A stretch of DNA of 64,000 bases from positions 62,001 to 126,000 of the forward strand of contig NZ_AUMH01000002.1 in the NCBI RefSeq assembly GCF_000430585.1. Reading direction: 5' to 3'. Both the position numbers and the translations under genes were made by a program. This stretch comes from Alicyclobacillus herbarius DSM 13609 (lineage in GTDB: Bacteria > Bacillota > Bacilli > Alicyclobacillales > Alicyclobacillaceae). Position 1 is the stretch's first letter; every line of letters begins with the position of its first letter. Positions 1 to 64,000 of this stretch are shown in pieces. Below the pieces are notes generated by a model that saw only the letters and a program-made list of their open reading frames with translations, was not told where the DNA came from and searched no databases.

Positions 1-94
1 CGATGGTGATGCCACGCACGACCGCTTCCCGATTTCCTTGGAGGATGCGTCCACCCACCACGGCGGCCAGTTCAGAGACAGAGAGGGGGGTCAA
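1..94 (-). CDS. murF: MurF N-terminus (UDP-MurNAc-tripeptide D-Ala-D-Ala ligase), partial
   Basis: Only the first 31 codons are in the window; the gene runs off the left edge. Read on the minus strand from a TTG at 94-92, it begins LSVSELAAVVGGRIL after three residues and continues to a VVRGITI stretch. This is the usual N-terminal pattern of MurF, where a leucine-rich start and a GG-x-L turn lead to the G-x-S/T-I-D strand. An AAAGGA motif lies about 12 bases upstream. MurF adds the D-Ala-D-Ala dipeptide to the peptidoglycan precursor, and the divergent neighbour is ddl, which makes that dipeptide. Identity rests on a short N-terminus plus context, so MurE or another Mur ligase cannot be fully excluded. 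Confidence 0.6.
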   Translation of the reverse strand, partial: MTPLSVSELAAVVGGRILQGNREAVVRGITI

Positions 95-110
95 GGGGAG
101 GCACCATCCT

Positions 111-144
111 TTCAAAATGGTTGACCGTTCAAGATGGTCGACCG
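111..144. repeat. Tandem 17-bp repeat in the murF/ddl intergenic region
   Basis: Two adjacent 17-bp units, 111-127 and 128-144, both read TTCAARATGGTYGACCG and differ at two positions. They lie just upstream of the predicted murF start. They could be a duplicated operator or a simple slippage duplication; nothing in the sequence decides which. Confidence 0.5.
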
Positions 145-268
145 TAGCTCCGGTCTATCTGCAGCTTGTCTGCTTGCAGCTTTCGTCAATCTGCGGTTTC
201 CCTGCGTTCTATCCTATCACGAGTCTCCCTTTTCTGTGTGGCACCACGTGCAACTTTTCACAACTTGC

Positions 269-298
269 TTCACAAGGTGGAAACATGGGCAGTAAAAT
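269..298 (+). promoter_or_regulatory. Candidate vegetative promoter of ddl
   Basis: TTCACA at 269-274 and TAAAAT at 293-298 are separated by 18 bases and lie 27 bases before the ddl start codon. Each hexamer matches the sigma-A consensus at four or five of six positions. This is the best candidate in the gap; no terminator or riboswitch is visible there. Confidence 0.4.
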
Positions 299-325
299 GT
301 GACCGTAGTCTAAAGGGGTGGCAAC

Positions 326-1537
326 GTGACAAAACGAATTCGAGTCGGTGTCGTGTTTGGCGGAAAATCGGGCGAACATGAGGTGTCGTTGCAGTCCGCC
401 CGGTCGGTGATGGCGGCGTTGGACAAGGAGCGCTATGAACTGGTGCCCATCGCGATAGACAAGAGCGGGCGTTGGCACGGCGGCGAGCAGGCCCTGGCGC
501 TGATGCGCGGGGAGGCGGGATTCTTGCCGGCATCGCAGTCGGGGACCAAAGCCTTGGCCGGAGAAGCCGCTGGCGAGGCCGCGTTCGCAGACAAGGGTGA
601 CTCCAGCGTGCCGGCAGGCCTCGCCGTTTCGGCGGATCGCTCTCGCGGTCAGGGTGTCGGCCAGGAGGTGGTCCGTACCGAACCCGGTGAACGGGTGCCG
701 CAGACGGTCGTCGGCGAGATTGACGTCGTGTTTCCGGTTCTGCACGGGTCGTATGGGGAAGATGGCACCATTCAGGGCATGCTGGAAATGTTGGACCTCC
801 CGTACGTGGGCGATGGCGTCCTCGCCAGCGCGGTGGGCATGGATAAGGTCGTGATGAAGGCCTTGTTTGCGGCGGCCGGTCTGCCGCAGGTGCGCTATCG
901 CCACTACCTACGTGCCCAGTGGGAGCAAAAACCAGACGAGGTGCTGGCCGACGTGGAACAGGAGTTGGGCTATCCTTGTTTCGTCAAGCCGGCCAATCTA
1001 GGTTCGAGCGTTGGCATCAGCAAGGCGAAGGACCGGACCAGTCTCGAACAGGCGCTGCGGGAAGCGGCGAAGTACGACCGCAAAATCATCGTCGAGGCCG
1101 GGGTCGATGCGCGCGAGGTGGAGGTGGCGGTCCTGGGCAACGATGATCCCATCGCCTCGGTGCCAGGGGAAATCGTGCCGTGCAACGAATTCTATGATTA
1201 CAGGGCGAAGTACATCGACGGCAAATCGATGCTCATCATCCCGGCTGAACTGCCCGAAGACACTACCGCCAAGCTGCAGCAATTGGCGATACGCGCGTTT
1301 CAGACGATTGACGGCAGCGGATTGGCGCGGGTCGACTTCTTCATCGAGCGGAAGACGGGTAATATCTTGATTAACGAAATCAACACGATGCCCGGATTCA
1401 CCGAGTTCAGCATGTATCCGAAGCTGTGGGAGGCGACTGGTATTTCCTACCGCGAACTGATTGACCGGCTCATCCAACTGGCGATGGAGCGGCACGCCGA
1501 CAAACGCCGCAACCAGACCGAGTTCACGCTCGGGTGA
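326..1537 (+). CDS. ddl: D-alanine--D-alanine ligase
   Basis: ATP-grasp ligase that joins two D-alanines for peptidoglycan synthesis in the cytoplasm. The N-terminal [11 protein letters not shown] motif, the [15 protein letters not shown] segment, the [16 protein letters not shown]-binding loop (about residue 225) and the metal-binding [11 protein letters not shown] near residue 350 are all present. The protein has 403 residues against a usual 300-370. The extra length is a hydrophilic Ala/Gly-rich insertion at about residues 65-125, before the HGSYGEDG strand. The start is GTG at 326, preceded by AAAGGGGTGG. The gene diverges from the putative murF and is followed nine bases later by a transglycosylase, so the three form a wall-synthesis neighbourhood. 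Confidence 0.95.
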
Positions 1538-1546
1538 TGGCCTCGT

Positions 1547-2287
1547 ATGCGTCTGCTCTCGTTTGCGTTGCGCGTCGCGGTGAGGCTGGCCTTGGCCATC
1601 TGCGTCCTGTTGGTGATGATCTACGGGGTGCTGTACGTATACTTCACCCGCGTCCGGCACATTGACCGAGAGGTCGAGGCTGCAGTGGCCAACCGCATTC
1701 TCGCGTATCACGTGCATCCGCTGAATTACGAGCAGATTCCCAGCTTCTTTCGCGAGGCCATCATCTCGACGGAAGACCGCCGCTTTTGGTGGGACCCTGG
1801 GATAGACCCGGTTGGCATTCTCCGGTCGCTATACGTCGATATCGAAGCCGACGGGTATGTGGAGGGCGGATCGACCATTACCCAGCAGCTGGTGGATAAC
1901 ACCTTGCTCTCCAAGCGCAAGTCCATCGTCCGCAAGCTGCGGCAGGCGGTCTATGCCATCGGCATCTATGACACGATGAGCAAGTGCCAGACGCTGACCG
2001 ACTATGTCAACGTCATCTACTTCGGGCACGGGGCGTACGGATTGTATAACGCGGCGGAGACGTACTTCGGTCTACCGCCGGCGGCGCTCAATGAAGGGGA
2101 ATTGAGCCTGCTGGCCGGGCTCCCCAACGGTCCTTCGTTGTACGATCCGCTCGTCTCTCTGAAACTGGCGCGCAGCCGCCAGTGGGTGGTGCTCGAGAAC
2201 ATGGTTGACGCCGGCCGTCTCAGCAAAGCCGAGGCCGAAGCGATTTATCACCAGCCCCTCCGCTTGAAGGGGGCGCCTGGGACATGA
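1547..2287 (+). CDS. Monofunctional biosynthetic peptidoglycan transglycosylase (GT51)
   Basis: Membrane-anchored glycosyltransferase family 51 domain with no transpeptidase domain, 246 residues. One hydrophobic N-terminal segment (about 8-30) anchors it. GT51 motifs follow: STEDRRFW with the catalytic Glu (about residue 66), GGSTITQQLVDN, RKLRQAVYAI and a YVNVIYFGHGAYGLYNAAETYFG-like region. It would polymerise lipid II into glycan strands outside the membrane. The usual H-x-G after motif 1 is WDPGID here, and the K-x-E-I-L-E segment has become CQTLTDYVN, so it is somewhat divergent. It lies nine bases after ddl and its stop overlaps the next start by four bases, indicating co-transcription. 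Confidence 0.88.
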   Translation: MRLLSFALRVAVRLALAICVLLVMIYGVLYVYFTRVRHIDREVEAAVANRILAYHVHPLNYEQIPSFFREAIISTEDRRFWWDPGIDPVGILRSLYVDIEADGYVEGGSTITQQLVDNTLLSKRKSIVRKLRQAVYAIGIYDTMSKCQTLTDYVNVIYFGHGAYGLYNAAETYFGLPPAALNEGELSLLAGLPNGPSLYDPLVSLKLARSRQWVVLENMVDAGRLSKAEAEAIYHQPLRLKGAPGT

Positions 2288-2598
2288 ACTACGTATACAT
2301 GCTCGAATGCGGCGACGGCACGATTTACACCGGCTGGACGACCGATTTGGCCCGGCGCCTGGCCGCTCACCGGGCTGGGCGCGGCGCCCGCTACACCCGC
2401 GGCCGCGGGCCCTTGATTGTCCGGCGCGTCGAGGTCTACGCGGACAAGTCGGCCGCCCTCCGGCGCGAACGGGAGATCAAACGCCTGAACCGGGCGGACA
2501 AGTTGGCCTTGCTGGCGGAGGGGCCGACTTTCGAGCGAGACCCGGCGTTCGGGGACCTGCCTGAGCCTGGAGCGGAGCCAGCGGATGCAGGCAACTGA
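2284..2598 (+). CDS. GIY-YIG domain protein (YazA/YhbQ type)
   Basis: Small 104-residue protein of the UPF0213 branch of the GIY-YIG nuclease superfamily. It starts NYVYMLECGDGTIYTGWT, in which YVY and YTG are the two halves of the GIY-YIG signature, and continues with DLARRLAAH and the conserved Arg and Glu residues of RREREIKRLNRADKLAL. Family members have a nuclease fold, but their physiological substrate is generally not established. The start codon overlaps the previous stop as ATGA, so translation is probably coupled to the transglycosylase. Confidence 0.88.
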   Translation: MNYVYMLECGDGTIYTGWTTDLARRLAAHRAGRGARYTRGRGPLIVRRVEVYADKSAALRREREIKRLNRADKLALLAEGPTFERDPAFGDLPEPGAEPADAGN

Positions 2599-2628
2599 GC
2601 ACATACGCAGGGTATAAGGAGGCGCCAG

Positions 2629-3195
2629 ATGTTTCGTCGTATCGGCAAGCTTTTGCGCGCATGGGAATTTTACACGTTCGTGCGCAGCTTCAGTCCAACG
2701 GCCTATTTGATGGACAAGGCCTTCGAATACATGTTTGAGCGGCTGACCTTGTACGACTACGGCTTTCTGGCCGCCGCCTTGATACTGGCCCTGGCGTTTG
2801 TGGTTGAGCTGGTCGACGGCTTGGTGCAGGTTGTGCTCACGGTGTTGCGCGGCATCGGGGTGTGGCACGGCGTCTGGCCGACCTGGCCCGGCTTCCGCTG
2901 GCTGGCTCACCCCACCGTTGCCGGCGTCGTGGACTGGTTCTTTATCGGGGTGACGTTGAGTCTCGCGCTTTTTGTGTGGTTGTTCCACTTCCTGCGCAGG
3001 CTGTGGCCGGAGGGGCGCATGGGCCAGTTGCACCGCAGCTACGGAGGCGCCAGCTTTCACGTCCAGTGGCAGGTTTTTGACGAAGGGGAACATACGTGGG
3101 CCGGGGCTCGAATTCGTCCGCGGCACAAGACCAGTCCGACCGCCTGGGGGTTCTTGCTGGTTGGCTGGCTGCTCCAGGTCTTGATGTGGATCTGA
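2629..3195 (+). CDS. Membrane protein of unknown function
   Basis: I do not recognise this 188-residue protein. It has a basic, aromatic N-terminal stretch, then hydrophobic segments at about 46-70 and 103-125 and a short one at the extreme C-terminus (about 171-188). A soluble loop at about 130-170 is rich in Arg, Gly and His. The arrangement suggests an integral membrane protein with two or three helices. The start is ATG with a GGAGG element eight bases upstream. It is in the same direction as its neighbours, 30 bases after the GIY-YIG gene, so it is probably in the same transcript. Confidence 0.7.
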   Translation: MFRRIGKLLRAWEFYTFVRSFSPTAYLMDKAFEYMFERLTLYDYGFLAAALILALAFVVELVDGLVQVVLTVLRGIGVWHGVWPTWPGFRWLAHPTVAGVVDWFFIGVTLSLALFVWLFHFLRRLWPEGRMGQLHRSYGGASFHVQWQVFDEGEHTWAGARIRPRHKTSPTAWGFLLVGWLLQVLMWI

Positions 3196-3226
3196 AGCCC
3201 CGAGGTTTTCCGAGAAAGGAGCACGT

Positions 3227-3322
3227 ATGAGTAAGCGCCCTCGGCAAACACGGTCGAAAGGAGATGACAATCGTGAAAATTCACGTCCTTGGTTTCTGGG
3301 GTACGTATCCAGAAGCGGGTGA
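3227..3322 (+). CDS. Possible 31-residue leader or small protein overlapping the MBL gene
   Basis: ATG at 3227 follows a good AAAGGAG site with five bases of spacing and opens a 31-codon frame beginning MSKRPRQTRSKG, very basic at the N-terminus. It ends inside the next gene in another frame. The ribosome binding site of the next gene lies within this frame, so it could act as a translational coupling leader. There is no recognisable domain and the length is short, so this is a tentative call. Confidence 0.3.
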   Translation: MSKRPRQTRSKGDDNRENSRPWFLGYVSRSG

Positions 3323-4013
3323 GGCGACTACCGGTTTTCTCATTGAATCGGGTGAGGAGCGCATCCTGCTCGACTGTGGATCCGGCGTGCTGGCGCAGCT
3401 GTTGCACATCTGCCCGGTAGAGCGCTTGACGGGCGTCGTGGTGACGCACCATCACCACGACCATAACGCCGACCTGGGGGTGCTGTCCTACGCGCTCCTG
3501 GTCGCTCGCAAGAGCGGACGGCGCACCCCCCCGGTTCCTATGTACATGCTCCCGGGCCCGAAAGCCTTGATGGAGGATTTGCGTAAGGAACCGTTCATTC
3601 GCCTGCACACCTTGACGCCTGAGGCGAAGGTTACACTGGGTGGCATTTCCTTCTCCTTTGCCCAGACCCAGCACCCCGTACCCTGCCTCGCCGTCCGCGC
3701 CGAGGCCGCAGGCCGCGTGTTCGCGTTCTCGGCCGACTCATCGCTGGCGCCGGAACTCCTTCGCGTCGCCCGGGGAGCGGACCTGTTCATCTGCGAGGCG
3801 AGCATGTTTGACGGACAGGAACGAATGGCGGTGCAGGCCGGGCACCTGACCGCCAGGCAGGCTGGGCAGTTGGCTCGCGAGGCCGAGTGTGCCCGGCTCG
3901 CCTTAACCCACTACCCGCACGAGGGCGATTTGGACCTGCTTTTCCAGCAGGCGGAGGCTGCCTTTGGTCGTCCCGTCGAACGGTTGTCCACGCGCCAGGT
4001 GCTCGAGGTCTGA
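3273..4013 (+). CDS. MBL-fold metallo-hydrolase (YhfI-like)
   Basis: Cytoplasmic metallo-beta-lactamase-fold protein of the ribonuclease Z-like branch that includes Bacillus YhfI. The dinuclear metal site is visible as THHHHDHNADL (about residues 53-63), the later His in AQTQHP, the Asp in FSADSS and the final His in LTHYPH. The enzymatic substrate of this branch is not well defined. I place the start at GTG 3273 because AAAGGAG at 3257-3263 is then nine bases away; the in-frame ATG at 3264 abuts the site directly. About 246 residues, as expected for the family. Confidence 0.85.
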   Translation: MKIHVLGFWGTYPEAGEATTGFLIESGEERILLDCGSGVLAQLLHICPVERLTGVVVTHHHHDHNADLGVLSYALLVARKSGRRTPPVPMYMLPGPKALMEDLRKEPFIRLHTLTPEAKVTLGGISFSFAQTQHPVPCLAVRAEAAGRVFAFSADSSLAPELLRVARGADLFICEASMFDGQERMAVQAGHLTARQAGQLAREAECARLALTHYPHEGDLDLLFQQAEAAFGRPVERLSTRQVLEV

Positions 4014-4019
4014 GGCGCC

Positions 4020-4940
4020 ATGCCATCCACATCGGGGAATGAGACGGGGAATCCGGCATGGGCGCTGGAGTTTCGCGACGTGGGGCGAGTTGTCCAAACG
4101 GATGACGGATCGCGTACTGTCCTGCAGGGGATTAGCGGCCGCATCGCTCCGGGGCGTGTGGTCACTCTTGTCGGTCCCTCCGGGGCCGGCAAGAGTACTT
4201 TGCTCGCTCTTTGTAACCTGTTCGCCACCCCGGATGAAGGGCAGGTCTTCGTGTCCGGCCGTGAGGTGCGGGAGTGGCCGCTGCCCCAGTTACGTCGGCA
4301 CGTTGGCTTGGTGATGCAGCAGCCGGTTATGCTGCCCGGCACCGTCGCGGACAACCTGGCAGTCCCCTATCAGTTGCAGGGGCGTCCCGCGCCGAATGGG
4401 AAAGAGCTACTCGAGCAGGTTGGGCTACCGGCAGACTTACTCTCCCGGGCAGCGTCCGAGCTCTCCGGGGGACAGCAGCAGCGGGTGGCATTGGCCCGCA
4501 CCTTGGCGAACCAGCCGCAGGTCTTGCTCTTGGACGAGGTGACCTCGGCCCTGGACAGGGGCTCGGCAGCGGTGATTGAACAGAACATTCGTGAGTGGGT
4601 GGCCAAGCGCCAGTTGACCGTACTTTGGGTGACGCACGACCTCGCACAGGCCGAGCGGGTTGGGGACGAGACGTGGTTACTCGTAGACGGCCGCCTGGTT
4701 GAGCAAGCGCCGACTAGGGCGTTTTTCCAAGCCCCGACGACAGAGGAAGGCCGGCGCTTTCTCGAATTCGGCGCGGCCGGACAAAAGGCCGACCCAAGCT
4801 CCGGCGAAGTCTCCGGCCAAACGGCTGACCAAGCCGCCCGCGAAGTCGCCGACCAAACCGCCGCCGATGCGCATGGTGCGTCTGGGTTGGTCCCGGAGTC
4901 GAGGGTGGTATCGGAGGCCGACGAGGGGGATGAGCCATGA
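4020..4940 (+). CDS. fetA: ABC transporter ATP-binding protein, FetA-type
   Basis: ATPase subunit paired with the UPF0014 permease that follows. It shows Walker A GPSGAGKST (about residue 51), Q-loop VMQQP, signature ELSGGQQQRVALARTL, Walker B VLLLDEVTSALD and the H-loop WVTHD. The family (E. coli FetA/YbbL) works with FetB in metal, probably iron, homeostasis. It has 306 residues. The last 65 or so form a low-complexity Ala/Asp/Gln/Thr tail built of degenerate ADQ-A repeats, absent from the usual ~220-residue subunits. The start ATG 4020 has only a weak site. The stop overlaps the permease start as ATGA. Confidence 0.85.
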   Translation: MPSTSGNETGNPAWALEFRDVGRVVQTDDGSRTVLQGISGRIAPGRVVTLVGPSGAGKSTLLALCNLFATPDEGQVFVSGREVREWPLPQLRRHVGLVMQQPVMLPGTVADNLAVPYQLQGRPAPNGKELLEQVGLPADLLSRAASELSGGQQQRVALARTLANQPQVLLLDEVTSALDRGSAAVIEQNIREWVAKRQLTVLWVTHDLAQAERVGDETWLLVDGRLVEQAPTRAFFQAPTTEEGRRFLEFGAAGQKADPSSGEVSGQTADQAAREVADQTAADAHGASGLVPESRVVSEADEGDEP

Positions 4941-5683
4941 GTTTATGGACACTCTCACTCACCCTGGCGTTTGTGGTCGGGGCGATGCTGGTTTCACTCT
5001 GGCAACGCCTGGGCCTGGAACGGGACATGGTGGTGGCGACGGTTCGGGCCACCATCCAGCTGCTCATCATCGGCTACATTCTAAAGTTCGTTTTCCACGT
5101 GGACAATATCGCCTTGACCGCGGCCATGGTGACGCTCATGACCTGCGTCGCCGCTGACAACGCTGGGCGGCGCGGCCGCGGCCTGGCGGGCCGCTTTTGG
5201 CGTCCGTTCGCCGCCATCGCCGCGACCGAGGTCCTGACACAGGGGTTCCTCCTCGTGGCGCACGTCATTCCTCCTAAGCCGTCATACATCATCCCCATCA
5301 GTGGCATGATTATCGGCAATTCGATGGTCGCTTCGGGGCTGTTTCTCAACCGCCTGCGCGATGAGGCAAAGTCTCGCCGTCCGGAGGTATTGGCGTTGCT
5401 CGCGCTCGGTGCCAATCCGAAGCAGGCTTCGCGGCGCGTGCTCAAGGCCGCCACCAAAGCCAGCATGATTCCCACCATTGACAGCGCCAAAACAATGGGG
5501 CTCGTCCAGCTGCCCGGGATGATGACCGGCCAAATCATCGCGGGGGCGGACCCGATTCAGGCAGTGCGTTACCAATTGCTCATCGTTTTCGCGATCATCG
5601 CCTCTGCCGCCATCACGAGCATCGTGCTCGGTTTTCTCACCTATTCGCGCCTGTTTAACCGTCATTGGCAGCCCACGGTCTAG
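4937..5683 (+). CDS. fetB: ABC transporter permease, FetB/UPF0014 family
   Basis: Integral membrane protein of 248 residues with about seven hydrophobic segments. UPF0014 landmarks include ATIQLLIIGYIL, the SYIIPISGMIIGNSMVASGL block, the conserved cytoplasmic LALGANPKQASRRVLKAA loop and SAKTMGLVQLPGMMTGQIIAGADPIQAVRYQL. In E. coli this family (FetB/YbbM) forms an exporter with FetA that lowers iron stress. The four-base overlap with the ATPase gene supports a two-gene transporter. No transcription terminator is obvious after it. Confidence 0.9.
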   Translation: MSLWTLSLTLAFVVGAMLVSLWQRLGLERDMVVATVRATIQLLIIGYILKFVFHVDNIALTAAMVTLMTCVAADNAGRRGRGLAGRFWRPFAAIAATEVLTQGFLLVAHVIPPKPSYIIPISGMIIGNSMVASGLFLNRLRDEAKSRRPEVLALLALGANPKQASRRVLKAATKASMIPTIDSAKTMGLVQLPGMMTGQIIAGADPIQAVRYQLLIVFAIIASAAITSIVLGFLTYSRLFNRHWQPTV

Positions 5684-5750
5684 GCGTCGCCTGCTTCCCG
5701 CGGTTGGGATGTTGATGACACGCAAACCCCTCACCCTCTCCGGTTTCGAT

Positions 5751-5780
5751 GAATATGTTCCAATCATTGGATTTAAACTA
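5751..5780 (+). promoter_or_regulatory. Candidate sigma-G (forespore) promoter of ger operon 1
   Basis: GAATA at 5751-5755 and TAAACTA at 5774-5780 are spaced by 18 bases. This fits the Bacillus sigma-G pattern GHATR-N18-CATNHTA at all -35 positions and five of seven -10 positions. It lies 44 bases before the first gene of a germination receptor operon, the type of gene sigma-G normally transcribes in the forespore. Confidence 0.55.
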
Positions 5781-5824
5781 CCGTAAATGGAAGATGACCA
5801 TCGGAAACGGAGTGGAGGAGCCAC

Positions 5825-7444
5825 ATGACCATCTGGCGCCGGGCGAAAAAAACGTTGACGAATCCATTGCCGCCCGAGGAGGCGCTGCGCCAGCACCGGA
5901 ACCGAAAGTTTGATGGGCAAGTGCAAAAGTCGGTTCGGTTCATTGAGGAGATGCTGGGCGAAAACGACGACCTGGTCATTCGTTCCTTTCGCATTTTCCA
6001 TGTATACGACGCGGTGGCCATCTATTTTGCCAACATCGTCAACCGCGAAATAAGCAACGAAGCCATCTTTCGTCCCCTGATGAAGCCACCTTCGACTGCG
6101 GCGCGCAGCCGGTTGCGCGGGCGCGCCCTGCGCGAGGTCATCGTCAAAGAAGTCCTTCATCACGAAGAGGTCTATCTGCGCAAGGACTTGATAAAAGTGG
6201 TCGAGGACATTTTGCGCGGCAATACGGTCGTTCTGGTGCAACATTGCGACGAAGTGATTGTCATCGCCACGCGAAGGGTTCCGCAGCGCAACCCAGATCA
6301 GCCAGAGACCGAGCAGGTCATCCGTGGTGCCCGCGATGGCTTTGTCGAACAGCTTTCAACCAACATCACACTCTTACGTTATCGTCTGCAGACACCCAAC
6401 CTACGTGTCAAGATGATGACGATTGGCCAACTGACGAAGACCAAAGTGGCCGTCTGCTATATTGAGGGCGTGGCCCGTCCGGTACTCGTTCAGGAGGTAC
6501 TGGACCGACTCAAATCGATTGAGACTGACAGCGTGCTGGACGCCGGCACCTTGGAACAGTTTATCGAAGACAACCATTGGAGCCCGTTCCCGCAGGTGCA
6601 AAACTCGGAGCGTCCGGACAAGTGTGTCGCCAGTCTGCTCGAGGGGCGTGTCGTGATTCTGACCGATGCTACGCCTTTCAGTCTGATAGTGCCGGCGGTC
6701 TTCGTCCAGTTCAACCAGACCATGGACGACTATTCGGAACGTTGGCTGATGTCCAGCCTTATCCGGTTCGTTCGCCTGGTAGCACTCATCTTTTCCTTCA
6801 TTTTCCCAAGTCTCTATGTGGCCATCATCGCCTTCAACCCAGAACTGATTCCGACAAAGTTTGCCGTAGCTGTCGCCGGTGGGCGGGCGGGTGTGCCGTT
6901 TCCAGCTGTCATCGAGGTGCTTTTGATGGAAGTCTCGATGGAGGTCCTGCGTGAAGCCACCTTACGTCTGCCGCAGCAGGTCGGTGGCGCCCTCTCCATC
7001 GTCGGCGTGCTCATCATTGGCCAAGCGGCCGTCGCAGCCGGTTTTGCCAGTCCGATTACCGTCGTCATCATCGCCTTGACGACCATCGGATCGTTCGCGA
7101 CGCCGGCTTACAACGCGGCTATCGCCCTGCGCATCCTGCGTTTTGTGTTGACCATTCTTGCCGGCCTATTCGGTCTTTACGGCGTCGTCGTGGGGCTGAT
7201 TCTGGTTTCCAACCACATGCTGTCGCTCCGCTCTTTTGGTATCCCGTACCTCAGCCCCGTCGTCCCGCTTAACTGGGAGGGCCTTAAGGACGCCTTGATT
7301 CGTGCTCCGCTGTGGTCGATGTGGCGCCGTCCGAAGCAGCTCAATCCGGTCGACCATCGCCGCTTGTCGCCGGATACCCTGCAGAAAATGATGGAGCCGC
7401 GCAGCCATACACTCGATCCGGTCAAGCCGCGGAGGTTGAAGTAA
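5825..7444 (+). CDS. Spore germination receptor A subunit (GerA/GerKA family), operon 1
   Basis: Inner spore membrane subunit of a nutrient germinant receptor. A soluble N-terminal half (about 1-300, with the SIETDSVLDAG and ASLLEGRVVILTDATPF blocks) precedes about five membrane helices. The family hallmark GVPFPAVIEVLLMEVSMEVLREATLRLP and SIVGVLIIGQAAVAAG region lies at about 355-400, and SFGIPYLSPVVPL follows near 475. The length of 539 residues is normal. The start ATG follows GTGGAGGAGCCAC. It is first in a run with gerB, gerC and a small membrane gene, downstream of a sigma-G-like promoter. The germinant cannot be read from the sequence. Confidence 0.95.
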   Translation: MTIWRRAKKTLTNPLPPEEALRQHRNRKFDGQVQKSVRFIEEMLGENDDLVIRSFRIFHVYDAVAIYFANIVNREISNEAIFRPLMKPPSTAARSRLRGRALREVIVKEVLHHEEVYLRKDLIKVVEDILRGNTVVLVQHCDEVIVIATRRVPQRNPDQPETEQVIRGARDGFVEQLSTNITLLRYRLQTPNLRVKMMTIGQLTKTKVAVCYIEGVARPVLVQEVLDRLKSIETDSVLDAGTLEQFIEDNHWSPFPQVQNSERPDKCVASLLEGRVVILTDATPFSLIVPAVFVQFNQTMDDYSERWLMSSLIRFVRLVALIFSFIFPSLYVAIIAFNPELIPTKFAVAVAGGRAGVPFPAVIEVLLMEVSMEVLREATLRLPQQVGGALSIVGVLIIGQAAVAAGFASPITVVIIALTTIGSFATPAYNAAIALRILRFVLTILAGLFGLYGVVVGLILVSNHMLSLRSFGIPYLSPVVPLNWEGLKDALIRAPLWSMWRRPKQLNPVDHRRLSPDTLQKMMEPRSHTLDPVKPRRLK

Positions 7445-7445
7445 C

Positions 7446-8576
7446 TTGATGCACAAGGCGGTTTACCGCACGATTACGGTCTTAGAGGCCGTATGTATTT
7501 TCGCCAGCTCGACAATCGGCGTCGGCGTACTCGCTCTGCCCCGCATTGCGGTTGAGGCGGCCGATACGGGCGCACCTTTAATCACCGTATGCGGCCTTGG
7601 TTTGGCATTCTTTGGGGCGTTTATCCTCACGCTGCTCGCCCGTCGCTTTCCCAATGACACTGTCGTGCGTGTGGCGGAGCGGGTGGTCGGGGTGTGGTTG
7701 GGGCGTGTCTGGGGCGCCGCCATTGCACTCTTTTTCATCGTTCTCACAGCCCTTGGTGCGCGTGAGTTTTCCGCGGTCGTCACCACGGCCGTTCTCCCCC
7801 GTACGCCGATTGAGGTGACAACGCTGGTCATGCTCTTATTGGCCGCGCTTTCCGTTCGCAACAACATCACCTCGTTTGGCTACATCCACACATTTTATCA
7901 GCCGTCTATTCACATCCCGAGCTTTCTGATTGCCATTTTCGCCCTCAAAAACGCCCAGCCCATGAATCTTTTACCGTTACTTGGCAACGAACCCGTCCAC
8001 TGGCTGGCTGGTACGGTTACGGTCTCCGCCCTCCTCCAGGGTGGGTTTATCCTCGGCTTTCTGGGCCCCGCTATGGTTGAACCCAGACGGATGCCGCAAG
8101 TACTGCTCTACAGCGGCCTCGTCACCGGCAGCCTGTATCTGACTATGGTCATCGCCTCACTGGCCGTGTTTGGCAGCATGGAAATACACAACCTGATGTG
8201 GCCGACCCTGGAGTTGGCCAAGACGACCTTGATACCCGGGGAAATCTTGGAACGACTGGATGCAGCGTTCTTGGCCATTTGGGTGACGGCTGTATTCACG
8301 ACCTTGTACTCCACGTATTTTATAGCCGTCTTGGCGATTAAGGATGTCTTGCGATTTGAAGACCACTCCTTTTTATCGTTTGCCTTATTGCCATTTATCT
8401 TTATGGTCGCGATGCTGCCCCCCAACGTCGTTCAGCTCTACCGCGTGATTGAACGCGTTGGATGGGGTGGATTATCACTGACCATCGGTTATCCACTCAT
8501 CATCCTTCTACTCGCCTGGGTGCGCGGGGTGAGAGAGGAGCGTGGCATTCGTGAAGAAGTGGATGGCCGCATGTAA
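7446..8576 (+). CDS. Spore germination receptor B subunit (GerB/GerAB, APC superfamily), operon 1
   Basis: Multi-pass inner spore membrane protein of the endospore germination permease family, 376 residues with about ten hydrophobic helices. The N-terminal helix contains SSTIGVGVLALPR, the helix-breaking glycine motif of amino acid permease-like proteins that line the ligand pocket in GerAB. The start is TTG 7446, ten bases after GGAGG, or the adjacent ATG 7449. The 3' end overlaps the start of the lipoprotein gene by 26 bases, so the operon is tightly packed. Confidence 0.92.
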   Translation: MMHKAVYRTITVLEAVCIFASSTIGVGVLALPRIAVEAADTGAPLITVCGLGLAFFGAFILTLLARRFPNDTVVRVAERVVGVWLGRVWGAAIALFFIVLTALGAREFSAVVTTAVLPRTPIEVTTLVMLLLAALSVRNNITSFGYIHTFYQPSIHIPSFLIAIFALKNAQPMNLLPLLGNEPVHWLAGTVTVSALLQGGFILGFLGPAMVEPRRMPQVLLYSGLVTGSLYLTMVIASLAVFGSMEIHNLMWPTLELAKTTLIPGEILERLDAAFLAIWVTAVFTTLYSTYFIAVLAIKDVLRFEDHSFLSFALLPFIFMVAMLPPNVVQLYRVIERVGWGGLSLTIGYPLIILLLAWVRGVREERGIREEVDGRM

Positions 8577-9855
8577 GGTGTTTTTGTCCCTGTGGGTTTG
8601 TCTATGCACAACCGGGTGTTGGGACCGGTTAGAAATTGAGCAACGGGCGACCGTCTTGGGGTTGTCATTTGATATACAGCCCGAGAATGAATCAGGGCAA
8701 GCGGGGCAAGGCGCGAATGGGCAAGGGGGTCCTGACACACAAAGTCCACAGCAAAGGTTGATGCAAGGGAATTTGACCGCGGAGGCCGCCGCTTCAGAGC
8801 CGCAAGAAGGCGGCAAGCAAGGGCAGATTCGTTTGACCGCTCAGATTGCCGTACCCGGACGGATTCCACTCGGGCCGGGCCAAGAAGGAGGCGGGGGAGC
8901 TGGAACGAACCCACGGCAGGCCGTCTGGGTGGTGTCGTCCTTCGGCCCAAATGTGACGGAAGCGTTGCAACACCTGCAGCTGCAAGTGGCCGATCCGCTT
9001 TTCTACGGTCATCTGCGTGTGATTGTCGTTTCCCGGGCGTTCGCAGAAAGGCGTGGACTCTCAGATCTGATGGATTATCTACGTCGCAATCCGCAGGTGC
9101 GGCGGACGCTTTGGATTGTCGTATCCCAACACTTAGCGTCTACGTTGATGGCAACCGCTCCACCCCTCGAGCGCGTGCCGACTTTGTATCTCATTTCCAC
9201 CATGGACCAGGCCATTCGCATGGGGAAATTCCCGAACGAATTTCTCGGCACCGCCGAGAGCAAAGCGGTCATGAAGGGGCGCGAGATGGTGTTACCCTAC
9301 GTCGATGTGAGAAACCAAGAAAACCTGTTGGTGCAGGGACTTGCCTACTTTCGAGATTACCGGATGGTCGGTGCCACGGATACCAAGGGAATTTACGCTT
9401 ACATGGAGCTGGCCGGAATCCGACGGGCCGGGTTTGCTGGCCGGAGCACATTGCCAGACGGCTCATGGGTCGTGGCACAGGGGTACCGCCGGCGCCGCAG
9501 TGTCCGTTTGCGTATCATCCACAACAAACCCCAGTTTGACGTCTATGTGCATATCGATTCGAAAGTGAAACAGACATCGGGTGGTCCATTGAACATGCGG
9601 GACCCTCGAACCATTGCCATGATTGAACGCGTGCAGGCACGGCAAATTATCGGTGTGCAGAGGCGACTGATTCAGAACACGCAGCGGGCAGGCAGTGATA
9701 TTGTCGGATTCGGCGAGTTTGTACGCGGTCTTCAACCGGATTGGTGGAACCAGCATGTCCGCACTAAAGACCGGTGGCAGGAAATCTACAAAACCCTGCC
9801 TGTCCATCTTCATGTAGATGTCCGTCTGCACGAATTCGGCATGCGGGCTCGGTGA
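8551..9855 (+). CDS. Spore germination lipoprotein C subunit (Ger(x)C family), operon 1
   Basis: Third receptor subunit, exported and lipid-anchored to the outer face of the inner spore membrane. A basic start and hydrophobic stretch end at a lipobox-like TTGC (Cys about residue 23), followed by WDRLEIEQRATVLGLSFD, the usual start of mature GerC proteins. It has 434 residues. A Gly/Gln/Pro-rich insertion occupies about residues 45-85 and a further Gly-rich one about 105-120, making it longer than typical. I chose GTG 8551 because GAGAGGAG lies ten bases upstream; an in-frame GTG at 8542 is too close to that site. Confidence 0.92.
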   Translation: MKKWMAACKVFLSLWVCLCTTGCWDRLEIEQRATVLGLSFDIQPENESGQAGQGANGQGGPDTQSPQQRLMQGNLTAEAAASEPQEGGKQGQIRLTAQIAVPGRIPLGPGQEGGGGAGTNPRQAVWVVSSFGPNVTEALQHLQLQVADPLFYGHLRVIVVSRAFAERRGLSDLMDYLRRNPQVRRTLWIVVSQHLASTLMATAPPLERVPTLYLISTMDQAIRMGKFPNEFLGTAESKAVMKGREMVLPYVDVRNQENLLVQGLAYFRDYRMVGATDTKGIYAYMELAGIRRAGFAGRSTLPDGSWVVAQGYRRRRSVRLRIIHNKPQFDVYVHIDSKVKQTSGGPLNMRDPRTIAMIERVQARQIIGVQRRLIQNTQRAGSDIVGFGEFVRGLQPDWWNQHVRTKDRWQEIYKTLPVHLHVDVRLHEFGMRAR

Positions 9856-9860
9856 TCTCG

Positions 9861-10073
9861 ATGATTCGCTTTGATTGGACACAGGGGTATCCGCTGATGG
9901 GCGGGGTGATGTTTGTCTTATGTGGTCTGTTTTTGATCTTTTTTGAGACGTGGCGGTACAAGCAAATCGAACATATGTATGAAGCGCGGCTCAGCTGGAT
10001 TTGCGGTTGGGTACAGATGGTGATTGGCGTTGGGCTCATCGTCGGCTATATCTTGTACTGGTACGTGTTATAA
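9861..10073 (+). CDS. Small membrane protein of ger operon 1
   Basis: 70-residue protein with two hydrophobic helices (about 13-30 and 48-68) separated by a polar loop RYKQIEHMYEARLS. It starts five bases after gerC and ends the operon. I know no family for it, but a protein of the same size and two-helix layout (12453-12677) sits inside the second ger operon. A conserved fourth component is therefore plausible; the small accessory D-type subunits of some germinant receptors are a possible analogy, not a proven match. An in-frame GTG at 9852 is an alternative start. Confidence 0.75.
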   Translation: MIRFDWTQGYPLMGGVMFVLCGLFLIFFETWRYKQIEHMYEARLSWICGWVQMVIGVGLIVGYILYWYVL

Positions 10074-10118
10074 ACCGCTGGCCATGCCGTCTGCCAGGAT
10101 TCGCCTTGCGGGTCTGGC

Positions 10119-10147
10119 GCATAGCCCAGGACACGCGAGACATAATG
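10119..10147 (+). promoter_or_regulatory. Candidate sigma-G promoter of the DUF1657 gene
   Basis: GCATA at 10119-10123 and CATAATG at 10141-10147 are separated by 17 bases and match GHATR-N17/18-CATNHTA at all but the last position. The start codon follows about 40 bases downstream. Forespore expression fits what is known of DUF1657 genes, which usually occur with sporulation genes. Confidence 0.55.
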
Positions 10148-10188
10148 AATCACGTCCCCATCAGAACATGCCTAAGGAGGTTTCCGCC

Positions 10189-10395
10189 ATGACCGTCGCG
10201 ACCCAAGTCAAACAGACCCTTGCCGGTTTGAAGAGCGCACAGGCCAGCTTTGAGCAGTTTGCTTTACAGACGCAGAATCAGCAGGCCAAACAGCTGTACA
10301 CGGATGCTGCCAACCAGACCAAGACGCTGGTTCAGACGCTGGAACAGCGGGTGCAGGTGCTCGAACAGGAGGAGCCGCAGTATAAAGGGTTCTGA
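10189..10395 (+). CDS. DUF1657 domain protein, sporulation-associated
   Basis: 68-residue soluble protein. MTVATQVKQTLAGLKSAQAS, the repeated Gln/Ala-rich helices and the terminal EEPQYKGF match DUF1657, a short helical family found in spore formers, often beside spoVA and DUF421 genes. Its biochemical role is unknown to me. TAAGGAGG at 10173-10180 gives an ideal ribosome binding site, and a sigma-G-like promoter precedes it, so it is probably made in the forespore. Here it stands alone between two ger operons with no spoVA gene nearby. Confidence 0.88.
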   Translation: MTVATQVKQTLAGLKSAQASFEQFALQTQNQQAKQLYTDAANQTKTLVQTLEQRVQVLEQEEPQYKGF

Positions 10396-10622
10396 TGGAG
10401 ACGTTGTTTTCCCCGGCTTGGATTCCATGCTGGATGTCCCATCCGTCCCGTAATACGGGGGGCACCTCTACGTCGGCATCCGAGGGGAAAACGCCATAAG
10501 CGGGGGCGGCGTGCTCGGCGCGCCGCCAGCCGTACAGGCGGCAGATGGGCACTGACCCGCGCTTACGGTTTGGGCAAAGCCGCATTCCATCCCCGACTTC
10601 TGTCTCGTCTTCTCGAATTCGG

Positions 10623-11099
10623 TTATCTTTCCACCAGGCTGACGCCCTCTTGCCAGACCGACTCCGGAATGCTGGTCTTGAGGCGGCGCATCGCCTGATT
10701 GAGCCAACGTACCCGTTCTTGATGCCAGTGTCCCGCCGCGCGCAGCCAAACCCGTTCTTTGGCGTTGCCAGGTTTCAGACGGCCTAGGTAGCCTTCGGCC
10801 TTATCCATGTGCTCGCGGGCTTCAATGAAACACTCGACGGTCATCAGAATCAGTTGCCGCTCCTGATGACGGTCGTGCGCCCCGGCCAGGATGCGCGCCA
10901 GGTTTCCGGCCGCTGTGTTGAGGTGATAGCTGGTCTCGTAATTTTCCCTATGCAGGCTACGCAGTTCCAGTTGATTTTCGAATCCGGGCAGAAACTTCAT
11001 CTCGGTCGTTATCGAACAAAACACCTGTTCTGCGTAAATCGCAGATTGAATTCGTCGAGAAAGCCGTTCCCAAAGGAAGCTTGCCATTTTTTCCGCCAT
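10623..11099 (-). CDS. Hypothetical protein, helical, 158 residues
   Basis: I do not recognise this protein. From ATG 11099, which follows AAGGAGG with seven bases of spacing, it reads MAEKMASFLWERLSRRIQSA and stays rich in Glu, Arg, His and Leu, as expected for an all-helical soluble protein. Several His and Glu residues (HRENYE, ARILAGAHDRHQER, CFIEAREHMDKAE) are spaced as in ferritin-like or four-helix bundle proteins; this is only a suggestion. It lies between the two ger operons on the strand of the second one, which may mean a spore-related role. Confidence 0.7.
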   Translation of the reverse strand: MAEKMASFLWERLSRRIQSAIYAEQVFCSITTEMKFLPGFENQLELRSLHRENYETSYHLNTAAGNLARILAGAHDRHQERQLILMTVECFIEAREHMDKAEGYLGRLKPGNAKERVWLRAAGHWHQERVRWLNQAMRRLKTSIPESVWQEGVSLVER

Positions 11100-11215
11100 C
11101 GTCGTTCCTCCTTGCCTCCAGCGATTCACCGTCGTCACGGGTTTTGCCGCGCCCGCTGTCGATGCAGCATATGGTTGTTTGTCGGGGGGTGTGCTGGAGG
11201 AGGGATATGATTTCA

Positions 11216-11241
11216 ATCCGGATGAATCACGTTCCAGACGA
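11216..11241 (+). repeat. Dispersed 26-bp repeat, copy 2
   Basis: The block ATCCGGATGAATCACGTTCC and the following bases up to GACGAT recur almost exactly at 15612-15637, with two differences. A weaker relative sharing ATGAATCACGTYCC is at 10144-10158. The two strong copies are in the same orientation and bracket the whole second ger operon. Function unknown. Confidence 0.6.
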
Positions 11242-11348
11242 TAAGGCCGTGGGTACACTGACGGACAGGTGGATTATCTCACCAGTGACATTTCACTCAT
11301 CTAGCGGCCATAGCTTTTCTACAGTCATCCCCGATACCCGCGCCGAGC

Positions 11349-12437
11349 CTAACGTTTTGCTTTCCTCCGAAAATTCATCACCATGGCAGCTAAAAGGGGA
11401 ATACAGATCAACGTTACCACAAAGTACGCTGGTGCCACACCAGCGATGAAGTGCTGCATTTCCTGCGTGCTTCGAAAGAGTGCAAGGCTGCCAGCCCACA
11501 CGAACAAGCCGCCGGAAAACGCCAAAATCCGGTGCGACGACAGCTTGAATACGTCCTTCATGCCTTCACACCAGGCGTAGTGAAATACGCCCAGTTTTAT
11601 GCATACGGTGGACATTACCGCCATCACGTACAGTGTGTCCAGACGCTCTAGAAAGCGGCCGACGCGAATGCTGCGGACGGTTTCGAGCACCGGATACGAC
11701 AGATAATTAGTGGATTGCCCCACTACGCCTGTCGTGATTATCAGGATGATGGTTAAGACAACTGTCAGGATGGCCGTAGCCGTGATCATGTCTTTGGGAA
11801 GGGTCCGGCTGTCGCGCAAGGCCCGTACGAACTGTAGGCTAATCAAAATCTCCAATGCGTAGGTCAGATCCGGTGTGATGGCGCCGCGCAACACCGGCTG
11901 CCAGCCGTCGGCGAGAACAGGCATCAGTTGGTCAACATCCATGTGTTGCAGGGCCAAGGCAAAGAGAATAGGCGCCACAACGAGCGCGAGCGGTGTAATG
12001 AACTCGGCGTCCCGTACAAGGACCTCCACGCCCATGTACACCATGTATGAGATCGCAGCCATGCCGAGTAGCCCGATTATGTACTCCGGTGTCTTTGGCA
12101 GGATGGTGATGCTCACAAACGATTCTGCTTCCCGGAGGGTGGTGCAGTTAATCAGGTACAGCCAGACAAGAAACCAGAGACACACGATGCGTCCCAGCCA
12201 TGGTCCAAACGCGTCAATCAAGCCGCTGGTCAGATTCCGGTTTGGCAATGTATGGAGGAACACCGCCGCGATACCGGCGGACAACATGCCCCCGGCCGCA
12301 AACAGGAGGCCTGTAATCCAGCTATCGCGGACGGTGAACTGGGCAATGACGAACGGGATTGTGACCATAGCGGTAGCGAGGATGCTCCAAATGAGTACGA
12401 TGACGATTTGAAATCGGGAAACCTGTACGTTCGACAA
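11349..12437 (-). CDS. Spore germination receptor B subunit (GerB family), operon 2
   Basis: 362-residue integral membrane protein with about ten helices, of the same APC-like germination permease family as the operon 1 subunit. The first helix is less typical, with ILATAMVTIPFVIAQ in place of the STIGVGVLALP pattern, so ligand preference probably differs. The start is TTG at 12437, nine bases after AAGGAG. It is the last gene of the operon, 15 bases after the small membrane gene. No clear terminator follows. Confidence 0.9.
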   Translation of the reverse strand: MSNVQVSRFQIVIVLIWSILATAMVTIPFVIAQFTVRDSWITGLLFAAGGMLSAGIAAVFLHTLPNRNLTSGLIDAFGPWLGRIVCLWFLVWLYLINCTTLREAESFVSITILPKTPEYIIGLLGMAAISYMVYMGVEVLVRDAEFITPLALVVAPILFALALQHMDVDQLMPVLADGWQPVLRGAITPDLTYALEILISLQFVRALRDSRTLPKDMITATAILTVVLTIILIITTGVVGQSTNYLSYPVLETVRSIRVGRFLERLDTLYVMAVMSTVCIKLGVFHYAWCEGMKDVFKLSSHRILAFSGGLFVWAGSLALFRSTQEMQHFIAGVAPAYFVVTLICIPLLAAMVMNFRRKAKR

Positions 12438-12452
12438 GGCGCGGATCTCCTT

Positions 12453-12677
12453 CTAAAGAATCCCGTATATCCATTTTGTAACTGGACCAAACATGGCGTC
12501 GAACGGAGCCAGCAGATGCAGATTGGGCCACAAATGCCAAGAGACCAACGCGGACATGGCGAGTGTCGCAATCATGAGTGACCCGTACACTCCGACTTCG
12601 CGGCGGCATGACCGGCGAAGGGCATGTCTGTCTAGGACTGCAACGGCAATGGCAGTGAACAGCGCGACCCAGATCAC
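12453..12677 (-). CDS. Small membrane protein of ger operon 2
   Basis: 74-residue protein with hydrophobic segments at about 1-16 and 32-50, starting at GTG 12677 so that the start overlaps the gerC stop as GTGA. A GGGGAG site lies upstream inside gerC. Its size and two-helix layout recall the 70-residue protein that ends operon 1, although sequence identity looks low. Its position between gerC and gerB, translationally coupled to gerC, supports a role in the receptor. Confidence 0.7.
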   Translation of the reverse strand: MIWVALFTAIAVAVLDRHALRRSCRREVGVYGSLMIATLAMSALVSWHLWPNLHLLAPFDAMFGPVTKWIYGIL

Positions 12678-13894
12678 GGTGTGGTCACTCCCCGCCCTGC
12701 CAACGGAGCCAAGCCACTGCGCGAGGCCGCGGATTCGGGTGTATTGGAAGAAAGGGCGGTCCGGGTAATGTGCACGCGTACATTGCACTTGACCTTCGCG
12801 TGCGCAAAGTAATCTGGCCACTGCTGGCTGATCTTCCGCCACCTGCGTGGGTCTTTGATAAACAATCGCGTGCCGAACTGGCAGGCGTCCACGCCGTCGG
12901 ATTGGAGCTTTGTCACCACCGCCTGCATCTGCCGTTCCATGTACTCGGCAGTTTTCTGCTCAAGTTGGTGGTAGGTTTTCTCGGTCAACCGATCATACGG
13001 ACAAAGCCGGTCGATCTCCCCTCGTGCTTGAACCTTAACGAGAAAGCTCACTCCATCGTTGCCAAACTGTGGAATGACCTTGGTACGGGAACCGAGCAGT
13101 CGCACGGCCCTTCCAACGCCGTCGCCCTTGCCGTCGCACGGCAGGGGGATGACCACTTGGCGGGTGTCCATCATGAGCCACGCTAACCCCTTTGTCTCAT
13201 CCACCGTCAGGACGTCCACCATCTTTGCACCGCGAAACAAAGCAACCCCTTTCATGAACAAATGGCCTGAAGCGTCTCTGTCCACCAACGACAAGACGGG
13301 GGCTTGCGACGGCGACAGGTATTCCTTCATGACCTGTAGTTGCGCGCTGTTGACAACGCGGAACATCTCGCCAATCTGCTCCACTACAGCACGAACGCCC
13401 AGCGCGTTCAGCGGCTCAGGGTCGGACGATGCCGAAAGAACGTCCCGGGCCTGTCCCGATGTCGCGACGAGTAGTTGATTGCGGCGAAAGTACCGGGTTC
13501 GCTCGAAGTAGTCAAGCCCCCGGTCAATACCTTGCTTTGCGTAGTCACTTCCGAACACCACCAGGGTGTTGTGCGCCAGGTACATGCCGTGCGGTACGTC
13601 TGCCTTGAATTTTTCGACCGCTTCTTCGATAAACCTGCCCGTCTCTTCACGGATGAGGAAGGACCGAACGCCGCCTGCTGAACCTGAGTCGCCCCCACCT
13701 GCTGTAGGAACGGCCTCCGGATTGACGAGCTGGGCCGTTACCCGCACCAATCCGTTGGCGGTCCGGTCGATGCCGAGGGCTATGACGATATTCATGTCAT
13801 CGACCTCCTGAAGATCAAAGCACCCTGGCAACAACAACGAACCAACGCTTGCCAGGAAGAGGAAGGCAAGCTTGCGAAATAGGTATGACCTCAT
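12674..13894 (-). CDS. Spore germination lipoprotein C subunit (Ger(x)C family), operon 2
   Basis: 406-residue exported lipoprotein. The signal peptide ends at lipobox LLPGC (Cys about residue 25), followed by FDLQEVDDMNIVIALGIDRT, the usual start of mature GerC. The middle contains a short Gly-rich loop (AGGGDSGSAGG), and the C-terminal third has the helical DRLCPYDRLTEKTYHQLEQKTAEYMERQMQAVV region that is conserved in the family. Its start overlaps the gerA stop by four bases and its stop overlaps the small membrane gene, so the operon is fully coupled. Confidence 0.92.
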   Translation of the reverse strand: MRSYLFRKLAFLFLASVGSLLLPGCFDLQEVDDMNIVIALGIDRTANGLVRVTAQLVNPEAVPTAGGGDSGSAGGVRSFLIREETGRFIEEAVEKFKADVPHGMYLAHNTLVVFGSDYAKQGIDRGLDYFERTRYFRRNQLLVATSGQARDVLSASSDPEPLNALGVRAVVEQIGEMFRVVNSAQLQVMKEYLSPSQAPVLSLVDRDASGHLFMKGVALFRGAKMVDVLTVDETKGLAWLMMDTRQVVIPLPCDGKGDGVGRAVRLLGSRTKVIPQFGNDGVSFLVKVQARGEIDRLCPYDRLTEKTYHQLEQKTAEYMERQMQAVVTKLQSDGVDACQFGTRLFIKDPRRWRKISQQWPDYFAHAKVKCNVRVHITRTALSSNTPESAASRSGLAPLAGRGVTTP

Positions 13895-15480
13895 CGCTGC
13901 CCCTCGCCAGAGGGAGACTTTCTGGGGGGCCGCGGTGTCGGGCTGCGGTTGCTGACACGGTTGATCGGTTCAAGCTGGTTAGGGCGTCGTCTGGTCTCAA
14001 ACCAGGGAGCCCGTATGAACATATCCTTCATGTCCGACCAAGTCAACGGCGCGATGGGGGCCATGTAGGGAACTCCGAAAGAACGCAGAGAGACGAGATG
14101 CGTCACAAGGACTACTCCGAGGATGGCGATTCCGACCAGCCCGAAAACTCCCGCCACGGTGACAAATGCGAATTGAATAATCCGGCTTGAATTCACAAAC
14201 CCATACGCTGGCAGAGCAAATGACGCGACTCCGGTTCCTGCCACCACAATCACCATGCCCGGAGACACCAAGCCCGCACGCACTGCGGCATCACCGACAA
14301 TAAGCGTACCCACAATACTGACCGATTGCCCAACCGCCCTTGGCAGCCGCGTCCCGGCTTCACGCAGGGCTTCAAAGGCGCACATCATCACGGTTGCTTC
14401 CAAGATGGTCGGAAAGGGAATGCCGCGGTGTTGGGCCGCCACGGTGACGAGCAGCGGTGTCGGTACCAGGTCTTGGTTGTAAGACAACAGCGCCACGTAC
14501 AGAGACGGCAACAAGAGGGAAGACCAGTATGCGATATGGCGCAAAATGCGAATGAACAACGCTAGCGTGTAGTTTATGTAATAATCTTCAGCGGATGCCA
14601 GGAAATAGATGAACTGCGCCGGCACCATCATACAGGTTGGTGCACCGTCGAGCATGATGGCAATGCGCCCCTGCAACAGACTGCCCGTCACCCGATCCGG
14701 CCGTTCGGTCTCTTCGGTTGTCGGAAACAGGGTGTACGGCGCGTCGCCGATCAGTTCACGCAACTTGTTGATGTCATTCAGTCCGTCGACGGAAATCTTG
14801 CGCAGCCGTTGGCGCGCTTCTTCCACCAGAGTTGGTTTGACGATGCCTTCGAGATAAATGATGCACACGGTGGTCTTGGAGTACACGCCGATGCGCATCG
14901 ATTCGACCTTGAGATGAGGACTGCGGATCCGCTTGCGCAGGAGCGCGATGTTGAGCGCCAGATGCTCGACGAACGCCTCCTGCGGGCCCTGGAGAGTGGG
15001 CTCGTTCTCCGCTTTTTCGATGGCCCGCACCGGGGGCTTGCTAATATCAAGGACGAGGGCCAATTTGGAACCGTCTGCATAAAGCACCATCTGGCCGTCC
15101 GACACAGCGGTGTTCAATTCGTGCCGTGTCTGGATCCAACGGATGCGCACCGTGTGCAGGACGGACCCTATCTGCCGTATGTCTGGTGGCCGTTTCGGCA
15201 ACTTCTCAAGGGGCTCGAGAACCCCCTCTTCGATGCGCGCAAGATCCACCAAACCCTGCAGCCAGATCAAAAGTACGCGCGTACCGTGTACGTCGACGTC
15301 ACGGAGCTGGAAATCGTCGCAATGTTGCCAGTCTTCCTGAACCCAACTCCGCAATCGTTCTACAGAAGTGGGGAGCGGTTCATCCGGCTGAGACAGCGAA
15401 GTGTCGACGAGGCTGGCTATCCTTCCGGGATCATTCCCAAGGCCTTTTCTCTTCGTACGCCGAAGCTTGTCGAAAATCAT
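13891..15480 (-). CDS. Spore germination receptor A subunit (GerA family), operon 2
   Basis: 529-residue GerA protein: a soluble N-terminal domain (about 1-280) and five helices in the C-terminal half. The hallmark GIPFPTILEATVMMCAFEALREAG, RLPRAVGQSVSIVGTLIVGDAAVRAG and SFGVPYMAPIAPL segments are present. It heads the minus-strand operon gerA-gerC-small-gerB. GGGGAG lies about eight bases before the ATG. A convincing sigma-G promoter is not obvious upstream; CATACAG at about 15504-15510 on the minus strand is the nearest -10-like match, without a good -35. Confidence 0.94.
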   Translation of the reverse strand: MIFDKLRRTKRKGLGNDPGRIASLVDTSLSQPDEPLPTSVERLRSWVQEDWQHCDDFQLRDVDVHGTRVLLIWLQGLVDLARIEEGVLEPLEKLPKRPPDIRQIGSVLHTVRIRWIQTRHELNTAVSDGQMVLYADGSKLALVLDISKPPVRAIEKAENEPTLQGPQEAFVEHLALNIALLRKRIRSPHLKVESMRIGVYSKTTVCIIYLEGIVKPTLVEEARQRLRKISVDGLNDINKLRELIGDAPYTLFPTTEETERPDRVTGSLLQGRIAIMLDGAPTCMMVPAQFIYFLASAEDYYINYTLALFIRILRHIAYWSSLLLPSLYVALLSYNQDLVPTPLLVTVAAQHRGIPFPTILEATVMMCAFEALREAGTRLPRAVGQSVSIVGTLIVGDAAVRAGLVSPGMVIVVAGTGVASFALPAYGFVNSSRIIQFAFVTVAGVFGLVGIAILGVVLVTHLVSLRSFGVPYMAPIAPLTWSDMKDMFIRAPWFETRRRPNQLEPINRVSNRSPTPRPPRKSPSGEGQR

Positions 15481-15889
15481 CGTATACTCCCCGAGACTGT
15501 ATGTGCTACTTGATTGTTAGTTTTTACCGGGTAAGTCCAAAACATGTACACCCGAGCCGGATGACCGTCACACGGATAGTCTCCTTAACGCTGACAATGC
15601 ATCCTGTTATAACGATCCGGATGAGTCACGTTCCGGACGATTCGCCGGGGGCGCGACGCAGTCCGGTCTCGCGTATCGTCTCCTCGCGGGCGGGCTCAAT
15701 CGGGCTTTGAACATCGCGGCGCGTCCAGGTCAAATAAATCACCAAGACGATAACGTCACCATGACAGCCAACCAATAAAAAATCTCTCGCCGACGTAAAG
15801 GCATAGGAGGCGCGTCTAGAGGCATATGAGCGGCGCATCCGCAGGTGGAAGGCGAGGTGAGTGTTCCCATGTCGGGAACGTAGAAACAG
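15481..15889. other. Gene-free region upstream of ger operon 2
   Basis: About 400 bases with no gene I can support. The minus strand holds two overlapping short frames. One starts with an Arg-rich segment and IFYWLAVMVTL at about 15820-15755; the other continues hydrophobic as VIVLVIYLTWTRRD in a second frame to a stop at about 15626. Together they look like a single-helix small membrane protein broken by a frameshift, but no ribosome binding site precedes it. A 26-bp dispersed repeat lies at 15612-15637. Confidence 0.4.
15612..15637 (+). repeat. Dispersed 26-bp repeat, copy 3
   Basis: ATCCGGATGAGTCACGTTCC plus GGACGAT matches copy 2 (11216-11241) with two substitutions and in the same orientation, 4.4 kb away. 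It lies about 130 bases upstream of the gerA start of operon 2. It contains the self-complementary octamer ATCCGGAT. Confidence 0.6.
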
Positions 15890-16567
15890 TCAGCGGTGTA
15901 GAAACAACCGCCAGCGCGCCAACAGGGCAAAGCGCCGCTCGGATTTGCGCCGAAACCGGGGTAGCCAGCGGTAGGTCTCGAGGCACCGCTCGAGAGCCCG
16001 GCGGGCTTCTTCAGGGCGGTTTAGGCGTTCGTATAAGCCAGCCATTTGGTAAAGCGCCTGGCAAGAGGATTGGTTGTATTTCTGCGCCTCCTCCAGGTCG
16101 GCGAGCGCTTGCTCCGGTCGGTCATCGAGGTGCAGTCGGGCCAGGCGCAGGTACGGATCGCCATAGCGCAGGTTCGGGACTTGTGCGAGTGCCATGCGAA
16201 TCAGCTGCTCGCCCTTCAGGGCCTCTCTCAACCCGATGGCGCATACGCCTTCGTCGTACTGCACGTCCGGGGTTTGCCGCAGCGATTCCGGCAGTTCCGT
16301 GAGGAGCCTCTGCGCGGGGGACCATTGTTTTTTCTCCATATATAATTCGGCCAGTTCCAGGCGAGCGTCTGCGTGGTGCGGGTTGTCGGCGATGATTCGT
16401 TTCAGTTCCGCCCTGCGCCGCCAGCGCCGGAACGGTTTGCGCACACTCGGCAAAAGACCGATATATCGCCTATCGAGTATGTAATAGGCAACCACAAGAA
16501 CCAACACGGCCAGCCATGGATTGCCGAGCACCACAGACAACATCCGCCATATCAGAAACACGAACAA
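15890..16567 (-). CDS. Membrane-anchored tetratricopeptide repeat protein
   Basis: About 225 residues. A hydrophobic N-terminal region with two stretches (about 1-12 and 20-36) is followed by a basic linker and three to four TPR-like helical repeats. Examples are the segments with AELYMEKKQWSPAQRLLTEL, YLRLARLHLDDRPEQALADL and YQMAGLYERLNRPEEARRAL. It ends in an Arg-rich tail. Such proteins usually act as scaffolds at the membrane; no specific function can be assigned. The start is uncertain: TTG 16567 or GTG 16561 follow a GGGGCGGGGG stretch. It diverges from the MOSC gene. Confidence 0.75.
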   Translation of the reverse strand: MFVFLIWRMLSVVLGNPWLAVLVLVVAYYILDRRYIGLLPSVRKPFRRWRRRAELKRIIADNPHHADARLELAELYMEKKQWSPAQRLLTELPESLRQTPDVQYDEGVCAIGLREALKGEQLIRMALAQVPNLRYGDPYLRLARLHLDDRPEQALADLEEAQKYNQSSCQALYQMAGLYERLNRPEEARRALERCLETYRWLPRFRRKSERRFALLARWRLFLHR

Positions 16568-16675
16568 AAACTTCAGTGTCCCCCGCCCCTTTCCCAACCA
16601 TCGGGAATCATCTGGCTTGTTGCCCTCCCAGTATACAATGAAAACGCGCGCGGGACTGTGCCGCGCCGGCCTGCT

Positions 16676-16681
16676 ATACTG
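16676..16681 (+). promoter_or_regulatory. Candidate -10 element of the MOSC gene
   Basis: TATACT at 16676-16681 precedes the MOSC start by 30 bases. Only a poor -35 match (GGGACT) lies 17 bases upstream. On the minus strand TGTATACT at about 16632-16639, an extended -10, could serve the divergent TPR gene. Confidence 0.35.
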
Positions 16682-16710
16682 GGGGTGACTGAGGAGCAGG
16701 AGGAATAAGG

Positions 16711-17415
16711 ATGCAGGAGGCACGGTTGGTCTCGGTACAGGTCGGCCCGGCGCGGGCGTATCGGGTCGATTCTCCAGTGAATGAACCGGGACGCTTGGCG
16801 GATGTGGGGGCAGAGGTCGAGGGCACCTGGTTGTCCGGGTTTGCCAAAACCCCCGTAGAGGGTCCGGTGTGGCTCGGGAGCGAGCAATTGGAAGGGGACG
16901 AACAGGCGGATCGGCAAAATCACGGCGGTCCAGATAAGGCGGTTCTCGCCTATGCGGCCAGCCACTACCCAGTTTGGCAGGGAGAGCTCGGTCGGGCGCT
17001 GCCATACGGATCGTTCGCGGAAAACTTTACGATAGCAGGGCTGGACGAGACCACAGTCTGTATCGGCGACGTATATCGGGTCGGCGAGGCGGAGGTGGAA
17101 GTGGCGCAGCCGCGCGTCCCGTGTTGGAAGATTGAGCGTTTCTGGGGATTGCCTGGCTTGACCGAGCGGGTGCGTACAAGCGGCCGCAGCGGCTGGTACC
17201 TGCGTGTGCTGAGGCCTGGCTGGATTGCGGCCGGGCAGGCGGTGGAGCTGTGCCGGCGCCCCTGTCCGGAGTGGACGGTGGCCCGGGTCAATGACCTGAT
17301 TCATGGTCGCGATGTGTCGAGGGCATCGTTGGCTGCACTGCTCAACGTCCCGGCTTTGGCGGCGGCTGTGCGCGAGCACGTGGAGCGGCGGCTGCGGGCG
17401 GTCGGCCAGCCGTGA
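16711..17415 (+). CDS. MOSC domain protein (YiiM-like)
   Basis: 234-residue protein with a MOSC (molybdenum cofactor sulfurase C-terminal) domain. Landmarks are LEGDEQADRQNHGGPDKAVLAYAASHYPVW, the FAENFTIAGL segment that includes the conserved N, GDVYRVGEAEVEVAQPRVPC with the conserved Cys (about residue 137), and GRSGWYLRVLRPGWIAAGQAVEL. YiiM-type MOSC proteins bind molybdenum cofactor and some reduce N-hydroxylated base analogues. AGGAGGAATAAGG precedes the ATG. No molybdoenzyme gene is nearby. Confidence 0.9.
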   Translation: MQEARLVSVQVGPARAYRVDSPVNEPGRLADVGAEVEGTWLSGFAKTPVEGPVWLGSEQLEGDEQADRQNHGGPDKAVLAYAASHYPVWQGELGRALPYGSFAENFTIAGLDETTVCIGDVYRVGEAEVEVAQPRVPCWKIERFWGLPGLTERVRTSGRSGWYLRVLRPGWIAAGQAVELCRRPCPEWTVARVNDLIHGRDVSRASLAALLNVPALAAAVREHVERRLRAVGQP

Positions 17416-17476
17416 GAGGTTGTCCGGAAAGGCATGGGTGATAAATCGAGAGAGAAACAGCTAGGAGGAGAGAAAT

Positions 17477-18235
17477 ATGCCCGATTGGAAGCTGATTGCC
17501 CTCGATATGGACGGGACCAGTTTGGATCTGGGGCTCGACATCTCCGAGGAGAATCGGCGTTGGATAAAAAGGGCGATGAAAGAGGGGATTGCGGTCACCT
17601 TTGCGACGGGGCGGCACGTCGCAGGGCCGGTACAGACGTTTATGCGGGAGTTGCAGATGAAAAGCCCGGTCGTCACTCTGAATGGGGGCGAGGTCTGGAC
17701 CGCTGATGGTCGGCTGTTGGAACGGCATCCACTCGACCCGGAGGACATCCGTTTCCTCTATGACCTGGCGAGAGAGTTTGGCGTACACTGGTGGGCTACC
17801 ACCATCGACGGGGTCGTCAGCGATACTGCGTTAACGGACGAGACGATGGCGGGCAAGACGTGGCTCAAGTTTGGCTTTTATGCGGACGAGTTGTACACCG
17901 TGGCGCGCATCTGGCAGCGACTTGAGGAACGCGGGCGGTACGCTCTGTCCAACTCCAATCCCCACAATATCGAAGTGAACCCGTACGGGGTGACCAAGGC
18001 CAGCGGACTGACGACGGTGTGCCGCGAGCTCGGCATCAGGCCCGAGGAAGTGGTCGTGATGGGCGACAGTCTCAATGACATCCCGATGATGCGCTGGGCC
18101 GGTCTTGGCATCGCCATGGGGAATGCGCAGCCGCAGGTACAGGCAGAGGCCGACTTTGTCACCGGGGTGTGTGAGGCGCACGGGGTGGCGCAGGCCATCG
18201 AACACCTGTTGGCCGGCCGGATTGTGGCGAGGTGA
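17477..18235 (+). CDS. Cof-type HAD-IIB hydrolase
   Basis: Cytoplasmic haloacid dehalogenase-superfamily phosphatase, 252 residues. Motif I is DMDGTSLD (nucleophile Asp about residue 11), motif II Thr lies in TFATGR, and motif IV is GDSLNDIPMM near residue 195. A C2B cap lies between. Family members dephosphorylate sugar phosphates or flavin precursors, and the substrate cannot be told from sequence. AGGAGAG precedes the ATG by about eight bases. The stop is five bases before the lipoate ligase start, so the two are probably co-transcribed. Confidence 0.88.
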   Translation: MPDWKLIALDMDGTSLDLGLDISEENRRWIKRAMKEGIAVTFATGRHVAGPVQTFMRELQMKSPVVTLNGGEVWTADGRLLERHPLDPEDIRFLYDLAREFGVHWWATTIDGVVSDTALTDETMAGKTWLKFGFYADELYTVARIWQRLEERGRYALSNSNPHNIEVNPYGVTKASGLTTVCRELGIRPEEVVVMGDSLNDIPMMRWAGLGIAMGNAQPQVQAEADFVTGVCEAHGVAQAIEHLLAGRIVAR

Positions 18236-18240
18236 GAGAC

Positions 18241-19233
18241 ATGCTCTTTATCGACAACCAGCACATCATGGATGCCACTCTCAACCTGGCGCTTGAGGAG
18301 TACGCCCTCACCACGTTTGACATCAATGAGACGTACCTTTTGTTTTACTCCATGCACCCTACAGTCATCGTGGGCAAGAACCAGAATACCCTTGAGGAAA
18401 TCAACACGGATTACGTACGCGAGCATGGCGTTACCGTTACGCGCCGCCTGTCCGGGGGTGGCGCGGTCTACAATGACGAGGGCGACTTGAGTTTCAGCTT
18501 CATCACCAAAAACGACGGCAACAGCTTTCACAACTACCGCCGTTTTACCGATCCGGTCGTGGCTGCGCTGCGCGACCTGGGGGTCCCGGCGGAACTGTCC
18601 GGGCGAAACGACATCCTCGTGGAAGGCAAGAAGGTGTCTGGCAACGCCCAGTTCGCCAGCCGCGGCCGCATGTTTAGCCATGGGACATTGATGTTTGACG
18701 TCAATCTGGACAACGTGGCTAAGGCCCTCAACGTCCGCCGTGAGAAGATGGAGTCTAAGGGCATCAAGTCGGTGCGCAGCCGCGTCACCAACATCCGTCC
18801 CTATCTGAAGCGGGACATGGACATTCGTGAGTTTCGCCAGGTGCTGTTGGAGCGCATCTTCACGGGTCAGCCTGAGATTCCCGTGCGGCCCTTGACGGAT
18901 GCCGACTGGCGGGCGGTGGAAGATTTGGCCAATCGCCGCTACCGCAATTGGGATTGGGTGTACGGCCAGTCGCCGCCATTCAACGTACAGAACAGCGCGT
19001 ATTTCCCCGGTGTTGGCCTGATTGACGTACGCTTGCACGTGGTCGCCGGTCGGATAGAGCACTGTCGCATCTTTGGCGACTTTTTTGGCGAGCGGGACAT
19101 CGCCGAATTGGAGCAGCGCCTCATCGGGGTTCGCTACGATGCGGACGACCTAGCCCAGGCGCTAGCGGATACCAACCTGTTTCCCTATTTCGGCAAGCTG
19201 GAGAAGCCGCAGTTGTTGCACTTGCTGTATTGA
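18241..19233 (+). CDS. lplA: Lipoate--protein ligase A
   Basis: Attaches lipoate to the lipoyl domains of 2-oxoacid dehydrogenases and glycine cleavage H protein, using ATP. The N-terminus MLFIDNQHIMDATLNLALEE is typical of Gram-positive LplJ/LplA enzymes. The lipoate/ATP-binding RRLSGGGAVYNDEGDLSFSF motif (about 61-80) and the catalytic Lys in GKKVSGNAQ (about 129) are intact, and the C-terminal accessory domain is present. 330 residues. I prefer ATG 18241 over GTG 18232 because AGGTGA then serves as binding site and the N-terminus matches the family. Confidence 0.93.
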   Translation: MLFIDNQHIMDATLNLALEEYALTTFDINETYLLFYSMHPTVIVGKNQNTLEEINTDYVREHGVTVTRRLSGGGAVYNDEGDLSFSFITKNDGNSFHNYRRFTDPVVAALRDLGVPAELSGRNDILVEGKKVSGNAQFASRGRMFSHGTLMFDVNLDNVAKALNVRREKMESKGIKSVRSRVTNIRPYLKRDMDIREFRQVLLERIFTGQPEIPVRPLTDADWRAVEDLANRRYRNWDWVYGQSPPFNVQNSAYFPGVGLIDVRLHVVAGRIEHCRIFGDFFGERDIAELEQRLIGVRYDADDLAQALADTNLFPYFGKLEKPQLLHLLY

Positions 19234-19364
19234 CGCGGGGGTGCGAACGGATCTCGAGTCAGGCTGGCACGAACCGTTGCGTTTGGAATAGGCTCGCGTT
19301 CAACCTTTCGGATAGGAGACGGGCTGGGACGATCCGCTGCGCCTGAAATGGGAGGGCGAGTGTT

Positions 19365-19760
19365 ATGAAGGTATTCGTCACGGGAGCCCGCCCGGGCGCG
19401 CTGTCCGCCTATCACCGCAGCAAGCGGGAGTCGGAGGAGCTGGTCCGAAGCAACGAGATCCCCTACACCATCTTCCGACCGTCCGTCACCTTTGGCGCCG
19501 GCGGCCCAGGGCCCAACTTCGTCCAGCAACTGGCTCAACTGGTAGAAAGGTCTCCGCTTGTCCCCATCATTGGCGACGGGCGCTTTCTTCTCCAGCCCGT
19601 GTCCGTCTAGACCGTGGCCGACGCGTTCGTCCGCGCCGTCCAACCCCCTAAACAACGCACGTATGAGCTCGGGGGCCCGAGTCCTCAGCTACCTGGAAAT
19701 CCCCCAACGCATTGCCCGTGATTTGGAAACCGTCTACCGCGACTTTGGGCTATCGCATAT
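19365..19760 (+). pseudogene. Remnant of an NAD-dependent epimerase / NDUFA9-like protein
   Basis: MKVFVTGA, the start of a Rossmann fold, is joined directly to YHRSKRESEELVRS and YTIFRPSVTFGAGGPGPNF, which normally lie about 100 residues later. The middle of the gene has therefore been deleted. A TAG stop at 19608-19610 then interrupts the frame before TVADAFVRAV and TYELGGP, after which the reading frame shifts to LSYLEIPQRIARDLE. Deletion, nonsense and frameshift together mark a dead gene of the extended SDR family that includes the complex I NDUFA9 type. Confidence 0.8.
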
Positions 19761-19784
19761 CCCATTTCACGTGGACAAGGACGA

Positions 19785-19814
19785 TTGGACTTATTGGTAT
19801 ATTATTCATATTAT
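19785..19814 (+). promoter_or_regulatory. Candidate promoter of the M14 peptidase gene
   Basis: TTGGAC at 19785-19790 and TATTAT at 19809-19814 are spaced by 18 bases. They lie in a short AT-rich stretch, unlike the GC-rich surroundings, just before the peptidase gene. Confidence 0.45.
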
Positions 19815-19836
19815 ACCTGGTTGATATGAACCTCAC

Positions 19837-21192
19837 ATGGTAACTTCATATCAGCGTAAAGGGGGAATTTTTACGAAAAGGACGATGTTGGTACTCTCGG
19901 CTCTGGGCGTTTTGTCAGTAGGTTCCATTGGCGTTCTTCCCATAACGGCATATGCAGCGACCTCGTCGCACCGTACGACAACTATCAAATATCCAGGGCA
20001 CCTAGTCAAGATGGGAAGTCGGGGTACATACGTAAAAGAAGTACAGCAACAACTCAACAAGCTTGGATATTCTTGCGGGACGCCGGATGGGGTTTTCGGC
20101 TCCCACACCTTGAGTGCAGTGAAGGCTTTCCAGAAAGCGCACCACTTGGCAGTAGACGGAGTGGTTGGACAGCAGACGTGGAACGCCTTGTTTGGATCCT
20201 CCACTGGAGCTTCCACGACGCCGAAGCCGATCGTCGTGAACCCCTATCAAACCTATACATATAATAAAATGATTCAGGATATCCGCTCCCTTACCCGTAT
20301 GTACCCCGATTTGGTACATTCCGAGGTGGTCGGGCGGACCGTTTACGGTCGCGACATTTACGCCGTGTCGATTGGCAAAGGAAAACCAACGGCGTTCATC
20401 AACGGGGCCCACCACGCGCGGGAATGGATAACGACCATTTTAAACATGTACATGATCGATCAATACGCGCAGGCGTACAAGAAGGGTCAATCTATCGGCG
20501 GATATAACGTGCGGAATGTGTTGAACAACGCGACAATCTGGTTTATCCCGATGGTCAACCCGGACGGTGTCACGCTTGAACAATTCGGTTTATCTGCCTT
20601 CCCGCGAAGCAGTTGGGCAAACCTGACGCGTTGGAACGGCGGAAGCCGCAATTTCAAACGCTGGAAAGCCAACGCGCAAGGTATCGACCCGAACCGCCAA
20701 TACGACGGAGGCTGGGCGTATATTTGGTACGATCCCGTACACCATCCGTGGTACGAAGATTACAAAGGACCCGCACCGTTTTACATCAATGAAGTCAAAG
20801 CTGTGCTGAAGTTAATCAATCAAGTCAATCCGCAGGACGAAATCGCGTATCATTCGTCAGGCAGAACCATTTACTGGGGGTATAAACTGACCGGCGCTCC
20901 AGCGAACACCAACTATTGGTTCGCGACGAAAGTTCGAAGCATGACAGGGTATTCCATTCAACACATGGGAGCCAATCCTTCCGGGGGCGGACTGACGGAT
21001 TGGTGGACGCACAACATGGGTCGCCCTGGACTGACGGTCGAAGTGGGAACTTACGAAGGGGATCAGCCCGTCCCGGTCAATCAATTTTCGACCATCTGGA
21101 GTCAAAACAAAGCTGTCGGCTTGTTTATGGCGCAACAGGCGGTGAACCTTTATCATCAGCACCCGGGCAGCGTTGTGCACGTCCACTATTAA
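19837..21192 (+). CDS. Secreted M14 zinc carboxypeptidase with peptidoglycan-binding domain
   Basis: Exported peptidase, 451 residues. A signal peptide (basic start, hydrophobic VLSALGVLSVGSIGVLP, likely cut after AYA near residue 40) is followed by a PG_binding_1 domain (about 50-118, with GSRGTYVKEVQQQLNKLGY and DGVFGSHTLSAVKAFQ). The M14 domain runs from about 135. Zinc ligands are in HHAREW and in YHSSG; the catalytic Glu is in TVEVGTYEGD. The layout recalls cell-wall endopeptidase I-type enzymes that cleave gamma-D-Glu-diamino acid bonds, so a spore or wall role is likely. Base composition is visibly less GC-rich than its neighbours, suggesting transfer. The start is uncertain; ATG 19885 would shorten the signal peptide. 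Confidence 0.88.
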   Translation: MVTSYQRKGGIFTKRTMLVLSALGVLSVGSIGVLPITAYAATSSHRTTTIKYPGHLVKMGSRGTYVKEVQQQLNKLGYSCGTPDGVFGSHTLSAVKAFQKAHHLAVDGVVGQQTWNALFGSSTGASTTPKPIVVNPYQTYTYNKMIQDIRSLTRMYPDLVHSEVVGRTVYGRDIYAVSIGKGKPTAFINGAHHAREWITTILNMYMIDQYAQAYKKGQSIGGYNVRNVLNNATIWFIPMVNPDGVTLEQFGLSAFPRSSWANLTRWNGGSRNFKRWKANAQGIDPNRQYDGGWAYIWYDPVHHPWYEDYKGPAPFYINEVKAVLKLINQVNPQDEIAYHSSGRTIYWGYKLTGAPANTNYWFATKVRSMTGYSIQHMGANPSGGGLTDWWTHNMGRPGLTVEVGTYEGDQPVPVNQFSTIWSQNKAVGLFMAQQAVNLYHQHPGSVVHVHY

Positions 21193-21199
21193 GCATGAG

Positions 21200-21967
21200 T
21201 CACAGCCAACTCCACACCTGCTTGCCAATCAGAATCACCGTGACCACGATGAAAATCGGGCGGACGTAGGCCGCGCCTTTGCGAATCGCCATTTGCGATC
21301 CGGCCACCGCCCCGAGCACCATGCCGACGCCCATGATGAGCCCGATACGCCAGTCGACCGCGTGCAGCCCGGCGAACGTGGCCAAGGCGCCGATGTTGCT
21401 GCCAAAGTTGAGCACCTTGGCGTTCCCCGAAGCCTCCACATAATCGTAGCCGAGAAACAGGAACACGAAAATCAGAAACGACCCCGTCCCCGGTCCGAAA
21501 AACCCGTCATAAAAGCCGATGATGAGCGCCAGGGCGGCCGCTGCCAGGATGAGCTGCGGCGTCAGGGTCCGCCGCTCTTTACGCAGGCCGAAATCCTTTT
21601 TCACCAGCGTGTACACGGTGACCGCAATCAACAACACGACCACCAGCGGCTTGAGGAACGCGGACGGAAGGTGCCGCGCCAAGTCTGCTCCCAGGACGGA
21701 ACCCGCCAGGGACAACGGAAACAGCCAACGCGTCAGGCGAAAGTCGACCTTGCCGCTGCGTAGGTAGCTGAGGGTGCTGGTCAGCGACGACATCGTGCCC
21801 GCCAGCTTGTTGGTCCCCAGCGCCAGCGCCGGCGGCAAGCCCGCGAGGAGCAGGGACGGCAGCGTGACCAGCCCACCACCGCCCACCGTCGAATCGATGA
21901 AAGAGGCGATAAAACCAGCGACAAACAGGAAGCTGATGAGTCCAATCGTCAGGTGTAAGTGGTCCAC
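21200..21967 (-). CDS. TauE/SafE family membrane permease
   Basis: Integral membrane protein of 255 residues with about eight helices. The duplicated TauE/SafE motif is visible as FIDSTVGGGGLVTLPSLLLAGLPP near the N-terminus and FYDGFFGPGTGSFLIFVFLFLGYD in the second half. Family members export sulfite, sulfoacetate or related organosulfur anions, but the substrate here is unknown. I start at GTG 21967, about 13 bases after AAGGGAG; longer in-frame starts lack a site. It converges with the M14 gene, leaving only seven bases between the two stops. Confidence 0.85.
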   Translation of the reverse strand: MDHLHLTIGLISFLFVAGFIASFIDSTVGGGGLVTLPSLLLAGLPPALALGTNKLAGTMSSLTSTLSYLRSGKVDFRLTRWLFPLSLAGSVLGADLARHLPSAFLKPLVVVLLIAVTVYTLVKKDFGLRKERRTLTPQLILAAAALALIIGFYDGFFGPGTGSFLIFVFLFLGYDYVEASGNAKVLNFGSNIGALATFAGLHAVDWRIGLIMGVGMVLGAVAGSQMAIRKGAAYVRPIFIVVTVILIGKQVWSWL

Positions 21968-22269
21968 ACACAAGTCTCCCTTGTTCAAACCGTGAAGTCC
22001 CAATGAGAACCCGGCCTTGACCAGGTTCATCCTGTTATACATCTCCAGAACCTATGTGTGGCGATAACCTTGCGTCGCCAATACCTTACCGGCCCCATGA
22101 TACCGCTACTCTCCCTGTTGGCTCAATGAAAAGTTATCTGGCCCGTGTCACGCGGGTGACCCGGGGTATGCCGGGGGTCTCATGCCTTCGCCCACGAGCA
22201 ACTGGAACCGGTCGGGATATTTCGGCTTGCCACCGCATAGTGTTCGGAATGTGGGCGGGGGTGTTCAGC
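21968..22269. promoter_or_regulatory. Divergent control region of the TauE gene and the IclR operon
   Basis: About 300 bases without a gene. A perfect GTCAC-GCGG-GTGAC palindrome at 22147-22160 is a plausible operator, for example for the adjacent IclR regulator, which usually controls its own operon. I see no convincing -10/-35 pair. Confidence 0.35.
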
Positions 22270-23082
22270 ATGCGGACAGAGACACCGGGTGGCAGAGACG
22301 GCGGCAGAGTGCTGAAAAAGGCGATTTGCGTGCTCGACTACGTGTGTGAACGGCAAACGGTGGACAACGTCTCGCGGATGGCCGAAGAACTGGGGCTTCC
22401 GCGCGGGACCTTGTATCGGCTGCTCGACACCTTGACCGGGGAAGAGGTGCTTACCCGCGGCGAGGACGGCAGTTACCGTCCAGGCCCGCGTCTTCTGGTC
22501 TGGGCGAGTGCTTGGCAAAACGGGCCCGTGCGCGTGACCGAAGCCGCGCACCCGTGGCTCGAACGGATCGCCACGTCCTTTAACCTCTGCGCTTCCCTCT
22601 ACGTGCGCGTGGACGCGGCACGGGTATGCATCCACCGCGTCGAGAGCCGTTCGCTCATCCGCCCCGCCATCCAGGTCGGTGAATGGCTGCCGTTGCACGC
22701 CGGATCGAGCGGGCAAGTGCTGCTAGCCTGGCTGCCGGACATCGAACGGGAGGAACTCCAGCAAGCGTCCGAGCGTCGCTGGCCGCAAACGCAGGTGGCG
22801 CGCCCAACCGACTGGTGGCGCACGGTGCGTGAGCGAGGGTATGCGCTGAGCCTAGGCGAGCGCGATCCGGACCTGGCTTCGTTGGCCTATCCGCTGTTCA
22901 CGGGCCAGGGCCCGCCCACGGCGGCCCTCAGCCTGTCGGCGGCGCGTTGGCAGTTCGAACGCCGTTCGCTGGCGGATTTGGTGGCCGCCCTGGCGGAAGC
23001 GGCGGAGAGGGTGCAGACGAGTCTCGGTGTGGCTAAAGAGGTTGTCCGGCGCGGTTTGACACAAAGGGGGGAATGGTCGTGA
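22270..23082 (+). CDS. IclR family transcriptional regulator
   Basis: 270-residue DNA-binding regulator. The N-terminal winged helix-turn-helix spans about 15-70 (VLKKAICVLDYVCERQTVDNVSRMAEELGLPRGTLYRLLDTL, read in parts). The effector-binding GAF-like domain follows with LHAGSSGQVLLAWLP, where IclR proteins have the conserved G-K/Q-A-x-LA motif. It overlaps the CoA-transferase gene by four bases (GTGA), so it is co-transcribed with the genes it probably controls. Start ATG 22270 has a weak GGGCGGGGG site; ATG 22249 is an alternative. Confidence 0.88.
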   Translation: MRTETPGGRDGGRVLKKAICVLDYVCERQTVDNVSRMAEELGLPRGTLYRLLDTLTGEEVLTRGEDGSYRPGPRLLVWASAWQNGPVRVTEAAHPWLERIATSFNLCASLYVRVDAARVCIHRVESRSLIRPAIQVGEWLPLHAGSSGQVLLAWLPDIEREELQQASERRWPQTQVARPTDWWRTVRERGYALSLGERDPDLASLAYPLFTGQGPPTAALSLSAARWQFERRSLADLVAALAEAAERVQTSLGVAKEVVRRGLTQRGEWS

Positions 23083-24335
23083 CCGTTCCGTCGCAGTCTG
23101 GACCACTCGCCGGGGTGCGCGTGCTGGAGATGGGATCGCTTATCGCGGGGCCGTTTGCAGCCCGCGTCCTGGCCGACTTTGGAGCCGAGGTCATCAAGAT
23201 TGAGCCCCCTAAGGGCGATCCGATTCGCAAGTGGGGACGCCTCTCACCAACTGGGGATTCCTGGTGGTGGTACGTGCAGTCGCGCAACAAAAAACACATC
23301 GTCGTCGATGTCCATTACCCGGCCGGGCAGGAGCTGGTCCGCCGTATGGCGGAAAAGGTCGACGTGCTGATTGAAAACTTTCGTCCTGGCCAGATGGAAA
23401 AGTGGGGGCTCGGCTACGAGCAAATGAAAGCGGTGAATCCGGGGCTCATCTATGTCAGCGTATCGGGCTTCGGACAGACCGGGCCGTACCGAACGCGGGC
23501 TGGGTTCGGCAACATCGCCGAATCGATGAGCGGCATGCGCTATGTCACCGGGTTTCCCGACCGGCCGCCGGTGCGGGTGGGCTTTTCAATTGGCGACGAG
23601 ATCGCCGCGTTGTACGCCGTGATTGGCGCCCTGCTCAGCCTGTTCCAGCGGGAACGGGCGGATCGCCAAGCGGATGGGGCGAGTGAGACGCCGGGCGGGC
23701 AGGCCTTTGAGCGAGGGGAGCACGTGGACGTGGCGCTGACGGAGGCGGTGTTTAGCCTGACGGAAAGCACTTTGACGGAGTACGCCCACCTGGGGGTGAT
23801 TCAGGAGCGCCGCGGCAATCAGCTTCTGCGCACCGCGCCTTCCAACATCTACCCCACGCGGGATGGGCGTTGGCTGGCGATTGGCGCCAACACGGACGCG
23901 GTGTTTCCCCGCCTGGCGGCGGCCATGGGACGCCCGGAGCTAGCGGCGGATGCGCGGTTCCAAGACAATCCGGGGCGGGTGGCGCACGCGGACGAGCTGG
24001 ACGCCGTCATCAGCGACTGGACCTCACAGCATACGCTCGACGACCTGATGGCCTGCTTGAACGTGCACGCGGTGCCGGCGGGACCGGTGATGAACGTGGC
24101 GGACATCGCCGCCGACGTCCAGTACCAGGCGCGCGGCATGATAGCCAAGGTGCCTTCCGATGACTTGGGAGAGGTGGTGATGCCTGGAATTGTCCCGAAG
24201 TTAAAACACCGCCCGGGCCGCCTGCGGGCGACGGGCGGACGTATCGGCCGCGATACAGATGAGGTGCTGCGACGACTCGTTGGCCTGTCGGATGATGAAC
24301 TCAAGGAACTGCGTGAAAAGGGGGTGATTCAATGA
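23079..24335 (+). CDS. Class III CoA-transferase (CaiB/BaiF family)
   Basis: Moves CoA between carboxylic acids. The N-terminus GVRVLEMGSLIAGPFAARVLADFGAEVIKIE is typical, followed by RNKKHIVVDVH, NFRPGQMEKWGL and VSVSGFGQTGPY. The catalytic Asp is expected in VGFSIGDEIA near residue 172. 418 residues. A Gln/Gly-rich insertion (about 190-208) precedes VDVALTEAVFSL. GTG 23079 is preceded at seven bases by AAAGGGGGG. The following HMG-CoA lyase suggests a substrate like that of human SUGCT (glutarate, 3-hydroxy-3-methylglutarate); this is inference from context. Confidence 0.9.
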   Translation: MTVPSQSGPLAGVRVLEMGSLIAGPFAARVLADFGAEVIKIEPPKGDPIRKWGRLSPTGDSWWWYVQSRNKKHIVVDVHYPAGQELVRRMAEKVDVLIENFRPGQMEKWGLGYEQMKAVNPGLIYVSVSGFGQTGPYRTRAGFGNIAESMSGMRYVTGFPDRPPVRVGFSIGDEIAALYAVIGALLSLFQRERADRQADGASETPGGQAFERGEHVDVALTEAVFSLTESTLTEYAHLGVIQERRGNQLLRTAPSNIYPTRDGRWLAIGANTDAVFPRLAAAMGRPELAADARFQDNPGRVAHADELDAVISDWTSQHTLDDLMACLNVHAVPAGPVMNVADIAADVQYQARGMIAKVPSDDLGEVVMPGIVPKLKHRPGRLRATGGRIGRDTDEVLRRLVGLSDDELKELREKGVIQ

Positions 24336-25261
24336 AGCAGGCGCAACAATCGCGTGCGGCCGGGGATGTGCGGCCGACGGGCGATACTGCGTCCTCGGTC
24401 GACGTCCCACCTGCGGTCGAGAGGCTGACCATCGTCGATGTGACGCCACGGGACGGACTGCAGGACGCAGCGGGCGAGTTGACGACCGCCGAGAAGGTGA
24501 GGTTGATTCGCGGCCTCTTCGCAGCCGGGGTGCCGCAGGTGGAGATTACCTCGTTCGTCTCGCCGCGCTTTGTCCCGAAGCTCGCTGATGCGGAAGACGT
24601 GGCGCGGGCCGTCCGGGGGCTCGCGGGTGCCATTGCCCTCATTCCGAATCGGAAAGGGTTTGCCCGCGCCGTGGCGGCCAAGGTACCCGCGGTGACGTTT
24701 GTCGTGTCCGCCAGTCCCCGCCACCAACAGGCAAATCTCGGCATGCCCCTGGCCGCCTCGCTGGCTGAACTCACGGCCATCTCGGCCGAACGGAGCGGAC
24801 GGGTGCGGGTAAGGGGCGCGATTTCGTGCGCCTTTGGCTCGCCCTTCGCTGGGGAAAAGGTGCATCCGGAAGCGGTGGCGGAGATTGCGGCGACGTTGGT
24901 CGAGCGGGGGGTCTCGGAAATCAGCTTGGCCGATACCACGGGCGTGGCGACCCCGGAGGGGGTGCGGGCGACCATCGGCGTCGTCCGTCAACTGGTGCCG
25001 GATATCCCCCTGGCGATTCACTTGCACGACGCGGGCGGCCGGGCCATCGCGAATGTCGAAGCGGCGATTGACTGTGGCGTGCGGACGGTGGAGAGCGCAT
25101 TGGCCGGGCTTGGCGGCTGTCCGTTTGCCCCGAATGCCCCTCGTAACCTGGACACCGAGCGGCTGGTTGCGTGGTGTGCCGAACACGGCATCGCCATCGG
25201 CATCGATGCGGACGCTTTGGCGCGGGTACGGGCGGAGTTGGTCTCGGCGTTGGGATTGTGA
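24332..25261 (+). CDS. mvaB: Hydroxymethylglutaryl-CoA lyase family protein
   Basis: TIM-barrel lyase of the DRE-TIM family, 309 residues. TPRDGLQ carries the catalytic Arg-Asp pair (about residues 38-39), IHLHDAGG the metal-binding His-x-His, and GLGGCPFAPNAPRN the active-site Cys-containing signature of HMG-CoA lyase. It would cleave HMG-CoA, or a close analogue, to acetyl-CoA and acetoacetate. Its start overlaps the CoA-transferase stop by four bases. A 30-residue Ala/Asp-rich extension precedes the domain. It has relatives in leucine breakdown, but no leucine pathway genes are seen nearby. Confidence 0.9.
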   Translation: MKQAQQSRAAGDVRPTGDTASSVDVPPAVERLTIVDVTPRDGLQDAAGELTTAEKVRLIRGLFAAGVPQVEITSFVSPRFVPKLADAEDVARAVRGLAGAIALIPNRKGFARAVAAKVPAVTFVVSASPRHQQANLGMPLAASLAELTAISAERSGRVRVRGAISCAFGSPFAGEKVHPEAVAEIAATLVERGVSEISLADTTGVATPEGVRATIGVVRQLVPDIPLAIHLHDAGGRAIANVEAAIDCGVRTVESALAGLGGCPFAPNAPRNLDTERLVAWCAEHGIAIGIDADALARVRAELVSALGL

Positions 25262-25320
25262 AGTAGGGGCTGTTGGTAATCCGGGAAATCTGCGCTTGAG
25301 CCTGAAAGGAGGGAACGCCC

Positions 25321-26688
25321 ATGCAGTCGTCGACGGTGGTGGCGCGGCTCAATCACATGCCGCTGGGCCGCGTGCACCGGCAAATCGCCTTGGTCATCGG
25401 ACTGGGGTTGTTCTTTGAACTGTACGATGTGTTTCTCGCCGGCGTGCTGGGGACGGTGCTCACAGAGCAGTTCCACGTGAGCAAAGCGGTTCAGCCATTA
25501 TTATTGGGATCCGCCTTTTTAGGGATGTTCCTGGGGGCCATCCTGCTCAACCGGATGGCCGACGTGATTGGCCGGAAAAAGGCATTCATGATGAACTTGT
25601 TGATTTACTCTGTGTTCACGTTTATCGGCGCGTTCAGCCCGGGCGTCGCGTTTCTCATCGTCTGCCGGTTTCTGGCTGGCATCGGCATCGGTGCTCAGCC
25701 GCCCTTATCTGATACGTATTTGAGTGAGTTGCTGCCGGCTAAAGACCGCGGCCGGCTGATGGGCTGGGCGTATACCCTGCAGTTCTGCTCGATGCCGGTG
25801 GAAGGCTTTCTCGCCCGCTGGTTGGTGCCGCTGCACCCCGGCATGGCCGGCTGGCGGTGGCTGTTTATTATCGGATCGCTCGGGGCGGTGTTTGTCTGGG
25901 CATTGCAGCAGCGGCTCCCTGAGTCGCCGCGCTGGTTGGAGGCGATGGGCCGGCACAACGAGGCCGAGGCCATCGTCCGCCACATCGAGGCCTCGGTCGG
26001 CGCCGTGGGGGACCATGCCGTGGCCGACGTAGAAGCGGTCAAGCCGCCACGCCTACCCGTGTCCACGCTGTTTCACCGTCAATACCGCGGGCGCACGACC
26101 ATGCTGTGGGTCTTCCAGATTCTCCAGACCCTCGGGTACTACGGCTTTGGCACCTTGGTGCCACTCATTTTGGCGGCGAAAGGATATACGGTGATTCACT
26201 CCCTGGAGTACACCGCCTTGTCGTTCTTCGGGTACCCGATTGGCTCCCTCATCTCCCTGCCGCTTTTGCAAAGACTCGAGCGCAAGTGGATGATTGTCCT
26301 GTCTGCGTTGGCCATGGCCGTGTTTGGGATTTTGTTCGGGCTTTCCAACAGTGTGGCGCTGGTGGTCGTCTTTGGCTTTTTGTACACCTTGGTCAGCAAC
26401 GTGTTCTCCAACGCCTATCACATCTTTCAGGTGGAGATTTACCCGACCGCCATCCGCGCCACTGCGTCCGGAGCTGGCTACAGCCTAAGCCGGCTGATGA
26501 GCGGCTTGATTCCGTTCATCCTGCTGCCGGTGCTCAACCAAGACGGCGCGACCGCGATGTTCAGCGTGGTCGCGGCGGCGATGGTGGTCATCATGCTCGA
26601 CATCGGCATCTTTGGCCCGCGGACGACCGGGAGACCGCTGGAGGACGTCAATGAACGGCAACTTATGGAGAAAACATACGGATCGTGA
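25321..26688 (+). CDS. MFS transporter, metabolite:H+ symporter type
   Basis: 455-residue carrier with twelve predicted helices. MFS motifs are present: NRMADVIGRKKAFM between helices 2 and 3, SDTYLSELLPAKDRGRLMGW before helix 5, and the PESPRWLEAMGRHNEA loop typical of the sugar porter and aromatic acid/H+ symporter group. AAGGAGGGAACGCCC precedes the ATG. It follows the lyase gene by 59 bases in the same direction, so it may import the acid that the CoA-transferase activates. The exact substrate is unknown. Confidence 0.88.
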   Translation: MQSSTVVARLNHMPLGRVHRQIALVIGLGLFFELYDVFLAGVLGTVLTEQFHVSKAVQPLLLGSAFLGMFLGAILLNRMADVIGRKKAFMMNLLIYSVFTFIGAFSPGVAFLIVCRFLAGIGIGAQPPLSDTYLSELLPAKDRGRLMGWAYTLQFCSMPVEGFLARWLVPLHPGMAGWRWLFIIGSLGAVFVWALQQRLPESPRWLEAMGRHNEAEAIVRHIEASVGAVGDHAVADVEAVKPPRLPVSTLFHRQYRGRTTMLWVFQILQTLGYYGFGTLVPLILAAKGYTVIHSLEYTALSFFGYPIGSLISLPLLQRLERKWMIVLSALAMAVFGILFGLSNSVALVVVFGFLYTLVSNVFSNAYHIFQVEIYPTAIRATASGAGYSLSRLMSGLIPFILLPVLNQDGATAMFSVVAAAMVVIMLDIGIFGPRTTGRPLEDVNERQLMEKTYGS

Positions 26689-26775
26689 AGAAAAACGTAC
26701 TGTGAATGGTTCTACCGTGGGCAGAGTCACTTCCTGCGGCCCAGATAGAAGTATACAATGACCTTAAATACGTGT

Positions 26776-26800
26776 CCGGAAAGGGGAGACCCCTTTCCGG
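26776..26800 (+). terminator. Strong hairpin between the two MFS genes
   Basis: A perfect 11-bp inverted repeat (CCGGAAAGGGG / CCCCTTTCCGG) with a three-base AGA loop. No U-tract follows on either strand, so it is an imperfect intrinsic terminator candidate or an mRNA-stabilising hairpin that separates the expression of the two carriers. Confidence 0.5.
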
Positions 26801-26822
26801 CCTACCTCAAGATTAGGGTGCG

Positions 26823-26850
26823 CCAGGCAGACCAGGCAGACCAGGCAGGC
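26823..26850 (+). repeat. Short tandem repeat before the second MFS gene
   Basis: AGGCAGACC is repeated three times with a 9-bp period, the last unit imperfect, just upstream of the second MFS start. It is probably slippage; it ends before the ribosome binding site. Confidence 0.5.
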
Positions 26851-26867
26851 ACCAGGGAGGGCGCGGG

Positions 26868-28067
26868 TTGAAGCGGTTTTGGTTCCCACTTTGCCTATTT
26901 ACGATGCTGTTGTTCGGCGGGTTCGACATGCTCAAAGGGGTCGCCGCGCCCTTCATGCAAACGGCTTGGCGAATGGACTACGGGGAACTGGGCACCGTGT
27001 TTGCCATCGGATCGTTCGGGTACCTGGTGGCAACCTTTGTCACGGGATTCGTCATTGAGTCGCTGGGCGTGCGCTTTGTGGTCGTGGCCGGAGCGTTGAC
27101 GCTGGTTGTGGGTACGACCGGCGTCATTCTCAGCCCTTCATACCTGCCGGCCTGTGTCAGTTTTTTCGTCAACGGTATGGGGGGCGGCATGCTCGAAATC
27201 GGCGTCAACGCCGTGGTTCCGGCGATGGCCAAGTCGGCTTCCGGGCAATCCCGCTATTTCAACTGGCTGCACGGTTTTTATGGCATCGGCGCCTGTGGGT
27301 TTCCCCTGCTCATCGCCTGGCTCCTGCGGATGGAGGTCGGCTGGCGGTGGATCTACGGGCTACTCCTGTTGGCGGTCGGCCTCCTGGCCGCGGCGGCCGC
27401 TGTGGCGAAACAACCCGTCTCTCTGGCGAGCCCAACGGAACAGCCTATCGCATCGCCACACGTTGGCCTGTGGCGGGAAAAAGCCCTCTATGGACTGCTC
27501 GTCGCCATCATGGCGTATGTGATGGCTGAAGTCGGTCTTGGCACCTGGTTGACCACCTACCTGGTCAAGGCGCGCGGGGTACCGCTTTCCCTGGCCTCCG
27601 TCTGTCTATCAGGGTTCTTCCTGACGTTTACCATTGGGCGCTTGGCTGCTCCCCTGTTGCTGCGCCGCTTTGGGCATCACCAGGCGATTCTCGCTGGACT
27701 CGTTCTCAGTTTGTTCTCGCTCGGCCTGGCTTGGCTGCCCGGAAACTGGTCTCTCCTTGGGTTTTGGCTGGCTGGTCTCGGGTATTCCATCATCTTTCCG
27801 ACCATTACGGCGGTCGCCAGTCACACCTTTGCGGCCTACGCGGGTAAGGTGCTCGGCCTGTTGTTCACCGCCGCCGGCATTGGCAGCCTCGTCACCAACG
27901 CCTTGATTGGCGGGGTTGCCACAGTCTGGGGTGTGGCCGCCGGTTTCTCGCTACTGTGGGTGTATCTAATCATCGTCGTCTGCAGTATGTTGTTCGTCAT
28001 TGTGACCACGAAATCGCAGCGGGCAGCCGGCTGTGCGTCCGCCCAATCAGCACCAGGGGCTCAGTAA
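26868..28067 (+). CDS. MFS transporter (FucP/NanT-like fold)
   Basis: 399-residue carrier with twelve hydrophobic segments. It begins with TTG 26868 after GGGAGG. The N-terminal half has FGGFDMLKGVAAPFMQTAWRMDYGELGTVFAIGSFGYL and NWLHGFYGIGACGFPLL, patterns of the fucose permease-like branch of MFS. The second half repeats the fold. The substrate is not identifiable. It is separated from the first carrier by a strong hairpin and a short tandem repeat. Confidence 0.85.
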   Translation: MKRFWFPLCLFTMLLFGGFDMLKGVAAPFMQTAWRMDYGELGTVFAIGSFGYLVATFVTGFVIESLGVRFVVVAGALTLVVGTTGVILSPSYLPACVSFFVNGMGGGMLEIGVNAVVPAMAKSASGQSRYFNWLHGFYGIGACGFPLLIAWLLRMEVGWRWIYGLLLLAVGLLAAAAAVAKQPVSLASPTEQPIASPHVGLWREKALYGLLVAIMAYVMAEVGLGTWLTTYLVKARGVPLSLASVCLSGFFLTFTIGRLAAPLLLRRFGHHQAILAGLVLSLFSLGLAWLPGNWSLLGFWLAGLGYSIIFPTITAVASHTFAAYAGKVLGLLFTAAGIGSLVTNALIGGVATVWGVAAGFSLLWVYLIIVVCSMLFVIVTTKSQRAAGCASAQSAPGAQ

Positions 28068-28191
28068 GGGAGCCGGCTGCTACGAGCGCGAGATGAAATC
28101 AGCGCAAGAGCGTGAGATAGCGTACGCGTGAGACGGGACAAGCTCGGCCGGGTTCGGCGGAGATACACGTTTGGGGAAGAGGGGGAAGCTC

Positions 28192-30030
28192 ATGGCAGCA
28201 GAAGGGCGTGCACACATCCCACCCTCTGAGGGTGGGACGGAGAAACAGGACCGCAGTCATTCTTACCAGGCGTCGTTGGCGGAGAACACTTCCGGTGCCT
28301 GCGCTGGTCAGGACGAGCATGGGCTGGACAACTGCGAAAGAACCCAGTTGCACAAGGATTTCCAGTATGCGCAATCGACCATCAAGCGGATTGGAGAGTT
28401 GGCGGGCATCGCCATCTTCTCTTATGACCGAATCCACAAGCGGCAGATCTTTGGCACCGGAACCAAGCGGGTGTACGGATACAGTGAACAGGAGTTTGCG
28501 GACGATCCGGATCTATGGCGAAAGGTAATTCATCCAGACGACCGAGCGTTGGTCGAAGGGTCGTTACCGAGCAACGAGCCGCTTAAGTTGGAGTACCGCA
28601 TCTTCCGCAAGGATGGAGAGCTGCGCTGGCTGGAGGTGAGTCTTTATCCGCGCCTTGGCGAGGGGAATACCGTGACGGTCGTGGACGGCATTGCCGTCGA
28701 CATCACCGAACGCAAGCTGTATCAGGAACGCCTGCAGGCGATGGCCTACACCGATTTGTTGACCGCCTTGCCCAACCAGACCAAGTTCAATGAAGATTTG
28801 AACGCGGCGATTACCCATGCCGCTCAGGGTGGAAGACCGTTTGGCGTCTTGTTTATCGACTTTGACGGCTTTAAAGGCGTCAACGATACCTTCGGTCATG
28901 AATTTGGCGACAAGGTTTTGCAGCGTATCGGCTCCTTGCTCCACGAGTGTGTCTCCGAGTCCGTGCAAGTCTACCGAATGGGCGGGGACGAGTTCACCGC
29001 GATTGTCCGTGGCATTGCGACAGAGCAGGACGTGGTCACTCTGGCCGAGGACATCTCGCACAAGTTTCGCTCACCGTTGTGGCTGGGCAATCAAGAGCTA
29101 ATGAATATTCACTGCAGTATCGGAGCTGCGGTCTATCCTCAGCACGGTCAGGACGCGGACACACTGCTGCGGCATGCGGACGTGGCCATGTATTTTGCCA
29201 AAGACACGGGCGGACAGAAATCTGTGCTGTATTCGCCCAAGCTGGCTGGCCGGACGAAGGGCAGTCTATTCTTGCACGATGCCCTGGTGGAGGCTCTGCA
29301 GAGACAGGAATTTAAGCTTTACTTCCAACCCCAGATTGATGCGGCGACGCAGCAGCTGCTGGGAGCGGAGGCTCTGATTCGCTGGCAGTCCCCCACGCAA
29401 GGCCTGGTTTCCCCGGACGGTTTTATTCCCTTCGCCGAACAATCGGGACTGATTTGGGAGATTGGCAATTGGGCGCTTGCGGCCGCGTGTCGGCAAAACC
29501 AGGCCTGGCAGACACAGGGCCTGCCACCCATTCGGGTCTCGGTCAACGTCTCGATGGTGCAGCTTGAACACCCCGGCTTTCTGGACCTGGTGCAGCGGGT
29601 GCTGGAGCAGACCGGTCTAAACCCGCGCTGGCTGGAATTGGAGATTACAGAGTCGGCCTTGGTCAATCGCCTGGAACACGCGGCAGAGGTCATTGAACAG
29701 GTGCGGGGGCTTGGAGTCTCGGTGGCGGTCGACGATTTCGGGGTCGGCTATTCCTCCCTGCAGTACTTGGCGCACATGCACGCCGATACCTTGAAAATCG
29801 ACAAGTCGTTCATCTACAGCCTGGAGAGCAACCCAAAAGTCATCCATATTGTCTCTGCTATTGTCCAGATGGCCCATGCGCTCGGGATGCGCGTGGTGGC
29901 AGAGGGTGTGGAGCGGTCCGAGCAGCTGCGGCTGCTTAAGAACGTCGGGTGCGATGAGGCTCAGGGGTACCTGTTTTGTCCGCCCGAGCCAGAGGCAGAG
30001 TTTGCAGCGTTCTGTCGCAAGCCGAAGTGA
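28192..30030 (+). CDS. PAS-GGDEF-EAL protein (c-di-GMP turnover)
   Basis: 612-residue cytoplasmic protein. A PAS fold with PAC motif (about 75-180; DDPDLWRKVIHPDDRALVE, DITERK) is followed by a GGDEF domain (about 185-345) with intact active-site GGDEF in YRMGGDEFTAIV. An EAL domain follows (about 360-605) with intact GAEALIRW, ELEITESAL, DDFGVGYSSL and KIDKSF motifs. It could make and break cyclic di-GMP, with PAS as sensor. I see no signal peptide or membrane helix. I chose ATG 28192 after GAGGGGG; TTG 28171 is upstream. Whether synthesis or hydrolysis dominates cannot be told. Confidence 0.92.
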   Translation: MAAEGRAHIPPSEGGTEKQDRSHSYQASLAENTSGACAGQDEHGLDNCERTQLHKDFQYAQSTIKRIGELAGIAIFSYDRIHKRQIFGTGTKRVYGYSEQEFADDPDLWRKVIHPDDRALVEGSLPSNEPLKLEYRIFRKDGELRWLEVSLYPRLGEGNTVTVVDGIAVDITERKLYQERLQAMAYTDLLTALPNQTKFNEDLNAAITHAAQGGRPFGVLFIDFDGFKGVNDTFGHEFGDKVLQRIGSLLHECVSESVQVYRMGGDEFTAIVRGIATEQDVVTLAEDISHKFRSPLWLGNQELMNIHCSIGAAVYPQHGQDADTLLRHADVAMYFAKDTGGQKSVLYSPKLAGRTKGSLFLHDALVEALQRQEFKLYFQPQIDAATQQLLGAEALIRWQSPTQGLVSPDGFIPFAEQSGLIWEIGNWALAAACRQNQAWQTQGLPPIRVSVNVSMVQLEHPGFLDLVQRVLEQTGLNPRWLELEITESALVNRLEHAAEVIEQVRGLGVSVAVDDFGVGYSSLQYLAHMHADTLKIDKSFIYSLESNPKVIHIVSAIVQMAHALGMRVVAEGVERSEQLRLLKNVGCDEAQGYLFCPPEPEAEFAAFCRKPK

Positions 30031-30049
30031 AAACCAGGAGGGATGCGAG

Positions 30050-31240
30050 ATGGATTTCTCGCTGAGCCGTGAACAGGTGGAACTCGAACAGATGGTGCGC
30101 CGTTTTACCGCGTCGGAAATCCTCCCGCACATTCAGCGCTGGGACCAGGAGCACCACTTTGAGCTGGAAGTCGTCCGCAAACTGGCGGATTTGGGCCTGA
30201 TGGGCGTCTGCATCCCAGAAAAGTACGGGGGCGCAGGGATGGACTACAACTCCCTAGCGATTGTCTGCGAGGAGTTGGAGTACGGGGACACCGCCTACCG
30301 AACCGCCGTTTCCGTGCACACGGCGCTCAACAGCATGACTCTGCTGCAGTGGGGGACAGAAGAGCAGAAGCAAAAGTATCTGGTGCCGCAGGCGCAGGGC
30401 AAACAGCTCGGGGCGTTCGGCCTGACCGAGCCAGACGCAGGCTCTGACGCGGGGGCGCTGAAAACACGCGCCCGGCGGGACGGCGATGCGTATGTGCTGA
30501 ACGGATCGAAAGTGTGGATCTCGATGGCTGACTACGCGGACAACTTTCTCATCTTCGCCAACGTGAATCCAGAACTCGGGCACCGAGGTATTACCGCGTT
30601 CATCGTCGAGCGCACCTTCCCGGGCGTGACGACGCGGCCGTTCCGCGGCAAGCTGGGCATTCACGCGGGCGACACCGGCGAGGTGGTGCTCGAGGATGTG
30701 CGCGTTCCCCTGGCCAACCGTGTGGGCGAAGAGGGAGAGGGCTTCAAAATCGCCATGTCGGCTTTGGACAACGGCCGCTTCAGTGTCGCCGCCGGGGCGG
30801 TCGGATTGACCCGGGCGTGCCTGGACGCTTCGGTGGCGTACGCCAAGACGCGCAAGACGTTTGGGGTGGAAATCGGTCAGCACCAGCTGGTCAAGCAGAT
30901 GATTGCGAAGATGGAGGCGGGGTACCAAAGCGCGCGGCTACTCGTGTATCGGGCCGGCTGGTTGAAAAACCAAGGCCTGCGCAACACGCGCGAGACGTCG
31001 CTGGCTAAGTGGGTGGCCGCCGATGTCGCGTTCCAGAGCGCCAGCGACGCGGTGCAGATTCACGGCGCCTACGGCTACTCGAACGAGTATCCCGTGGAAC
31101 GGTTTTTGCGCAACGCCAAGGCGCTGGTCATCTATGAGGGCACGCGGGAAATCCACACCTTGATGCAGGCAGACTACGTGCTCGGCTACCGCCAAGACAA
31201 ACCCCTTTCCCGGATGCTGCCGAAATGGGAGGAGAGATAG
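30050..31240 (+). CDS. Acyl-CoA dehydrogenase
   Basis: FAD-dependent flavoenzyme that introduces the alpha-beta double bond in acyl-CoA, 396 residues. The N-terminal helical domain is followed by GAFGLTEPDAGSDAGAL, the FAD/substrate loop KVWISMADYADNFLIFA and the C-terminal YEGTREIHTLMQADYVLG in which the first Glu is the usual catalytic base. AGGAGGG precedes ATG 30050. It lies 19 bases after the GGDEF-EAL gene and three bases before sbcD. No electron-transfer flavoprotein genes are nearby. The chain-length preference is unknown. Confidence 0.93.
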   Translation: MDFSLSREQVELEQMVRRFTASEILPHIQRWDQEHHFELEVVRKLADLGLMGVCIPEKYGGAGMDYNSLAIVCEELEYGDTAYRTAVSVHTALNSMTLLQWGTEEQKQKYLVPQAQGKQLGAFGLTEPDAGSDAGALKTRARRDGDAYVLNGSKVWISMADYADNFLIFANVNPELGHRGITAFIVERTFPGVTTRPFRGKLGIHAGDTGEVVLEDVRVPLANRVGEEGEGFKIAMSALDNGRFSVAAGAVGLTRACLDASVAYAKTRKTFGVEIGQHQLVKQMIAKMEAGYQSARLLVYRAGWLKNQGLRNTRETSLAKWVAADVAFQSASDAVQIHGAYGYSNEYPVERFLRNAKALVIYEGTREIHTLMQADYVLGYRQDKPLSRMLPKWEER

Positions 31241-31243
31241 TTC

Positions 31244-32722
31244 ATGCGAATCCTGCACACGGCGGACTGGCACTTCGGCAAGACTCTCGAAGGCCGCGAC
31301 CGTCTGCCCGAGCAGGCGGAGTTTGTCGACGAATTGGTGCGCATCTGTGACGAGGAAGCTGTCCAGTTGGTGTTGATGGCGGGCGACGTGTTCCAGACGG
31401 TCAACCCGAGCGCCGAGGCGGAGGAGTTGTTTTACGAAGCCTTGGACCGGTTGGCGGCAGGAGGACGGCGGGCGGTGGTGGTCATCGCCGGCAACCACGA
31501 CAACCCAGAACGCATCGCGGCGCCCACACCATTGGCGGACAGGCTCGGCATCACCCTCATTGGCCGGCCGCACGATGAACTGACGCCAAGCCCGCGCTGG
31601 GTGGCGGGCGGGGAAGCACCGTCCCGGGAGGCACCGTCCGGGGGAGGACCGTCCGGGGAAGGATCGTCGGCCACCGCGTTCCCCGAGACCGCATACGGCC
31701 ACGCCCGCCGTGGCGAGCGTATAGCCTCCCGGCGTGTCCAGCGCGTGGCCGCTGGCCCCTCCTGGTTGGAGCTGGCCATCCCCGAGTGCCCGCACACCGC
31801 AGTCATCGCGGCTTTGCCCTATCCGTCCGAGGCGCGGCTCCGTGAATGGTTGACGCAGAGCCTTGACGAAGCCGACTTACAGAAAAGCTACAGCGAGCGC
31901 ATCGCACGCCTGTTCTCACACCTGGCCTCCCATTACCGACCGGATACGGTCAACCTGGCCATGAGTCACCTGTTTGTCCAAGGAGGCATCGAGTCGGAGT
32001 CCGAGATCCCGATTCAGGTAGGCGGTACGTATGCCGTCGCACCCGATGCGTTTCCCAAAACCGCCCAATACGTGGCCCTTGGGCACCTGCACCGGCCGCA
32101 GGTCATGGCCAGCGGCCCTGTGCCGGTGCGGTATGCCGGCTCGCCCTTGGCCTACAGCTTTTCCGAAGTCGGCTACGCCAAGTCGGTGACCCTGGTGGAC
32201 GTGTTGCCAGGCCAACCGGCCAAGGTCCAGGAAATCCACCTTTCCGCCGGACGCCCGCTCGTCCGCTGGCAGGCCCGGGGAGGTCTGCCGGAGGTCATGC
32301 GCTGGGTAGAGGAAGGCCGCGACAAGCAGGCTTGGATAGACCTCGAAATTCACCTGACCGACGCGCTGTCTATCCAGGACGCCCAGCGCCTGCGCCAGCT
32401 TCACCCCGGCTTTGTCAGCATCCGCCCGGTGTTTGTCCAGAGCGGCGAGGCCACGACGCAGGAAGAACGCGAAAACCTCTCCATCGACGAACTGTTTGTC
32501 CGGTTTTATGAACGGCAACGTGGGGGTAAACCGGACGAAGGGCTGGTGCGGTTGTTTCTCGAGCTGACCGCCGAGGGGACAGACGCGGGGGATGATCCGG
32601 ACGCGGAAGCGGACGATGGGCTGGCCTCCGCACCCTACGCTCGCGCCACGGATGTCCTGTCCGGGAACGAGGAAGCCAGCGCCGCCCTGGAGCTGGATGG
32701 AAAAGGAGGGCAAGGCTCGTGA
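31244..32722 (+). CDS. sbcD: Exonuclease SbcCD subunit D (Mre11-like)
   Basis: Calcineurin-like phosphoesterase nuclease that pairs with SbcC to cut hairpins and process DNA ends. Metal motifs are HTADWHFGKTLEGRDR (Asp and His about residues 8-10), VLMAGDVFQ, VVIAGNHDNPERI and, after the core, MSHLFVQGG and ALGHLHRPQ. The length of 492 exceeds the usual 380-420. There is an insertion at about 120-170 with tandem 12-bp-derived repeats (the PSREAPSGGGPSGEGS region) and an acidic C-terminal tail. Its stop overlaps the sbcC start (GTGA). Confidence 0.93.
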   Translation: MRILHTADWHFGKTLEGRDRLPEQAEFVDELVRICDEEAVQLVLMAGDVFQTVNPSAEAEELFYEALDRLAAGGRRAVVVIAGNHDNPERIAAPTPLADRLGITLIGRPHDELTPSPRWVAGGEAPSREAPSGGGPSGEGSSATAFPETAYGHARRGERIASRRVQRVAAGPSWLELAIPECPHTAVIAALPYPSEARLREWLTQSLDEADLQKSYSERIARLFSHLASHYRPDTVNLAMSHLFVQGGIESESEIPIQVGGTYAVAPDAFPKTAQYVALGHLHRPQVMASGPVPVRYAGSPLAYSFSEVGYAKSVTLVDVLPGQPAKVQEIHLSAGRPLVRWQARGGLPEVMRWVEEGRDKQAWIDLEIHLTDALSIQDAQRLRQLHPGFVSIRPVFVQSGEATTQEERENLSIDELFVRFYERQRGGKPDEGLVRLFLELTAEGTDAGDDPDAEADDGLASAPYARATDVLSGNEEASAALELDGKGGQGS

Positions 32723-35700
32723 AGCCGATTGAACTGCGCATCCGCGGCTTGCACAGTTTTCGGGAGGAACAGGTGATTCCGTTCGCCGAATTGGCCGAGG
32801 ACGGGGTGTTTGGCATCTTCGGCCCCACCGGCAGCGGCAAGTCGACCATTCTCGATGCCATGACCTTGGCGCTGTATGGGACCGTGGGCCGAGCGGATCA
32901 CAACACCCGGGGCATTCTCAACCACGCGGAGGACCGATTGGCGGTGGTGTTTGAGTTTGCCATCGGCAGCCCGGGCGAGCGACGCCGCTTTCGCGTCGAA
33001 CGCACGTATCGGCGACGGGACGAGATTGCGGTACAGAACGTGCGCAGTCGGCTGATTGACCTAACCGCCGGCGAAGGTGTGGTCTTGGCTGACAAGGATT
33101 CGGAAGTGACAGCCCGAATCAAGGAGATCCTCGGTCTTGAGCTGGACGACTTCACCCGCGCCGTCGTCCTGCCGCAAGGACGCTTTGCCGAATTCCTCAA
33201 CCTGCGTGGGGCCGATAGAAACCGGATGTTACAGCGGTTATTCGCCCTTGAGCGGTACGGGGACGGCTTGATGCAGCGGCTGCGCGAACGCCTGGACGGG
33301 TGTCAGCTTGGCCTCAAAGGGGTGGTCAGCCGGCAGCAGGGACTGGGTGACGCCTCGCCCGAGGCCTTGACGGCGGCACGCGAAGCCCTGAAAGCGGCGC
33401 TGCAGGCGGAGGAGGAGACCCGCAAGGCCTTGGCCGCAGCGCAGGCGGCGTTTGATGAGGCTCGTGCCGTGCGCGAGCGCCAGGGCGAGTTGGCGAAGGT
33501 GGAACAAGCCCTCGCCGGGCATGAACAAGCGGCTTCCGCCGTGGTCGAGTGGAGAAAGCGGCTTGAGCGGGCGGAGGCGGCGGAGCGTGTCTGGCCGCTC
33601 GCCGAGGCGCGCGCAAAGGCCCTGCGCGAGGCGGAAATCGTCCGGGTCAAGCAGCGCGAGACGGAGGACGCCCGAGGCCGTGCCAAGGAGGAGGAGCAGA
33701 CGGCACAAACCGCTCACGAAGCCGCCCGCCAGCAGTTGGACGCCGAGCAGGAGACGCTGCTCGGCCGTCGCCAGCGTCTCCTTGAGCTAGAGCAGACGGA
33801 GCGGGAGCTTGCTGGTTTACGGAGGCGTCTGGCGGAACTTGAGACGAAGCGGCAGGGGCTGGATGCGGAGGCGGCCGAGAAGGCGTCGGCACAAGAGCGT
33901 CTCCAGGAGCAGCTGCAGGACGCCGAAACAGCGCTTGCCGAGACGGAGGCAGAGCTCGCGGCCAACCGGGTGCCGATGCCCCTACGGCAGGCCCTGCAGG
34001 CGGCCAAGGATGCCCAGGTGCGTTACCAGCAGGCCGCGGACGAGTGGCAGCGACTGCGTGCAGAGCTGCGCGAGCGGGATCAAGCCAAGGCCGAGGCCCA
34101 CGCTCTGGCGATGCGTATTGGCGCCGAACACGAGGCGGCAGAACAAGCCTGGGCGGATCTGCGTATTAAGTGGGACGAATCCGCCACGCCCCCCATCGTG
34201 GAAGAGGATTTGCAGCAGGCGCTGACCCACATCAAGGTCTCGGGCAAACCTCTGTGGGAGGCGTGGCGAAACGGGCTGAGTCGCTGGCAGGAGCGGCTGG
34301 CGCGTTGCCAAGCGGCGGAAGCGGCCTATGCTGCGGCCCAAGAGCAGGTGACGGCGGCCGAGCGGGCGCTCGAGCAGGCCATGGCCCAATTGGATGCGGC
34401 GAAGCAGCAGCGGGAGGCCGCCTTGTGGGCGGACAATCTTGCGCTTGCGGCGCGCCTTCGGGAAGGGTTGCAAGAGGGGGAAGCGTGCCCGGTCTGCGGC
34501 AGCCCGCATCACCCAGCACTCGTCCCGTCCGAAGGGGGCCTTTCCGCAAAACAATCCTCTGGAGCCGGCACTGCCACAGGAGACTCTTTTGCGGAAGGCT
34601 CTGCCGACGCTTTCGGCACATCCCCTAGGCCCGCGTCGGAAGATGGCCACGCCACGGGGCTTAAGGCAGCCGAGGCCGTACTGCGCCAGGCGGAGGAAAA
34701 CGCCGCAGGGGCGCAGGCGCGGGTACAGGCGGAAGGACAGGCTCTCACCAAAGCCTCCTATCAGTGGGAGAGCGCCAGGCAAGCGTTGGCCGAGGAGGCG
34801 GCTTTGCTGGCCCAGGTCTATCAGCAAATCGTTGCCGCCTGGCCCGAGTGGGCGCCCCCGGCCGAGGCAGCACCCCACTCAACACCAGAATCCGCTCCGC
34901 TCAGTGACGGGGACCAGGACGGAAATCAAGGTCCGCACCTGAGCGTTGCGGCCTGTCGGGCGTTCGCACAGTTCCTGAAGGCAGAGCAGGAGCGGCTGGC
35001 GGTTCTTCAGCAGCGGCTTGAGGGGTGGCGCCAGAAACGGCGCGAGTTGGAAGAGCAGCTGGCGCGCCAAAACGACGAGCGGCAGCGCGCGCAAGCGGAG
35101 CGAGTACGGGCGGAGACGGCGCTGGCTGCGGCGAACAAGGAGCACCAGCGGGTTGAGGCGGACTGCGCCGAGGCCCAGCGGCGGCTCCACGCCGCCTGGA
35201 TCGCGTGGCAAGAGACGCTGACGGCCGCCGGCGCCCAGATGTCAGACGGCGCCCAGATGCCGGACGGCGCAGCTGCAGCCGCTTTAGGCACCGCCGGCAC
35301 GGAAACGGTCGGGGCCGATGCGGCGGATGTAGCCGATGCGGCCGACATCCAGGCCCGGGCACGAGCCGCCGAGGCTTGGTTGGACCAAGCCCTGGCCGCG
35401 GTGGACGAGCGGGATCGCCAGGTGGAAGCGGCCAACCGGCGGCGGGAGGACGCGCGGCGAGTGCAGCAGCAGAACCAGCCGGTGTTGGCGCAGCTGACCG
35501 CCGAGCTCCAGGCGCTGGCGGACGCGCGGACGCACATTCAGTGGCAGATGGAGCAGTGTGAGGCTGAGGTGAACCAAAAAGCTTTCGCCTTGGCGGCGGA
35601 GACGGGCGGCGTGCCCATCGCCGAGGCGTTGGCGGCCCTCGACGAGCGGCGCCGGCAGCTGACGGAAGCGGTGCAGGAGACGGCGGAGAGGCTGGAGCAA

Positions 35701-36651
35701 GCCCGTCAGCAGGTGGCGCATCTCGACCGCGAAGCGGCTCTCTGGCGGGCCCGCGTGGAGGCGGCGGAGCAGAGCCTGGAGAAGGCTGAGACGGCGCTTC
35801 GGCAAGCCTTGACGGACGCCGGCTTTGTCTCCGTGGGCGACGTGGCGGACGCGCGCCAGACGGAAGCGGAACGGGCCGAGGCGAAATCGCGCATCCAGGC
35901 CTATGAAGAAGAAGACCGACGCCTGCGAGCCGAGCGGCAGCGTATCGTCCAGATGCTGGCGGGGCGTTTTGTGGACGATGATACGTGGGACAAACTGTCG
36001 ACCGCCCGCAGCCAGGCGGAGGCGGCGCACAGTGCCGCCATCCGTGAACTGGGGCGCACTGAGGAAGTGGTGCGCGACTTGGAGCGCCGTCACGGCGAGT
36101 GGCAGGAGCTGGAGCAAGAGCGGAGGAAGCTAAAGGCCGAGTTGGACAACCTGCAGACCCTGCGGCAGCTCTTTAGCGGCAACAAGTTCGTCGAGTTTGT
36201 CGCCCAGGAGCAGCTGGAGTTGGTGGCCCGCCTGGCGTCCGACCGGTTAAAGCAGCTCACCCGCAATCGTTACGCCCTGGAGGTCGCGGCGGATGGCCGC
36301 TTTGTCATGCGCGACGACTTCAACGGGGGCGTGCGGCGGCCCGTGACCTCGCTCTCCGGCGGAGAGACGTTCCTGACGTCGCTGGCTTTGGCCCTCTCTT
36401 TGTCCACCCAGATTCAGCTGCGCGGCCGGCATCCGCTCGAGTTTTTCTTCCTCGACGAAGGGTTCGGCACGCTCGATCCGGAACTCCTAGACGTGGTTAT
36501 GTCCACGCTTGAGCGGCTGCGCCTGGAGCGCCTGACGATTGGCGTCATCAGCCACGTGCCGGAAATGCGAGCACGCATGCCGCGGCGTTTGTTGGTAGAG
36601 CCGGCCGAACCGAGCGGACGCGGCAGCCGAGTGCGGTTGGAGTTCGCCTAG
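32719..36651 (+). CDS. sbcC: Exonuclease SbcCD subunit C (Rad50-like ATPase)
   Basis: Large SMC-like ATPase, 1310 residues. Walker A GPTGSGKSTILDAMTLALYG near residue 34, Q-loop LPQGRFAEFL and N-terminal ATPase lobe are followed by two long Ala/Glu/Gln/Arg-rich coiled-coil arms. The zinc hook Cys-x-x-Cys lies in EACPVCGSPHHP near residue 593. The C-terminal lobe has LSGGETFLTSLALALS and Walker B FFLDEGFGTLD. It is longer than the usual ~1050-1130. Insertions next to the hook and a repeat-like DGAQMSDGAQMPDGA segment (about 840) account for the excess. The start is GTG. Confidence 0.95.
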   Translation: MKPIELRIRGLHSFREEQVIPFAELAEDGVFGIFGPTGSGKSTILDAMTLALYGTVGRADHNTRGILNHAEDRLAVVFEFAIGSPGERRRFRVERTYRRRDEIAVQNVRSRLIDLTAGEGVVLADKDSEVTARIKEILGLELDDFTRAVVLPQGRFAEFLNLRGADRNRMLQRLFALERYGDGLMQRLRERLDGCQLGLKGVVSRQQGLGDASPEALTAAREALKAALQAEEETRKALAAAQAAFDEARAVRERQGELAKVEQALAGHEQAASAVVEWRKRLERAEAAERVWPLAEARAKALREAEIVRVKQRETEDARGRAKEEEQTAQTAHEAARQQLDAEQETLLGRRQRLLELEQTERELAGLRRRLAELETKRQGLDAEAAEKASAQERLQEQLQDAETALAETEAELAANRVPMPLRQALQAAKDAQVRYQQAADEWQRLRAELRERDQAKAEAHALAMRIGAEHEAAEQAWADLRIKWDESATPPIVEEDLQQALTHIKVSGKPLWEAWRNGLSRWQERLARCQAAEAAYAAAQEQVTAAERALEQAMAQLDAAKQQREAALWADNLALAARLREGLQEGEACPVCGSPHHPALVPSEGGLSAKQSSGAGTATGDSFAEGSADAFGTSPRPASEDGHATGLKAAEAVLRQAEENAAGAQARVQAEGQALTKASYQWESARQALAEEAALLAQVYQQIVAAWPEWAPPAEAAPHSTPESAPLSDGDQDGNQGPHLSVAACRAFAQFLKAEQERLAVLQQRLEGWRQKRRELEEQLARQNDERQRAQAERVRAETALAAANKEHQRVEADCAEAQRRLHAAWIAWQETLTAAGAQMSDGAQMPDGAAAAALGTAGTETVGADAADVADAADIQARARAAEAWLDQALAAVDERDRQVEAANRRREDARRVQQQNQPVLAQLTAELQALADARTHIQWQMEQCEAEVNQKAFALAAETGGVPIAEALAALDERRRQLTEAVQETAERLEQARQQVAHLDREAALWRARVEAAEQSLEKAETALRQALTDAGFVSVGDVADARQTEAERAEAKSRIQAYEEEDRRLRAERQRIVQMLAGRFVDDDTWDKLSTARSQAEAAHSAAIRELGRTEEVVRDLERRHGEWQELEQERRKLKAELDNLQTLRQLFSGNKFVEFVAQEQLELVARLASDRLKQLTRNRYALEVAADGRFVMRDDFNGGVRRPVTSLSGGETFLTSLALALSLSTQIQLRGRHPLEFFFLDEGFGTLDPELLDVVMSTLERLRLERLTIGVISHVPEMRARMPRRLLVEPAEPSGRGSRVRLEFA

Positions 36652-36768
36652 TAGCGCGGTTCCCGCAGCTGGCGGGCTGGGAGTCCGATGGGGCGCTACG
36701 TGATGGAGAAACCGTCACAAGGGTGGGCCAAGAACCGAGCAGGCGAGCGGGGGAGTCGGGCAACAGCC

Positions 36769-37500
36769 TCAATTCCGCTCACCAGCCTGACGCAGAAGGG
36801 CGAGTTCGGTTCGCGAGAGTTCTCGGTACTCTCCGGGAGCCAAGGACGCGTCGAGTTCCAGCGGCCCCATCGCCAGGCGCTTCAGGTAGACGACTCGCTT
36901 GCCGACGGCGGCAAACATGCGTTTCACTTGATGAAACTTCCCTTCATAGATGGTCAATTCGACCTCTGATTCCGGGCCTTGCGTGAGAATTGTCAGTTCT
37001 CCCGGCATTGTCTTGTACCCGTCATCGAGTACCACTCCGGCCGCAAACGCCTGTCCGTCGGCCTCCGTTACCCGGCCTTCCACACGCGCGAAGTAGCGCT
37101 TGGGGACGTGCCGGTTGGGGGAGATCAACTGGTGCGCCAGTTTGCCGTCGGTGGTCAGGAGCAACAGCCCCTCCGTGTCCTTGTCCAGGCGCCCGACCGG
37201 AAACGGCTGGAACATCCGCAACTCGGGTTCAATCAGGTCAAGCACGGTGCGCTGGGATGCGTCCTCCGTGGCGGAGAGCACCCCTTGCGGTTTGTTCAGC
37301 ATCAAGTAGAGATGCTCGCGGTACGCGATGACTTCGCCGTCCACCTCGACCGTATCCGTCTCCGGGTTGACGTACATGCCCGGATCATGCGCGGGCAGGC
37401 CGTTGACAAAGATGCGTTCGGCGCGAATCAGCTTTTTCACCTGTTTGCGAGTGGCTACCCGCATATGGGTTAACATCCTATCCAGGCGCAGCTTGTCCAC
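36769..37500 (-). CDS. rRNA pseudouridine synthase, RsuA/RluB family
   Basis: 243-residue RNA-modifying enzyme. An N-terminal S4 RNA-binding domain (LDRMLTHMRVATRKQVKKLI, about 3-60) precedes the pseudouridine synthase domain with catalytic Asp in GRLDKDTEGLLLLTTDG near residue 102 and the LNKPQGVLSAT motif before it. EGKFHQVKRMFAAVG is the usual C-terminal motif. The size and short inter-domain link resemble RsuA-type enzymes acting on small-subunit rRNA; the target site is not certain. GTG 37500 lies eight bases after GAGGGGAG; GTG 37509 is too close. Confidence 0.88.
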   Translation of the reverse strand: MDKLRLDRMLTHMRVATRKQVKKLIRAERIFVNGLPAHDPGMYVNPETDTVEVDGEVIAYREHLYLMLNKPQGVLSATEDASQRTVLDLIEPELRMFQPFPVGRLDKDTEGLLLLTTDGKLAHQLISPNRHVPKRYFARVEGRVTEADGQAFAAGVVLDDGYKTMPGELTILTQGPESEVELTIYEGKFHQVKRMFAAVGKRVVYLKRLAMGPLELDASLAPGEYRELSRTELALLRQAGERN

Positions 37501-37584
37501 CTCGACCACTCCCCTCTCGATGTACGAATCCAGTGTACACGCATCGAGTCGGTCCGCCTAATCGAGATTTCCGATAGATGACAA

Positions 37585-37613
37585 TTGACAACCAATGTTT
37601 GCAGAACTATGGT
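37585..37613 (+). promoter_or_regulatory. Candidate promoter of the amino acid permease gene
   Basis: A perfect TTGACA at 37585-37590 is followed after 17 bases by TATGGT at 37608-37613. The start codon is 59 bases further. The surrounding bases are AT-rich compared with the flanking genes. Confidence 0.5.
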
Positions 37614-37671
37614 TATAAATGTGTATTCATTGCAAGATACAGAGAGCGGTCAAGCATAAGGAGACGACAGC

Positions 37672-39108
37672 ATGATGCATACCTTGTTTCGGAAAAAACC
37701 GATTCTTGCACCGACTGCGACGGAGGGACAAACACAAACCTCCGCCCTCAAACGGGTTCTGGGGCCGTTTGACCTGATTCTGTTTGGTGTCGGCGCCATC
37801 ATCGGCACCGGAATTTTCGTTCTGACCGGGATTGTGGCTGCGGAAAAAACCGGGCCAGCGCTGGTCTTATCGTTCATCCTCGCCGGCTTGGCCTGTGCCT
37901 TCGCCGCCATGTGCTACGCCGAACTCGCGTCGATGGTGCCCGGTTCCGGCAGTGCGTATACGTACAGCTACAGTGCTTTCGGCGAGATTGTCGCCTGGGT
38001 CTTGGGTTGGGATTTGATGCTCGAGTACGGCTTGGCCTGCGCGTCCGTGGCCAGTGGCTGGTCCGGCTACTTCCAGGGGCTGCTGGCCGGATTTGGCATT
38101 CACCTTCCACAAGCCATCAGCAGTGCCTATAACCCAATCCATCACACGCTCGTGGATTTACCAGCGGTTCTGATTATGCTGGCCGTCACTACGCTCTTGT
38201 CGCGCGGCATCCGTGCGTCGGCGCGCGTCAACGCCGCTATGGTGCTGCTGAAAGTCGGCATCGTTCTGCTGTTCATCGTCGTCGGTGCGTTTTACGTCAA
38301 ACCGGCTAACTGGAGCCCGTTTATGCCATTTGGCTTCTCCGGTGTCACGGCCGGGGCGGCCACCATTTTCTACGCGTACATCGGTTTTGACGCCGTGTCC
38401 ACCGCCGCCGAGGAAGTGAAAAACCCACAGAAGCACCTGCCCATTGGCATCCTCGGATCGCTCGTGGTCGCGACCGTACTATATATGACGGTGTCCCTCG
38501 TCCTCACCGGGATGGTCCCGTACGTCCGCCTCGACGTGAAGGACCCGGTCGCTTACGCGGTGCAGGTGGTGCACCTCAACTGGATTGCCGGACTGATTTC
38601 GCTAGCCGCCATCATCGGCATCACCACCGTGCTCATCGTGATGAGCTATGGGCAGACACGGCTCTTGTATTCCATCAGCCGTGACGGCCTGTTGCCGAGC
38701 CCCTTCTCCGCTGTGGACAAGCGGCAAACCCCGGTGTTTTCGAATTGGACGACCGGCATTGTCGTCTGCGCGTTCGCCGGTTTTGTGCCTTTGGATACGC
38801 TGGCGGAACTGGTCAACATTGGCACCTTGTTCGCGTTCATCACCGTGTCCATCGGGGTGCTGGTTCTGCGCCGGACACACCCCAACCAGCCGCGCCCGTT
38901 CCGGGCGCCCTTCGCGCCGGTCTTGCCGGCCCTGTCGGTGTTGTTCTGCGGCTATCTGTTGGTTCACCTCTCCCGTGTCACCTGGATTTGTTTTGCGGTA
39001 TGGCTGGCGTTCGGGCTGGTCGTCTACTTCGCGTTTGGCCACAAGCACAGCCGCCTGGCCAGCGGCGCCCCGGCGTCCGTGGTCGATCCGGATCGCATCC
39101 ACGCCTAG
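37672..39108 (+). CDS. APC family amino acid permease (cationic amino acid transporter type)
   Basis: 478-residue integral membrane protein with about twelve to thirteen helices. The first helix has GVGAIIGTGIFVLTG, the substrate-binding unwound segment of APC carriers. CYAELASMVPGSGSAYTYSYSAFGEIVAWVLGWDLMLEY and the FYAYIGFDAVSTAAEEVKNPQKHLPIGI loop are characteristic of the CAT/YfnA branch. AAGGAGACGACAGC precedes the ATG. It stands alone with its own promoter, ahead of the methylcitrate genes. Confidence 0.92.
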   Translation: MMHTLFRKKPILAPTATEGQTQTSALKRVLGPFDLILFGVGAIIGTGIFVLTGIVAAEKTGPALVLSFILAGLACAFAAMCYAELASMVPGSGSAYTYSYSAFGEIVAWVLGWDLMLEYGLACASVASGWSGYFQGLLAGFGIHLPQAISSAYNPIHHTLVDLPAVLIMLAVTTLLSRGIRASARVNAAMVLLKVGIVLLFIVVGAFYVKPANWSPFMPFGFSGVTAGAATIFYAYIGFDAVSTAAEEVKNPQKHLPIGILGSLVVATVLYMTVSLVLTGMVPYVRLDVKDPVAYAVQVVHLNWIAGLISLAAIIGITTVLIVMSYGQTRLLYSISRDGLLPSPFSAVDKRQTPVFSNWTTGIVVCAFAGFVPLDTLAELVNIGTLFAFITVSIGVLVLRRTHPNQPRPFRAPFAPVLPALSVLFCGYLLVHLSRVTWICFAVWLAFGLVVYFAFGHKHSRLASGAPASVVDPDRIHA

Positions 39109-39161
39109 CTGTCGGCATGTCACTGTCGTCCGTTTTCTATGGGAATATCCGGGAGATCCCG

Positions 39162-39189
39162 TTGAGACATTTCGTTTCTGCGCTACAAT
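39162..39189 (+). promoter_or_regulatory. Candidate promoter of the methylcitrate genes
   Basis: TTGAGA at 39162-39167 and TACAAT at 39184-39189 are separated by 16 bases, good sigma-A-type matches. They lie 115 bases before the citrate synthase-like gene, leaving room for operator sequences. Confidence 0.5.
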
Positions 39190-39303
39190 GGAGGAGAGGA
39201 CTTGGGCTTTCAGAGGTGGTCCGGGAAGGGGTTTCAGGGCTCTCGCCCGGCTTAACCCCGTCCGGCCACGCGCTTCAATCACCTGAGAGGGGATGTGTGT
39301 CAG

Positions 39304-40419
39304 ATGGCGACCATTGAGGCGTATCGTCCAGGTTTGGAAGGCGTTATCGCCGCAGAGACAGCGCTTTCATACCTGGATGTGGAGCATGAGGAAATCGTCA
39401 TTCGCGGCTACAATCTCATCGAACTGGCGCAGACGAGACCGTACTTGGATGTGGCGTACTTGCTTTGGGAAGGGCGCCTGCCGGACACGGCCGAGGCGCA
39501 GGCCTTTGGGCAGTCTCTCAGGGCTGAGGGGGGCTTGCCGGAAGGCATTTTTACGTTGTTGCAATCCCTGACGAAACAGACCCACCCCATGGACGCCCTG
39601 CGCACCGGGCTGTCCGCCCTGGCGGGCTTCGACGCCCAACTGGACGACCGTTCACCCGCGGCCAATCGCGAAAAGGGAACCCGCATCTTGGCGAAGATGC
39701 CGCACCTGGTTGCCAACAGCTATCACATCCTGCAAGGTGAAAGTCCCATTCTGCCGCGCTCGGACCTGTCGTTTTCCGCCAACTTTCTCTATATGATTAC
39801 TGGCCGGGAGCCAAGTCCGCTGGAAGCCGCGACGTTTGATCAGTCCCTGATTGCCTACATTGAACACGAGATGCCGAATTCGACGTTTACCGCGCGTGTA
39901 ATCGCTTCCACGCAAGCGGACATCTACGGCGCCCTGACCGGGGCTGTCGCCTCACTCAAAGGCAACCTGCACGGGGGCGCCAATGAGGCGGTGATGCTGA
40001 TGCTGGCGCAGGTCAAGACCGCCGACGAGTTCGAGCAGCTCATCCGTAGCAAGTTGCTGCGCAAGGAGCGGATTATGGGCTTTGGCCACCGGGTCTACAT
40101 GAAAAAACCGGATCCCCGTGCCCTTCTCATGAAAGAGGCGCTAAAGCGCCTAGTGGCGGAAAAGGGGAACGAGGAGCTGCTCGCGATGTGCGAGCGGGGC
40201 GAGGACGTGATGCGCGAGGAGAAAGGCCTGTACCCGAACCTCGACTACTACGCCGCGCCGGTCTACTATCTGCTCGGCATTCCGATTCCGCTTTACACGC
40301 CCGTCTTTTTCGCCGCCCGGACGGCCGGCCTGGTGGCGCACGTGATGGAGCAGCACGCGAACAATCGCCTGTTCCGGCCCCGTGTGCACTATACGGGCCC
40401 GCGCGGCTTGCACCCGTAA
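39304..40419 (+). CDS. prpC: 2-methylcitrate synthase / citrate synthase family
   Basis: 371-residue enzyme that condenses propionyl-CoA (or acetyl-CoA) with oxaloacetate. Active-site regions are visible: NSTFTARVIASTQADIYGALTGAVASLKGNLHGGANE (read in parts) with the catalytic His, IMGFGHRVYMKKPDPRA, and the late PIPLYTPVFFAARTAGLVAHVMEQ with the Arg loop. Adjacent prpD and prpB genes favour methylcitrate synthase (MmgD/PrpC) over plain citrate synthase. GAGGGGAT precedes ATG 39304. The length is typical of type II-like Gram-positive enzymes. Confidence 0.9.
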   Translation: MATIEAYRPGLEGVIAAETALSYLDVEHEEIVIRGYNLIELAQTRPYLDVAYLLWEGRLPDTAEAQAFGQSLRAEGGLPEGIFTLLQSLTKQTHPMDALRTGLSALAGFDAQLDDRSPAANREKGTRILAKMPHLVANSYHILQGESPILPRSDLSFSANFLYMITGREPSPLEAATFDQSLIAYIEHEMPNSTFTARVIASTQADIYGALTGAVASLKGNLHGGANEAVMLMLAQVKTADEFEQLIRSKLLRKERIMGFGHRVYMKKPDPRALLMKEALKRLVAEKGNEELLAMCERGEDVMREEKGLYPNLDYYAAPVYYLLGIPIPLYTPVFFAARTAGLVAHVMEQHANNRLFRPRVHYTGPRGLHP

Positions 40420-40522
40420 CCCCTGCCGCAAGTGTCGGGAGTCTGAACCCGTAACCTACGCGCCCTGTGTCGTCGTCGTGCACTCACCACGGTGCGCGAG
40501 AGGACAGCGGCTGAACCGGCGG

Positions 40523-40542
40523 AGGTCTGCTATGATAGACCT
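40523..40542 (+). promoter_or_regulatory. Inverted repeat around a -10-like element before prpD
   Basis: AGGTCT and AGACCT form a 6-bp inverted repeat around GCTATGAT, which contains TATGAT at 40531-40536 with an upstream TGC. It may be an internal promoter with an overlapping operator in the 156-base prpC/prpD gap. No good -35 is visible. Confidence 0.35.
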
Positions 40543-40575
40543 AGGAAAAGAAATGACAGAAAGGGAGACACACAC

Positions 40576-42018
40576 TTGGCAACCAACCAGAACCGCGAGA
40601 CACAGGTGTATGACCCACTCCTCACCGAGATCGCCAACTATGTCGTGGATACGCCCATTACCAGCGCGGAGGCGTACACCACTGCCCGCTACGTCCTGAT
40701 GGATGCCCTCGGCTGCGGCATCCTCGCCCTTTCTTTCCCGGAATGCACCAAGCTCCTGGGGCCGCTGGTGCCCGGCGCCACCCTGCCTGGGGGCGCGCGC
40801 GTACCGGGCACCAGTTTTGAGCTTGATCCGGTCCAGGCCGCGTTCAACATCGGCGCGATGAACCGCTGGCTGGACTACAACGACACCTTCCTGGCCGCCG
40901 AGTGGGGCCACCCGTCGGATAACCTGGCCGCCATCCTGGCCACGGCCGACTACCTCAGCCGCCAGCGCACCCGGCGCGGCAAACCCGGGATCGACATGAA
41001 AACGGTTTTGACGGCGATGATTAAGGCGCACGAGATTCAGGGCGTTTTGGCGCTCGAAAACAGCCTCAACCGCGTCGGGCTTGATCACGTCTTATTCGTC
41101 AAGGTGGCCTCGACGGCTGTGGCCACGGCGCTGCTTGGCGGCAGCCGCGAGGAAGTCGAGCGCGCCCTATCCAACGCGTTTATCGACAACGGCAGCCTGC
41201 GCACCTACCGGCACGCGCCGAATACCGGATCGCGCAAGTCCTGGGCAGCAGGGGACGCCGCCAGTCGCGCCGTACGCCTGGCCCTGATGGCCATCAAAGG
41301 CGAGATGGGCTACCCGAGCGCATTGTCCGCGCCGGTCTGGGGCTTTGAGGACGTGGTGATGCACGGGAAAAAGCTGACCTTGCAGCGGCCGCTCGGCTCG
41401 TACGTCATGGAAAACGTGCTGTTTAAGGTTTCCTATCCGGCCGAGTTTCACGCCCAGACGGCCGCCGAGTGCGCGATTGCCCTGCACGAGCAGGTCAAAG
41501 ACCGCCTGGACGAGATTGACCGCATCACGATTTACACGCAGGAGTCGGCGGTGCGCATTATTGACAAGACCGGGCCGCTGCACAACCCGGCCGATAGGGA
41601 TCACTGTATCCAGTACGTGGTCGCCATCGGGCTTTTGTTCGGCGACCTGACGGCGGATCACTACGAGGACGACGTCGCGGCCAATCCACGCATCGACTGG
41701 TTGCGGGAGAAGATGACGGTCGTGGAAGACAAGCAGTACAGCCGCGATTATCTCGATCCGGACAAACGTTCGATTGCGAACGCGATTCAGATTCACTTTC
41801 GCGACGGCAGCCAGACGGAGAAGGTGGAGCAACACTATCCGCTCGGCCACCGCTTCCGCCGCGCCGAGGCGATGCCCAAGTTGGAGCAGAAGTTCCTTGC
41901 CAACCTGGAGACCCACTTCGCCAGCAAGCAGGTGGAGCAGATTGTCCGGCTTGTCCAGGACGAGGAACGCCTGATGGAGACCGACGTAGAGGATTTCATG
42001 GACCTGTTTGTGGTGTGA
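40576..42018 (+). CDS. prpD: 2-methylcitrate dehydratase (MmgE/PrpD family)
   Basis: Dehydrates 2-methylcitrate to 2-methyl-cis-aconitate in propionate breakdown. 480 residues of the iron-sulfur-independent MmgE/PrpD fold. Landmarks are [10 protein letters not shown], the [21 protein letters not shown] active-site segment near residue 95, the [22 protein letters not shown] helix and [19 protein letters not shown]. The start is TTG 40576, eight bases after AAAGGGAG. It is followed 14 bases later by prpB. Confidence 0.93.
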
Positions 42019-42032
42019 AGGAGGAACGAGCT

Positions 42033-42950
42033 TTGTCCTGGCTGATTCGAGAACACACAGACCAAGCACAACTGGCCAACCGTTTTCGGAACCTTATTCA
42101 AGGCCCGGAGCTGCTCAAGATACCGGGAGCCCATGACGCCATGGCTGCCCTGGTAGCGCAGCAGGTGGGCTTTCAGGCGCTGTATCTCTCCGGCGCGGCG
42201 TACACCGCCAGTCGCGGCCTGCCCGATTTGGGCATCGTCACGTCCACGGAAATGGCCGATCGCGCCCGTGACTTAGTCCGGGCGACGGGCCTGCCGGTCC
42301 TGGTGGACATCGACACCGGTTACGGCGGGGTCTTGAACGTGGCGCGGACCGCGCGGGAGATGGTGGAGGCGGGCGTCGCCGCGGTGCAGATTGAGGACCA
42401 GGAGATGCCGAAAAAGTGCGGCCACTTAAACGGCAAGAAACTCGTCCCCGCAGAGGAAATGGTGCAGAAAATCCGCATCCTCAAGGAGGTGGCCCCGACT
42501 CTGGTGGTCATCGCCCGCACGGACGCGAAGTCGGTGGAAGGCCTTGATGCCGCCCTGGCACGGATGCGTAAGTACGTGGCAGCCGGCGCGGACGGACTGT
42601 TCCCAGAAGCCCTCTCCAGCGAGGAAGAGTTTGCCCGGGTCGGGCAGGAGCTGGGCCGCGACGTGCCGCTGTTGGCCAACATGACCGAGTTTGGCAAAAC
42701 ACCCTACTTCACGGCCGACCAGTTCGCTTCCTGGGGATTCAAAATGGTCATCTACCCCGTCACTTCTCTGCGCGTTGCGGCCAAGGCGTACGAGCGCGTG
42801 TTCCAACAGATTTTCACGGAAGGGACTCAGGTAAAATCCCTCGAGGACATGCAGACTCGCAAGGAGCTGTACGAGACCATTCGCTACTACGACTACGAAG
42901 ACCTGGATAACCACATCGCAAAAACGGTGCTGCCGGAGATAGGCAGCTGA
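42033..42950 (+). CDS. prpB: Methylisocitrate lyase
   Basis: Cleaves 2-methylisocitrate to pyruvate and succinate, completing the methylcitrate cycle. 305-residue PEP mutase/isocitrate lyase superfamily barrel. LPVLVDIDTGYGG supplies the metal-binding Asp, VQIEDQEMPKKCGHLNGKKLV the catalytic loop with the conserved K-K-C-G-H (about residue 127), and VVIARTDAKSVEGLDAALARM the downstream strand. TTG 42033 is eight bases after AAGGAGG. With prpC and prpD it forms a compact set comparable to Bacillus mmgD-mmgE-yqiQ. Confidence 0.94.
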   Translation: MSWLIREHTDQAQLANRFRNLIQGPELLKIPGAHDAMAALVAQQVGFQALYLSGAAYTASRGLPDLGIVTSTEMADRARDLVRATGLPVLVDIDTGYGGVLNVARTAREMVEAGVAAVQIEDQEMPKKCGHLNGKKLVPAEEMVQKIRILKEVAPTLVVIARTDAKSVEGLDAALARMRKYVAAGADGLFPEALSSEEEFARVGQELGRDVPLLANMTEFGKTPYFTADQFASWGFKMVIYPVTSLRVAAKAYERVFQQIFTEGTQVKSLEDMQTRKELYETIRYYDYEDLDNHIAKTVLPEIGS

Positions 42951-43063
42951 CGTCCGGTTGCTGCCGAAAATCCGGGCGTGACGGATGCGAGGGGCTCACC
43001 GCGAGAGGGACTCACCGTGACTACGATTTGAGCCCATCCAAACACCGCACGCGTTGTCTCCCA

Positions 43064-43125
43064 GGGGCCCAGTCTGAATCCAGGCCTCGCCGAGATGCGG
43101 CGGGCCCTGGTCCAGACTGGGCCCC
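43064..43125. repeat. 13-bp perfect inverted repeat downstream of prpB
   Basis: GGGGCCCAGTCTG at 43064-43076 and its exact complement at 43113-43125 enclose 36 bases that can also pair in part. It could be a long hairpin terminator of the prp genes without a U-tract, or the end of a decayed mobile element, since it abuts a nuclease remnant. Confidence 0.5.
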
Positions 43126-43574
43126 GCGTCGGTATCAAAACCGACCGAGTACGTTTGGCTTTCGCTCTGCATATGCGCTATCAAAAGCGGTCCCAAGAGC
43201 AGGTGTTTCAAAAGGTTGTCGATTTGACTGAAAAAATACCCGATAAGCACGAGCAAAACTATGTGACTGCGCTAATCCTTGGCTTAAGCGGGCGGAATCT
43301 CACCGAGTCGCAAAAGCAGTTGCTCGAGGAGGCGATGAAGATGACGGACATCGTGCGTGAGTTGTGGGCCAAGGCGGAACGCGAAGGCTGGCAAAAGGGT
43401 CTGGAGCGAGGCTTGCAGCAAGGTCTGGAGCAAGGTCGCAAGGAAGGCCGTAAGGAGACCTCTGCACACGTTGCCTTTAAGATGTTGATGGAGGGCATGG
43501 ACCCGGAAGTGGTCATGAAAATTACGGGACTATCCCGCAAGGAACTCGATACACTGCGCCGCAACTTGAATTGA
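43095..43574 (+). pseudogene. C-terminal remnant of an Rpn/PD-(D/E)XK transposase-like nuclease
   Basis: About 130 recognisable residues of the C-terminal part of the recombination-promoting nuclease (Rpn, YhgA-like) family. QEQVFQKVVDLTEKIPDKHEQN is followed by the helical repeat WQKGLERGLQQGLEQGRKEG and a final helix pair. The N-terminal nuclease core with its D, E-x-K residues is missing. The frame upstream of 43140 reads through the inverted repeat and looks random. Rpn proteins cleave DNA and increase recombination; this copy should be inactive. An internal ATG (43173) could still give a truncated product. Confidence 0.65.
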
Positions 43575-43711
43575 ATCTCCCCCCTCGACGGGCCCGACGA
43601 ACTTCGTCGCCGGTCGAGACGGGAAAGTAATTCGCTTGCGAGCAGGCATCAACAGGCTTTGTGCCGTCCATTTTTCAACCCAATTCATCCCCGCCAGCCG
43701 ATATGTCACGC

Positions 43712-45079
43712 CTATAGATGAAGTCCCCAGCGCTTCACCTTTTTGACCAGCGTCGAGTGGTCGATACCCAGCGCCCGGGCGGCTTGCCGATAGGTTCCGT
43801 GTTGACGCAGCGCCTCGCGTACCCACTCCTTTTCGATTGACTCCAGGCGTTGGCGCAGCGGTTTGGTCTCGTTTGCAATTGTCGGGTTCACCTGCTGGAT
43901 ATGGGGTGGGAGGTGGTGCGGTTCAACCAACAGCGAAGGTACAGACACTACAAGGCTCTCCATGAAATTCTTCACTTCGCGCACATTCCCCGGCCATGGA
44001 TACTGCGTCAGCAGGACGCGCGTCTTCGCGGCCAGTCGCTTGTCCATGCGGTAGGCCGATTTGTAATAGGAAAAAAAGAAGTCGATAAACGCCTCCACAT
44101 CCTCGGGCCGCTCTGCTAAAGGCGGAATCCGGATTTCGACGACCTGCAGCCGATAGAACAGGTCTTCGCGGAAACGTCCGTCCCGCACCAACTGGCGCAA
44201 ATCTTGGTTGGTGGCGGAGATGATGCGTACGTCAATCGGCCGGGCCTTCGTGCCGCCCACCCGCTGCACTCGCATATCCTGCAGCACGCGCAGCAACTTT
44301 GCTTGCAGCGACAACGGCATATCGCCAATTTCGTCGAGTAGGATGGTGCCTTTGTCCGCTAGCTCCAACAGCCCCGGTTTGCCGCCACGGCGCGCGCCGG
44401 TAAAAGCTCCATCCTCATAGCCCATCAGCTCGGACTCAAGGAGGTTTTCGGGGATGGCCGCACAGTTCACCTTGATGAATGGCTGATTGCGCCTGTCGCT
44501 GAGCTGGTGGATGAGGTTAGCCATGACCTCCTTGCCGCACCCGGAGGGCCCCGTCAACAGCACGCTGGTCGGATACGGCGCGACCTGCCGCACCTGCTCG
44601 ACAATCCGCCGCATCGCCGGGCTTTTGGCAATTACGTTGGGCTCTTGGTCATCACCGACCCGGTAGCGGTGGCGGTGCAGCTCCGACAGCCCGCGCACTC
44701 GTTCCAGTTCTGCGCTCACGCGGTTGAGTTCCGTAATGTCGCGCACGCTGGTCACGACCAGCTCGATGCCTCCATCTTCGTTGAACACCGGCGTTCCTGT
44801 TACAATCACCTCGCGCCCGTTGCGCAGGTTTTGCATCAGCGATTCCGTGCGTTTCGTTTCCAAGACAACCAGCGACACCGAGCAGTTGATGAACCCACTT
44901 TCAATCAATTCCGCCATGTGTCGACCGATAAGCTCGTCCCGGCGCGCGCCGGACAAGGCCTCATACGCCGAGTTCACCAGCAGGGTATATCCCTTGCCAT
45001 CCACAACGTACACGCCGTCTGGAAACCATTCGATGACTTCGGGGAGTCGCGACTTGAGAGACGCGTCGATGACCAGCAC
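43712..45079 (-). CDS. Sigma-54 enhancer-binding activator with PAS sensor
   Basis: 455-residue bacterial enhancer-binding protein. An N-terminal PAS domain (about 5-115; WFPDGVYVVDGKGYTLLVNSAYEALSG) is the likely ligand sensor. The AAA+ domain (about 150-385) has Walker A GPSGCGKE, the sigma-54-contacting GAFTGA loop (DGAFTGARRGG), Walker B LLDEIGDM and the arginine-finger region. The C-terminal Fis-type helix-turn-helix is TYRQAARALGIDHSTLVKK. Palindromic sites and a -24/-12 promoter next to its start point to the divergent lactonase operon as target. GTG 45079 is eight bases after GGAG; ATG 45085 is closer to the site. It also converges with the prp cluster. Confidence 0.93.
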   Translation of the reverse strand: MLVIDASLKSRLPEVIEWFPDGVYVVDGKGYTLLVNSAYEALSGARRDELIGRHMAELIESGFINCSVSLVVLETKRTESLMQNLRNGREVIVTGTPVFNEDGGIELVVTSVRDITELNRVSAELERVRGLSELHRHRYRVGDDQEPNVIAKSPAMRRIVEQVRQVAPYPTSVLLTGPSGCGKEVMANLIHQLSDRRNQPFIKVNCAAIPENLLESELMGYEDGAFTGARRGGKPGLLELADKGTILLDEIGDMPLSLQAKLLRVLQDMRVQRVGGTKARPIDVRIISATNQDLRQLVRDGRFREDLFYRLQVVEIRIPPLAERPEDVEAFIDFFFSYYKSAYRMDKRLAAKTRVLLTQYPWPGNVREVKNFMESLVVSVPSLLVEPHHLPPHIQQVNPTIANETKPLRQRLESIEKEWVREALRQHGTYRQAARALGIDHSTLVKKVKRWGLHL

Positions 45080-45095
45080 CGCCATGTCTCCTTTC

Positions 45096-45188
45096 TGGTG
45101 AAAGCGTTCACCATAGGTGAAGCGTATCACCACCTGGTTGAATCGACAAGACCGACTTTGCGTCCACGCATGGTGAAAACATTCACCA
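45096..45188. promoter_or_regulatory. Three palindromic activator (UAS) sites
   Basis: TGGTGAAAGCGTTCACCA (45096-45113) and TGGTGAAAACATTCACCA (45171-45188) share perfect 7-bp arms, TGGTGAA and TTCACCA, around a four-base centre. A third, weaker copy, GGTGA-N6-TCACC, is at 45116-45131, 19-20 bases from the first. They lie about 160-260 bases upstream of the sigma-54 promoter, the normal distance for enhancer sites, and directly before the activator gene. The first two copies are close enough to its start to allow autoregulation. Confidence 0.8.
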
Positions 45189-45216
45189 CGACGCGATCAA
45201 TGCGGATTCCACCTGG

Positions 45217-45326
45217 GCCAAAACTGCGGCCAAAATTCCGGTCAATACCTGGGCCAAACCCGGCGAAACCCCGGCCCAACTCGGGCAAAACCCCGGTCAA
45301 AACCACGCTCAAAAACCCGACACAAG
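45217..45326. promoter_or_regulatory. Phased A-tract region (probable intrinsic bend)
   Basis: Ten A-runs of two to five bases, in units such as CCGGTCAAAA and CTGGGCCAAAA, have centres at about 45221, 45233, 45244, 45257, 45267, 45278, 45288, 45300, 45313 and 45324. The mean spacing is about 11.4 bases. Near-helical phasing of A-tracts is the standard cause of static DNA curvature. The block fills the space between the activator sites and the sigma-54 promoter, where a bend would help DNA looping. Confidence 0.6.
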
Positions 45327-45340
45327 GGCGACAGGATCTA

Positions 45341-45358
45341 TTGGCACGAAAATTGCAT
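45341..45358 (+). promoter_or_regulatory. Sigma-54 (-24/-12) promoter of the lactonase operon
   Basis: TTGGCACGAAAATTGCAT matches the RpoN consensus TGGCACG-N4-TTGCW at every position, with GG at 45343-45344 and GC at 45355-45356, exactly ten bases apart. Transcription should begin near 45368, about 80 bases before the lactonase start. Use of sigma-54 explains the need for the adjacent GAFTGA-containing activator. Confidence 0.9.
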
Positions 45359-45450
45359 TATCGAAAATCATGGACGCATCGTCGAATCACGGACGGATCG
45401 TCCACACCCGGCACGCGAGTAACCACGTCAACCAAAGGAGTTGAAGCCAA

Positions 45451-46296
45451 GTGAACCTCGTGAAACCGCATCCAAAGCTGTACGTGATGGACAACGGGCG
45501 CATGCGAATGGACAAAAACTGGATGATTGCCATGCACAATCCCGCTACCGCGGAGGAGCCCAACCGGCCGAACGAGATGGTCGAGTTCCCCATCTACACG
45601 GTGCTGATTGACCACCCAGAAGGCAAGATTCTCTTCGACACCTCGTGCAATCCGAACTCCATGGGGCCATCCGGCCGCTGGGCGGAAATCACCCAGTCCC
45701 AGTTTCCTTGGACCGCCAGCGAGGAGTGCTACCTGCATAACCGACTCGAGCAGCTGCGCGTGCGTCCGGAGGACATCCGCTACGTCATTGCGTCTCACCT
45801 GCATCTCGATCACGCCGGTTGTCTCGAGATGTTCACGAACGCCACCATCCTCGTGCACGAGGACGAGTTGCACGGGGCGTTGGAAGCCTATGCCCGCAAC
45901 CAAAAGGCGGGCGCCTACATCTGGGCCGACATCGACGCCTGGATTCGCAACAATCTCCAGTGGCGGACCGTGAAGCGCCATGAGGACAACCTCTTACTCG
46001 CAGACGGCGTGCGCGTGCTCAACTTCGGCAGCGGCCACGCTTGGGGCATGCTGGGGCTGTACGTGGAACTGCCCGAAAAAGGGAATCTCATCCTCGCCTC
46101 CGACGCCATCTACACCAAGGAGAGCTATGGACCGCCGGTGAAACCGCCCGGAATTATCTACGACTCGGTCGGCTTCGTCCGTACCGTCGAACGCATCCGC
46201 ACCCTGGCGCACGAGTACAAAGCGGACGTCTGGTTTGGCCACGACGCCGAGCAGTTTGCCACGTTCCGCAAATCGGACGAAGGGTATTACGAATAA
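45451..46296 (+). CDS. Metallo-beta-lactamase-fold lactonase (AaL/AttM family)
   Basis: 281-residue dinuclear metal lactonase. HLHLDHAG (His116, His118, Asp120, His121), the later His in GSGHAWGM, Asp in LASDAIY and His in WFGHDAEQF form the metal site. The sequence strongly resembles, from memory, the AaL lactonase of Alicyclobacillus acidoterrestris, and more distantly the N-acyl homoserine lactonases AiiA and AttM/BlcC. Such enzymes open acyl-homoserine lactones and gamma-lactones. Its operon partners suggest gamma-butyrolactone or a similar simple lactone as natural substrate. The start is GTG, ten bases after AAAGGAG, under a sigma-54 promoter. Confidence 0.92.
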   Translation: MNLVKPHPKLYVMDNGRMRMDKNWMIAMHNPATAEEPNRPNEMVEFPIYTVLIDHPEGKILFDTSCNPNSMGPSGRWAEITQSQFPWTASEECYLHNRLEQLRVRPEDIRYVIASHLHLDHAGCLEMFTNATILVHEDELHGALEAYARNQKAGAYIWADIDAWIRNNLQWRTVKRHEDNLLLADGVRVLNFGSGHAWGMLGLYVELPEKGNLILASDAIYTKESYGPPVKPPGIIYDSVGFVRTVERIRTLAHEYKADVWFGHDAEQFATFRKSDEGYYE

Positions 46297-46431
46297 CGGT
46301 TGTCCATGAAGGACTCGCCATGACCTCAGGGCAGTCGATGAAGGACCATCCACGACGGGCCATAAATGGATAAAACCCACGACAAACCAAGCCAAACCCA
46401 GCGGCCTAACGACCAAGGAGGAGATACCCAC

Positions 46432-47559
46432 ATGAAGACCAAAGCCGCCGTGTTGTACGAGATGGGGCTGCCCGCCCCGTACGCCGACAGCAAGCCCCTC
46501 AAGATAGAGACCTTGGACCTCGACTCGCCCGGCCCTGGTGAGGTGTTAGTGCGCATCCGGGCTGCCGGCCTGTGCCACTCCGATTTGTCGGTCATCAACG
46601 GATCGCGCCCGCGCCCTACGCCTATGGCTCTGGGCCACGAGGCGGCGGGCGAGGTGGTGGAAGTCGGCCCCGGCGTGACCGACCTGCGTCCCGGGGATCA
46701 CGTGGTCTGCGCCTTTGTCCCGAGCTGCGGCCACTGCCTGCCCTGCCAGGAGGGCCGACCTGCGCTCTGTGAACCGGGCGCCGCCGCCAACACCGAGGGC
46801 ACGCTCCTCTCGGGCGCCCGTCGCCTGCACTTGGACGGGCAGCCGGTGCACCACCACCTCGGCGTCTCCGGGTTCAGCGAGTACGCCGTCATCGCCCGCA
46901 ATTCGCTCATCCCGGTGGACCCGGAAGTTCCGTTTCATCAGGTGGCGCTGTTTGGCTGCGCCGTCATCACCGGAGTCGGCGCCGTGGTCAACACCGCCCG
47001 CGTCCCGGTGGGCGCGAGTGTCGCCATCGTCGGTCTCGGCGGGGTCGGCCTGTCGGCATTGCTCGGCGCGCGGGTGGCCGGGGCCGCCCGCATCGTCGCC
47101 GTCGATGTGAATCCCGACAAGCTCCGCCTGGCGGAAAGCCTGGGCGCCACGGATACGTTTGACGCGCGCGATCCGGACGTGATTCGTCGCATTCGTGAGG
47201 CCACGCAGGGCGGGGTGGAGTACGCGTTTGAAACGGCGGGTGCCGTGCCGGCGCTGCAAACCGCCTACGCCATCACGCGCCGCGGCGGAACCACGGTCAC
47301 CAGCGGCCTGCCACACCCAGACCACCAGTTCTCCTTCCCGCAGGTGACCCTGACGGCCGAAGAGCGCACCCTTAAAGGCTCCTATGTGGGCAGCTGTGTG
47401 CCCCAAAGGGACATCCCGCGCTTTATCGACTTGTTTAAGCAGGGTCGGCTGCCCGTGGACAAATTGTTGACAGACACCCTATCGTTGGAGGACATTAACA
47501 GTGGGTTTGATCGACTCAACCGGGGTGAAGCCTCCCGGTTAGTCGTCCGCATGGACTAA
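46432..47559 (+). CDS. Zinc-dependent alcohol dehydrogenase (MDR family)
   Basis: 375-residue NAD(P)-dependent medium-chain dehydrogenase. Catalytic zinc ligands are in GLCHSDLS (Cys about residue 46) and GHEAAGEVVEVGPGV. The structural zinc Cys cluster is CGHCLPCQEGRPALC, and the Rossmann motif GLGGVGLSALLGARVAGA is followed by Asp in AVDVN, favouring NAD. In this operon it would oxidise the hydroxy acid released by the lactonase, such as gamma-hydroxybutyrate, to the semialdehyde. In Agrobacterium that step uses a different, iron-type dehydrogenase. AAGGAGGAGATACCCAC precedes the ATG. Confidence 0.9.
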   Translation: MKTKAAVLYEMGLPAPYADSKPLKIETLDLDSPGPGEVLVRIRAAGLCHSDLSVINGSRPRPTPMALGHEAAGEVVEVGPGVTDLRPGDHVVCAFVPSCGHCLPCQEGRPALCEPGAAANTEGTLLSGARRLHLDGQPVHHHLGVSGFSEYAVIARNSLIPVDPEVPFHQVALFGCAVITGVGAVVNTARVPVGASVAIVGLGGVGLSALLGARVAGAARIVAVDVNPDKLRLAESLGATDTFDARDPDVIRRIREATQGGVEYAFETAGAVPALQTAYAITRRGGTTVTSGLPHPDHQFSFPQVTLTAEERTLKGSYVGSCVPQRDIPRFIDLFKQGRLPVDKLLTDTLSLEDINSGFDRLNRGEASRLVVRMD

Positions 47560-47707
47560 GCCTCGATGCGGAAGGCGCAAAGAGTTCGCGCGCCATCAAC
47601 CCGCCACCGGCGTGTGGACATGCGCCGGTCCGAAGCCGTTCCCCGGCGGTGTGGGTGCGCCGAGGGACATTGCTTCGGACAACTTGTCAAGGGAGTGACG
47701 GCCAGCC

Positions 47708-49153
47708 ATGGAACTCGGAGCTTACCAGAATTACATCGGTGGAGAGTGGACGAACGGATCGGCCAAAGAGACGTTTGACGTGGTCAACCCAGCCACGGAA
47801 CAGGTCGTGGCCACCGTGCCCAACGCCACGCCGGAAGATATGCGGGCGGCCATCGACAAGGCGGCCGCCGTTCAAGATGAGTGGGCAGATACCTTGGCCA
47901 GCGAGCGGGCCCGCATCCTGCACGCAGCAGCGGCCAAGATGCACGCCGAGGCGGATCGGCTCGCGCGCATTATGACGATAGAAGAAGGGAAGCCCTTGGC
48001 CGAGGCGCGCGGCGAAGTCAACTACGCGGCCTCGTTCCTCGACTGGTTTGCCGAGGAGGGGCTGCGCATCTACGGGGATACCATCCCCAGCAGTTCGCCG
48101 GACAAGCGTTTGTTGGTCATCAAGCGGCCGGTCGGCATCACGGCAGCGATTACGCCCTGGAACTTCCCGGCGGCCATGATTACCCGTAAGCTCGGTCCCG
48201 CGCTCGCGGCCGGCTGCACGATGATCATCAAACCGTCGGAGTTGACGCCTCTGTCCGCGTTCGAGATGGCCCGCATCTTCGAGGAGGTCGGGCTGCCAAA
48301 GGGCGTCCTCTCGGTCGTTGTGGGCACCGACGCCCCAGCCCTCGCCAAGGTCATCATGGAGGACTTCCGGGTACGCAAAGTGTCGTTTACCGGATCGACC
48401 GAGGTCGGGAAAATCCTCATGCGCCAGGCGGCCGACACGGTTAAGCGGGTGTCGATGGAGCTGGGCGGGCACGCGCCGTTCCTCGTCTTCGCGGACGCCG
48501 ACCTGGACGCGGCGGTCGACAACGCGGTCAGCTGCAAGATGCGCGGTATGGGCGAAACCTGCGTCTCCGCCAACCGCATCTATGTCCAGCGCCCGGTTTA
48601 CGACGAGTTTGTCCGCAAGCTGGCGGACCGTATGGGCAGCATGCGGGTCGGCAACGGCCTGGAGGAGGGCGTGACGGTAGGGCCGCTGATTGAGTCGGCG
48701 GCGATTGAGAAGGTGAAGCGTCACGTGGAGGACGCCCTGGCCAAAGGTGCACGCCTCGTCGTCGGCGGCAAGGCTAAGGAAGGCCCGGGCTGGTTCTATA
48801 CCCCCACGGTGCTCGCGGACGTCAATCACTCGATGCTCATCACCAAGGAGGAGACGTTTGGTCCGGTGGCGGCGGTCTTGCCGTTCGACACCGAGGAGGA
48901 AGTCGTCCGCTACGCCAACGACACGGTGTATGGCCTGGCTGCCTACTACTTTACCCGCGACGTGGGTCGTGTCTTTCGCCTGGCGGAGCGCCTGCAGTAC
49001 GGCATCCTTGGCGCCAACGACGGTATCCCGTCCACCGCGCAAGCCCCGTTTGGCGGCGTGAAGGAATCAGGCATCGGCCGTGAAGGCAGCAAGTACGGCA
49101 TCGCCGAGTACCTGGACATCAAGTACGTGTCATTGGGTGGCATCCTGAGCTGA
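47708..49153 (+). CDS. gabD: Succinate-semialdehyde dehydrogenase-type aldehyde dehydrogenase
   Basis: 481-residue NAD(P)-dependent aldehyde dehydrogenase. PWNFPAAMITRKLGPALAAGC binds the cofactor, FTGSTEVGK and SMELGGHAPFLVFADADLD supply the general base Glu, and GMGETCVSANRIYV the nucleophilic Cys (about residue 281). The overall pattern is that of GabD enzymes that turn succinate semialdehyde into succinate. It is third in the lactonase operon, after a 148-base gap with no visible terminator, and is closed by an intrinsic terminator. This fits it as the last step of lactone breakdown. Confidence 0.92.
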   Translation: MELGAYQNYIGGEWTNGSAKETFDVVNPATEQVVATVPNATPEDMRAAIDKAAAVQDEWADTLASERARILHAAAAKMHAEADRLARIMTIEEGKPLAEARGEVNYAASFLDWFAEEGLRIYGDTIPSSSPDKRLLVIKRPVGITAAITPWNFPAAMITRKLGPALAAGCTMIIKPSELTPLSAFEMARIFEEVGLPKGVLSVVVGTDAPALAKVIMEDFRVRKVSFTGSTEVGKILMRQAADTVKRVSMELGGHAPFLVFADADLDAAVDNAVSCKMRGMGETCVSANRIYVQRPVYDEFVRKLADRMGSMRVGNGLEEGVTVGPLIESAAIEKVKRHVEDALAKGARLVVGGKAKEGPGWFYTPTVLADVNHSMLITKEETFGPVAAVLPFDTEEEVVRYANDTVYGLAAYYFTRDVGRVFRLAERLQYGILGANDGIPSTAQAPFGGVKESGIGREGSKYGIAEYLDIKYVSLGGILS

Positions 49154-49166
49154 CAGGTCGTTCTCG

Positions 49167-49199
49167 GCAGAAGGAGGAGGTAGAATGCCTCCTTCTTTT
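49167..49199 (+). terminator. Intrinsic terminator of the lactonase operon
   Basis: AGAAGGAGG (49169-49177) and CCTCCTTCT (49188-49196) form a perfect 9-bp stem with a ten-base loop, followed by TTTTG. It lies 15 bases after the aldehyde dehydrogenase stop. Confidence 0.75.
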
Positions 49200-49289
49200 G
49201 TGATTGCGCTTTGTAGAATTTTGTCGTATGATGTCAATAAATCGTCAAAGCTTTTGCACGGAAGAAGACGAAAACACATAATGTGGAAT

Positions 49290-49372
49290 GTGCTCAGGGC
49301 AAACCAGTGGAAACGCTGGGACGCAAAGCCACGGGTCTACGGGCGATATCGTCTAGGACAGCCGGGTTGCCA
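49290..49372 (+). promoter_or_regulatory. c-di-GMP-I (GEMM-I) riboswitch upstream of the EAL gene
   Basis: The aptamer signature is nearly complete. GGGCAAACC is followed by a hairpin capped with GGAAAC, then GGGACGCAAAGCCACGGGTCT, a variable hairpin (CGGGCGATATCGTCTAG), and GACAGCCGGGTTGCC, which pairs back with the 5' GGCAA. A G precedes CAAACC, which is the base associated with c-di-GMP rather than cGAMP preference. A terminator (49401-49428) follows at once, so control is probably by transcription termination. Confidence 0.93.
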
Positions 49373-49400
49373 CGAAATGTCACGATATTGGTCACGTGGG

Positions 49401-49428
49401 AGGGACGACCCTGAGGGTCGTCCTTTTT
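49401..49428 (+). terminator. Terminator in the riboswitch expression platform
   Basis: GGACGACCC and GGGTCGTCC form a 9-bp stem with a TGA loop, followed by five T residues. It lies between the c-di-GMP-I aptamer and the EAL gene start at 49446, so it is the likely expression platform. Whether ligand binding turns it on or off cannot be decided from inspection. Confidence 0.85.
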
Positions 49429-49445
49429 GTAATATGGGGTGAGGC

Positions 49446-50438
49446 ATGGTGAATCAACAGAGAAAACCAAACGCTGAGGGGAAAGATAGAAGCTCCCCAA
49501 ACACACGGGGTATGCATCTGTCAACCGCGTTTGTCTCATCCATGATACGCGAAGTTACAGCAGAGCATATCCAGCAAATCCTCGCTGAAGGGACGTTGTT
49601 CAGCTATTATCAACCCATTATCAATCACCAGGGGTCTTACGTGTTCGCGCACGAGGCGCTCAGCCGTCCCTGGTTGAACACGCCCAGTGTGATGATGGCT
49701 CCAGATTGTTGGTTCTATACTGCGTACAAGTGTGGCCGGTCGTTGGAGGCAGACTTGTTGGCTATCCAATCAGCGCTCAAACATCGTGTGTGTCCGGGGG
49801 ACGTCCGGACAGGTGGATACCTGTTCGTGAATGTCCTTCCCACGACTTTAGCTGAACCGTGTTTTCTCGTCGAATTGGAATCCCTCCTACTCACCTACGA
49901 CCAATCCCCGAACGGTCTCGTATTCGAAGTCACAGAAAACATTGCCTATGATACGAAGCGTCTGGCAGAACAGCTTAAGCCCCTTCGGTCTTGGGGCATC
50001 CATATTGCTCTGGACGACGTTGGAGCAGGGTATGCCGACCTGCGGGCGATGGTGGATTTGGAACCGGACTTCATCAAGCTGGACCGGTCGCTGGTGCAGG
50101 GTGTGGCAACATCCAGGAACCGCCAGCGGCTGTTGGAGTCATTCGTACAATTTATGACCTCTGGGACTGCTGTGATTGTGGAAGGGATTGAAACCCTGGA
50201 CGACCTACTGGCCGCTCAAGAGGCGGGGGTCCATCTCAGCCAAGGGTATTACTGGGCTCCTCCGTTTCCGGACGAAGTCCTAAAAAAGTTGTTCGAGCGC
50301 GTCGAGGGGGTGCGCGAGCCACCGACGAGACTCGGACAGGAACGTGAAGAACAGGTGGATGACATGACGGTTCCAGTTGAGAGTCAACATTGGGACCGAT
50401 TATTGGTCTTGTACCAACGAGCCATGTGTCGGCTTTGA
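49446..50438 (+). CDS. EAL domain c-di-GMP phosphodiesterase
   Basis: 330-residue soluble protein with a single EAL domain (about 35-285). Catalytic and metal residues look intact: EAL in AHEALSRP, Asn in FVNVLP, Glu in FEVTEN, the Asp pair in ALDDVGAGYADL, Lys in IKLDRSL, Glu in VEGIET and Gln in LSQGYYWAPP. It should hydrolyse c-di-GMP. Its own messenger carries a c-di-GMP riboswitch, so a feedback loop is likely. It heads a unit with the FapA-like gene and a receiver gene. A 45-residue polar C-terminal tail has no known domain. Confidence 0.92.
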   Translation: MVNQQRKPNAEGKDRSSPNTRGMHLSTAFVSSMIREVTAEHIQQILAEGTLFSYYQPIINHQGSYVFAHEALSRPWLNTPSVMMAPDCWFYTAYKCGRSLEADLLAIQSALKHRVCPGDVRTGGYLFVNVLPTTLAEPCFLVELESLLLTYDQSPNGLVFEVTENIAYDTKRLAEQLKPLRSWGIHIALDDVGAGYADLRAMVDLEPDFIKLDRSLVQGVATSRNRQRLLESFVQFMTSGTAVIVEGIETLDDLLAAQEAGVHLSQGYYWAPPFPDEVLKKLFERVEGVREPPTRLGQEREEQVDDMTVPVESQHWDRLLVLYQRAMCRL

Positions 50439-50498
50439 AATCATCCTACGAATTACGTCGCCACATTGCCACGATGTTCATAGGATTTGGAGGAGCAT

Positions 50499-50984
50499 AT
50501 GGAGATCAAGACACTTTCCCGAAAGATCTTCCTCAGTAGATTGAGAAGACGGAAGGCACCGGATGTATCGGAAACAACACGCAAGCCGGTTCCCCATATG
50601 CCCCCACCTGTGAACGGGACAGCTTGGGTTGTTGCCGGTAAAATCCACGTCTCGGACCCCAAGAACTACGGAGCCTATGCGACGATTGTGGTTCCGGATG
50701 ATTCGTGCCTGAAGGTGACGATAGACGGCGAGCCGGTTGTCGGGGAAGTGGTGGTGAGTGAGTCACACAATATCCAAGTGGAACTCATCGCGCGGAAGCC
50801 GTCGGTAGCCTATGAGCTGTTTGTCTCGGACGATAAGCTCAGCGTTTCCGTAAAGGCCACGGTTGTGCTCGGCATGATGCCTGCGTTGAAGGATAGCGAT
50901 CCAAGGAGAGGTTGGTACTCCAGGTCGAGAAAACGATGTATCCGCCGGAAGAGACTTCTCCGAGTACGATATTGGAGCTGTTGA
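50499..50984 (+). CDS. FapA/DUF342-like protein, N-terminal fragment
   Basis: The first part of a FapA (DUF342) family protein. A basic start and proline-rich linker precede VNGTAWVVAGKIHVSD, VPDDSCLKVTIDGEPVVGEVVV and ELFVSDDKLSVSVKATVVLG, the beta-rich N-terminal domain of this family. After about residue 138 the frame runs into an Arg-rich, random-looking tail and stops at 50984, while the family sequence continues in another frame from about 50900. A one-base frameshift in the overlap (50897-50984) would fuse both parts into a normal protein of about 600 residues. ATG 50499 follows GGAGGAG. Confidence 0.75.
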   Translation: MEIKTLSRKIFLSRLRRRKAPDVSETTRKPVPHMPPPVNGTAWVVAGKIHVSDPKNYGAYATIVVPDDSCLKVTIDGEPVVGEVVVSESHNIQVELIARKPSVAYELFVSDDKLSVSVKATVVLGMMPALKDSDPRRGWYSRSRKRCIRRKRLLRVRYWSC

Positions 50985-52303
50985 ATGCCAACGGATTTAA
51001 GGGAGCTATTGATTCGCAAGGCCTACGGCGCATTTGTCAGGCGAAGGAAACCACCCAAGAAGTCGTTTTACGAGGCATCCGCCCCCAGTGTGCAGGCCGT
51101 GACAAGTGGAAATTCCCGCACTTCCCGACGGAAGCGGATGATTTCTTACGGACCAAACGTCCGGGGTGTGTTCCTATTGGGACCACGGTGGGGGTCGTGG
51201 AGCGTGGGCACGGCAACATCCCGGGGAAGAATGTTTATGGACAGGAAATCGTTGTCGAACCGAAGGAGCCGTCCTTGTCGCTGGGAGATGGAGTCGTCCT
51301 GGTCAAGAACCATCTTGTCGCGTCACGGAATGGAAGGATTTGTGTCACGAAAGACCACATTGATGTCGTTCCCGAGATGACCATCGCACACGATGTGAGT
51401 GGAAAAGACGGCGCCATCCGCTTCGACGGAAATGTAATTGTGAGAGGAAATGTGGAAAACGGCGCTTTCATCAAAGCGACAGGGTATATTATTGTTTATG
51501 GATCCGTACGTGATTCAGAGGTCATGGGAGAACGGGGCGTGATTATCACAGGCGAGGCCAACCGAGCGAAAGTGGTTGGCGGGTATCAACAGATGATTTA
51601 CGGAACCCTTGCCGGTCTGATTGAAGCCATGTTGATTGAATTAAACCGGTTTCGGGACGAATATCTCATTATGGTCGGACATGCGTTGCGACGTTCAGAC
51701 GCCCATGTTATCATACCGAAAATTCCAGCATTACTTTTAGAGAAACGGCATGACGAGTTGACGCGGCTGTTGACTACGTTTGTCACCAAATACGCCGATG
51801 ACCTGGCGCAGGTGGATGTGTCTTATCGTATGCTGAAAGATTCGATTGTTAGGAAATGGAAAGGAGAACAGAGTGACTCGATATCCCAGAGAGAAATCGA
51901 CTCCTTGATGAGTAACATGGAGAAGTATAGCCAAAAGATTGCTTCGATACAGGCGCGTAAGTCGTTCGTGCGCGTTGCCACCTGCCAATCGAGTACCCTT
52001 CACAGCACGGGGAACATCCTGGTGCAGAAGCGAAGTGTGTCGAGCGCGATAGAGAGTGGGAATACCCTATCTATCCTAGGGTCCATGAAAGGTGGATTCG
52101 TTGTCGCCCAGAAATCCGCATACATTGGACAGATTGGAACACCGGCCGCCACAGAAGGGAGCGTCTTAGTCGTCAACCCGGATGGATTTATTCGAGGCCG
52201 ACTGGCGTACGAGAACACCTTGTTGCAGGTAGGGCAGAGGAGAGTTCGGTTGTATCATACGATGTGGGATTTCCGGTTTGGAGGTGAACAAAAAGATGGT
52301 TAA
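50912..52303 (+). CDS. FapA/DUF342-like protein, main part (frameshifted from 50499 gene)
   Basis: 463 residues carrying the body of a FapA-type protein: the STILELLNANGFKGAID segment, then a beta-helix of glycine-rich turns (FDGNVIVRGNVENGAFIKATGYIIVYGSVRDSEV). A long helical coiled-coil insert follows (about 230-350) and then a second beta-helix part (STGNILVQKRSVSSAIESGNTLSILG). The family name comes from a flagellar-assembly context in some species; function is poorly known. TTG 50912 is only a few bases from AAGGAG, too close for good initiation, so expression probably depends on correction of the frameshift or reinitiation. Its end overlaps the receiver gene. Confidence 0.75.
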   Translation: MVLQVEKTMYPPEETSPSTILELLNANGFKGAIDSQGLRRICQAKETTQEVVLRGIRPQCAGRDKWKFPHFPTEADDFLRTKRPGCVPIGTTVGVVERGHGNIPGKNVYGQEIVVEPKEPSLSLGDGVVLVKNHLVASRNGRICVTKDHIDVVPEMTIAHDVSGKDGAIRFDGNVIVRGNVENGAFIKATGYIIVYGSVRDSEVMGERGVIITGEANRAKVVGGYQQMIYGTLAGLIEAMLIELNRFRDEYLIMVGHALRRSDAHVIIPKIPALLLEKRHDELTRLLTTFVTKYADDLAQVDVSYRMLKDSIVRKWKGEQSDSISQREIDSLMSNMEKYSQKIASIQARKSFVRVATCQSSTLHSTGNILVQKRSVSSAIESGNTLSILGSMKGGFVVAQKSAYIGQIGTPAATEGSVLVVNPDGFIRGRLAYENTLLQVGQRRVRLYHTMWDFRFGGEQKDG

Positions 52304-52733
52304 AGTCTTACTTGTTGACGACTTCGATGAAACGTTGGAATCGCTGGAACTGGTATATGGCTTTCATCCAGACGTCCAGGTCGTCGGACGCGCACATAAC
52401 GCGGAGGAAATGTGGGACATCCTGGGGCAACAGCAAGTCGATTACGTTTCATTAGATATCCAATTGGGAGCCGAAAGCGGCCTTGAGCTGTGTCGACAAA
52501 TCCGAAAAAAATACCCTAAAATCTTTGTTGTCATGTGCTCCGTCGAGGCATCTGACCGAATGCAAAAATCGGCCATAGATGCAGGAGCCTCGTACTTTCT
52601 CGCCAAGCCGATTGGCATGAATGAGATTAACCATGCCGTCTCCAGTTGCTTGAAATGGCATGGCGGGGAAGATTCATTGACCGAGCAGGAGGCGGACGAT
52701 TTATTGCGGCTCCTAGACAGTGAGTTCAAGTAA
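52296..52733 (+). CDS. Stand-alone CheY-like response regulator receiver
   Basis: 145-residue receiver domain with no visible output domain. VLLVDDFDETLESL gives the acidic pair (about residues 9-10), YVSLDIQLGAESGLELC the phospho-accepting Asp (about residue 54), MCSVEASDRMQ the Ser/Thr position and FLAKPIG the conserved Lys. ATG 52296 follows GGAGGTG and overlaps the end of the FapA-like gene by eight bases, so it is translationally coupled. A histidine kinase is encoded nearby on the other strand (54260-54931), but that kinase type usually pairs with LuxR-type regulators. Confidence 0.9.
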   Translation: MVKVLLVDDFDETLESLELVYGFHPDVQVVGRAHNAEEMWDILGQQQVDYVSLDIQLGAESGLELCRQIRKKYPKIFVVMCSVEASDRMQKSAIDAGASYFLAKPIGMNEINHAVSSCLKWHGGEDSLTEQEADDLLRLLDSEFK

Positions 52734-52792
52734 CAGAAACAAAGCCACAGCACAGCCTGTCGGACTGTACCCGGTTCGTCAACGGTGTGCAG

Positions 52793-54253
52793 TTAGTCAA
52801 CGGCATGCATCCGAACAAACGCCTGAACCACGTCCGGATCAAACGCTATGCGGCGATTTTCAATCAGCTCGTTCAGAGCCGAAAAGTGGTCTTTTCCGCC
52901 AAGCACAATTTGGGTACAATAGTGGTCGACTACAGCCAACACACGGGCCAGGTAATCAATGTCGTTGGCTGTTTTTCCGTTTGGGAACCCGGAGCCGTCA
53001 TAACATTCATGATGATCTTGGATAATGTTCGTGATTTCACAGGACAGACCTAAGGTTTGCGCCATTTGCACACTCAACGAAGGGTGCAATTTATATTTCT
53101 CGAACGCCTGCTCGGAACGTTGTGGATTCAGGACGACCTCGTTTTCCAACGCCGTCCACCCATAGTCGGCGAATCTGGATGCTAGCACCAAGTCTCTCCG
53201 CTGCGGCTCCGGCAACTCTAATTCTTCGGCCATGAGTTCCACATAATGTGCCCGCAAGTCCAGCAATTTCATCACTTGCTTGTGAATCAGCTCTTGTGAA
53301 TTGATAGCATCCAAGCACTGCAGAAAGTGTTGTATCTCATCGAGCGAGATGTCCCACCCCTCATCATCGGCGGGCCCAGGTGGGGGATTATCCTCCCAGC
53401 GGCTCACTTCCGATTCGATATCCTGCCACTGCCGCCACATCGCCAGTTGGCCAAACAGAACCTGGGCCTTTTCGTATAGCCGGAAGGCCAGCTCAGACTC
53501 GCCCAAGCGGATGCTAATATTTGCGAGCAAGTGACAGAGACGGGCAATGTATTCTTTTTCGTAGGCGATAAAGGACGACCATATGATGCTCAGGGCCTGT
53601 TTTGCGTACTCGATACTCTGGGCCATCTTGCCTTGGAGCAGGTATAATCGGCCTAGGTCCGATAGAATGGACATGTCGTTCCCCTGGCTCAATTCGTAGG
53701 CCTTCAGAAGGTAGGATTCGGACGTGCTGTAATCACCTATTTCTAGATAAGCAAGTCCTAGGTTGTTATTCAGTACTACATCGTTTCGATGGATGTTATG
53801 CTGTCGATATGCGAGAAAGCTCTCTTGGCTGCTCACGATAGCCTGCATGTAAAACCCGTTGATGCCTTCAATCCCAGATAAATTTAACCATAAGAGCCCC
53901 TTGGTCGCCGGAGAGACAACATCTACATATTTTTTTAACTCGCTCAAGATGCGGTAGCAGGTATCGAATTCGGACAGACGGTGATAAGCGGCGGCCAGAA
54001 CTGTGTTACGCTTGACCCATATGTCGCGGTCCGCAGCGTGCTCAATTGCTTTGGTAAAATACACGACAGCCTGCTGAAAGCTGGCCGTATGATAATACAA
54101 CACACCGAGTTCATGGTACATCGCTGCCAGCTGTTCGGCATCACAATCAGCAGGCACGTTTTCTATGCATCGACGCAGCTCGTCAATCGCAGCCTGAAAA
54201 AGCCCCTTCAATCGCAGTCGCTTGGCTGTATCCAGGGTGGCCCCAATACTCAT
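52793..54253 (-). CDS. TPR protein with degenerate HD-GYP domain
   Basis: 486 residues. Six or seven tetratricopeptide-like repeats occupy about 1-290 (for example ELGVLYYHTASFQQAVVYFTKAIEHA and NNLGLAYLEIGDYSTSESYLLKAYEL, read in parts). A C-terminal HD-GYP-like domain (about 310-486) keeps the second motif HHECYDGSGFPNG and the LARVLAVVDHY helix. The first motif, usually HDIGK, appears as FADYGW, so a key metal ligand pair is missing. It may sense or bind c-di-GMP without cleaving it. It lies six bases after the histidine kinase gene on the same strand, so they probably share a transcript. Confidence 0.8.
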   Translation of the reverse strand: MSIGATLDTAKRLRLKGLFQAAIDELRRCIENVPADCDAEQLAAMYHELGVLYYHTASFQQAVVYFTKAIEHAADRDIWVKRNTVLAAAYHRLSEFDTCYRILSELKKYVDVVSPATKGLLWLNLSGIEGINGFYMQAIVSSQESFLAYRQHNIHRNDVVLNNNLGLAYLEIGDYSTSESYLLKAYELSQGNDMSILSDLGRLYLLQGKMAQSIEYAKQALSIIWSSFIAYEKEYIARLCHLLANISIRLGESELAFRLYEKAQVLFGQLAMWRQWQDIESEVSRWEDNPPPGPADDEGWDISLDEIQHFLQCLDAINSQELIHKQVMKLLDLRAHYVELMAEELELPEPQRRDLVLASRFADYGWTALENEVVLNPQRSEQAFEKYKLHPSLSVQMAQTLGLSCEITNIIQDHHECYDGSGFPNGKTANDIDYLARVLAVVDHYCTQIVLGGKDHFSALNELIENRRIAFDPDVVQAFVRMHAVD

Positions 54254-54259
54254 TTATGT

Positions 54260-54931
54260 TCACCCGTTGTATACTGGAACTCGAATGACAAATGTGCTTC
54301 CCTGGCCAATGACCGAATCAATGTCCAGTTGTCCTCCCAGGTAGGCTGCGCGTTCTTTCATCCCGATGAGTCCGTAGTGCCCGGGCGGAATGTAGTTCGG
54401 GTCAAAGCCCACCCCATCATCCTGGATGGTGATGACAAGCTCGGCTTCATGATGTGCAAACGCAACCTTGATGGTTTTGGCCTTTGCGTGTTTTTTGATG
54501 TTGTTCAGGACTTCTTGGATAAGTCGATAGAGCGCCACCTGTTTCGCCGGGGCAATCCCTTTGGAAACCAACCCATCTTCGACTTCAAAGAGCACAGGGA
54601 CGTTCCAGTTTTTTTCGTATTGCACGCACAATTCCCGAACCGCCTCAATGAGACCGACTTCGTCGACCGCAATCGGGCGCAAGTCGTAGATCAAGGCACG
54701 GATTTCATGGGTGACATCCGCCACCCGTTTGTGAAGCTGGCTTACGAGAGCCTTGGCCATCTCTGGATTCGATTCAATCATGGCATTCAGGACATCCAAC
54801 TTCATGCTGATGTTGGTGAGCGCCTGGGCCGGGCCGTCGTGCAAATCTCTCGCGATTCGCCGGCGCTCTTCCTCCAACAGGCGGATGCCATGGTCCGTTG
54901 CGTCGAATACCGGCAAGACGGGTTTCTCCAT
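54260..54931 (-). CDS. Soluble histidine kinase, HisKA_3 (NarL/DegS type)
   Basis: 223-residue kinase core without a sensor domain. The phospho-accepting His is in ERRRIARDLHDGPAQALTN (about residue 32), the DHp helices follow, and the ATPase has LYRLIQEVLNNIKKHAKA (N box), DDGVGFDP (G1) and GHYGLIGMKERAAYLGG (G2). There is no membrane helix, so it acts in the cytoplasm and must receive its signal from a partner, perhaps the TPR protein encoded next. No LuxR/NarL-type regulator gene is in the window. The ATG is preceded by GGAAATCCGCGGATGG-like sequence without a strong site. Confidence 0.9.
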   Translation of the reverse strand: MEKPVLPVFDATDHGIRLLEEERRRIARDLHDGPAQALTNISMKLDVLNAMIESNPEMAKALVSQLHKRVADVTHEIRALIYDLRPIAVDEVGLIEAVRELCVQYEKNWNVPVLFEVEDGLVSKGIAPAKQVALYRLIQEVLNNIKKHAKAKTIKVAFAHHEAELVITIQDDGVGFDPNYIPPGHYGLIGMKERAAYLGGQLDIDSVIGQGSTFVIRVPVYNG

Positions 54932-55126
54932 CCGCGGATTTCCTCCGTATCTATTGTCTACAAATGTCTACAGAAAAAATACAGAGAAGCGCGACGAAGT
55001 CGCGCTTAACTTTTTTCTGGAGCGAGATTCCTAGTCTGTTGCGAGCTGCAATGATCGTATCACAGCATCAAGCTAAATTAGAATGTCAAATCAAAACATG
55101 CCCGAGGAGACCAATCGCTCGGCGGT

Positions 55127-55345
55127 TCATTCCACAACGAGTCTAAATCCATCATGCGTGAACTTGTTGACGGTGCCCGTATCGGAACGATTGGCTTGCC
55201 CCTGTGTGCTGCCAGGGTTCGATACGGCTGCAACCGGCTGTCCGGTCGTGCTGCCACTTGTGCGGATGACGTCTGCAAATGCGGGGGCGATACTGGCGCC
55301 AAGAATCGCGGCGGCGGTGATGGAGGTGACCAACAACTTCTTCAT
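55127..55345 (-). CDS. Small secreted protein under c-di-GMP riboswitch control
   Basis: 72-residue protein with a textbook signal peptide: MKKLL, hydrophobic VTSITAAAILGASIAP and a likely cut after AFA (residue 24). The mature part of about 48 residues is polar and rich in Ser, Thr, Gly, Gln and Asn, with no Cys. I recognise no family. AAGGGAGAG precedes the ATG by about eight bases. A c-di-GMP-I riboswitch ends about 30 bases upstream. Extracellular proteins under such riboswitches in other Firmicutes are often adhesins or matrix factors; that role is only an inference here. Confidence 0.8.
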   Translation of the reverse strand: MKKLLVTSITAAAILGASIAPAFADVIRTSGSTTGQPVAAVSNPGSTQGQANRSDTGTVNKFTHDGFRLVVE

Positions 55346-55373
55346 TCGACATCTCTCCCTTTACAGTGGGTTC

Positions 55374-55452
55374 TGGCAGCCCGGCTATCCTAGGCTAGTT
55401 GCCCGTAGACCCGTGGCTTTGCGCCCCTGTCTTTCGACAGGTTTGCCTTTAA
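55374..55452 (-). promoter_or_regulatory. c-di-GMP-I (GEMM-I) riboswitch upstream of the small secreted protein gene
   Basis: Read on the minus strand: AAAGGCAAACC, a hairpin capped by CGAAAG, GGGGCGCAAAGCCACGGGTCT, a variable hairpin (CGGGCAACTAGCCTAGG) and ATAGCCGGGCTGCC. These are the same elements as in the riboswitch at 49290. A G precedes CAAACC. The ribosome binding site starts about 15 bases after the aptamer and no terminator is visible, so control may be at translation. Confidence 0.92.
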
Positions 55453-55488
55453 AAATTGGCCAGACAGCCAATAGAGGCTGTTGGTTAG

Positions 55489-55517
55489 ATTATACCAATG
55501 TTCGACATAGATTGTAA
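55489..55517 (-). promoter_or_regulatory. Promoter of the riboswitch/secreted protein transcript
   Basis: On the minus strand, TTACAA (55517-55512) is followed after 17 bases by a perfect TATAAT (55494-55489) with an upstream TGG, an extended -10. Transcription should start near 55482, about 30 bases before the aptamer. A small hairpin (ACAGCC...GGCTGT) lies in that leader. The remaining bases 55518-55723 show nothing I can name. Confidence 0.75.
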
Positions 55518-55723
55518 GTCTCTCTGTGTAAAATTTCTGTAGGGAGAATAAAGGCTTCCTTGAAAACCCTCACTAAAAACCTCGCATCGCAAATCTCGTT
55601 TGCGTTCAACTTCGTCCCGGGTGCGCGGTTCATTCGGATTGCCCGTGTTTCGCCCGCTCCTTGTACGGTTGGCCGGCACGCTGTCGTCTCCCATATCCGC
55701 GCCGGCCTCGCACGATTACGCGC

Positions 55724-57826
<2,103 letters not shown>

Positions 57827-57844
57827 TGTTTGGTTGTCGCTTTC

Positions 57845-57873
57845 AGTGTACCATGCGCGGCTGGGTGGGGCAA
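57845..57873 (-). promoter_or_regulatory. Candidate thiC promoter
   Basis: On the minus strand TTGCCC (57873-57868) and TACACT (57850-57845) are spaced by 17 bases, and TGG before TACACT gives an extended -10. The TPP aptamer begins about 20 bases downstream, where a leader should start. Confidence 0.6.
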
Positions 57874-57953
57874 CCGGATGCGGAGAATTCGGATTCTTGA
57901 TTGTCTCGCTCTTGTCGCTCATAGTGGCTGTGGTCCTTGCAATACACAAGTAG
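57848..57953 (+). pseudogene. Possible type I toxin (holin-like) remnant
   Basis: A plus-strand frame ends in FGFLIVSLLSLIVAVVLAIHK and a TAG at 57951-57953. One short hydrophobic helix with a basic last residue is typical of the putative holin-like toxins of type I toxin-antitoxin loci. Downstream come three stable hairpins and a terminator, as those loci usually have. The expected N-terminus (M-x-E-A/T-L-x-L-M-I) is missing, and the frame upstream overlaps the thiC promoter on the other strand. The toxin has therefore probably lost its 5' end. This is pattern matching, not proof. Confidence 0.4.
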
Positions 57954-58069
57954 CCGCCCCCTGTAGGTTCTCGCCTGTGGGGCGGCGACTTGCCCACCAA
58001 GAAATGGGCGGGGAACGCCTGAGGCGTCGGTGCCCGGGAGCCGAAGGCTGCCACCTTCGGCTCTCTTTT
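57954..58069 (+). terminator. Hairpin array and intrinsic terminator
   Basis: Four successive hairpins follow the hydrophobic frame: CCGCCCC/GGGGCGG (57954-57985), GCCCA/TGGGC (57992-58009), ACGCC/GGCGT (58015-58027) and GAGCCGAAGG/CCTTCGGCTC (58038-58063). The last has a six-base loop and is followed by TCTTTT, a good terminator on the plus strand. A structured RNA is likely made from here. Confidence 0.7.
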
Positions 58070-58146
58070 CATCTTAAGTGTAACACACTGCGAATATACG
58101 TCATTGTAGTTCGCGAAAGGCTCCGTCCACCAGCCCTATGGCCGTT

Positions 58147-58527
58147 CTAGGTCACAGGTGCTTTCTTGACCGTCTGCGCCGTTCGATTTCGCTCTCTAGC
58201 GCGACCGCTTCTTCCGCCTCTCCACCACGTCAGAGCCCCTAGTGCAACCGGCGCGATGGCCCACAGTCCCGTCACAAGGTCGGTGAACACGAAACTGGCC
58301 CAAGCGCCCGCTAACACCGCCAGAAGGAATAACCCGCAGCCTAGCCAGCGACGAAACAGGGCGGCCACACCACCACACACGCAGAGCAGGGCGAACACCA
58401 GCCCCGCGCCACCGTCTCCTTCCAACTGGGGAATGTTTTGCTCGCTCCCAACCTGTGCCAGCATTAGGGCTTGCCAGCCGCTCACGACCGCGACAACCGC
58501 CGATACACCCAGCACGACAAACCGCAT
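58147..58527 (-). CDS. Small membrane protein of unknown function
   Basis: 126 residues with four hydrophobic segments (about 2-25, 40-58, 62-80 and 82-100) and a basic C-terminal tail (RGGRSGRARERNRTAQTVKK). I recognise no family. ATG 58527 follows GGGAGGGCGGACG; longer in-frame starts run into the duplicated control region. Its first codons and upstream 60 bases are repeated at 60343-60405, so a second copy of its promoter exists without the gene. Confidence 0.7.
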   Translation of the reverse strand: MRFVVLGVSAVVAVVSGWQALMLAQVGSEQNIPQLEGDGGAGLVFALLCVCGGVAALFRRWLGCGLFLLAVLAGAWASFVFTDLVTGLWAIAPVALGALTWWRGGRSGRARERNRTAQTVKKAPVT

Positions 58528-58577
58528 CGTCCGCCCTCCCATTGGATGTGCGAATCTCCCTACACTGTCGCTTTCCA
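58515..58577. repeat. 63-bp direct duplication, copy A
   Basis: These 63 bases match 60343-60405 with a single difference and in the same orientation. Copy A spans the first codons and the ribosome binding site of the 126-residue membrane protein gene and its upstream region. Weaker similarity continues for about 40 bases beyond (GGTCCATCCATC against GGTCTATCCATC). Confidence 0.85.
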
Positions 58578-58651
58578 ACGTCTATACAGCTATCGTTCAA
58601 CTTTTGTGGTCCATCCATCTTCTATGAATCTATGATCAGGAGGACAAGTTG

Positions 58652-58795
58652 ATGCCATGGAACGCCGTCATAGATCAACAGGTGGGACAGTCTCCATGCA
58701 AGGTGTCCGTCGGGCAGCGCGTGAAGGCTCTACTCGAAACGGTGGAGGTGGTTCGCTTAGTGCCGTACAACCTCCGACAATCTGGACGAAACTGA
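58652..58795 (+). CDS. Possible 47-residue protein
   Basis: ATG 58652 follows a perfect AGGAGG (58638-58643) with eight bases of spacing and opens a 47-codon frame: MPWNAVIDQQVGQSPCKVSV, then GQRVKALLETVEVVRLVPYN and a short basic end. The sequence looks protein-like, with alternating hydrophobic and charged residues, but I recognise no family. It lies in the islet bounded by the 63-bp duplication. From 58796 to 58978 nothing else is visible. Confidence 0.45.
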   Translation: MPWNAVIDQQVGQSPCKVSVGQRVKALLETVEVVRLVPYNLRQSGRN

Positions 58796-58978
58796 ACGAG
58801 CATGGTATGCGAAAACAGACGCTGACTTTGAAAAACGAAAATTAGTAAGATAGTAAGGAACGACTAGTAAGGGACCACGAAGAAAGACACGGGGAGGCGT
58901 GACCCAAACGACACTGCGTTCTACGATTATTCCGTGAGAGCTGACAAAGATGAACAACGTAGAAAGGGAGTATGTGAC

Positions 58979-59857
58979 ATGCCGACCAAAATTGAAATCG
59001 CGACAAGGCAACGCATTCACGACGAGTGGCCTCGGTTTCACGTCTTTTGGGATGCCACCAAGAGCCACGTAAAAAGCGGGCGAGTGCTCAAAGAAAGCGA
59101 CGTCCGAGCGGTGCTGGAACGGTTGCTGAGCGACGTTCTCGGTTATGAACCCGACCAGATTGACCGTGAAGCCGATTACGCAGATTTCTTGATTCTCTAT
59201 CAAGGGATGAAACTGGCCGTCGTAGAAACCAAGGACTGGGGGGCTTTTCAAAGCGACGCCACACTGGAGAGTGCGCTTCGACAAGCCGCAAACTACGCTG
59301 ACCGACACCGAGCCAAATACTTGTTCGCCTGCGATGGGGAAACACTCGTCCTTGCAGAACGCGAGGACGATCAGATATATGTCAAGATTCTCGTTCCCAT
59401 CCACGATTCAGAACCTGCGGACGACGTCTTTTATTTCACGCATTATGGCCTCTCCAAAGTGCCAAAAGCCGTGCAGCGTACGATAGAACACTCGGTGGAG
59501 ACGATAGACCCGAAATTATATAAATCGCATCATGGAACGAAGCTGCCCTACAAGTCTTTCGCATACATAGGCGACTTGCGTGACAAGAAAACGTGGAAAC
59601 TGCCTTACCTGCTGGAGGACGGAAAAACCGTCGATACAGGCCGCATTGACAAGGCCGTTAGCTACATTTGGGGTCAAGGCGGTTATCGAGGCGCGAAGTC
59701 CAAAGGACGCTTGCCCGAAGAAGCCCTTCCCGACGTAGCGAAAAAATTGGCGAGAGCCTACCAACAACTCGGTCGTTGGTCGAAGGACGACAAATCGAAG
59801 GCAGTTCAAATGCTGTGGCAATACCTCGAAAGTCGAGGCGAGACCGATCTTCGGTAA
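58979..59857 (+). CDS. Protein with HsdR_N-type (PD-(D/E)XK) nuclease domain
   Basis: 292 residues. Residues about 35-150 resemble the N-terminal nuclease domain of type I restriction R subunits: ESDVRAVLERLLSDVLGY, then an Asp in DYADFLIL and the E-x-K motif in AVVETKDWGAF. A Glu/Ala-rich helix and FACDGETLVLAER follow. The helicase domains of a full R subunit are absent, and the C-terminal half is unfamiliar. It may be a solitary nuclease or defence factor. No hsdM or hsdS gene is near. ATG 58979 lies eight bases after AAAGGGAG. Confidence 0.75.
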   Translation: MPTKIEIATRQRIHDEWPRFHVFWDATKSHVKSGRVLKESDVRAVLERLLSDVLGYEPDQIDREADYADFLILYQGMKLAVVETKDWGAFQSDATLESALRQAANYADRHRAKYLFACDGETLVLAEREDDQIYVKILVPIHDSEPADDVFYFTHYGLSKVPKAVQRTIEHSVETIDPKLYKSHHGTKLPYKSFAYIGDLRDKKTWKLPYLLEDGKTVDTGRIDKAVSYIWGQGGYRGAKSKGRLPEEALPDVAKKLARAYQQLGRWSKDDKSKAVQMLWQYLESRGETDLR

Positions 59858-59906
59858 AGGGCGTGTGTAGTCATGGGGATTAGCAACAAGTTTAAATTAT
59901 GCGCTT

Positions 59907-60345
59907 TTGAACAGCTTGATTGAAAAGGCTGTCGCAAAATACCATATAGACAAACCAACTGGGACGGGCAAACCCGGGGGGGGACACCTGGATGGCATGC
60001 ATACTCCAACGAACGGAGTGCCCAAAGGAACCATCCAAAATTTCACGATGCTCGTGGGTGTCTACCTGAGCTCTGTCCGCCAAGAAAATGCCGGCAACTT
60101 TACGGTCTGGCCCGGGACCCACCGTATCTTTGAAAAGTACTTCCGGGAACACGGCGCGGAATCGCTGCTGGATGGCATGCCAAAGGTCGACATGCCCAAA
60201 CCCCTGCAATTGATGGTGGAACCGGGCGACGTCGTGTTCGCGCACTATGAGCTCGCACACGCTCCGAACATTTCACCGAATGTGCGCTATGCAATTTATT
60301 TCCGGGTTACGCACCGAGAATTTGACCGCAACCATTGGCAAGCGA
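59907..60345 (+). pseudogene. Truncated phytanoyl-CoA dioxygenase (PhyH) family protein
   Basis: About 145 residues of a non-haem iron, 2-oxoglutarate oxygenase. HLDGMHTP supplies the first His-x-Asp, FTMLVGVYLSSVRQENAGNFTVWPGTHR the central strand and AHAPN the distal His, followed by an Arg in YFRVTHRE that would bind the cosubstrate. The N-terminal third is missing, and at 60343 the sequence runs abruptly into the 63-bp duplication. Both ends are therefore broken and the gene is probably dead. Confidence 0.7.
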
Positions 60346-60405
60346 CAAACCGCATAGTCCGCCCTCCCATTGGATGTGCGAATCTCCCTACACTGTCGCT
60401 TTCCA
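60343..60405. repeat. 63-bp direct duplication, copy B
   Basis: Second copy of the segment at 58515-58577, with one mismatch. It carries only the 5' end and control region of the membrane protein gene and joins directly to the broken PhyH gene, marking a rearrangement boundary. Confidence 0.85.
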
Positions 60406-60712
60406 CATTCTACCCATCTGTCGATCCGATTTTGGTCTATCCATCCTCCTCATGATGTGGTTCTGACCAGCCTCACATTCAACCAAAGAGGGGTGGATGG
60501 CTCATATTTATGCCCAGGGTCGCCATCCCTTTTTACACAGCATACCGGACTCTATTTTGTTCTGCTATATGAAACACGGCATTAGACAGCCGATATGCGA
60601 CTGATATACTGAAAATCTAGAATACAGCTCTATTTATATTCTTTCGTGAGTTCCGGGTCGGACGAGGCGGGTTTCGTGGATTCCGGAACGACATAATAGG
60701 AGGGGACCGGCA
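60406..60712 (+). promoter_or_regulatory. Control region of the tct operon
   Basis: This gene-free stretch contains a good promoter: TTAGAC at 60582-60587 and TATACT at 60605-60610, spaced by 17 bases, about 100 bases before tctC. I see no riboswitch or clear operator in the leader. AGGAGGGGACCGGCA directly precedes the TTG start. Confidence 0.55.
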
Positions 60713-61765
60713 TTGAGGTTTAATCGGGGCAAGCGGTCCAAGTGCCGCCGGATGCAAAACATGATAGCTGTTCTCGGCTTAGGGGGGATACTGACCACGG
60801 CAGGGGGGTGTGGTGCCACGTCCGCAGGTGCAGGTAACACCAGCTCGGTCACCAAACAAGGGGACTCATCTTATCCTGAACACACGATAACATTCATTGT
60901 TCCGTATGCTCCAGGCGGGGACTTTGATACCACAGCGAGACTCCTTGCACCCTATCTTACAAAATACCTGCCTCATCACCCGTCCGTGATTGTCAAGAAT
61001 GTTCCTGGCGGTAACAGTGTGATTGGAGACATGCAGGTTATCAATGCGCAACCGGATGGATACACCATCGGCTATTTCACGCTTCCAGGGATTGCGCTCG
61101 GACCACTGATTGGTCAGGGGAACTACGACCTTACGAAGGTCTCGTGGGTTGGGCAGGTGTTCGCGATGCCCTATGTGGCTGCGGCCTCAAAGCACTCCGG
61201 TTTGAATAGCCTGCGGGATGTACAAAAGGCTTCACATCTAAAAGTAGGGACCACGGGTATTACGACGACGGCCGGGTTGATTAGCTTCATCACCTTGAAG
61301 TCGTTGGGTATAAAGAACTCTACTACGGTACCTAGCGGTGGAAGCTCCCAAAGTGTGCTCGCTGCCTCTCAGGGTACTGTGGACTTGGTTCAATTTCCGT
61401 ATCCGGCGTTGCGCCAGGAGATGTCAGCCGGCCTATTGAAGCCCTTGTGGGTGAACGCGTCACAAAGACTACCCCAGCTACCGAATGTCCCGACCATTGC
61501 TCAGTTGGGCCATCCGGAGCTTGCGGCCATCGCAAGGCTGGTAGGTGTGGTGGGCACAACACCAGGTGTCCCACAGGAGAATTTGACCGTTTTACGGAGT
61601 GCGCTCAAGAAGGCGGTTCATGATCCGGAGTTCATATCGAAAATGAAGGCGGCCAACGAGTCGACGCAATATCTGGATGGGCAGGACACCCTCAAGGAGG
61701 TCCGTACGGATATTCAGTTGATGAAAAAGTACGCTCCGGAGATCAAGGCAGAAATCAATCACTGA
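60713..61765 (+). CDS. tctC: Tripartite tricarboxylate transporter solute-binding protein (TctC/Bug family)
   Basis: 350-residue exported binding protein. A basic N-terminus, a hydrophobic stretch and Cys in TTAGGCGAT (about residue 33) suggest a lipoprotein, although the lipobox is not canonical. YPEHTITFIVPYAPGGDFDTTARLLAPYL and the VIVKNVPGGNSVIGDMQVINAQPDGYTIGYF region (read in parts) are the usual Bug-protein start. VGTTGITTTAGLISF and VDLVQFPYPALRQEMSAG follow. It captures a carboxylic acid for the TctAB permease. The ligand is unknown. The start is TTG after AGGAGGGG. Confidence 0.9.
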   Translation: MRFNRGKRSKCRRMQNMIAVLGLGGILTTAGGCGATSAGAGNTSSVTKQGDSSYPEHTITFIVPYAPGGDFDTTARLLAPYLTKYLPHHPSVIVKNVPGGNSVIGDMQVINAQPDGYTIGYFTLPGIALGPLIGQGNYDLTKVSWVGQVFAMPYVAAASKHSGLNSLRDVQKASHLKVGTTGITTTAGLISFITLKSLGIKNSTTVPSGGSSQSVLAASQGTVDLVQFPYPALRQEMSAGLLKPLWVNASQRLPQLPNVPTIAQLGHPELAAIARLVGVVGTTPGVPQENLTVLRSALKKAVHDPEFISKMKAANESTQYLDGQDTLKEVRTDIQLMKKYAPEIKAEINH

Positions 61766-61783
61766 CGGAAAGGAGTGCTGCGT

Positions 61784-63325
61784 GTGTTTGCCCACCTCGT
61801 ACCTGCCGTCGGGGCATTTTTTGCCTGGCCAGCGCCTTTGTTTTTGGTGATTGGGGTACTCGTAGGCATGTTGTTCGGCATCCTTCCAGGCTTAGGCGGA
61901 CCGCAGGTTTTGGCTTTACTGACGCCTATAACATACAAAATGGACCATACGTCAGCAATTGTGATGATGATTGGTGCGATGAGTGCGATTCCGCTGTCTG
62001 GCTCCCTCACTGCGATTCTGCTCAATCTTCCGGGTCACGCACCGAGTGTCGCGTCCAGTTTTGACGGGTATCCACTGACGCGTCAAGGCCGCGGCGGGTA
62101 CGCAGTAGGGGCCTCCGCGATGAGTGCCATCCTGGCCGCGGTGATTGGTGCCGTCTTACTCACGCTGATTCTACCGCTGGGTGAGCGGGTGGTGCTGGCC
62201 TTCTCGTATCCCGAGTTCTTTATGATGGCTCTTACCGGTCTGAGCATGGTAGCCGTAATCTCCCAGAAGGGGTCCATTTGGAAAGGAATGATAACGGTTG
62301 CACTCGGTCTGATGATCGCGTTCATCGGGTCCGATCCGGTAACAGGAACGGTCCGGTTCACGTTTGGCAACTTATACTTGTACAACGGAATTGATATCGT
62401 TCCCGCTTTAATTGGACTGTTTGCCATCAGCCAGGCTATCGACATGATCTTGCAAGGCGATAGGATGGCCGAAACGGCAAACATAGGGAGTCGGCTGCAT
62501 GGTGTGTGGGCCGGGATGAAGTCGGTCTTTCACCACTTTGGTGCGTTTTTCGGCGGTAATCTCGTCGGGACCCTGATGGGAATGATTCCGGGAGTCGGAG
62601 GTTCAATCACGACCATTATTGCGTACGGTCAGACCGTACAATTTAGCAAGCATCCGGACCGTTACGGGACGGGAGAAATCGGTGGTGTCATCGCGCCCGA
62701 GGCCGCGAATAATTCCAAGGATGCAAGCGGATTCATTCCGACGTTGTTATTTGGTATCCCAAGCCATGTGGAAATGGCTGTGCTGCTCGGAACACTGACC
62801 GTTCTGGGAATTGACCCAGGACCTCGACTCGTACAAACGGCTCCAGATAAGGTGTTGATGGTCATCTATGCCTTGGTAGTCGGCAACGTGCTCACTGCCG
62901 CTATCGTTTTGGCTGTCGGAGGTTACCTCACCCGACTCATATTGGTTCCCAAACGCATTCTTGCGCCCATCATCATGGCGCTGTCGGTCGTGGGAGCCTT
63001 TGCGTTGAACGGCTTAATCGGTGACGTGGCCGTCGCCCTGGTATTTGGTGTATTAGGGTTTATCATGGACCGGTTCGAATTTCCGAAAATCAACCTCGTA
63101 ATCCCCCTGATGGTTGGTAGTTTGATGGAAACGTCATTCAACCAGACGTTGTTGGCCATGGGATGGAAGGGCTTTTTCACCCGGCCCATCTCAGTTGGAC
63201 TGCTGTGCGTGGTGTTGATTGTACTATTCCTTGCATTTCGTCCCGGCCGCTCGAAAAAGCAAATCGGTGCTAGGAAGGTGAGTACCGTCGGTGAAATTCA
63301 CGGAGAAATTCACAACGTCGATTGA
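61784..63325 (+). CDS. tctA: Tripartite tricarboxylate transporter large permease (TctA)
   Basis: Integral membrane subunit of about twelve helices, 513 residues. The N-terminal family signature GMLFGILPGLGGPQVLALLTP (in parts) and GDRMAE, and the duplicated GMIPGVGGSITTIIAYGQTVQFSKHP, are typical of TctA. GTG 61784 is eight bases after AAAGGAG; GTG 61775 overlaps that site. It lies 18 bases after tctC. Its 3' end overlaps tctB by 35 bases. Confidence 0.93.
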   Translation: MFAHLVPAVGAFFAWPAPLFLVIGVLVGMLFGILPGLGGPQVLALLTPITYKMDHTSAIVMMIGAMSAIPLSGSLTAILLNLPGHAPSVASSFDGYPLTRQGRGGYAVGASAMSAILAAVIGAVLLTLILPLGERVVLAFSYPEFFMMALTGLSMVAVISQKGSIWKGMITVALGLMIAFIGSDPVTGTVRFTFGNLYLYNGIDIVPALIGLFAISQAIDMILQGDRMAETANIGSRLHGVWAGMKSVFHHFGAFFGGNLVGTLMGMIPGVGGSITTIIAYGQTVQFSKHPDRYGTGEIGGVIAPEAANNSKDASGFIPTLLFGIPSHVEMAVLLGTLTVLGIDPGPRLVQTAPDKVLMVIYALVVGNVLTAAIVLAVGGYLTRLILVPKRILAPIIMALSVVGAFALNGLIGDVAVALVFGVLGFIMDRFEFPKINLVIPLMVGSLMETSFNQTLLAMGWKGFFTRPISVGLLCVVLIVLFLAFRPGRSKKQIGARKVSTVGEIHGEIHNVD

Positions 63326-63800
63326 CACGCTACTCGTCGATCTCGCCTTATTGGTGATATTCCTCGCATTTGCCGTGGTAGGGGGGACGTACCCGTTCAT
63401 GGCGCGCGAACTCCCCTTGCCAATCGCGATTACGGGCTGTATTTTGACCTTCTTCTTGTTTCTCGCCGACTTATCTCCGAGACTCCGTAAAATTTTGAGG
63501 TTCGTGTATAGTCAAGGGAGAGGTTCAAGTACCTCTTTTTCTACGGCTTCGCCTGTTCGGGAAACCTCGGGTCTTTCAGCCCGGGAATGGCTGCGGCTGC
63601 TGAGATGGGTTTGTTGGCTCACTGCGTTTGCGGTGGGGATGAAGGTCATGGGCTATTTGGTTGCCACTGGGTTGTTCGTGTTTCTGGTAACTTGGTTAGA
63701 AGGACGCATTCCGTGGTGGAAGTCTCTAGTATCCGCAGTCGGCACATGTATCTTCTTCTACATCGTCTTCAATCTGTTTCTGTCGGTTTCCTTCACATAG
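63291..63800 (+). CDS. tctB: Tripartite tricarboxylate transporter small permease (TctB)
   Basis: 169-residue membrane protein with four hydrophobic helices (about 14-33, 42-60, 103-120 and 122-165), matching the TctB/DUF1468 layout. The loop between helices 2 and 3 is Ser/Arg-rich and long. The start is GTG inside the end of tctA, preceded by AAGGTGAGTACC. It completes the order tctC-tctA-tctB. The final 200 bases of the window after its stop show no gene that I can support. Confidence 0.88.
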   Translation: MKFTEKFTTSIDTLLVDLALLVIFLAFAVVGGTYPFMARELPLPIAITGCILTFFLFLADLSPRLRKILRFVYSQGRGSSTSFSTASPVRETSGLSAREWLRLLRWVCWLTAFAVGMKVMGYLVATGLFVFLVTWLEGRIPWWKSLVSAVGTCIFFYIVFNLFLSVSFT

Positions 63801-64000
63801 GGGCGGCGATGCTCTGCCCAGCGGACCCCTGGTTGCCTTCAGCTACATCGGGAGCTCAAGGCGGCCAGGGGTCTAACGCGTCAAATGAGAGGTATATTGC
63901 ATTCAAATTCTGGTTGCGGCACTTTCTTCTTGCGGCGCGGTACGAAAATTGAGGGTTGATACCGCCGCTGTACCTCATCCAGCTAGGGACGTGAATATCA

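Follow-up and report, generated by a model that had tools for sequence, protein, structure and literature searches.

Why is a short gene island bounded by two riboswitches for the same second messenger, and do the operons behind them belong to a single circuit? We addressed this question in a 64,000-nucleotide stretch of DNA from Alicyclobacillus herbarius DSM 13609 (the window). We propose that it represents a c-di-GMP circuit conserved in bacteria of the Alicyclobacillus type, in which c-di-GMP would gate a Rap/Phr-like peptide system and a riboswitch would control a neighbouring phosphodiesterase; we put the probability of this reading at roughly 0.6. The features on which it draws are collected in Table 1.

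Table 1. Features of the island, in window coordinates
Feature	Position	Strand	Details
Promoter-like site, weak	49253..49282	+	TTTGCA-18-CATAAT, 5' of first aptamer; 9/12 matches; shuffles mean 0.3 sites
c-di-GMP-I riboswitch aptamer, EAL operon	49288..49374	+	RF01051, 83.9 bits, cut-off 35, E 4.5e-15
Intrinsic terminator	49403..49428	+	GGACGACCC-TGA-GGGTCGTCC (hairpin 49403-49423), then TTTTT (49424-49428); dG -19.6 with extended stem; P 0.96 in whole leader
EAL phosphodiesterase (predicted), 330 aa	49446..50438	+	Pfam EAL, E 4.9e-45; catalytic motifs present
FapA-family gene, two frames	50487..52303	+	Pfam FapA; break near 50900
Single-domain response regulator receiver	52278..52733	+	Pfam
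TPR + degenerate HD-GYP protein (486 aa), putative receptor of the peptide	52793..54253	-	Pfam TPR and HD_5
HisKA_3/HATPase histidine kinase, 223 aa	54260..54931	-	Pfam; only ~20 residues before HisKA_3
Small precursor, 72 aa	55127..55345	-	Signal-like N-terminus; C-terminus THDGFRLVVE
Expression platform (putative)	55357..55375	-	S1 stem 55375-55373 with 55366-55364; anti-SD 55370-55368 with SD core 55359-55357
c-di-GMP-I riboswitch aptamer, peptide operon	55371..55456	-	Best RF03167 (c-di-GMP-I-GGC), 72.5 bits, cut-off 59, E 3.1e-15
Promoter-like site	55489..55518	-	CTTACA-18-TATAAT, TG before second hexamer, 5' of second aptamer; 10/12 matches; shuffles mean 0.6 sites

Two aptamers and two expression platforms

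An earlier note on this DNA had described an inward-facing pair of c-di-GMP-I aptamers and had named low covariance-model scores as grounds for rejecting it. Searching the entire window with Rfam 15 at gathering thresholds recovered both aptamers in that orientation, each well above its cut-off, and the peptide-side aptamer also scored 83.4 bits with the RF01051 model. The proposal that the two leaders use different kinds of expression platform likewise held: the EAL leader has a terminator between aptamer and operon, as described, and the peptide leader has a Shine-Dalgarno (SD)-pairing element.

On the EAL side, the window terminator was missing from the output of a consensus terminator scan, and terminators were found in 5 of 14 EAL/FapA leaders by one rule and in 7 of 17 by another. 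The score of the window antiterminator (GGGUUG/CGACCC) was reached by 315 of 1,000 arm shuffles, which is chance level, and that of locus L116 by 2 of 1,000; the candidates in L124 and L125 (75 and 77 of 1,000) are suggestive, and that in L121 (220 of 1,000) is not. Because the window antiterminator is no better than chance, the assignment of an OFF switch leans on L116, where alone the terminator logic is clear. This logic points to c-di-GMP turning the phosphodiesterase operon off, that is, to positive feedback, and most likely c-di-GMP would do so by freeing the terminator ahead of the EAL, FapA and receiver genes. The earlier suggestion that the signal adjusts its own breakdown implies negative feedback, which is doubtful. 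Cd1 of C. difficile, which is of the same c-di-GMP-I (GEMM-I) aptamer family and whose terminator architecture the EAL operon shares, is a transcriptional OFF switch according to excerpts of PMC9262584.

Pfam supports all three genes of this operon as they had been named, except that FapA is split between two frames. No slippery heptamer was seen by eye at the break, and FapA is also broken in genome G026; for these reasons a mutation or assembly error is likelier than a programmed frameshift. The first gene product is an EAL phosphodiesterase by its catalytic motifs, with predicted activity: in an alignment, its EAL, N, E, DD, K, E and Q positions match those of solved EAL proteins, and we take the aligned residues to have the corresponding catalytic roles.

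The second riboswitch, described as preceding a small secreted protein without a terminator, lies ahead of the gene for a small, putatively secreted product with a signal-like sequence, and has the SD-pairing element 3' of the aptamer. The S1 stem of this element is paired in 84 of 84 cells (28 distinct rows), with covariation that none of 500 shuffles reached, and a loop-swap test of the anti-SD pairing gave 2 of 2,000. Folding with versus without a locked aptamer gave lower SD accessibility in 19 of 31 leaders (means 0.38 and 0.35) and hence no direction, the nested folding used here being unable to represent the pseudoknot of the peptide leader. Through this platform the c-di-GMP-I riboswitch would pair the SD sequence of the small precursor. 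In contrast to Cd1-type riboswitches as presented in the excerpts of PMC9262584, the peptide leader joins the 3' end of the aptamer to the SD-pairing element in a pseudoknot topology.

A conserved cassette of precursor, kinase and TPR-HD protein

The kinase and TPR/HD genes noted between the riboswitches were both confirmed by Pfam, and the order in which they occur is conserved. Among 29 TPR-HD loci, with matches down to E 4e-38, 25 of 27 assessable cassettes (the window included) have an aptamer directly before a 44- to 73-aa open reading frame (ORF), downstream of which comes the TPR-HD gene; in 22 the kinase lies between the two genes. An aptamer is likewise directly upstream in L145, L162, L163, L165 and L168, which come from a scan of named genomes. 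In L131 and L132 the kinase and TPR-HD genes are present, but neither an aptamer nor a signal-like peptide was seen, and L164 has the peptide with no c-di-GMP-I match. Relatives of the peptide operon also occur in Sulfobacillus-type genomes.

A signal-like ORF of 40 to 90 aa begins 15 to 40 nt 3' of the aptamer in 29 of 31 cassette leaders. For top-scoring riboswitch loci elsewhere the figure is 2 of 29 (L028, whose orientation is not assignable, was left out), and one of these two is itself a cassette. All 13 small-protein matches at E <= 1e-3 fall inside TPR-HD cassettes. Across the family the precursor starts with a signal sequence and ends in a C-terminal motif, with a variable stretch between them, and a home-made hydropathy rule classed 29 of 32 peptides as signal-like. 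The 72-aa protein of the window has no Pfam match, and none of six peptides tested matched the Phr family in Pfam significantly; the peptide of one relative gave E 0.074, in the signal region only, which is not significant. For the "extracellular output" of the earlier note, a signalling peptide with TPR-HD as its constant partner is the better reading.

The description of that partner as HD-GYP-like is right for the fold, but the motif is degenerate. In an alignment of 29 TPR-HD proteins (26 in alignment A1, from which the near-duplicates L125, L136 and L138 were removed by hand), the histidine of the HD position is absent from all 29 and replaced by A (25), C (2), S (1) or M (1); the aspartate is kept in 29 of 29, and the two histidines of the HH motif in 28 and 29 of 29. 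Lacking the HD histidine, the protein is therefore probably not a phosphodiesterase. Structural comparison suggests that residues ~300 to 486 share the HD-GYP fold with the solved proteins DvhD (c-di-GMP-bound), PmGH-type 4mcw and Bd1817, from which this domain differs by the replaced HD histidine and by its fusion to a TPR superhelix. By eye the protein has no membrane segment and would be cytosolic. Its modelled TPR domain (pLDDT 93.2) superposes on pheromone-bound Rap and NprR with Z 21.6 to 21.8. The eukaryotic TPR proteins LGN and APPBP2 equal or exceed Rap in score (Z ~23), so this likeness is not diagnostic.

Joint evolution of the peptide end and the TPR domain

Twenty-two of the 32 peptides have both kinase and TPR-HD in the relatives set and form the sample for partial Mantel analysis (L113, L116, L137, L138, L145, L162, L163, L164, L165 and L168 were left out); these loci are related by descent, and the C-terminus was scored with tolerance of offsets. 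The C-terminal decamer followed the TPR domain with r 0.52 given the kinase and 0.52 given HD (0 of 1,000 permutations each), whereas given TPR its r was -0.02 with the kinase and -0.11 with HD. In a set of 12 loci with no TPR identity above 45%, the values for decamer and TPR were 0.50 and 0.58 given the kinase and HD, respectively, and the outcome was unchanged with 8 or 12 C-terminal residues. The signal sequence, in contrast, tracks the kinase and HD and not TPR, also under offset-tolerant scoring. The peptide middle also tracks TPR over the 22 loci (r 0.37 given the kinase, 0 of 1,000), the value over 12 loci being 0.17 (155 of 1,000), and in a rank-based analysis the value for the kinase given TPR was not zero (0.24, 13 of 1,000).

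Because the last 8 to 12 residues track TPR while the signal does the opposite, we regard this pattern as a sign of a peptide-receptor pair and propose, from the joint evolution, that the C-terminus of the peptide would be the ligand of the TPR groove. By plain identity the C-terminus is just modestly better conserved than the signal among close pairs (91% versus 83%, n = 13); six of these pairs fall inside four near-identical Sulfobacillus-type loci, without which the values are 83 and 70%. For 30 pairs at 45 to 60% receptor identity, with offsets of up to 2 residues, the corresponding values are 49 and 40%. A count without offsets had suggested that, between distant receptors, the last ten residues diverge faster than the rest (19% versus 43% for the signal), and the recount with offsets did not support this.

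A proposed c-di-GMP-gated peptide circuit and its alternatives

These observations can be assembled into a circuit. The precursor would be secreted, a C-terminal peptide of ~8 to 12 residues would be the signal, and, as in Rap/Phr, the cytosolic TPR-HD protein would receive it through its TPR half; the HD-GYP half, which is probably inactive, would then relay the state together with the soluble kinase, perhaps to the receiver. The sequence basis of the circuit comprises the aptamers, the genes, their conservation, the covarying platform, the degenerate HD domain and the way in which peptide end and TPR evolve together. From it we infer how the switches respond to ligand and in which direction, and that the peptide is secreted, processed, re-imported (in RRNPP systems by an oligopeptide permease) and bound, with phosphotransfer to follow.

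The small protein could instead be a structural or surface product (a matrix, pilus or envelope factor) under c-di-GMP control, which its operon-mates, the kinase and TPR-HD, do not sense. The conserved mature region of long-type precursors, ~45 residues, exceeds what a minimal pheromone needs, and excerpts of PMC4933901 describe an adhesin under a c-di-GMP riboswitch in Bacillus thuringiensis. We nevertheless consider this explanation unlikely, given that the mature part shrinks to ~20 residues in the short types (L128, L162 and L168), that the C-terminus and the TPR domain evolve together, and that peptide and TPR-HD persist where the kinase is absent (L116, L137 and L138). Less probable still is that each riboswitch is an ordinary c-di-GMP-I regulator acting on its own, the two being chance neighbours with no circuit common to both operons. 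Riboswitches of this class are indeed widespread, occurring in 59 of the 61 genomes of this group (up to 20 per genome, and 4 in A. herbarius itself), and FapA was not seen in the fetched regions of 14 of the 29 TPR-HD loci, some of these regions being short or truncated at the end of a contig. Yet FapA lies near the cassette in the other 15, and in 12 of these a separate riboswitch serves the FapA operon. Three arrangements occur, so the two operons have stayed neighbours through rearrangement. The inward orientation seen in the window is not itself conserved, as the operons of relatives are convergent, tandem or divergent, but the pairing of the two operons often is.

Finally, 3',3'-cGAMP and not c-di-GMP might be the main ligand of the switches, which we regard as very improbable. 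Both window aptamers have G (in GGC), which favours c-di-GMP, at the position that we take to be equivalent to Vc2 G20, an assumed numbering guided also by a passage of PMC9262584, and the neighbouring enzyme is an EAL protein. In the peptide riboswitches of some relatives (L120, L134, L163, L165 and L168) this position appears by eye to be A, and excerpts of PMC9262584 identify it as a selectivity factor.

Returning to c-di-GMP-gated peptide signalling, we compared it with the RRNPP systems (RapF-PhrF, NprR-NprX, PlcR-PapR and AimR). Common to both are a short, signal-bearing precursor beside a TPR protein, a C-terminal peptide that varies with the TPR domain, and a TPR model that superposes on Rap and NprR. 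RRNPP effectors are a helix-turn-helix domain or a Rap-type three-helix bundle; here, the second domain is instead a degenerate HD-GYP (HD_5), the receptor gene comes after that of the precursor, usually separated from it by the kinase, and the operon starts with a c-di-GMP riboswitch. A literature search of open-licence papers found no account of such a system. It is nearly an even bet that it constitutes a new class of peptide quorum sensing, in which a c-di-GMP riboswitch gates pheromone translation, with a receptor in which a catalytically dead HD-GYP domain is joined to a TPR superhelix, a minimal kinase, a single-domain receiver and a paired operon for a riboswitch-controlled phosphodiesterase that has a poly-G counterpart among relatives, in at least 12 of the 31 genera sampled. 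If so, private intracellular c-di-GMP would directly set public peptide production and gate cell-to-cell communication, and the receptor would bear the remains of a c-di-GMP enzyme. Two signalling worlds that are usually studied apart would thus be joined, in acidophilic and thermophilic Bacillota. For studies of how such circuits evolve, the family is also a source of natural variants: the ligand-selecting base is G, A or C, platforms differ, and some phosphodiesterase genes have poly-G tracts.

The poly-G tracts lie inside the reading frame of an EAL gene, the EAL gene of the window being without one, and suggest phase variation. Cells would then broadcast peptide according to a c-di-GMP state that is private and in part heritable. 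A c-di-GMP phosphodiesterase that varies heritably between on and off is PdcB of C. difficile, where, as far as excerpts of PMC9286219 describe it, a DNA inversion upstream of the gene takes the place of the in-frame tract proposed to act in these relatives.

The island and its conservation

Both sequences taken for c-di-GMP-I riboswitches in the earlier note score above the cut-offs of Rfam covariance models, including RF01051, which was named there as a check. Pfam recovered the EAL, FapA, receiver, HisKA_3 kinase and TPR plus HD_5 proteins of the island; the 72-aa small protein matched no Pfam family. The observation thus stands by Rfam and Pfam, and about half of its interpretation holds. 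We prefer to read the island as a peptide system of Rap/Phr type, gated by c-di-GMP, next to a phosphodiesterase operon under riboswitch control, and assign this reading a probability of about 0.58. The wider proposal, a new class of c-di-GMP-gated peptide quorum sensing with poly-G phosphodiesterase counterparts in relatives, falls just short of even odds. Searches of an open-licence paper library gave no description of such a system.

Features of the island and related loci
Feature	Location	Strand	Remarks
c-di-GMP-I aptamer, EAL operon	window 49288-49374	+	Rfam covariance model RF01051, 83.9 bits (cut-off 35)
c-di-GMP-I aptamer, peptide operon	window 55371-55456	-	RF03167, 72.5 bits (cut-off 59); RF01051, 83.4 bits
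GGGG	window 49507-49510		
FapA gene	window 50487-52303		two frames
Hairpin	window 54987-55007		T-rich tails on both flanks
thiC	window 55724-57544		
TPP riboswitch	window 57722-57832	-	
GGDEF-EAL protein	window 28744-29985 (G000:C2:90744-91985)	+	
EAL fragments	G000:C17 64806-65149		separate short frames
FapA gene of relative G026	L111 2838-5877		broken
Three riboswitches in series	L114 2483-9870		c-di-GMP-I
Aptamer and orphan peptide gene	L003 214-480		c-di-GMP-I; 46 aa

We searched 61 genomes, A. herbarius included, with FapA, the small protein and TPR-HD (a TPR half joined to a degenerate HD-GYP half), fetched 31 regions, annotated their riboswitches with Rfam and then mapped the homologues. 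The TPR-HD search gave 29 loci down to an E-value of 4e-38, the window among them. Two were left out (G028:C55 and G016, whose contigs start within the kinase gene). In 25 of the 27 assessable loci, the cassette, meaning the peptide-operon genes around TPR-HD, is immediately preceded by a c-di-GMP-I aptamer; Rfam found none there in G018 and G003. The histidine kinase (HK) is found in 22 of the 25 aptamer-bearing cassettes. A scan of named genomes yielded 26 loci, mostly the same places, the new ones being A. acidiphilus and Sulfobacillus-type loci; the aptamer was also found in L145, L162, L163, L165 and L168, and Rfam gave none in L164 or the distant L170.

FapA is near the cassette in at least 15 of the 29 TPR-HD loci, some regions being short (L125 has a fragment only), and 12 of these 15 loci have a separate riboswitch on the FapA operon. 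In the window, as in L115, L116, L117 and L126, the two operons converge; in L111 and L114 they stand in tandem, and in L121, L124, L125 and L129 they diverge. The inward-facing riboswitches reported earlier therefore hold for the window and not as a general trait: the pairing is conserved, and the inward orientation is local.

Several further features were also observed. The FapA gene is broken in the window and likewise in G026, and is one intact frame of 558-639 aa in each of 13 other loci. The three riboswitches of L114 stand ahead of a 1355-aa EAL protein, the FapA-receiver genes and the peptide cassette. At L002, an aptamer is followed 154 nt on by an ORF with a HisKA_3-kinase-like beginning, with no peptide ORF by the rule used. 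The hairpin between the peptide and kinase genes is a possible bidirectional or partial terminator, which could set the peptide:receptor ratio. The TPP riboswitch before thiC adjoins the island and is the window's sole further Rfam match above cut-off.

A candidate peptide precursor and its putative receptor

In all 31 leaders examined, an ORF of 44-73 aa begins 25-32 nt past the aptamer. By a simple hydropathy rule, the ORF at this place is signal-like in 29 of the 31 cassette leaders. Among 29 other riboswitch loci, those scoring highest in the 61-genome riboswitch search, the rule picks out two: L013, which is itself a cassette, and L003, whose aptamer is followed by an orphan secreted peptide gene, no kinase or TPR-HD gene having stood out in the 1.8 kb read. 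The small proteins can be divided into three parts, namely a signal sequence, a middle stretch whose length varies greatly, and a C-terminus (for example HDGFRLVVE, PDGMVLIW, PDTLVRPIWD, DSTLPIVVE, SHGWREIW or NGPVWYWDD). In sequence, the small protein resembles a peptide precursor. The earlier view of it as a secreted extracellular output is right about the signal-like N-terminus, and a Rap/Phr-like precursor is the better reading. Between receptors more than 60% identical (13 pairs), the last ten residues are 91% identical and the signal 83%, or 83% and 70% once pairs within the four Sulfobacillus-type loci are set aside (leaving 7 pairs); between receptors 45-60% identical (30 pairs), the values are 49% and 40%. 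Fast divergence of the C-terminus was considered and dropped, the C-terminal ten being more identical than the signal in both classes.

The small protein's constant partner is TPR-HD and not HK: L116, L137 and L138 keep the cassette without HK. We separated the peptide parts against TPR, HK and HD identities by a partial Mantel test over 22 loci. C-terminal similarity correlates with TPR identity (r 0.67) and still does so when HK (0.52) or HD (0.52) is controlled for, values each reached by 0/1000 permutations, numbers that are not strict probabilities because the loci share ancestry. Given TPR, the C-terminus has correlations of -0.02 with HK and -0.11 with HD, although a rank version of the test gives 0.24 with HK (13/1000). 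In a 12-locus subset with no pair above 45% TPR identity, the C-terminus tracks TPR given HK (0.50) or HD (0.58), whereas the signal sequence tracks HK (0.63) and HD (0.55) and not TPR (0.04 and -0.09). Taking 8 or 12 residues as the C-terminus left the outcome unchanged. The separation is not clean, since the peptide middle also tracks TPR given HK over all 22 loci (0.37), though not in the 12-locus subset (0.17, 155/1000).

In an AlphaFold2 model of TPR-HD (mean pLDDT 93.2), the TPR half superposes on pheromone-bound Rap (8rtc, Z 21.8; 4gyo, Z 21.7), NprR-NprX (4gpk, Z 21.6), RapF-PhrF (4i9c, Z 20.6) and AimR (5xyb, Z 18.8), and on the TPRs of LGN and APPBP2 at Z ~23, above the Rap, NprR and AimR values. 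A passage of PMC3601957 describes a strictly conserved Asn in this superfamily, which grips the main chain of the peptide; among TPR-HD homologues N124 is invariant and N164 nearly so. The HD half aligns structurally with HD-GYP proteins (DvhD with bound c-di-GMP, 9rbz, Z 22.5; 4mcw, Z 20.2). The histidine of the HD pair is missing in 29/29 homologues (A in 25, C in 2, S and M in 1 each), and hydrolysis by TPR-HD would therefore not be expected. The D of the pair is kept in all 29 within a strongly conserved DYGLTA motif. The two residues of the later HH are kept in 28/29 and 29/29. This half possibly binds a ligand or partner. The system putatively works like RRNPP, but its second domain is of another kind and its peptide binding and import are putative, so we do not count it among the members.

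Leaders of the two operons

Immediately downstream of the GCC-type aptamer end, a typical peptide leader reads CGG-A-ACCCAA-CCG-NNAGAA-GGGAG-start. A short stem, S1 (CGG with CCG), is paired in 84/84 cells over 28 distinct rows, with replacements CAG/CUG (window), CUG/CAG and CGU/ACG and one of the three pairs invariant. Its covariation score was matched by 0/500 shuffles and its doubly changed pairs by 8/500, and slid controls paired at ≤50%. In 27 of 31 leaders, the S1 loop contains an anti-Shine-Dalgarno (anti-SD) element that pairs with the SD core (26 by script; L130, where the script chose a different helix, by eye); it is missing from the four Sulfobacillus-type leaders. The partners change together (CCC with GGG, UCCU with AGGA), and the pairing sum was reached by 2/2000 loop swaps among leaders and 0/500 letter shuffles. 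Together, S1 and the anti-SD pairing form an interlocked H-type pseudoknot. S1 occupies what we take to be the place of P1, beside the ligand site; for this reason c-di-GMP would be expected to stabilize S1, and we lean toward c-di-GMP closing the SD of the peptide gene. Nested folding favored neither switch direction. The SD-pairing element agrees with the earlier claim that this riboswitch has no terminator and a different mechanism from the EAL one. By eye, the peptide riboswitches of L120, L130, L134, L162, L163, L165 and L168 have A or C at the equivalent of Vc2 G20, which a passage of PMC9262584 describes as a base that governs selectivity between cyclic dinucleotides.

The terminator proposed between the first riboswitch and the EAL operon is present and strong in the window. 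In L116, the terminator 5' arm complements the aptamer 3' strand (CGGGTTGCC with GGCAACCTG), a match reached by 2/1000 arm shuffles; this is how aptamer and terminator are usually arranged in an OFF switch, as described for Cd1 in part of PMC9262584. Such pairing is suggestive in L124 and L125 and is not supported in L121 (220/1000 arm shuffles) or the window (315/1000). If the window leader were also an OFF switch, high c-di-GMP would shut its own phosphodiesterase, making the loop bistable, not homeostatic.

Poly-G tracts and other c-di-GMP genes

G runs of at least 14 occur in 27 of the 61 genomes, and one locus was read in each (L171-L197). An EAL reading frame follows the tract at once in 15 of the 27 (L171, L172, L176, L178-L180, L182, L185-L188, L192, L193, L195, L196), mostly in a common context, …ACCCCTC-Gn-TATAA…; a sixteenth, L175, shares this context and its contig stops there. 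The other 11 include contig-end runs and low-complexity sequence, and in two of those genomes an EAL tract lies at another locus (G011, L121; G001, L080). Runs of 14-22 sit in the 5' coding region of the EAL genes, also in L121 and L080. With L175 set aside, EAL tracts cover 11 of 31 sampled genera (g1, g2, g3, g4, g7, g8, g10, g12, g14, g16, g18), to which G001 (g1) and G011 (g10) add none. A pattern scan placed an aptamer core 154-220 nt upstream of the tract in 11/16 loci; the locus end cut the scan in L176, L180 and L195, and the pattern used found no core upstream in L186 and L193. An in-frame start precedes the tract in 7/16 loci and is absent upstream of it in L171, L172, L186, L193 and L196. 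On sequence grounds, the tracts suggest phase variation of the relatives' EAL phosphodiesterases by strand slippage, the assemblies having probably captured both states. The closest described case we came across, PdcB of C. difficile, varies by DNA inversion according to part of PMC9286219. The window has only GGGG at a possibly corresponding place; the tract is thus not a window trait.

The A. herbarius genome has four c-di-GMP-I aptamers (Rfam), 5 GGDEF matches, and 3 full EAL domains plus fragments. By eye, the third aptamer is upstream of a long ORF with a PAS-like beginning; a GGDEF match follows ~2 kb on, in an 878-aa frame that is possibly the same one. The fourth aptamer is, again by eye, upstream of an ORF resembling a chemoreceptor. 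The GGDEF-EAL protein in the window is the genome's strongest EAL match. The EAL fragments just upstream of the third riboswitch are probably a decayed EAL gene.
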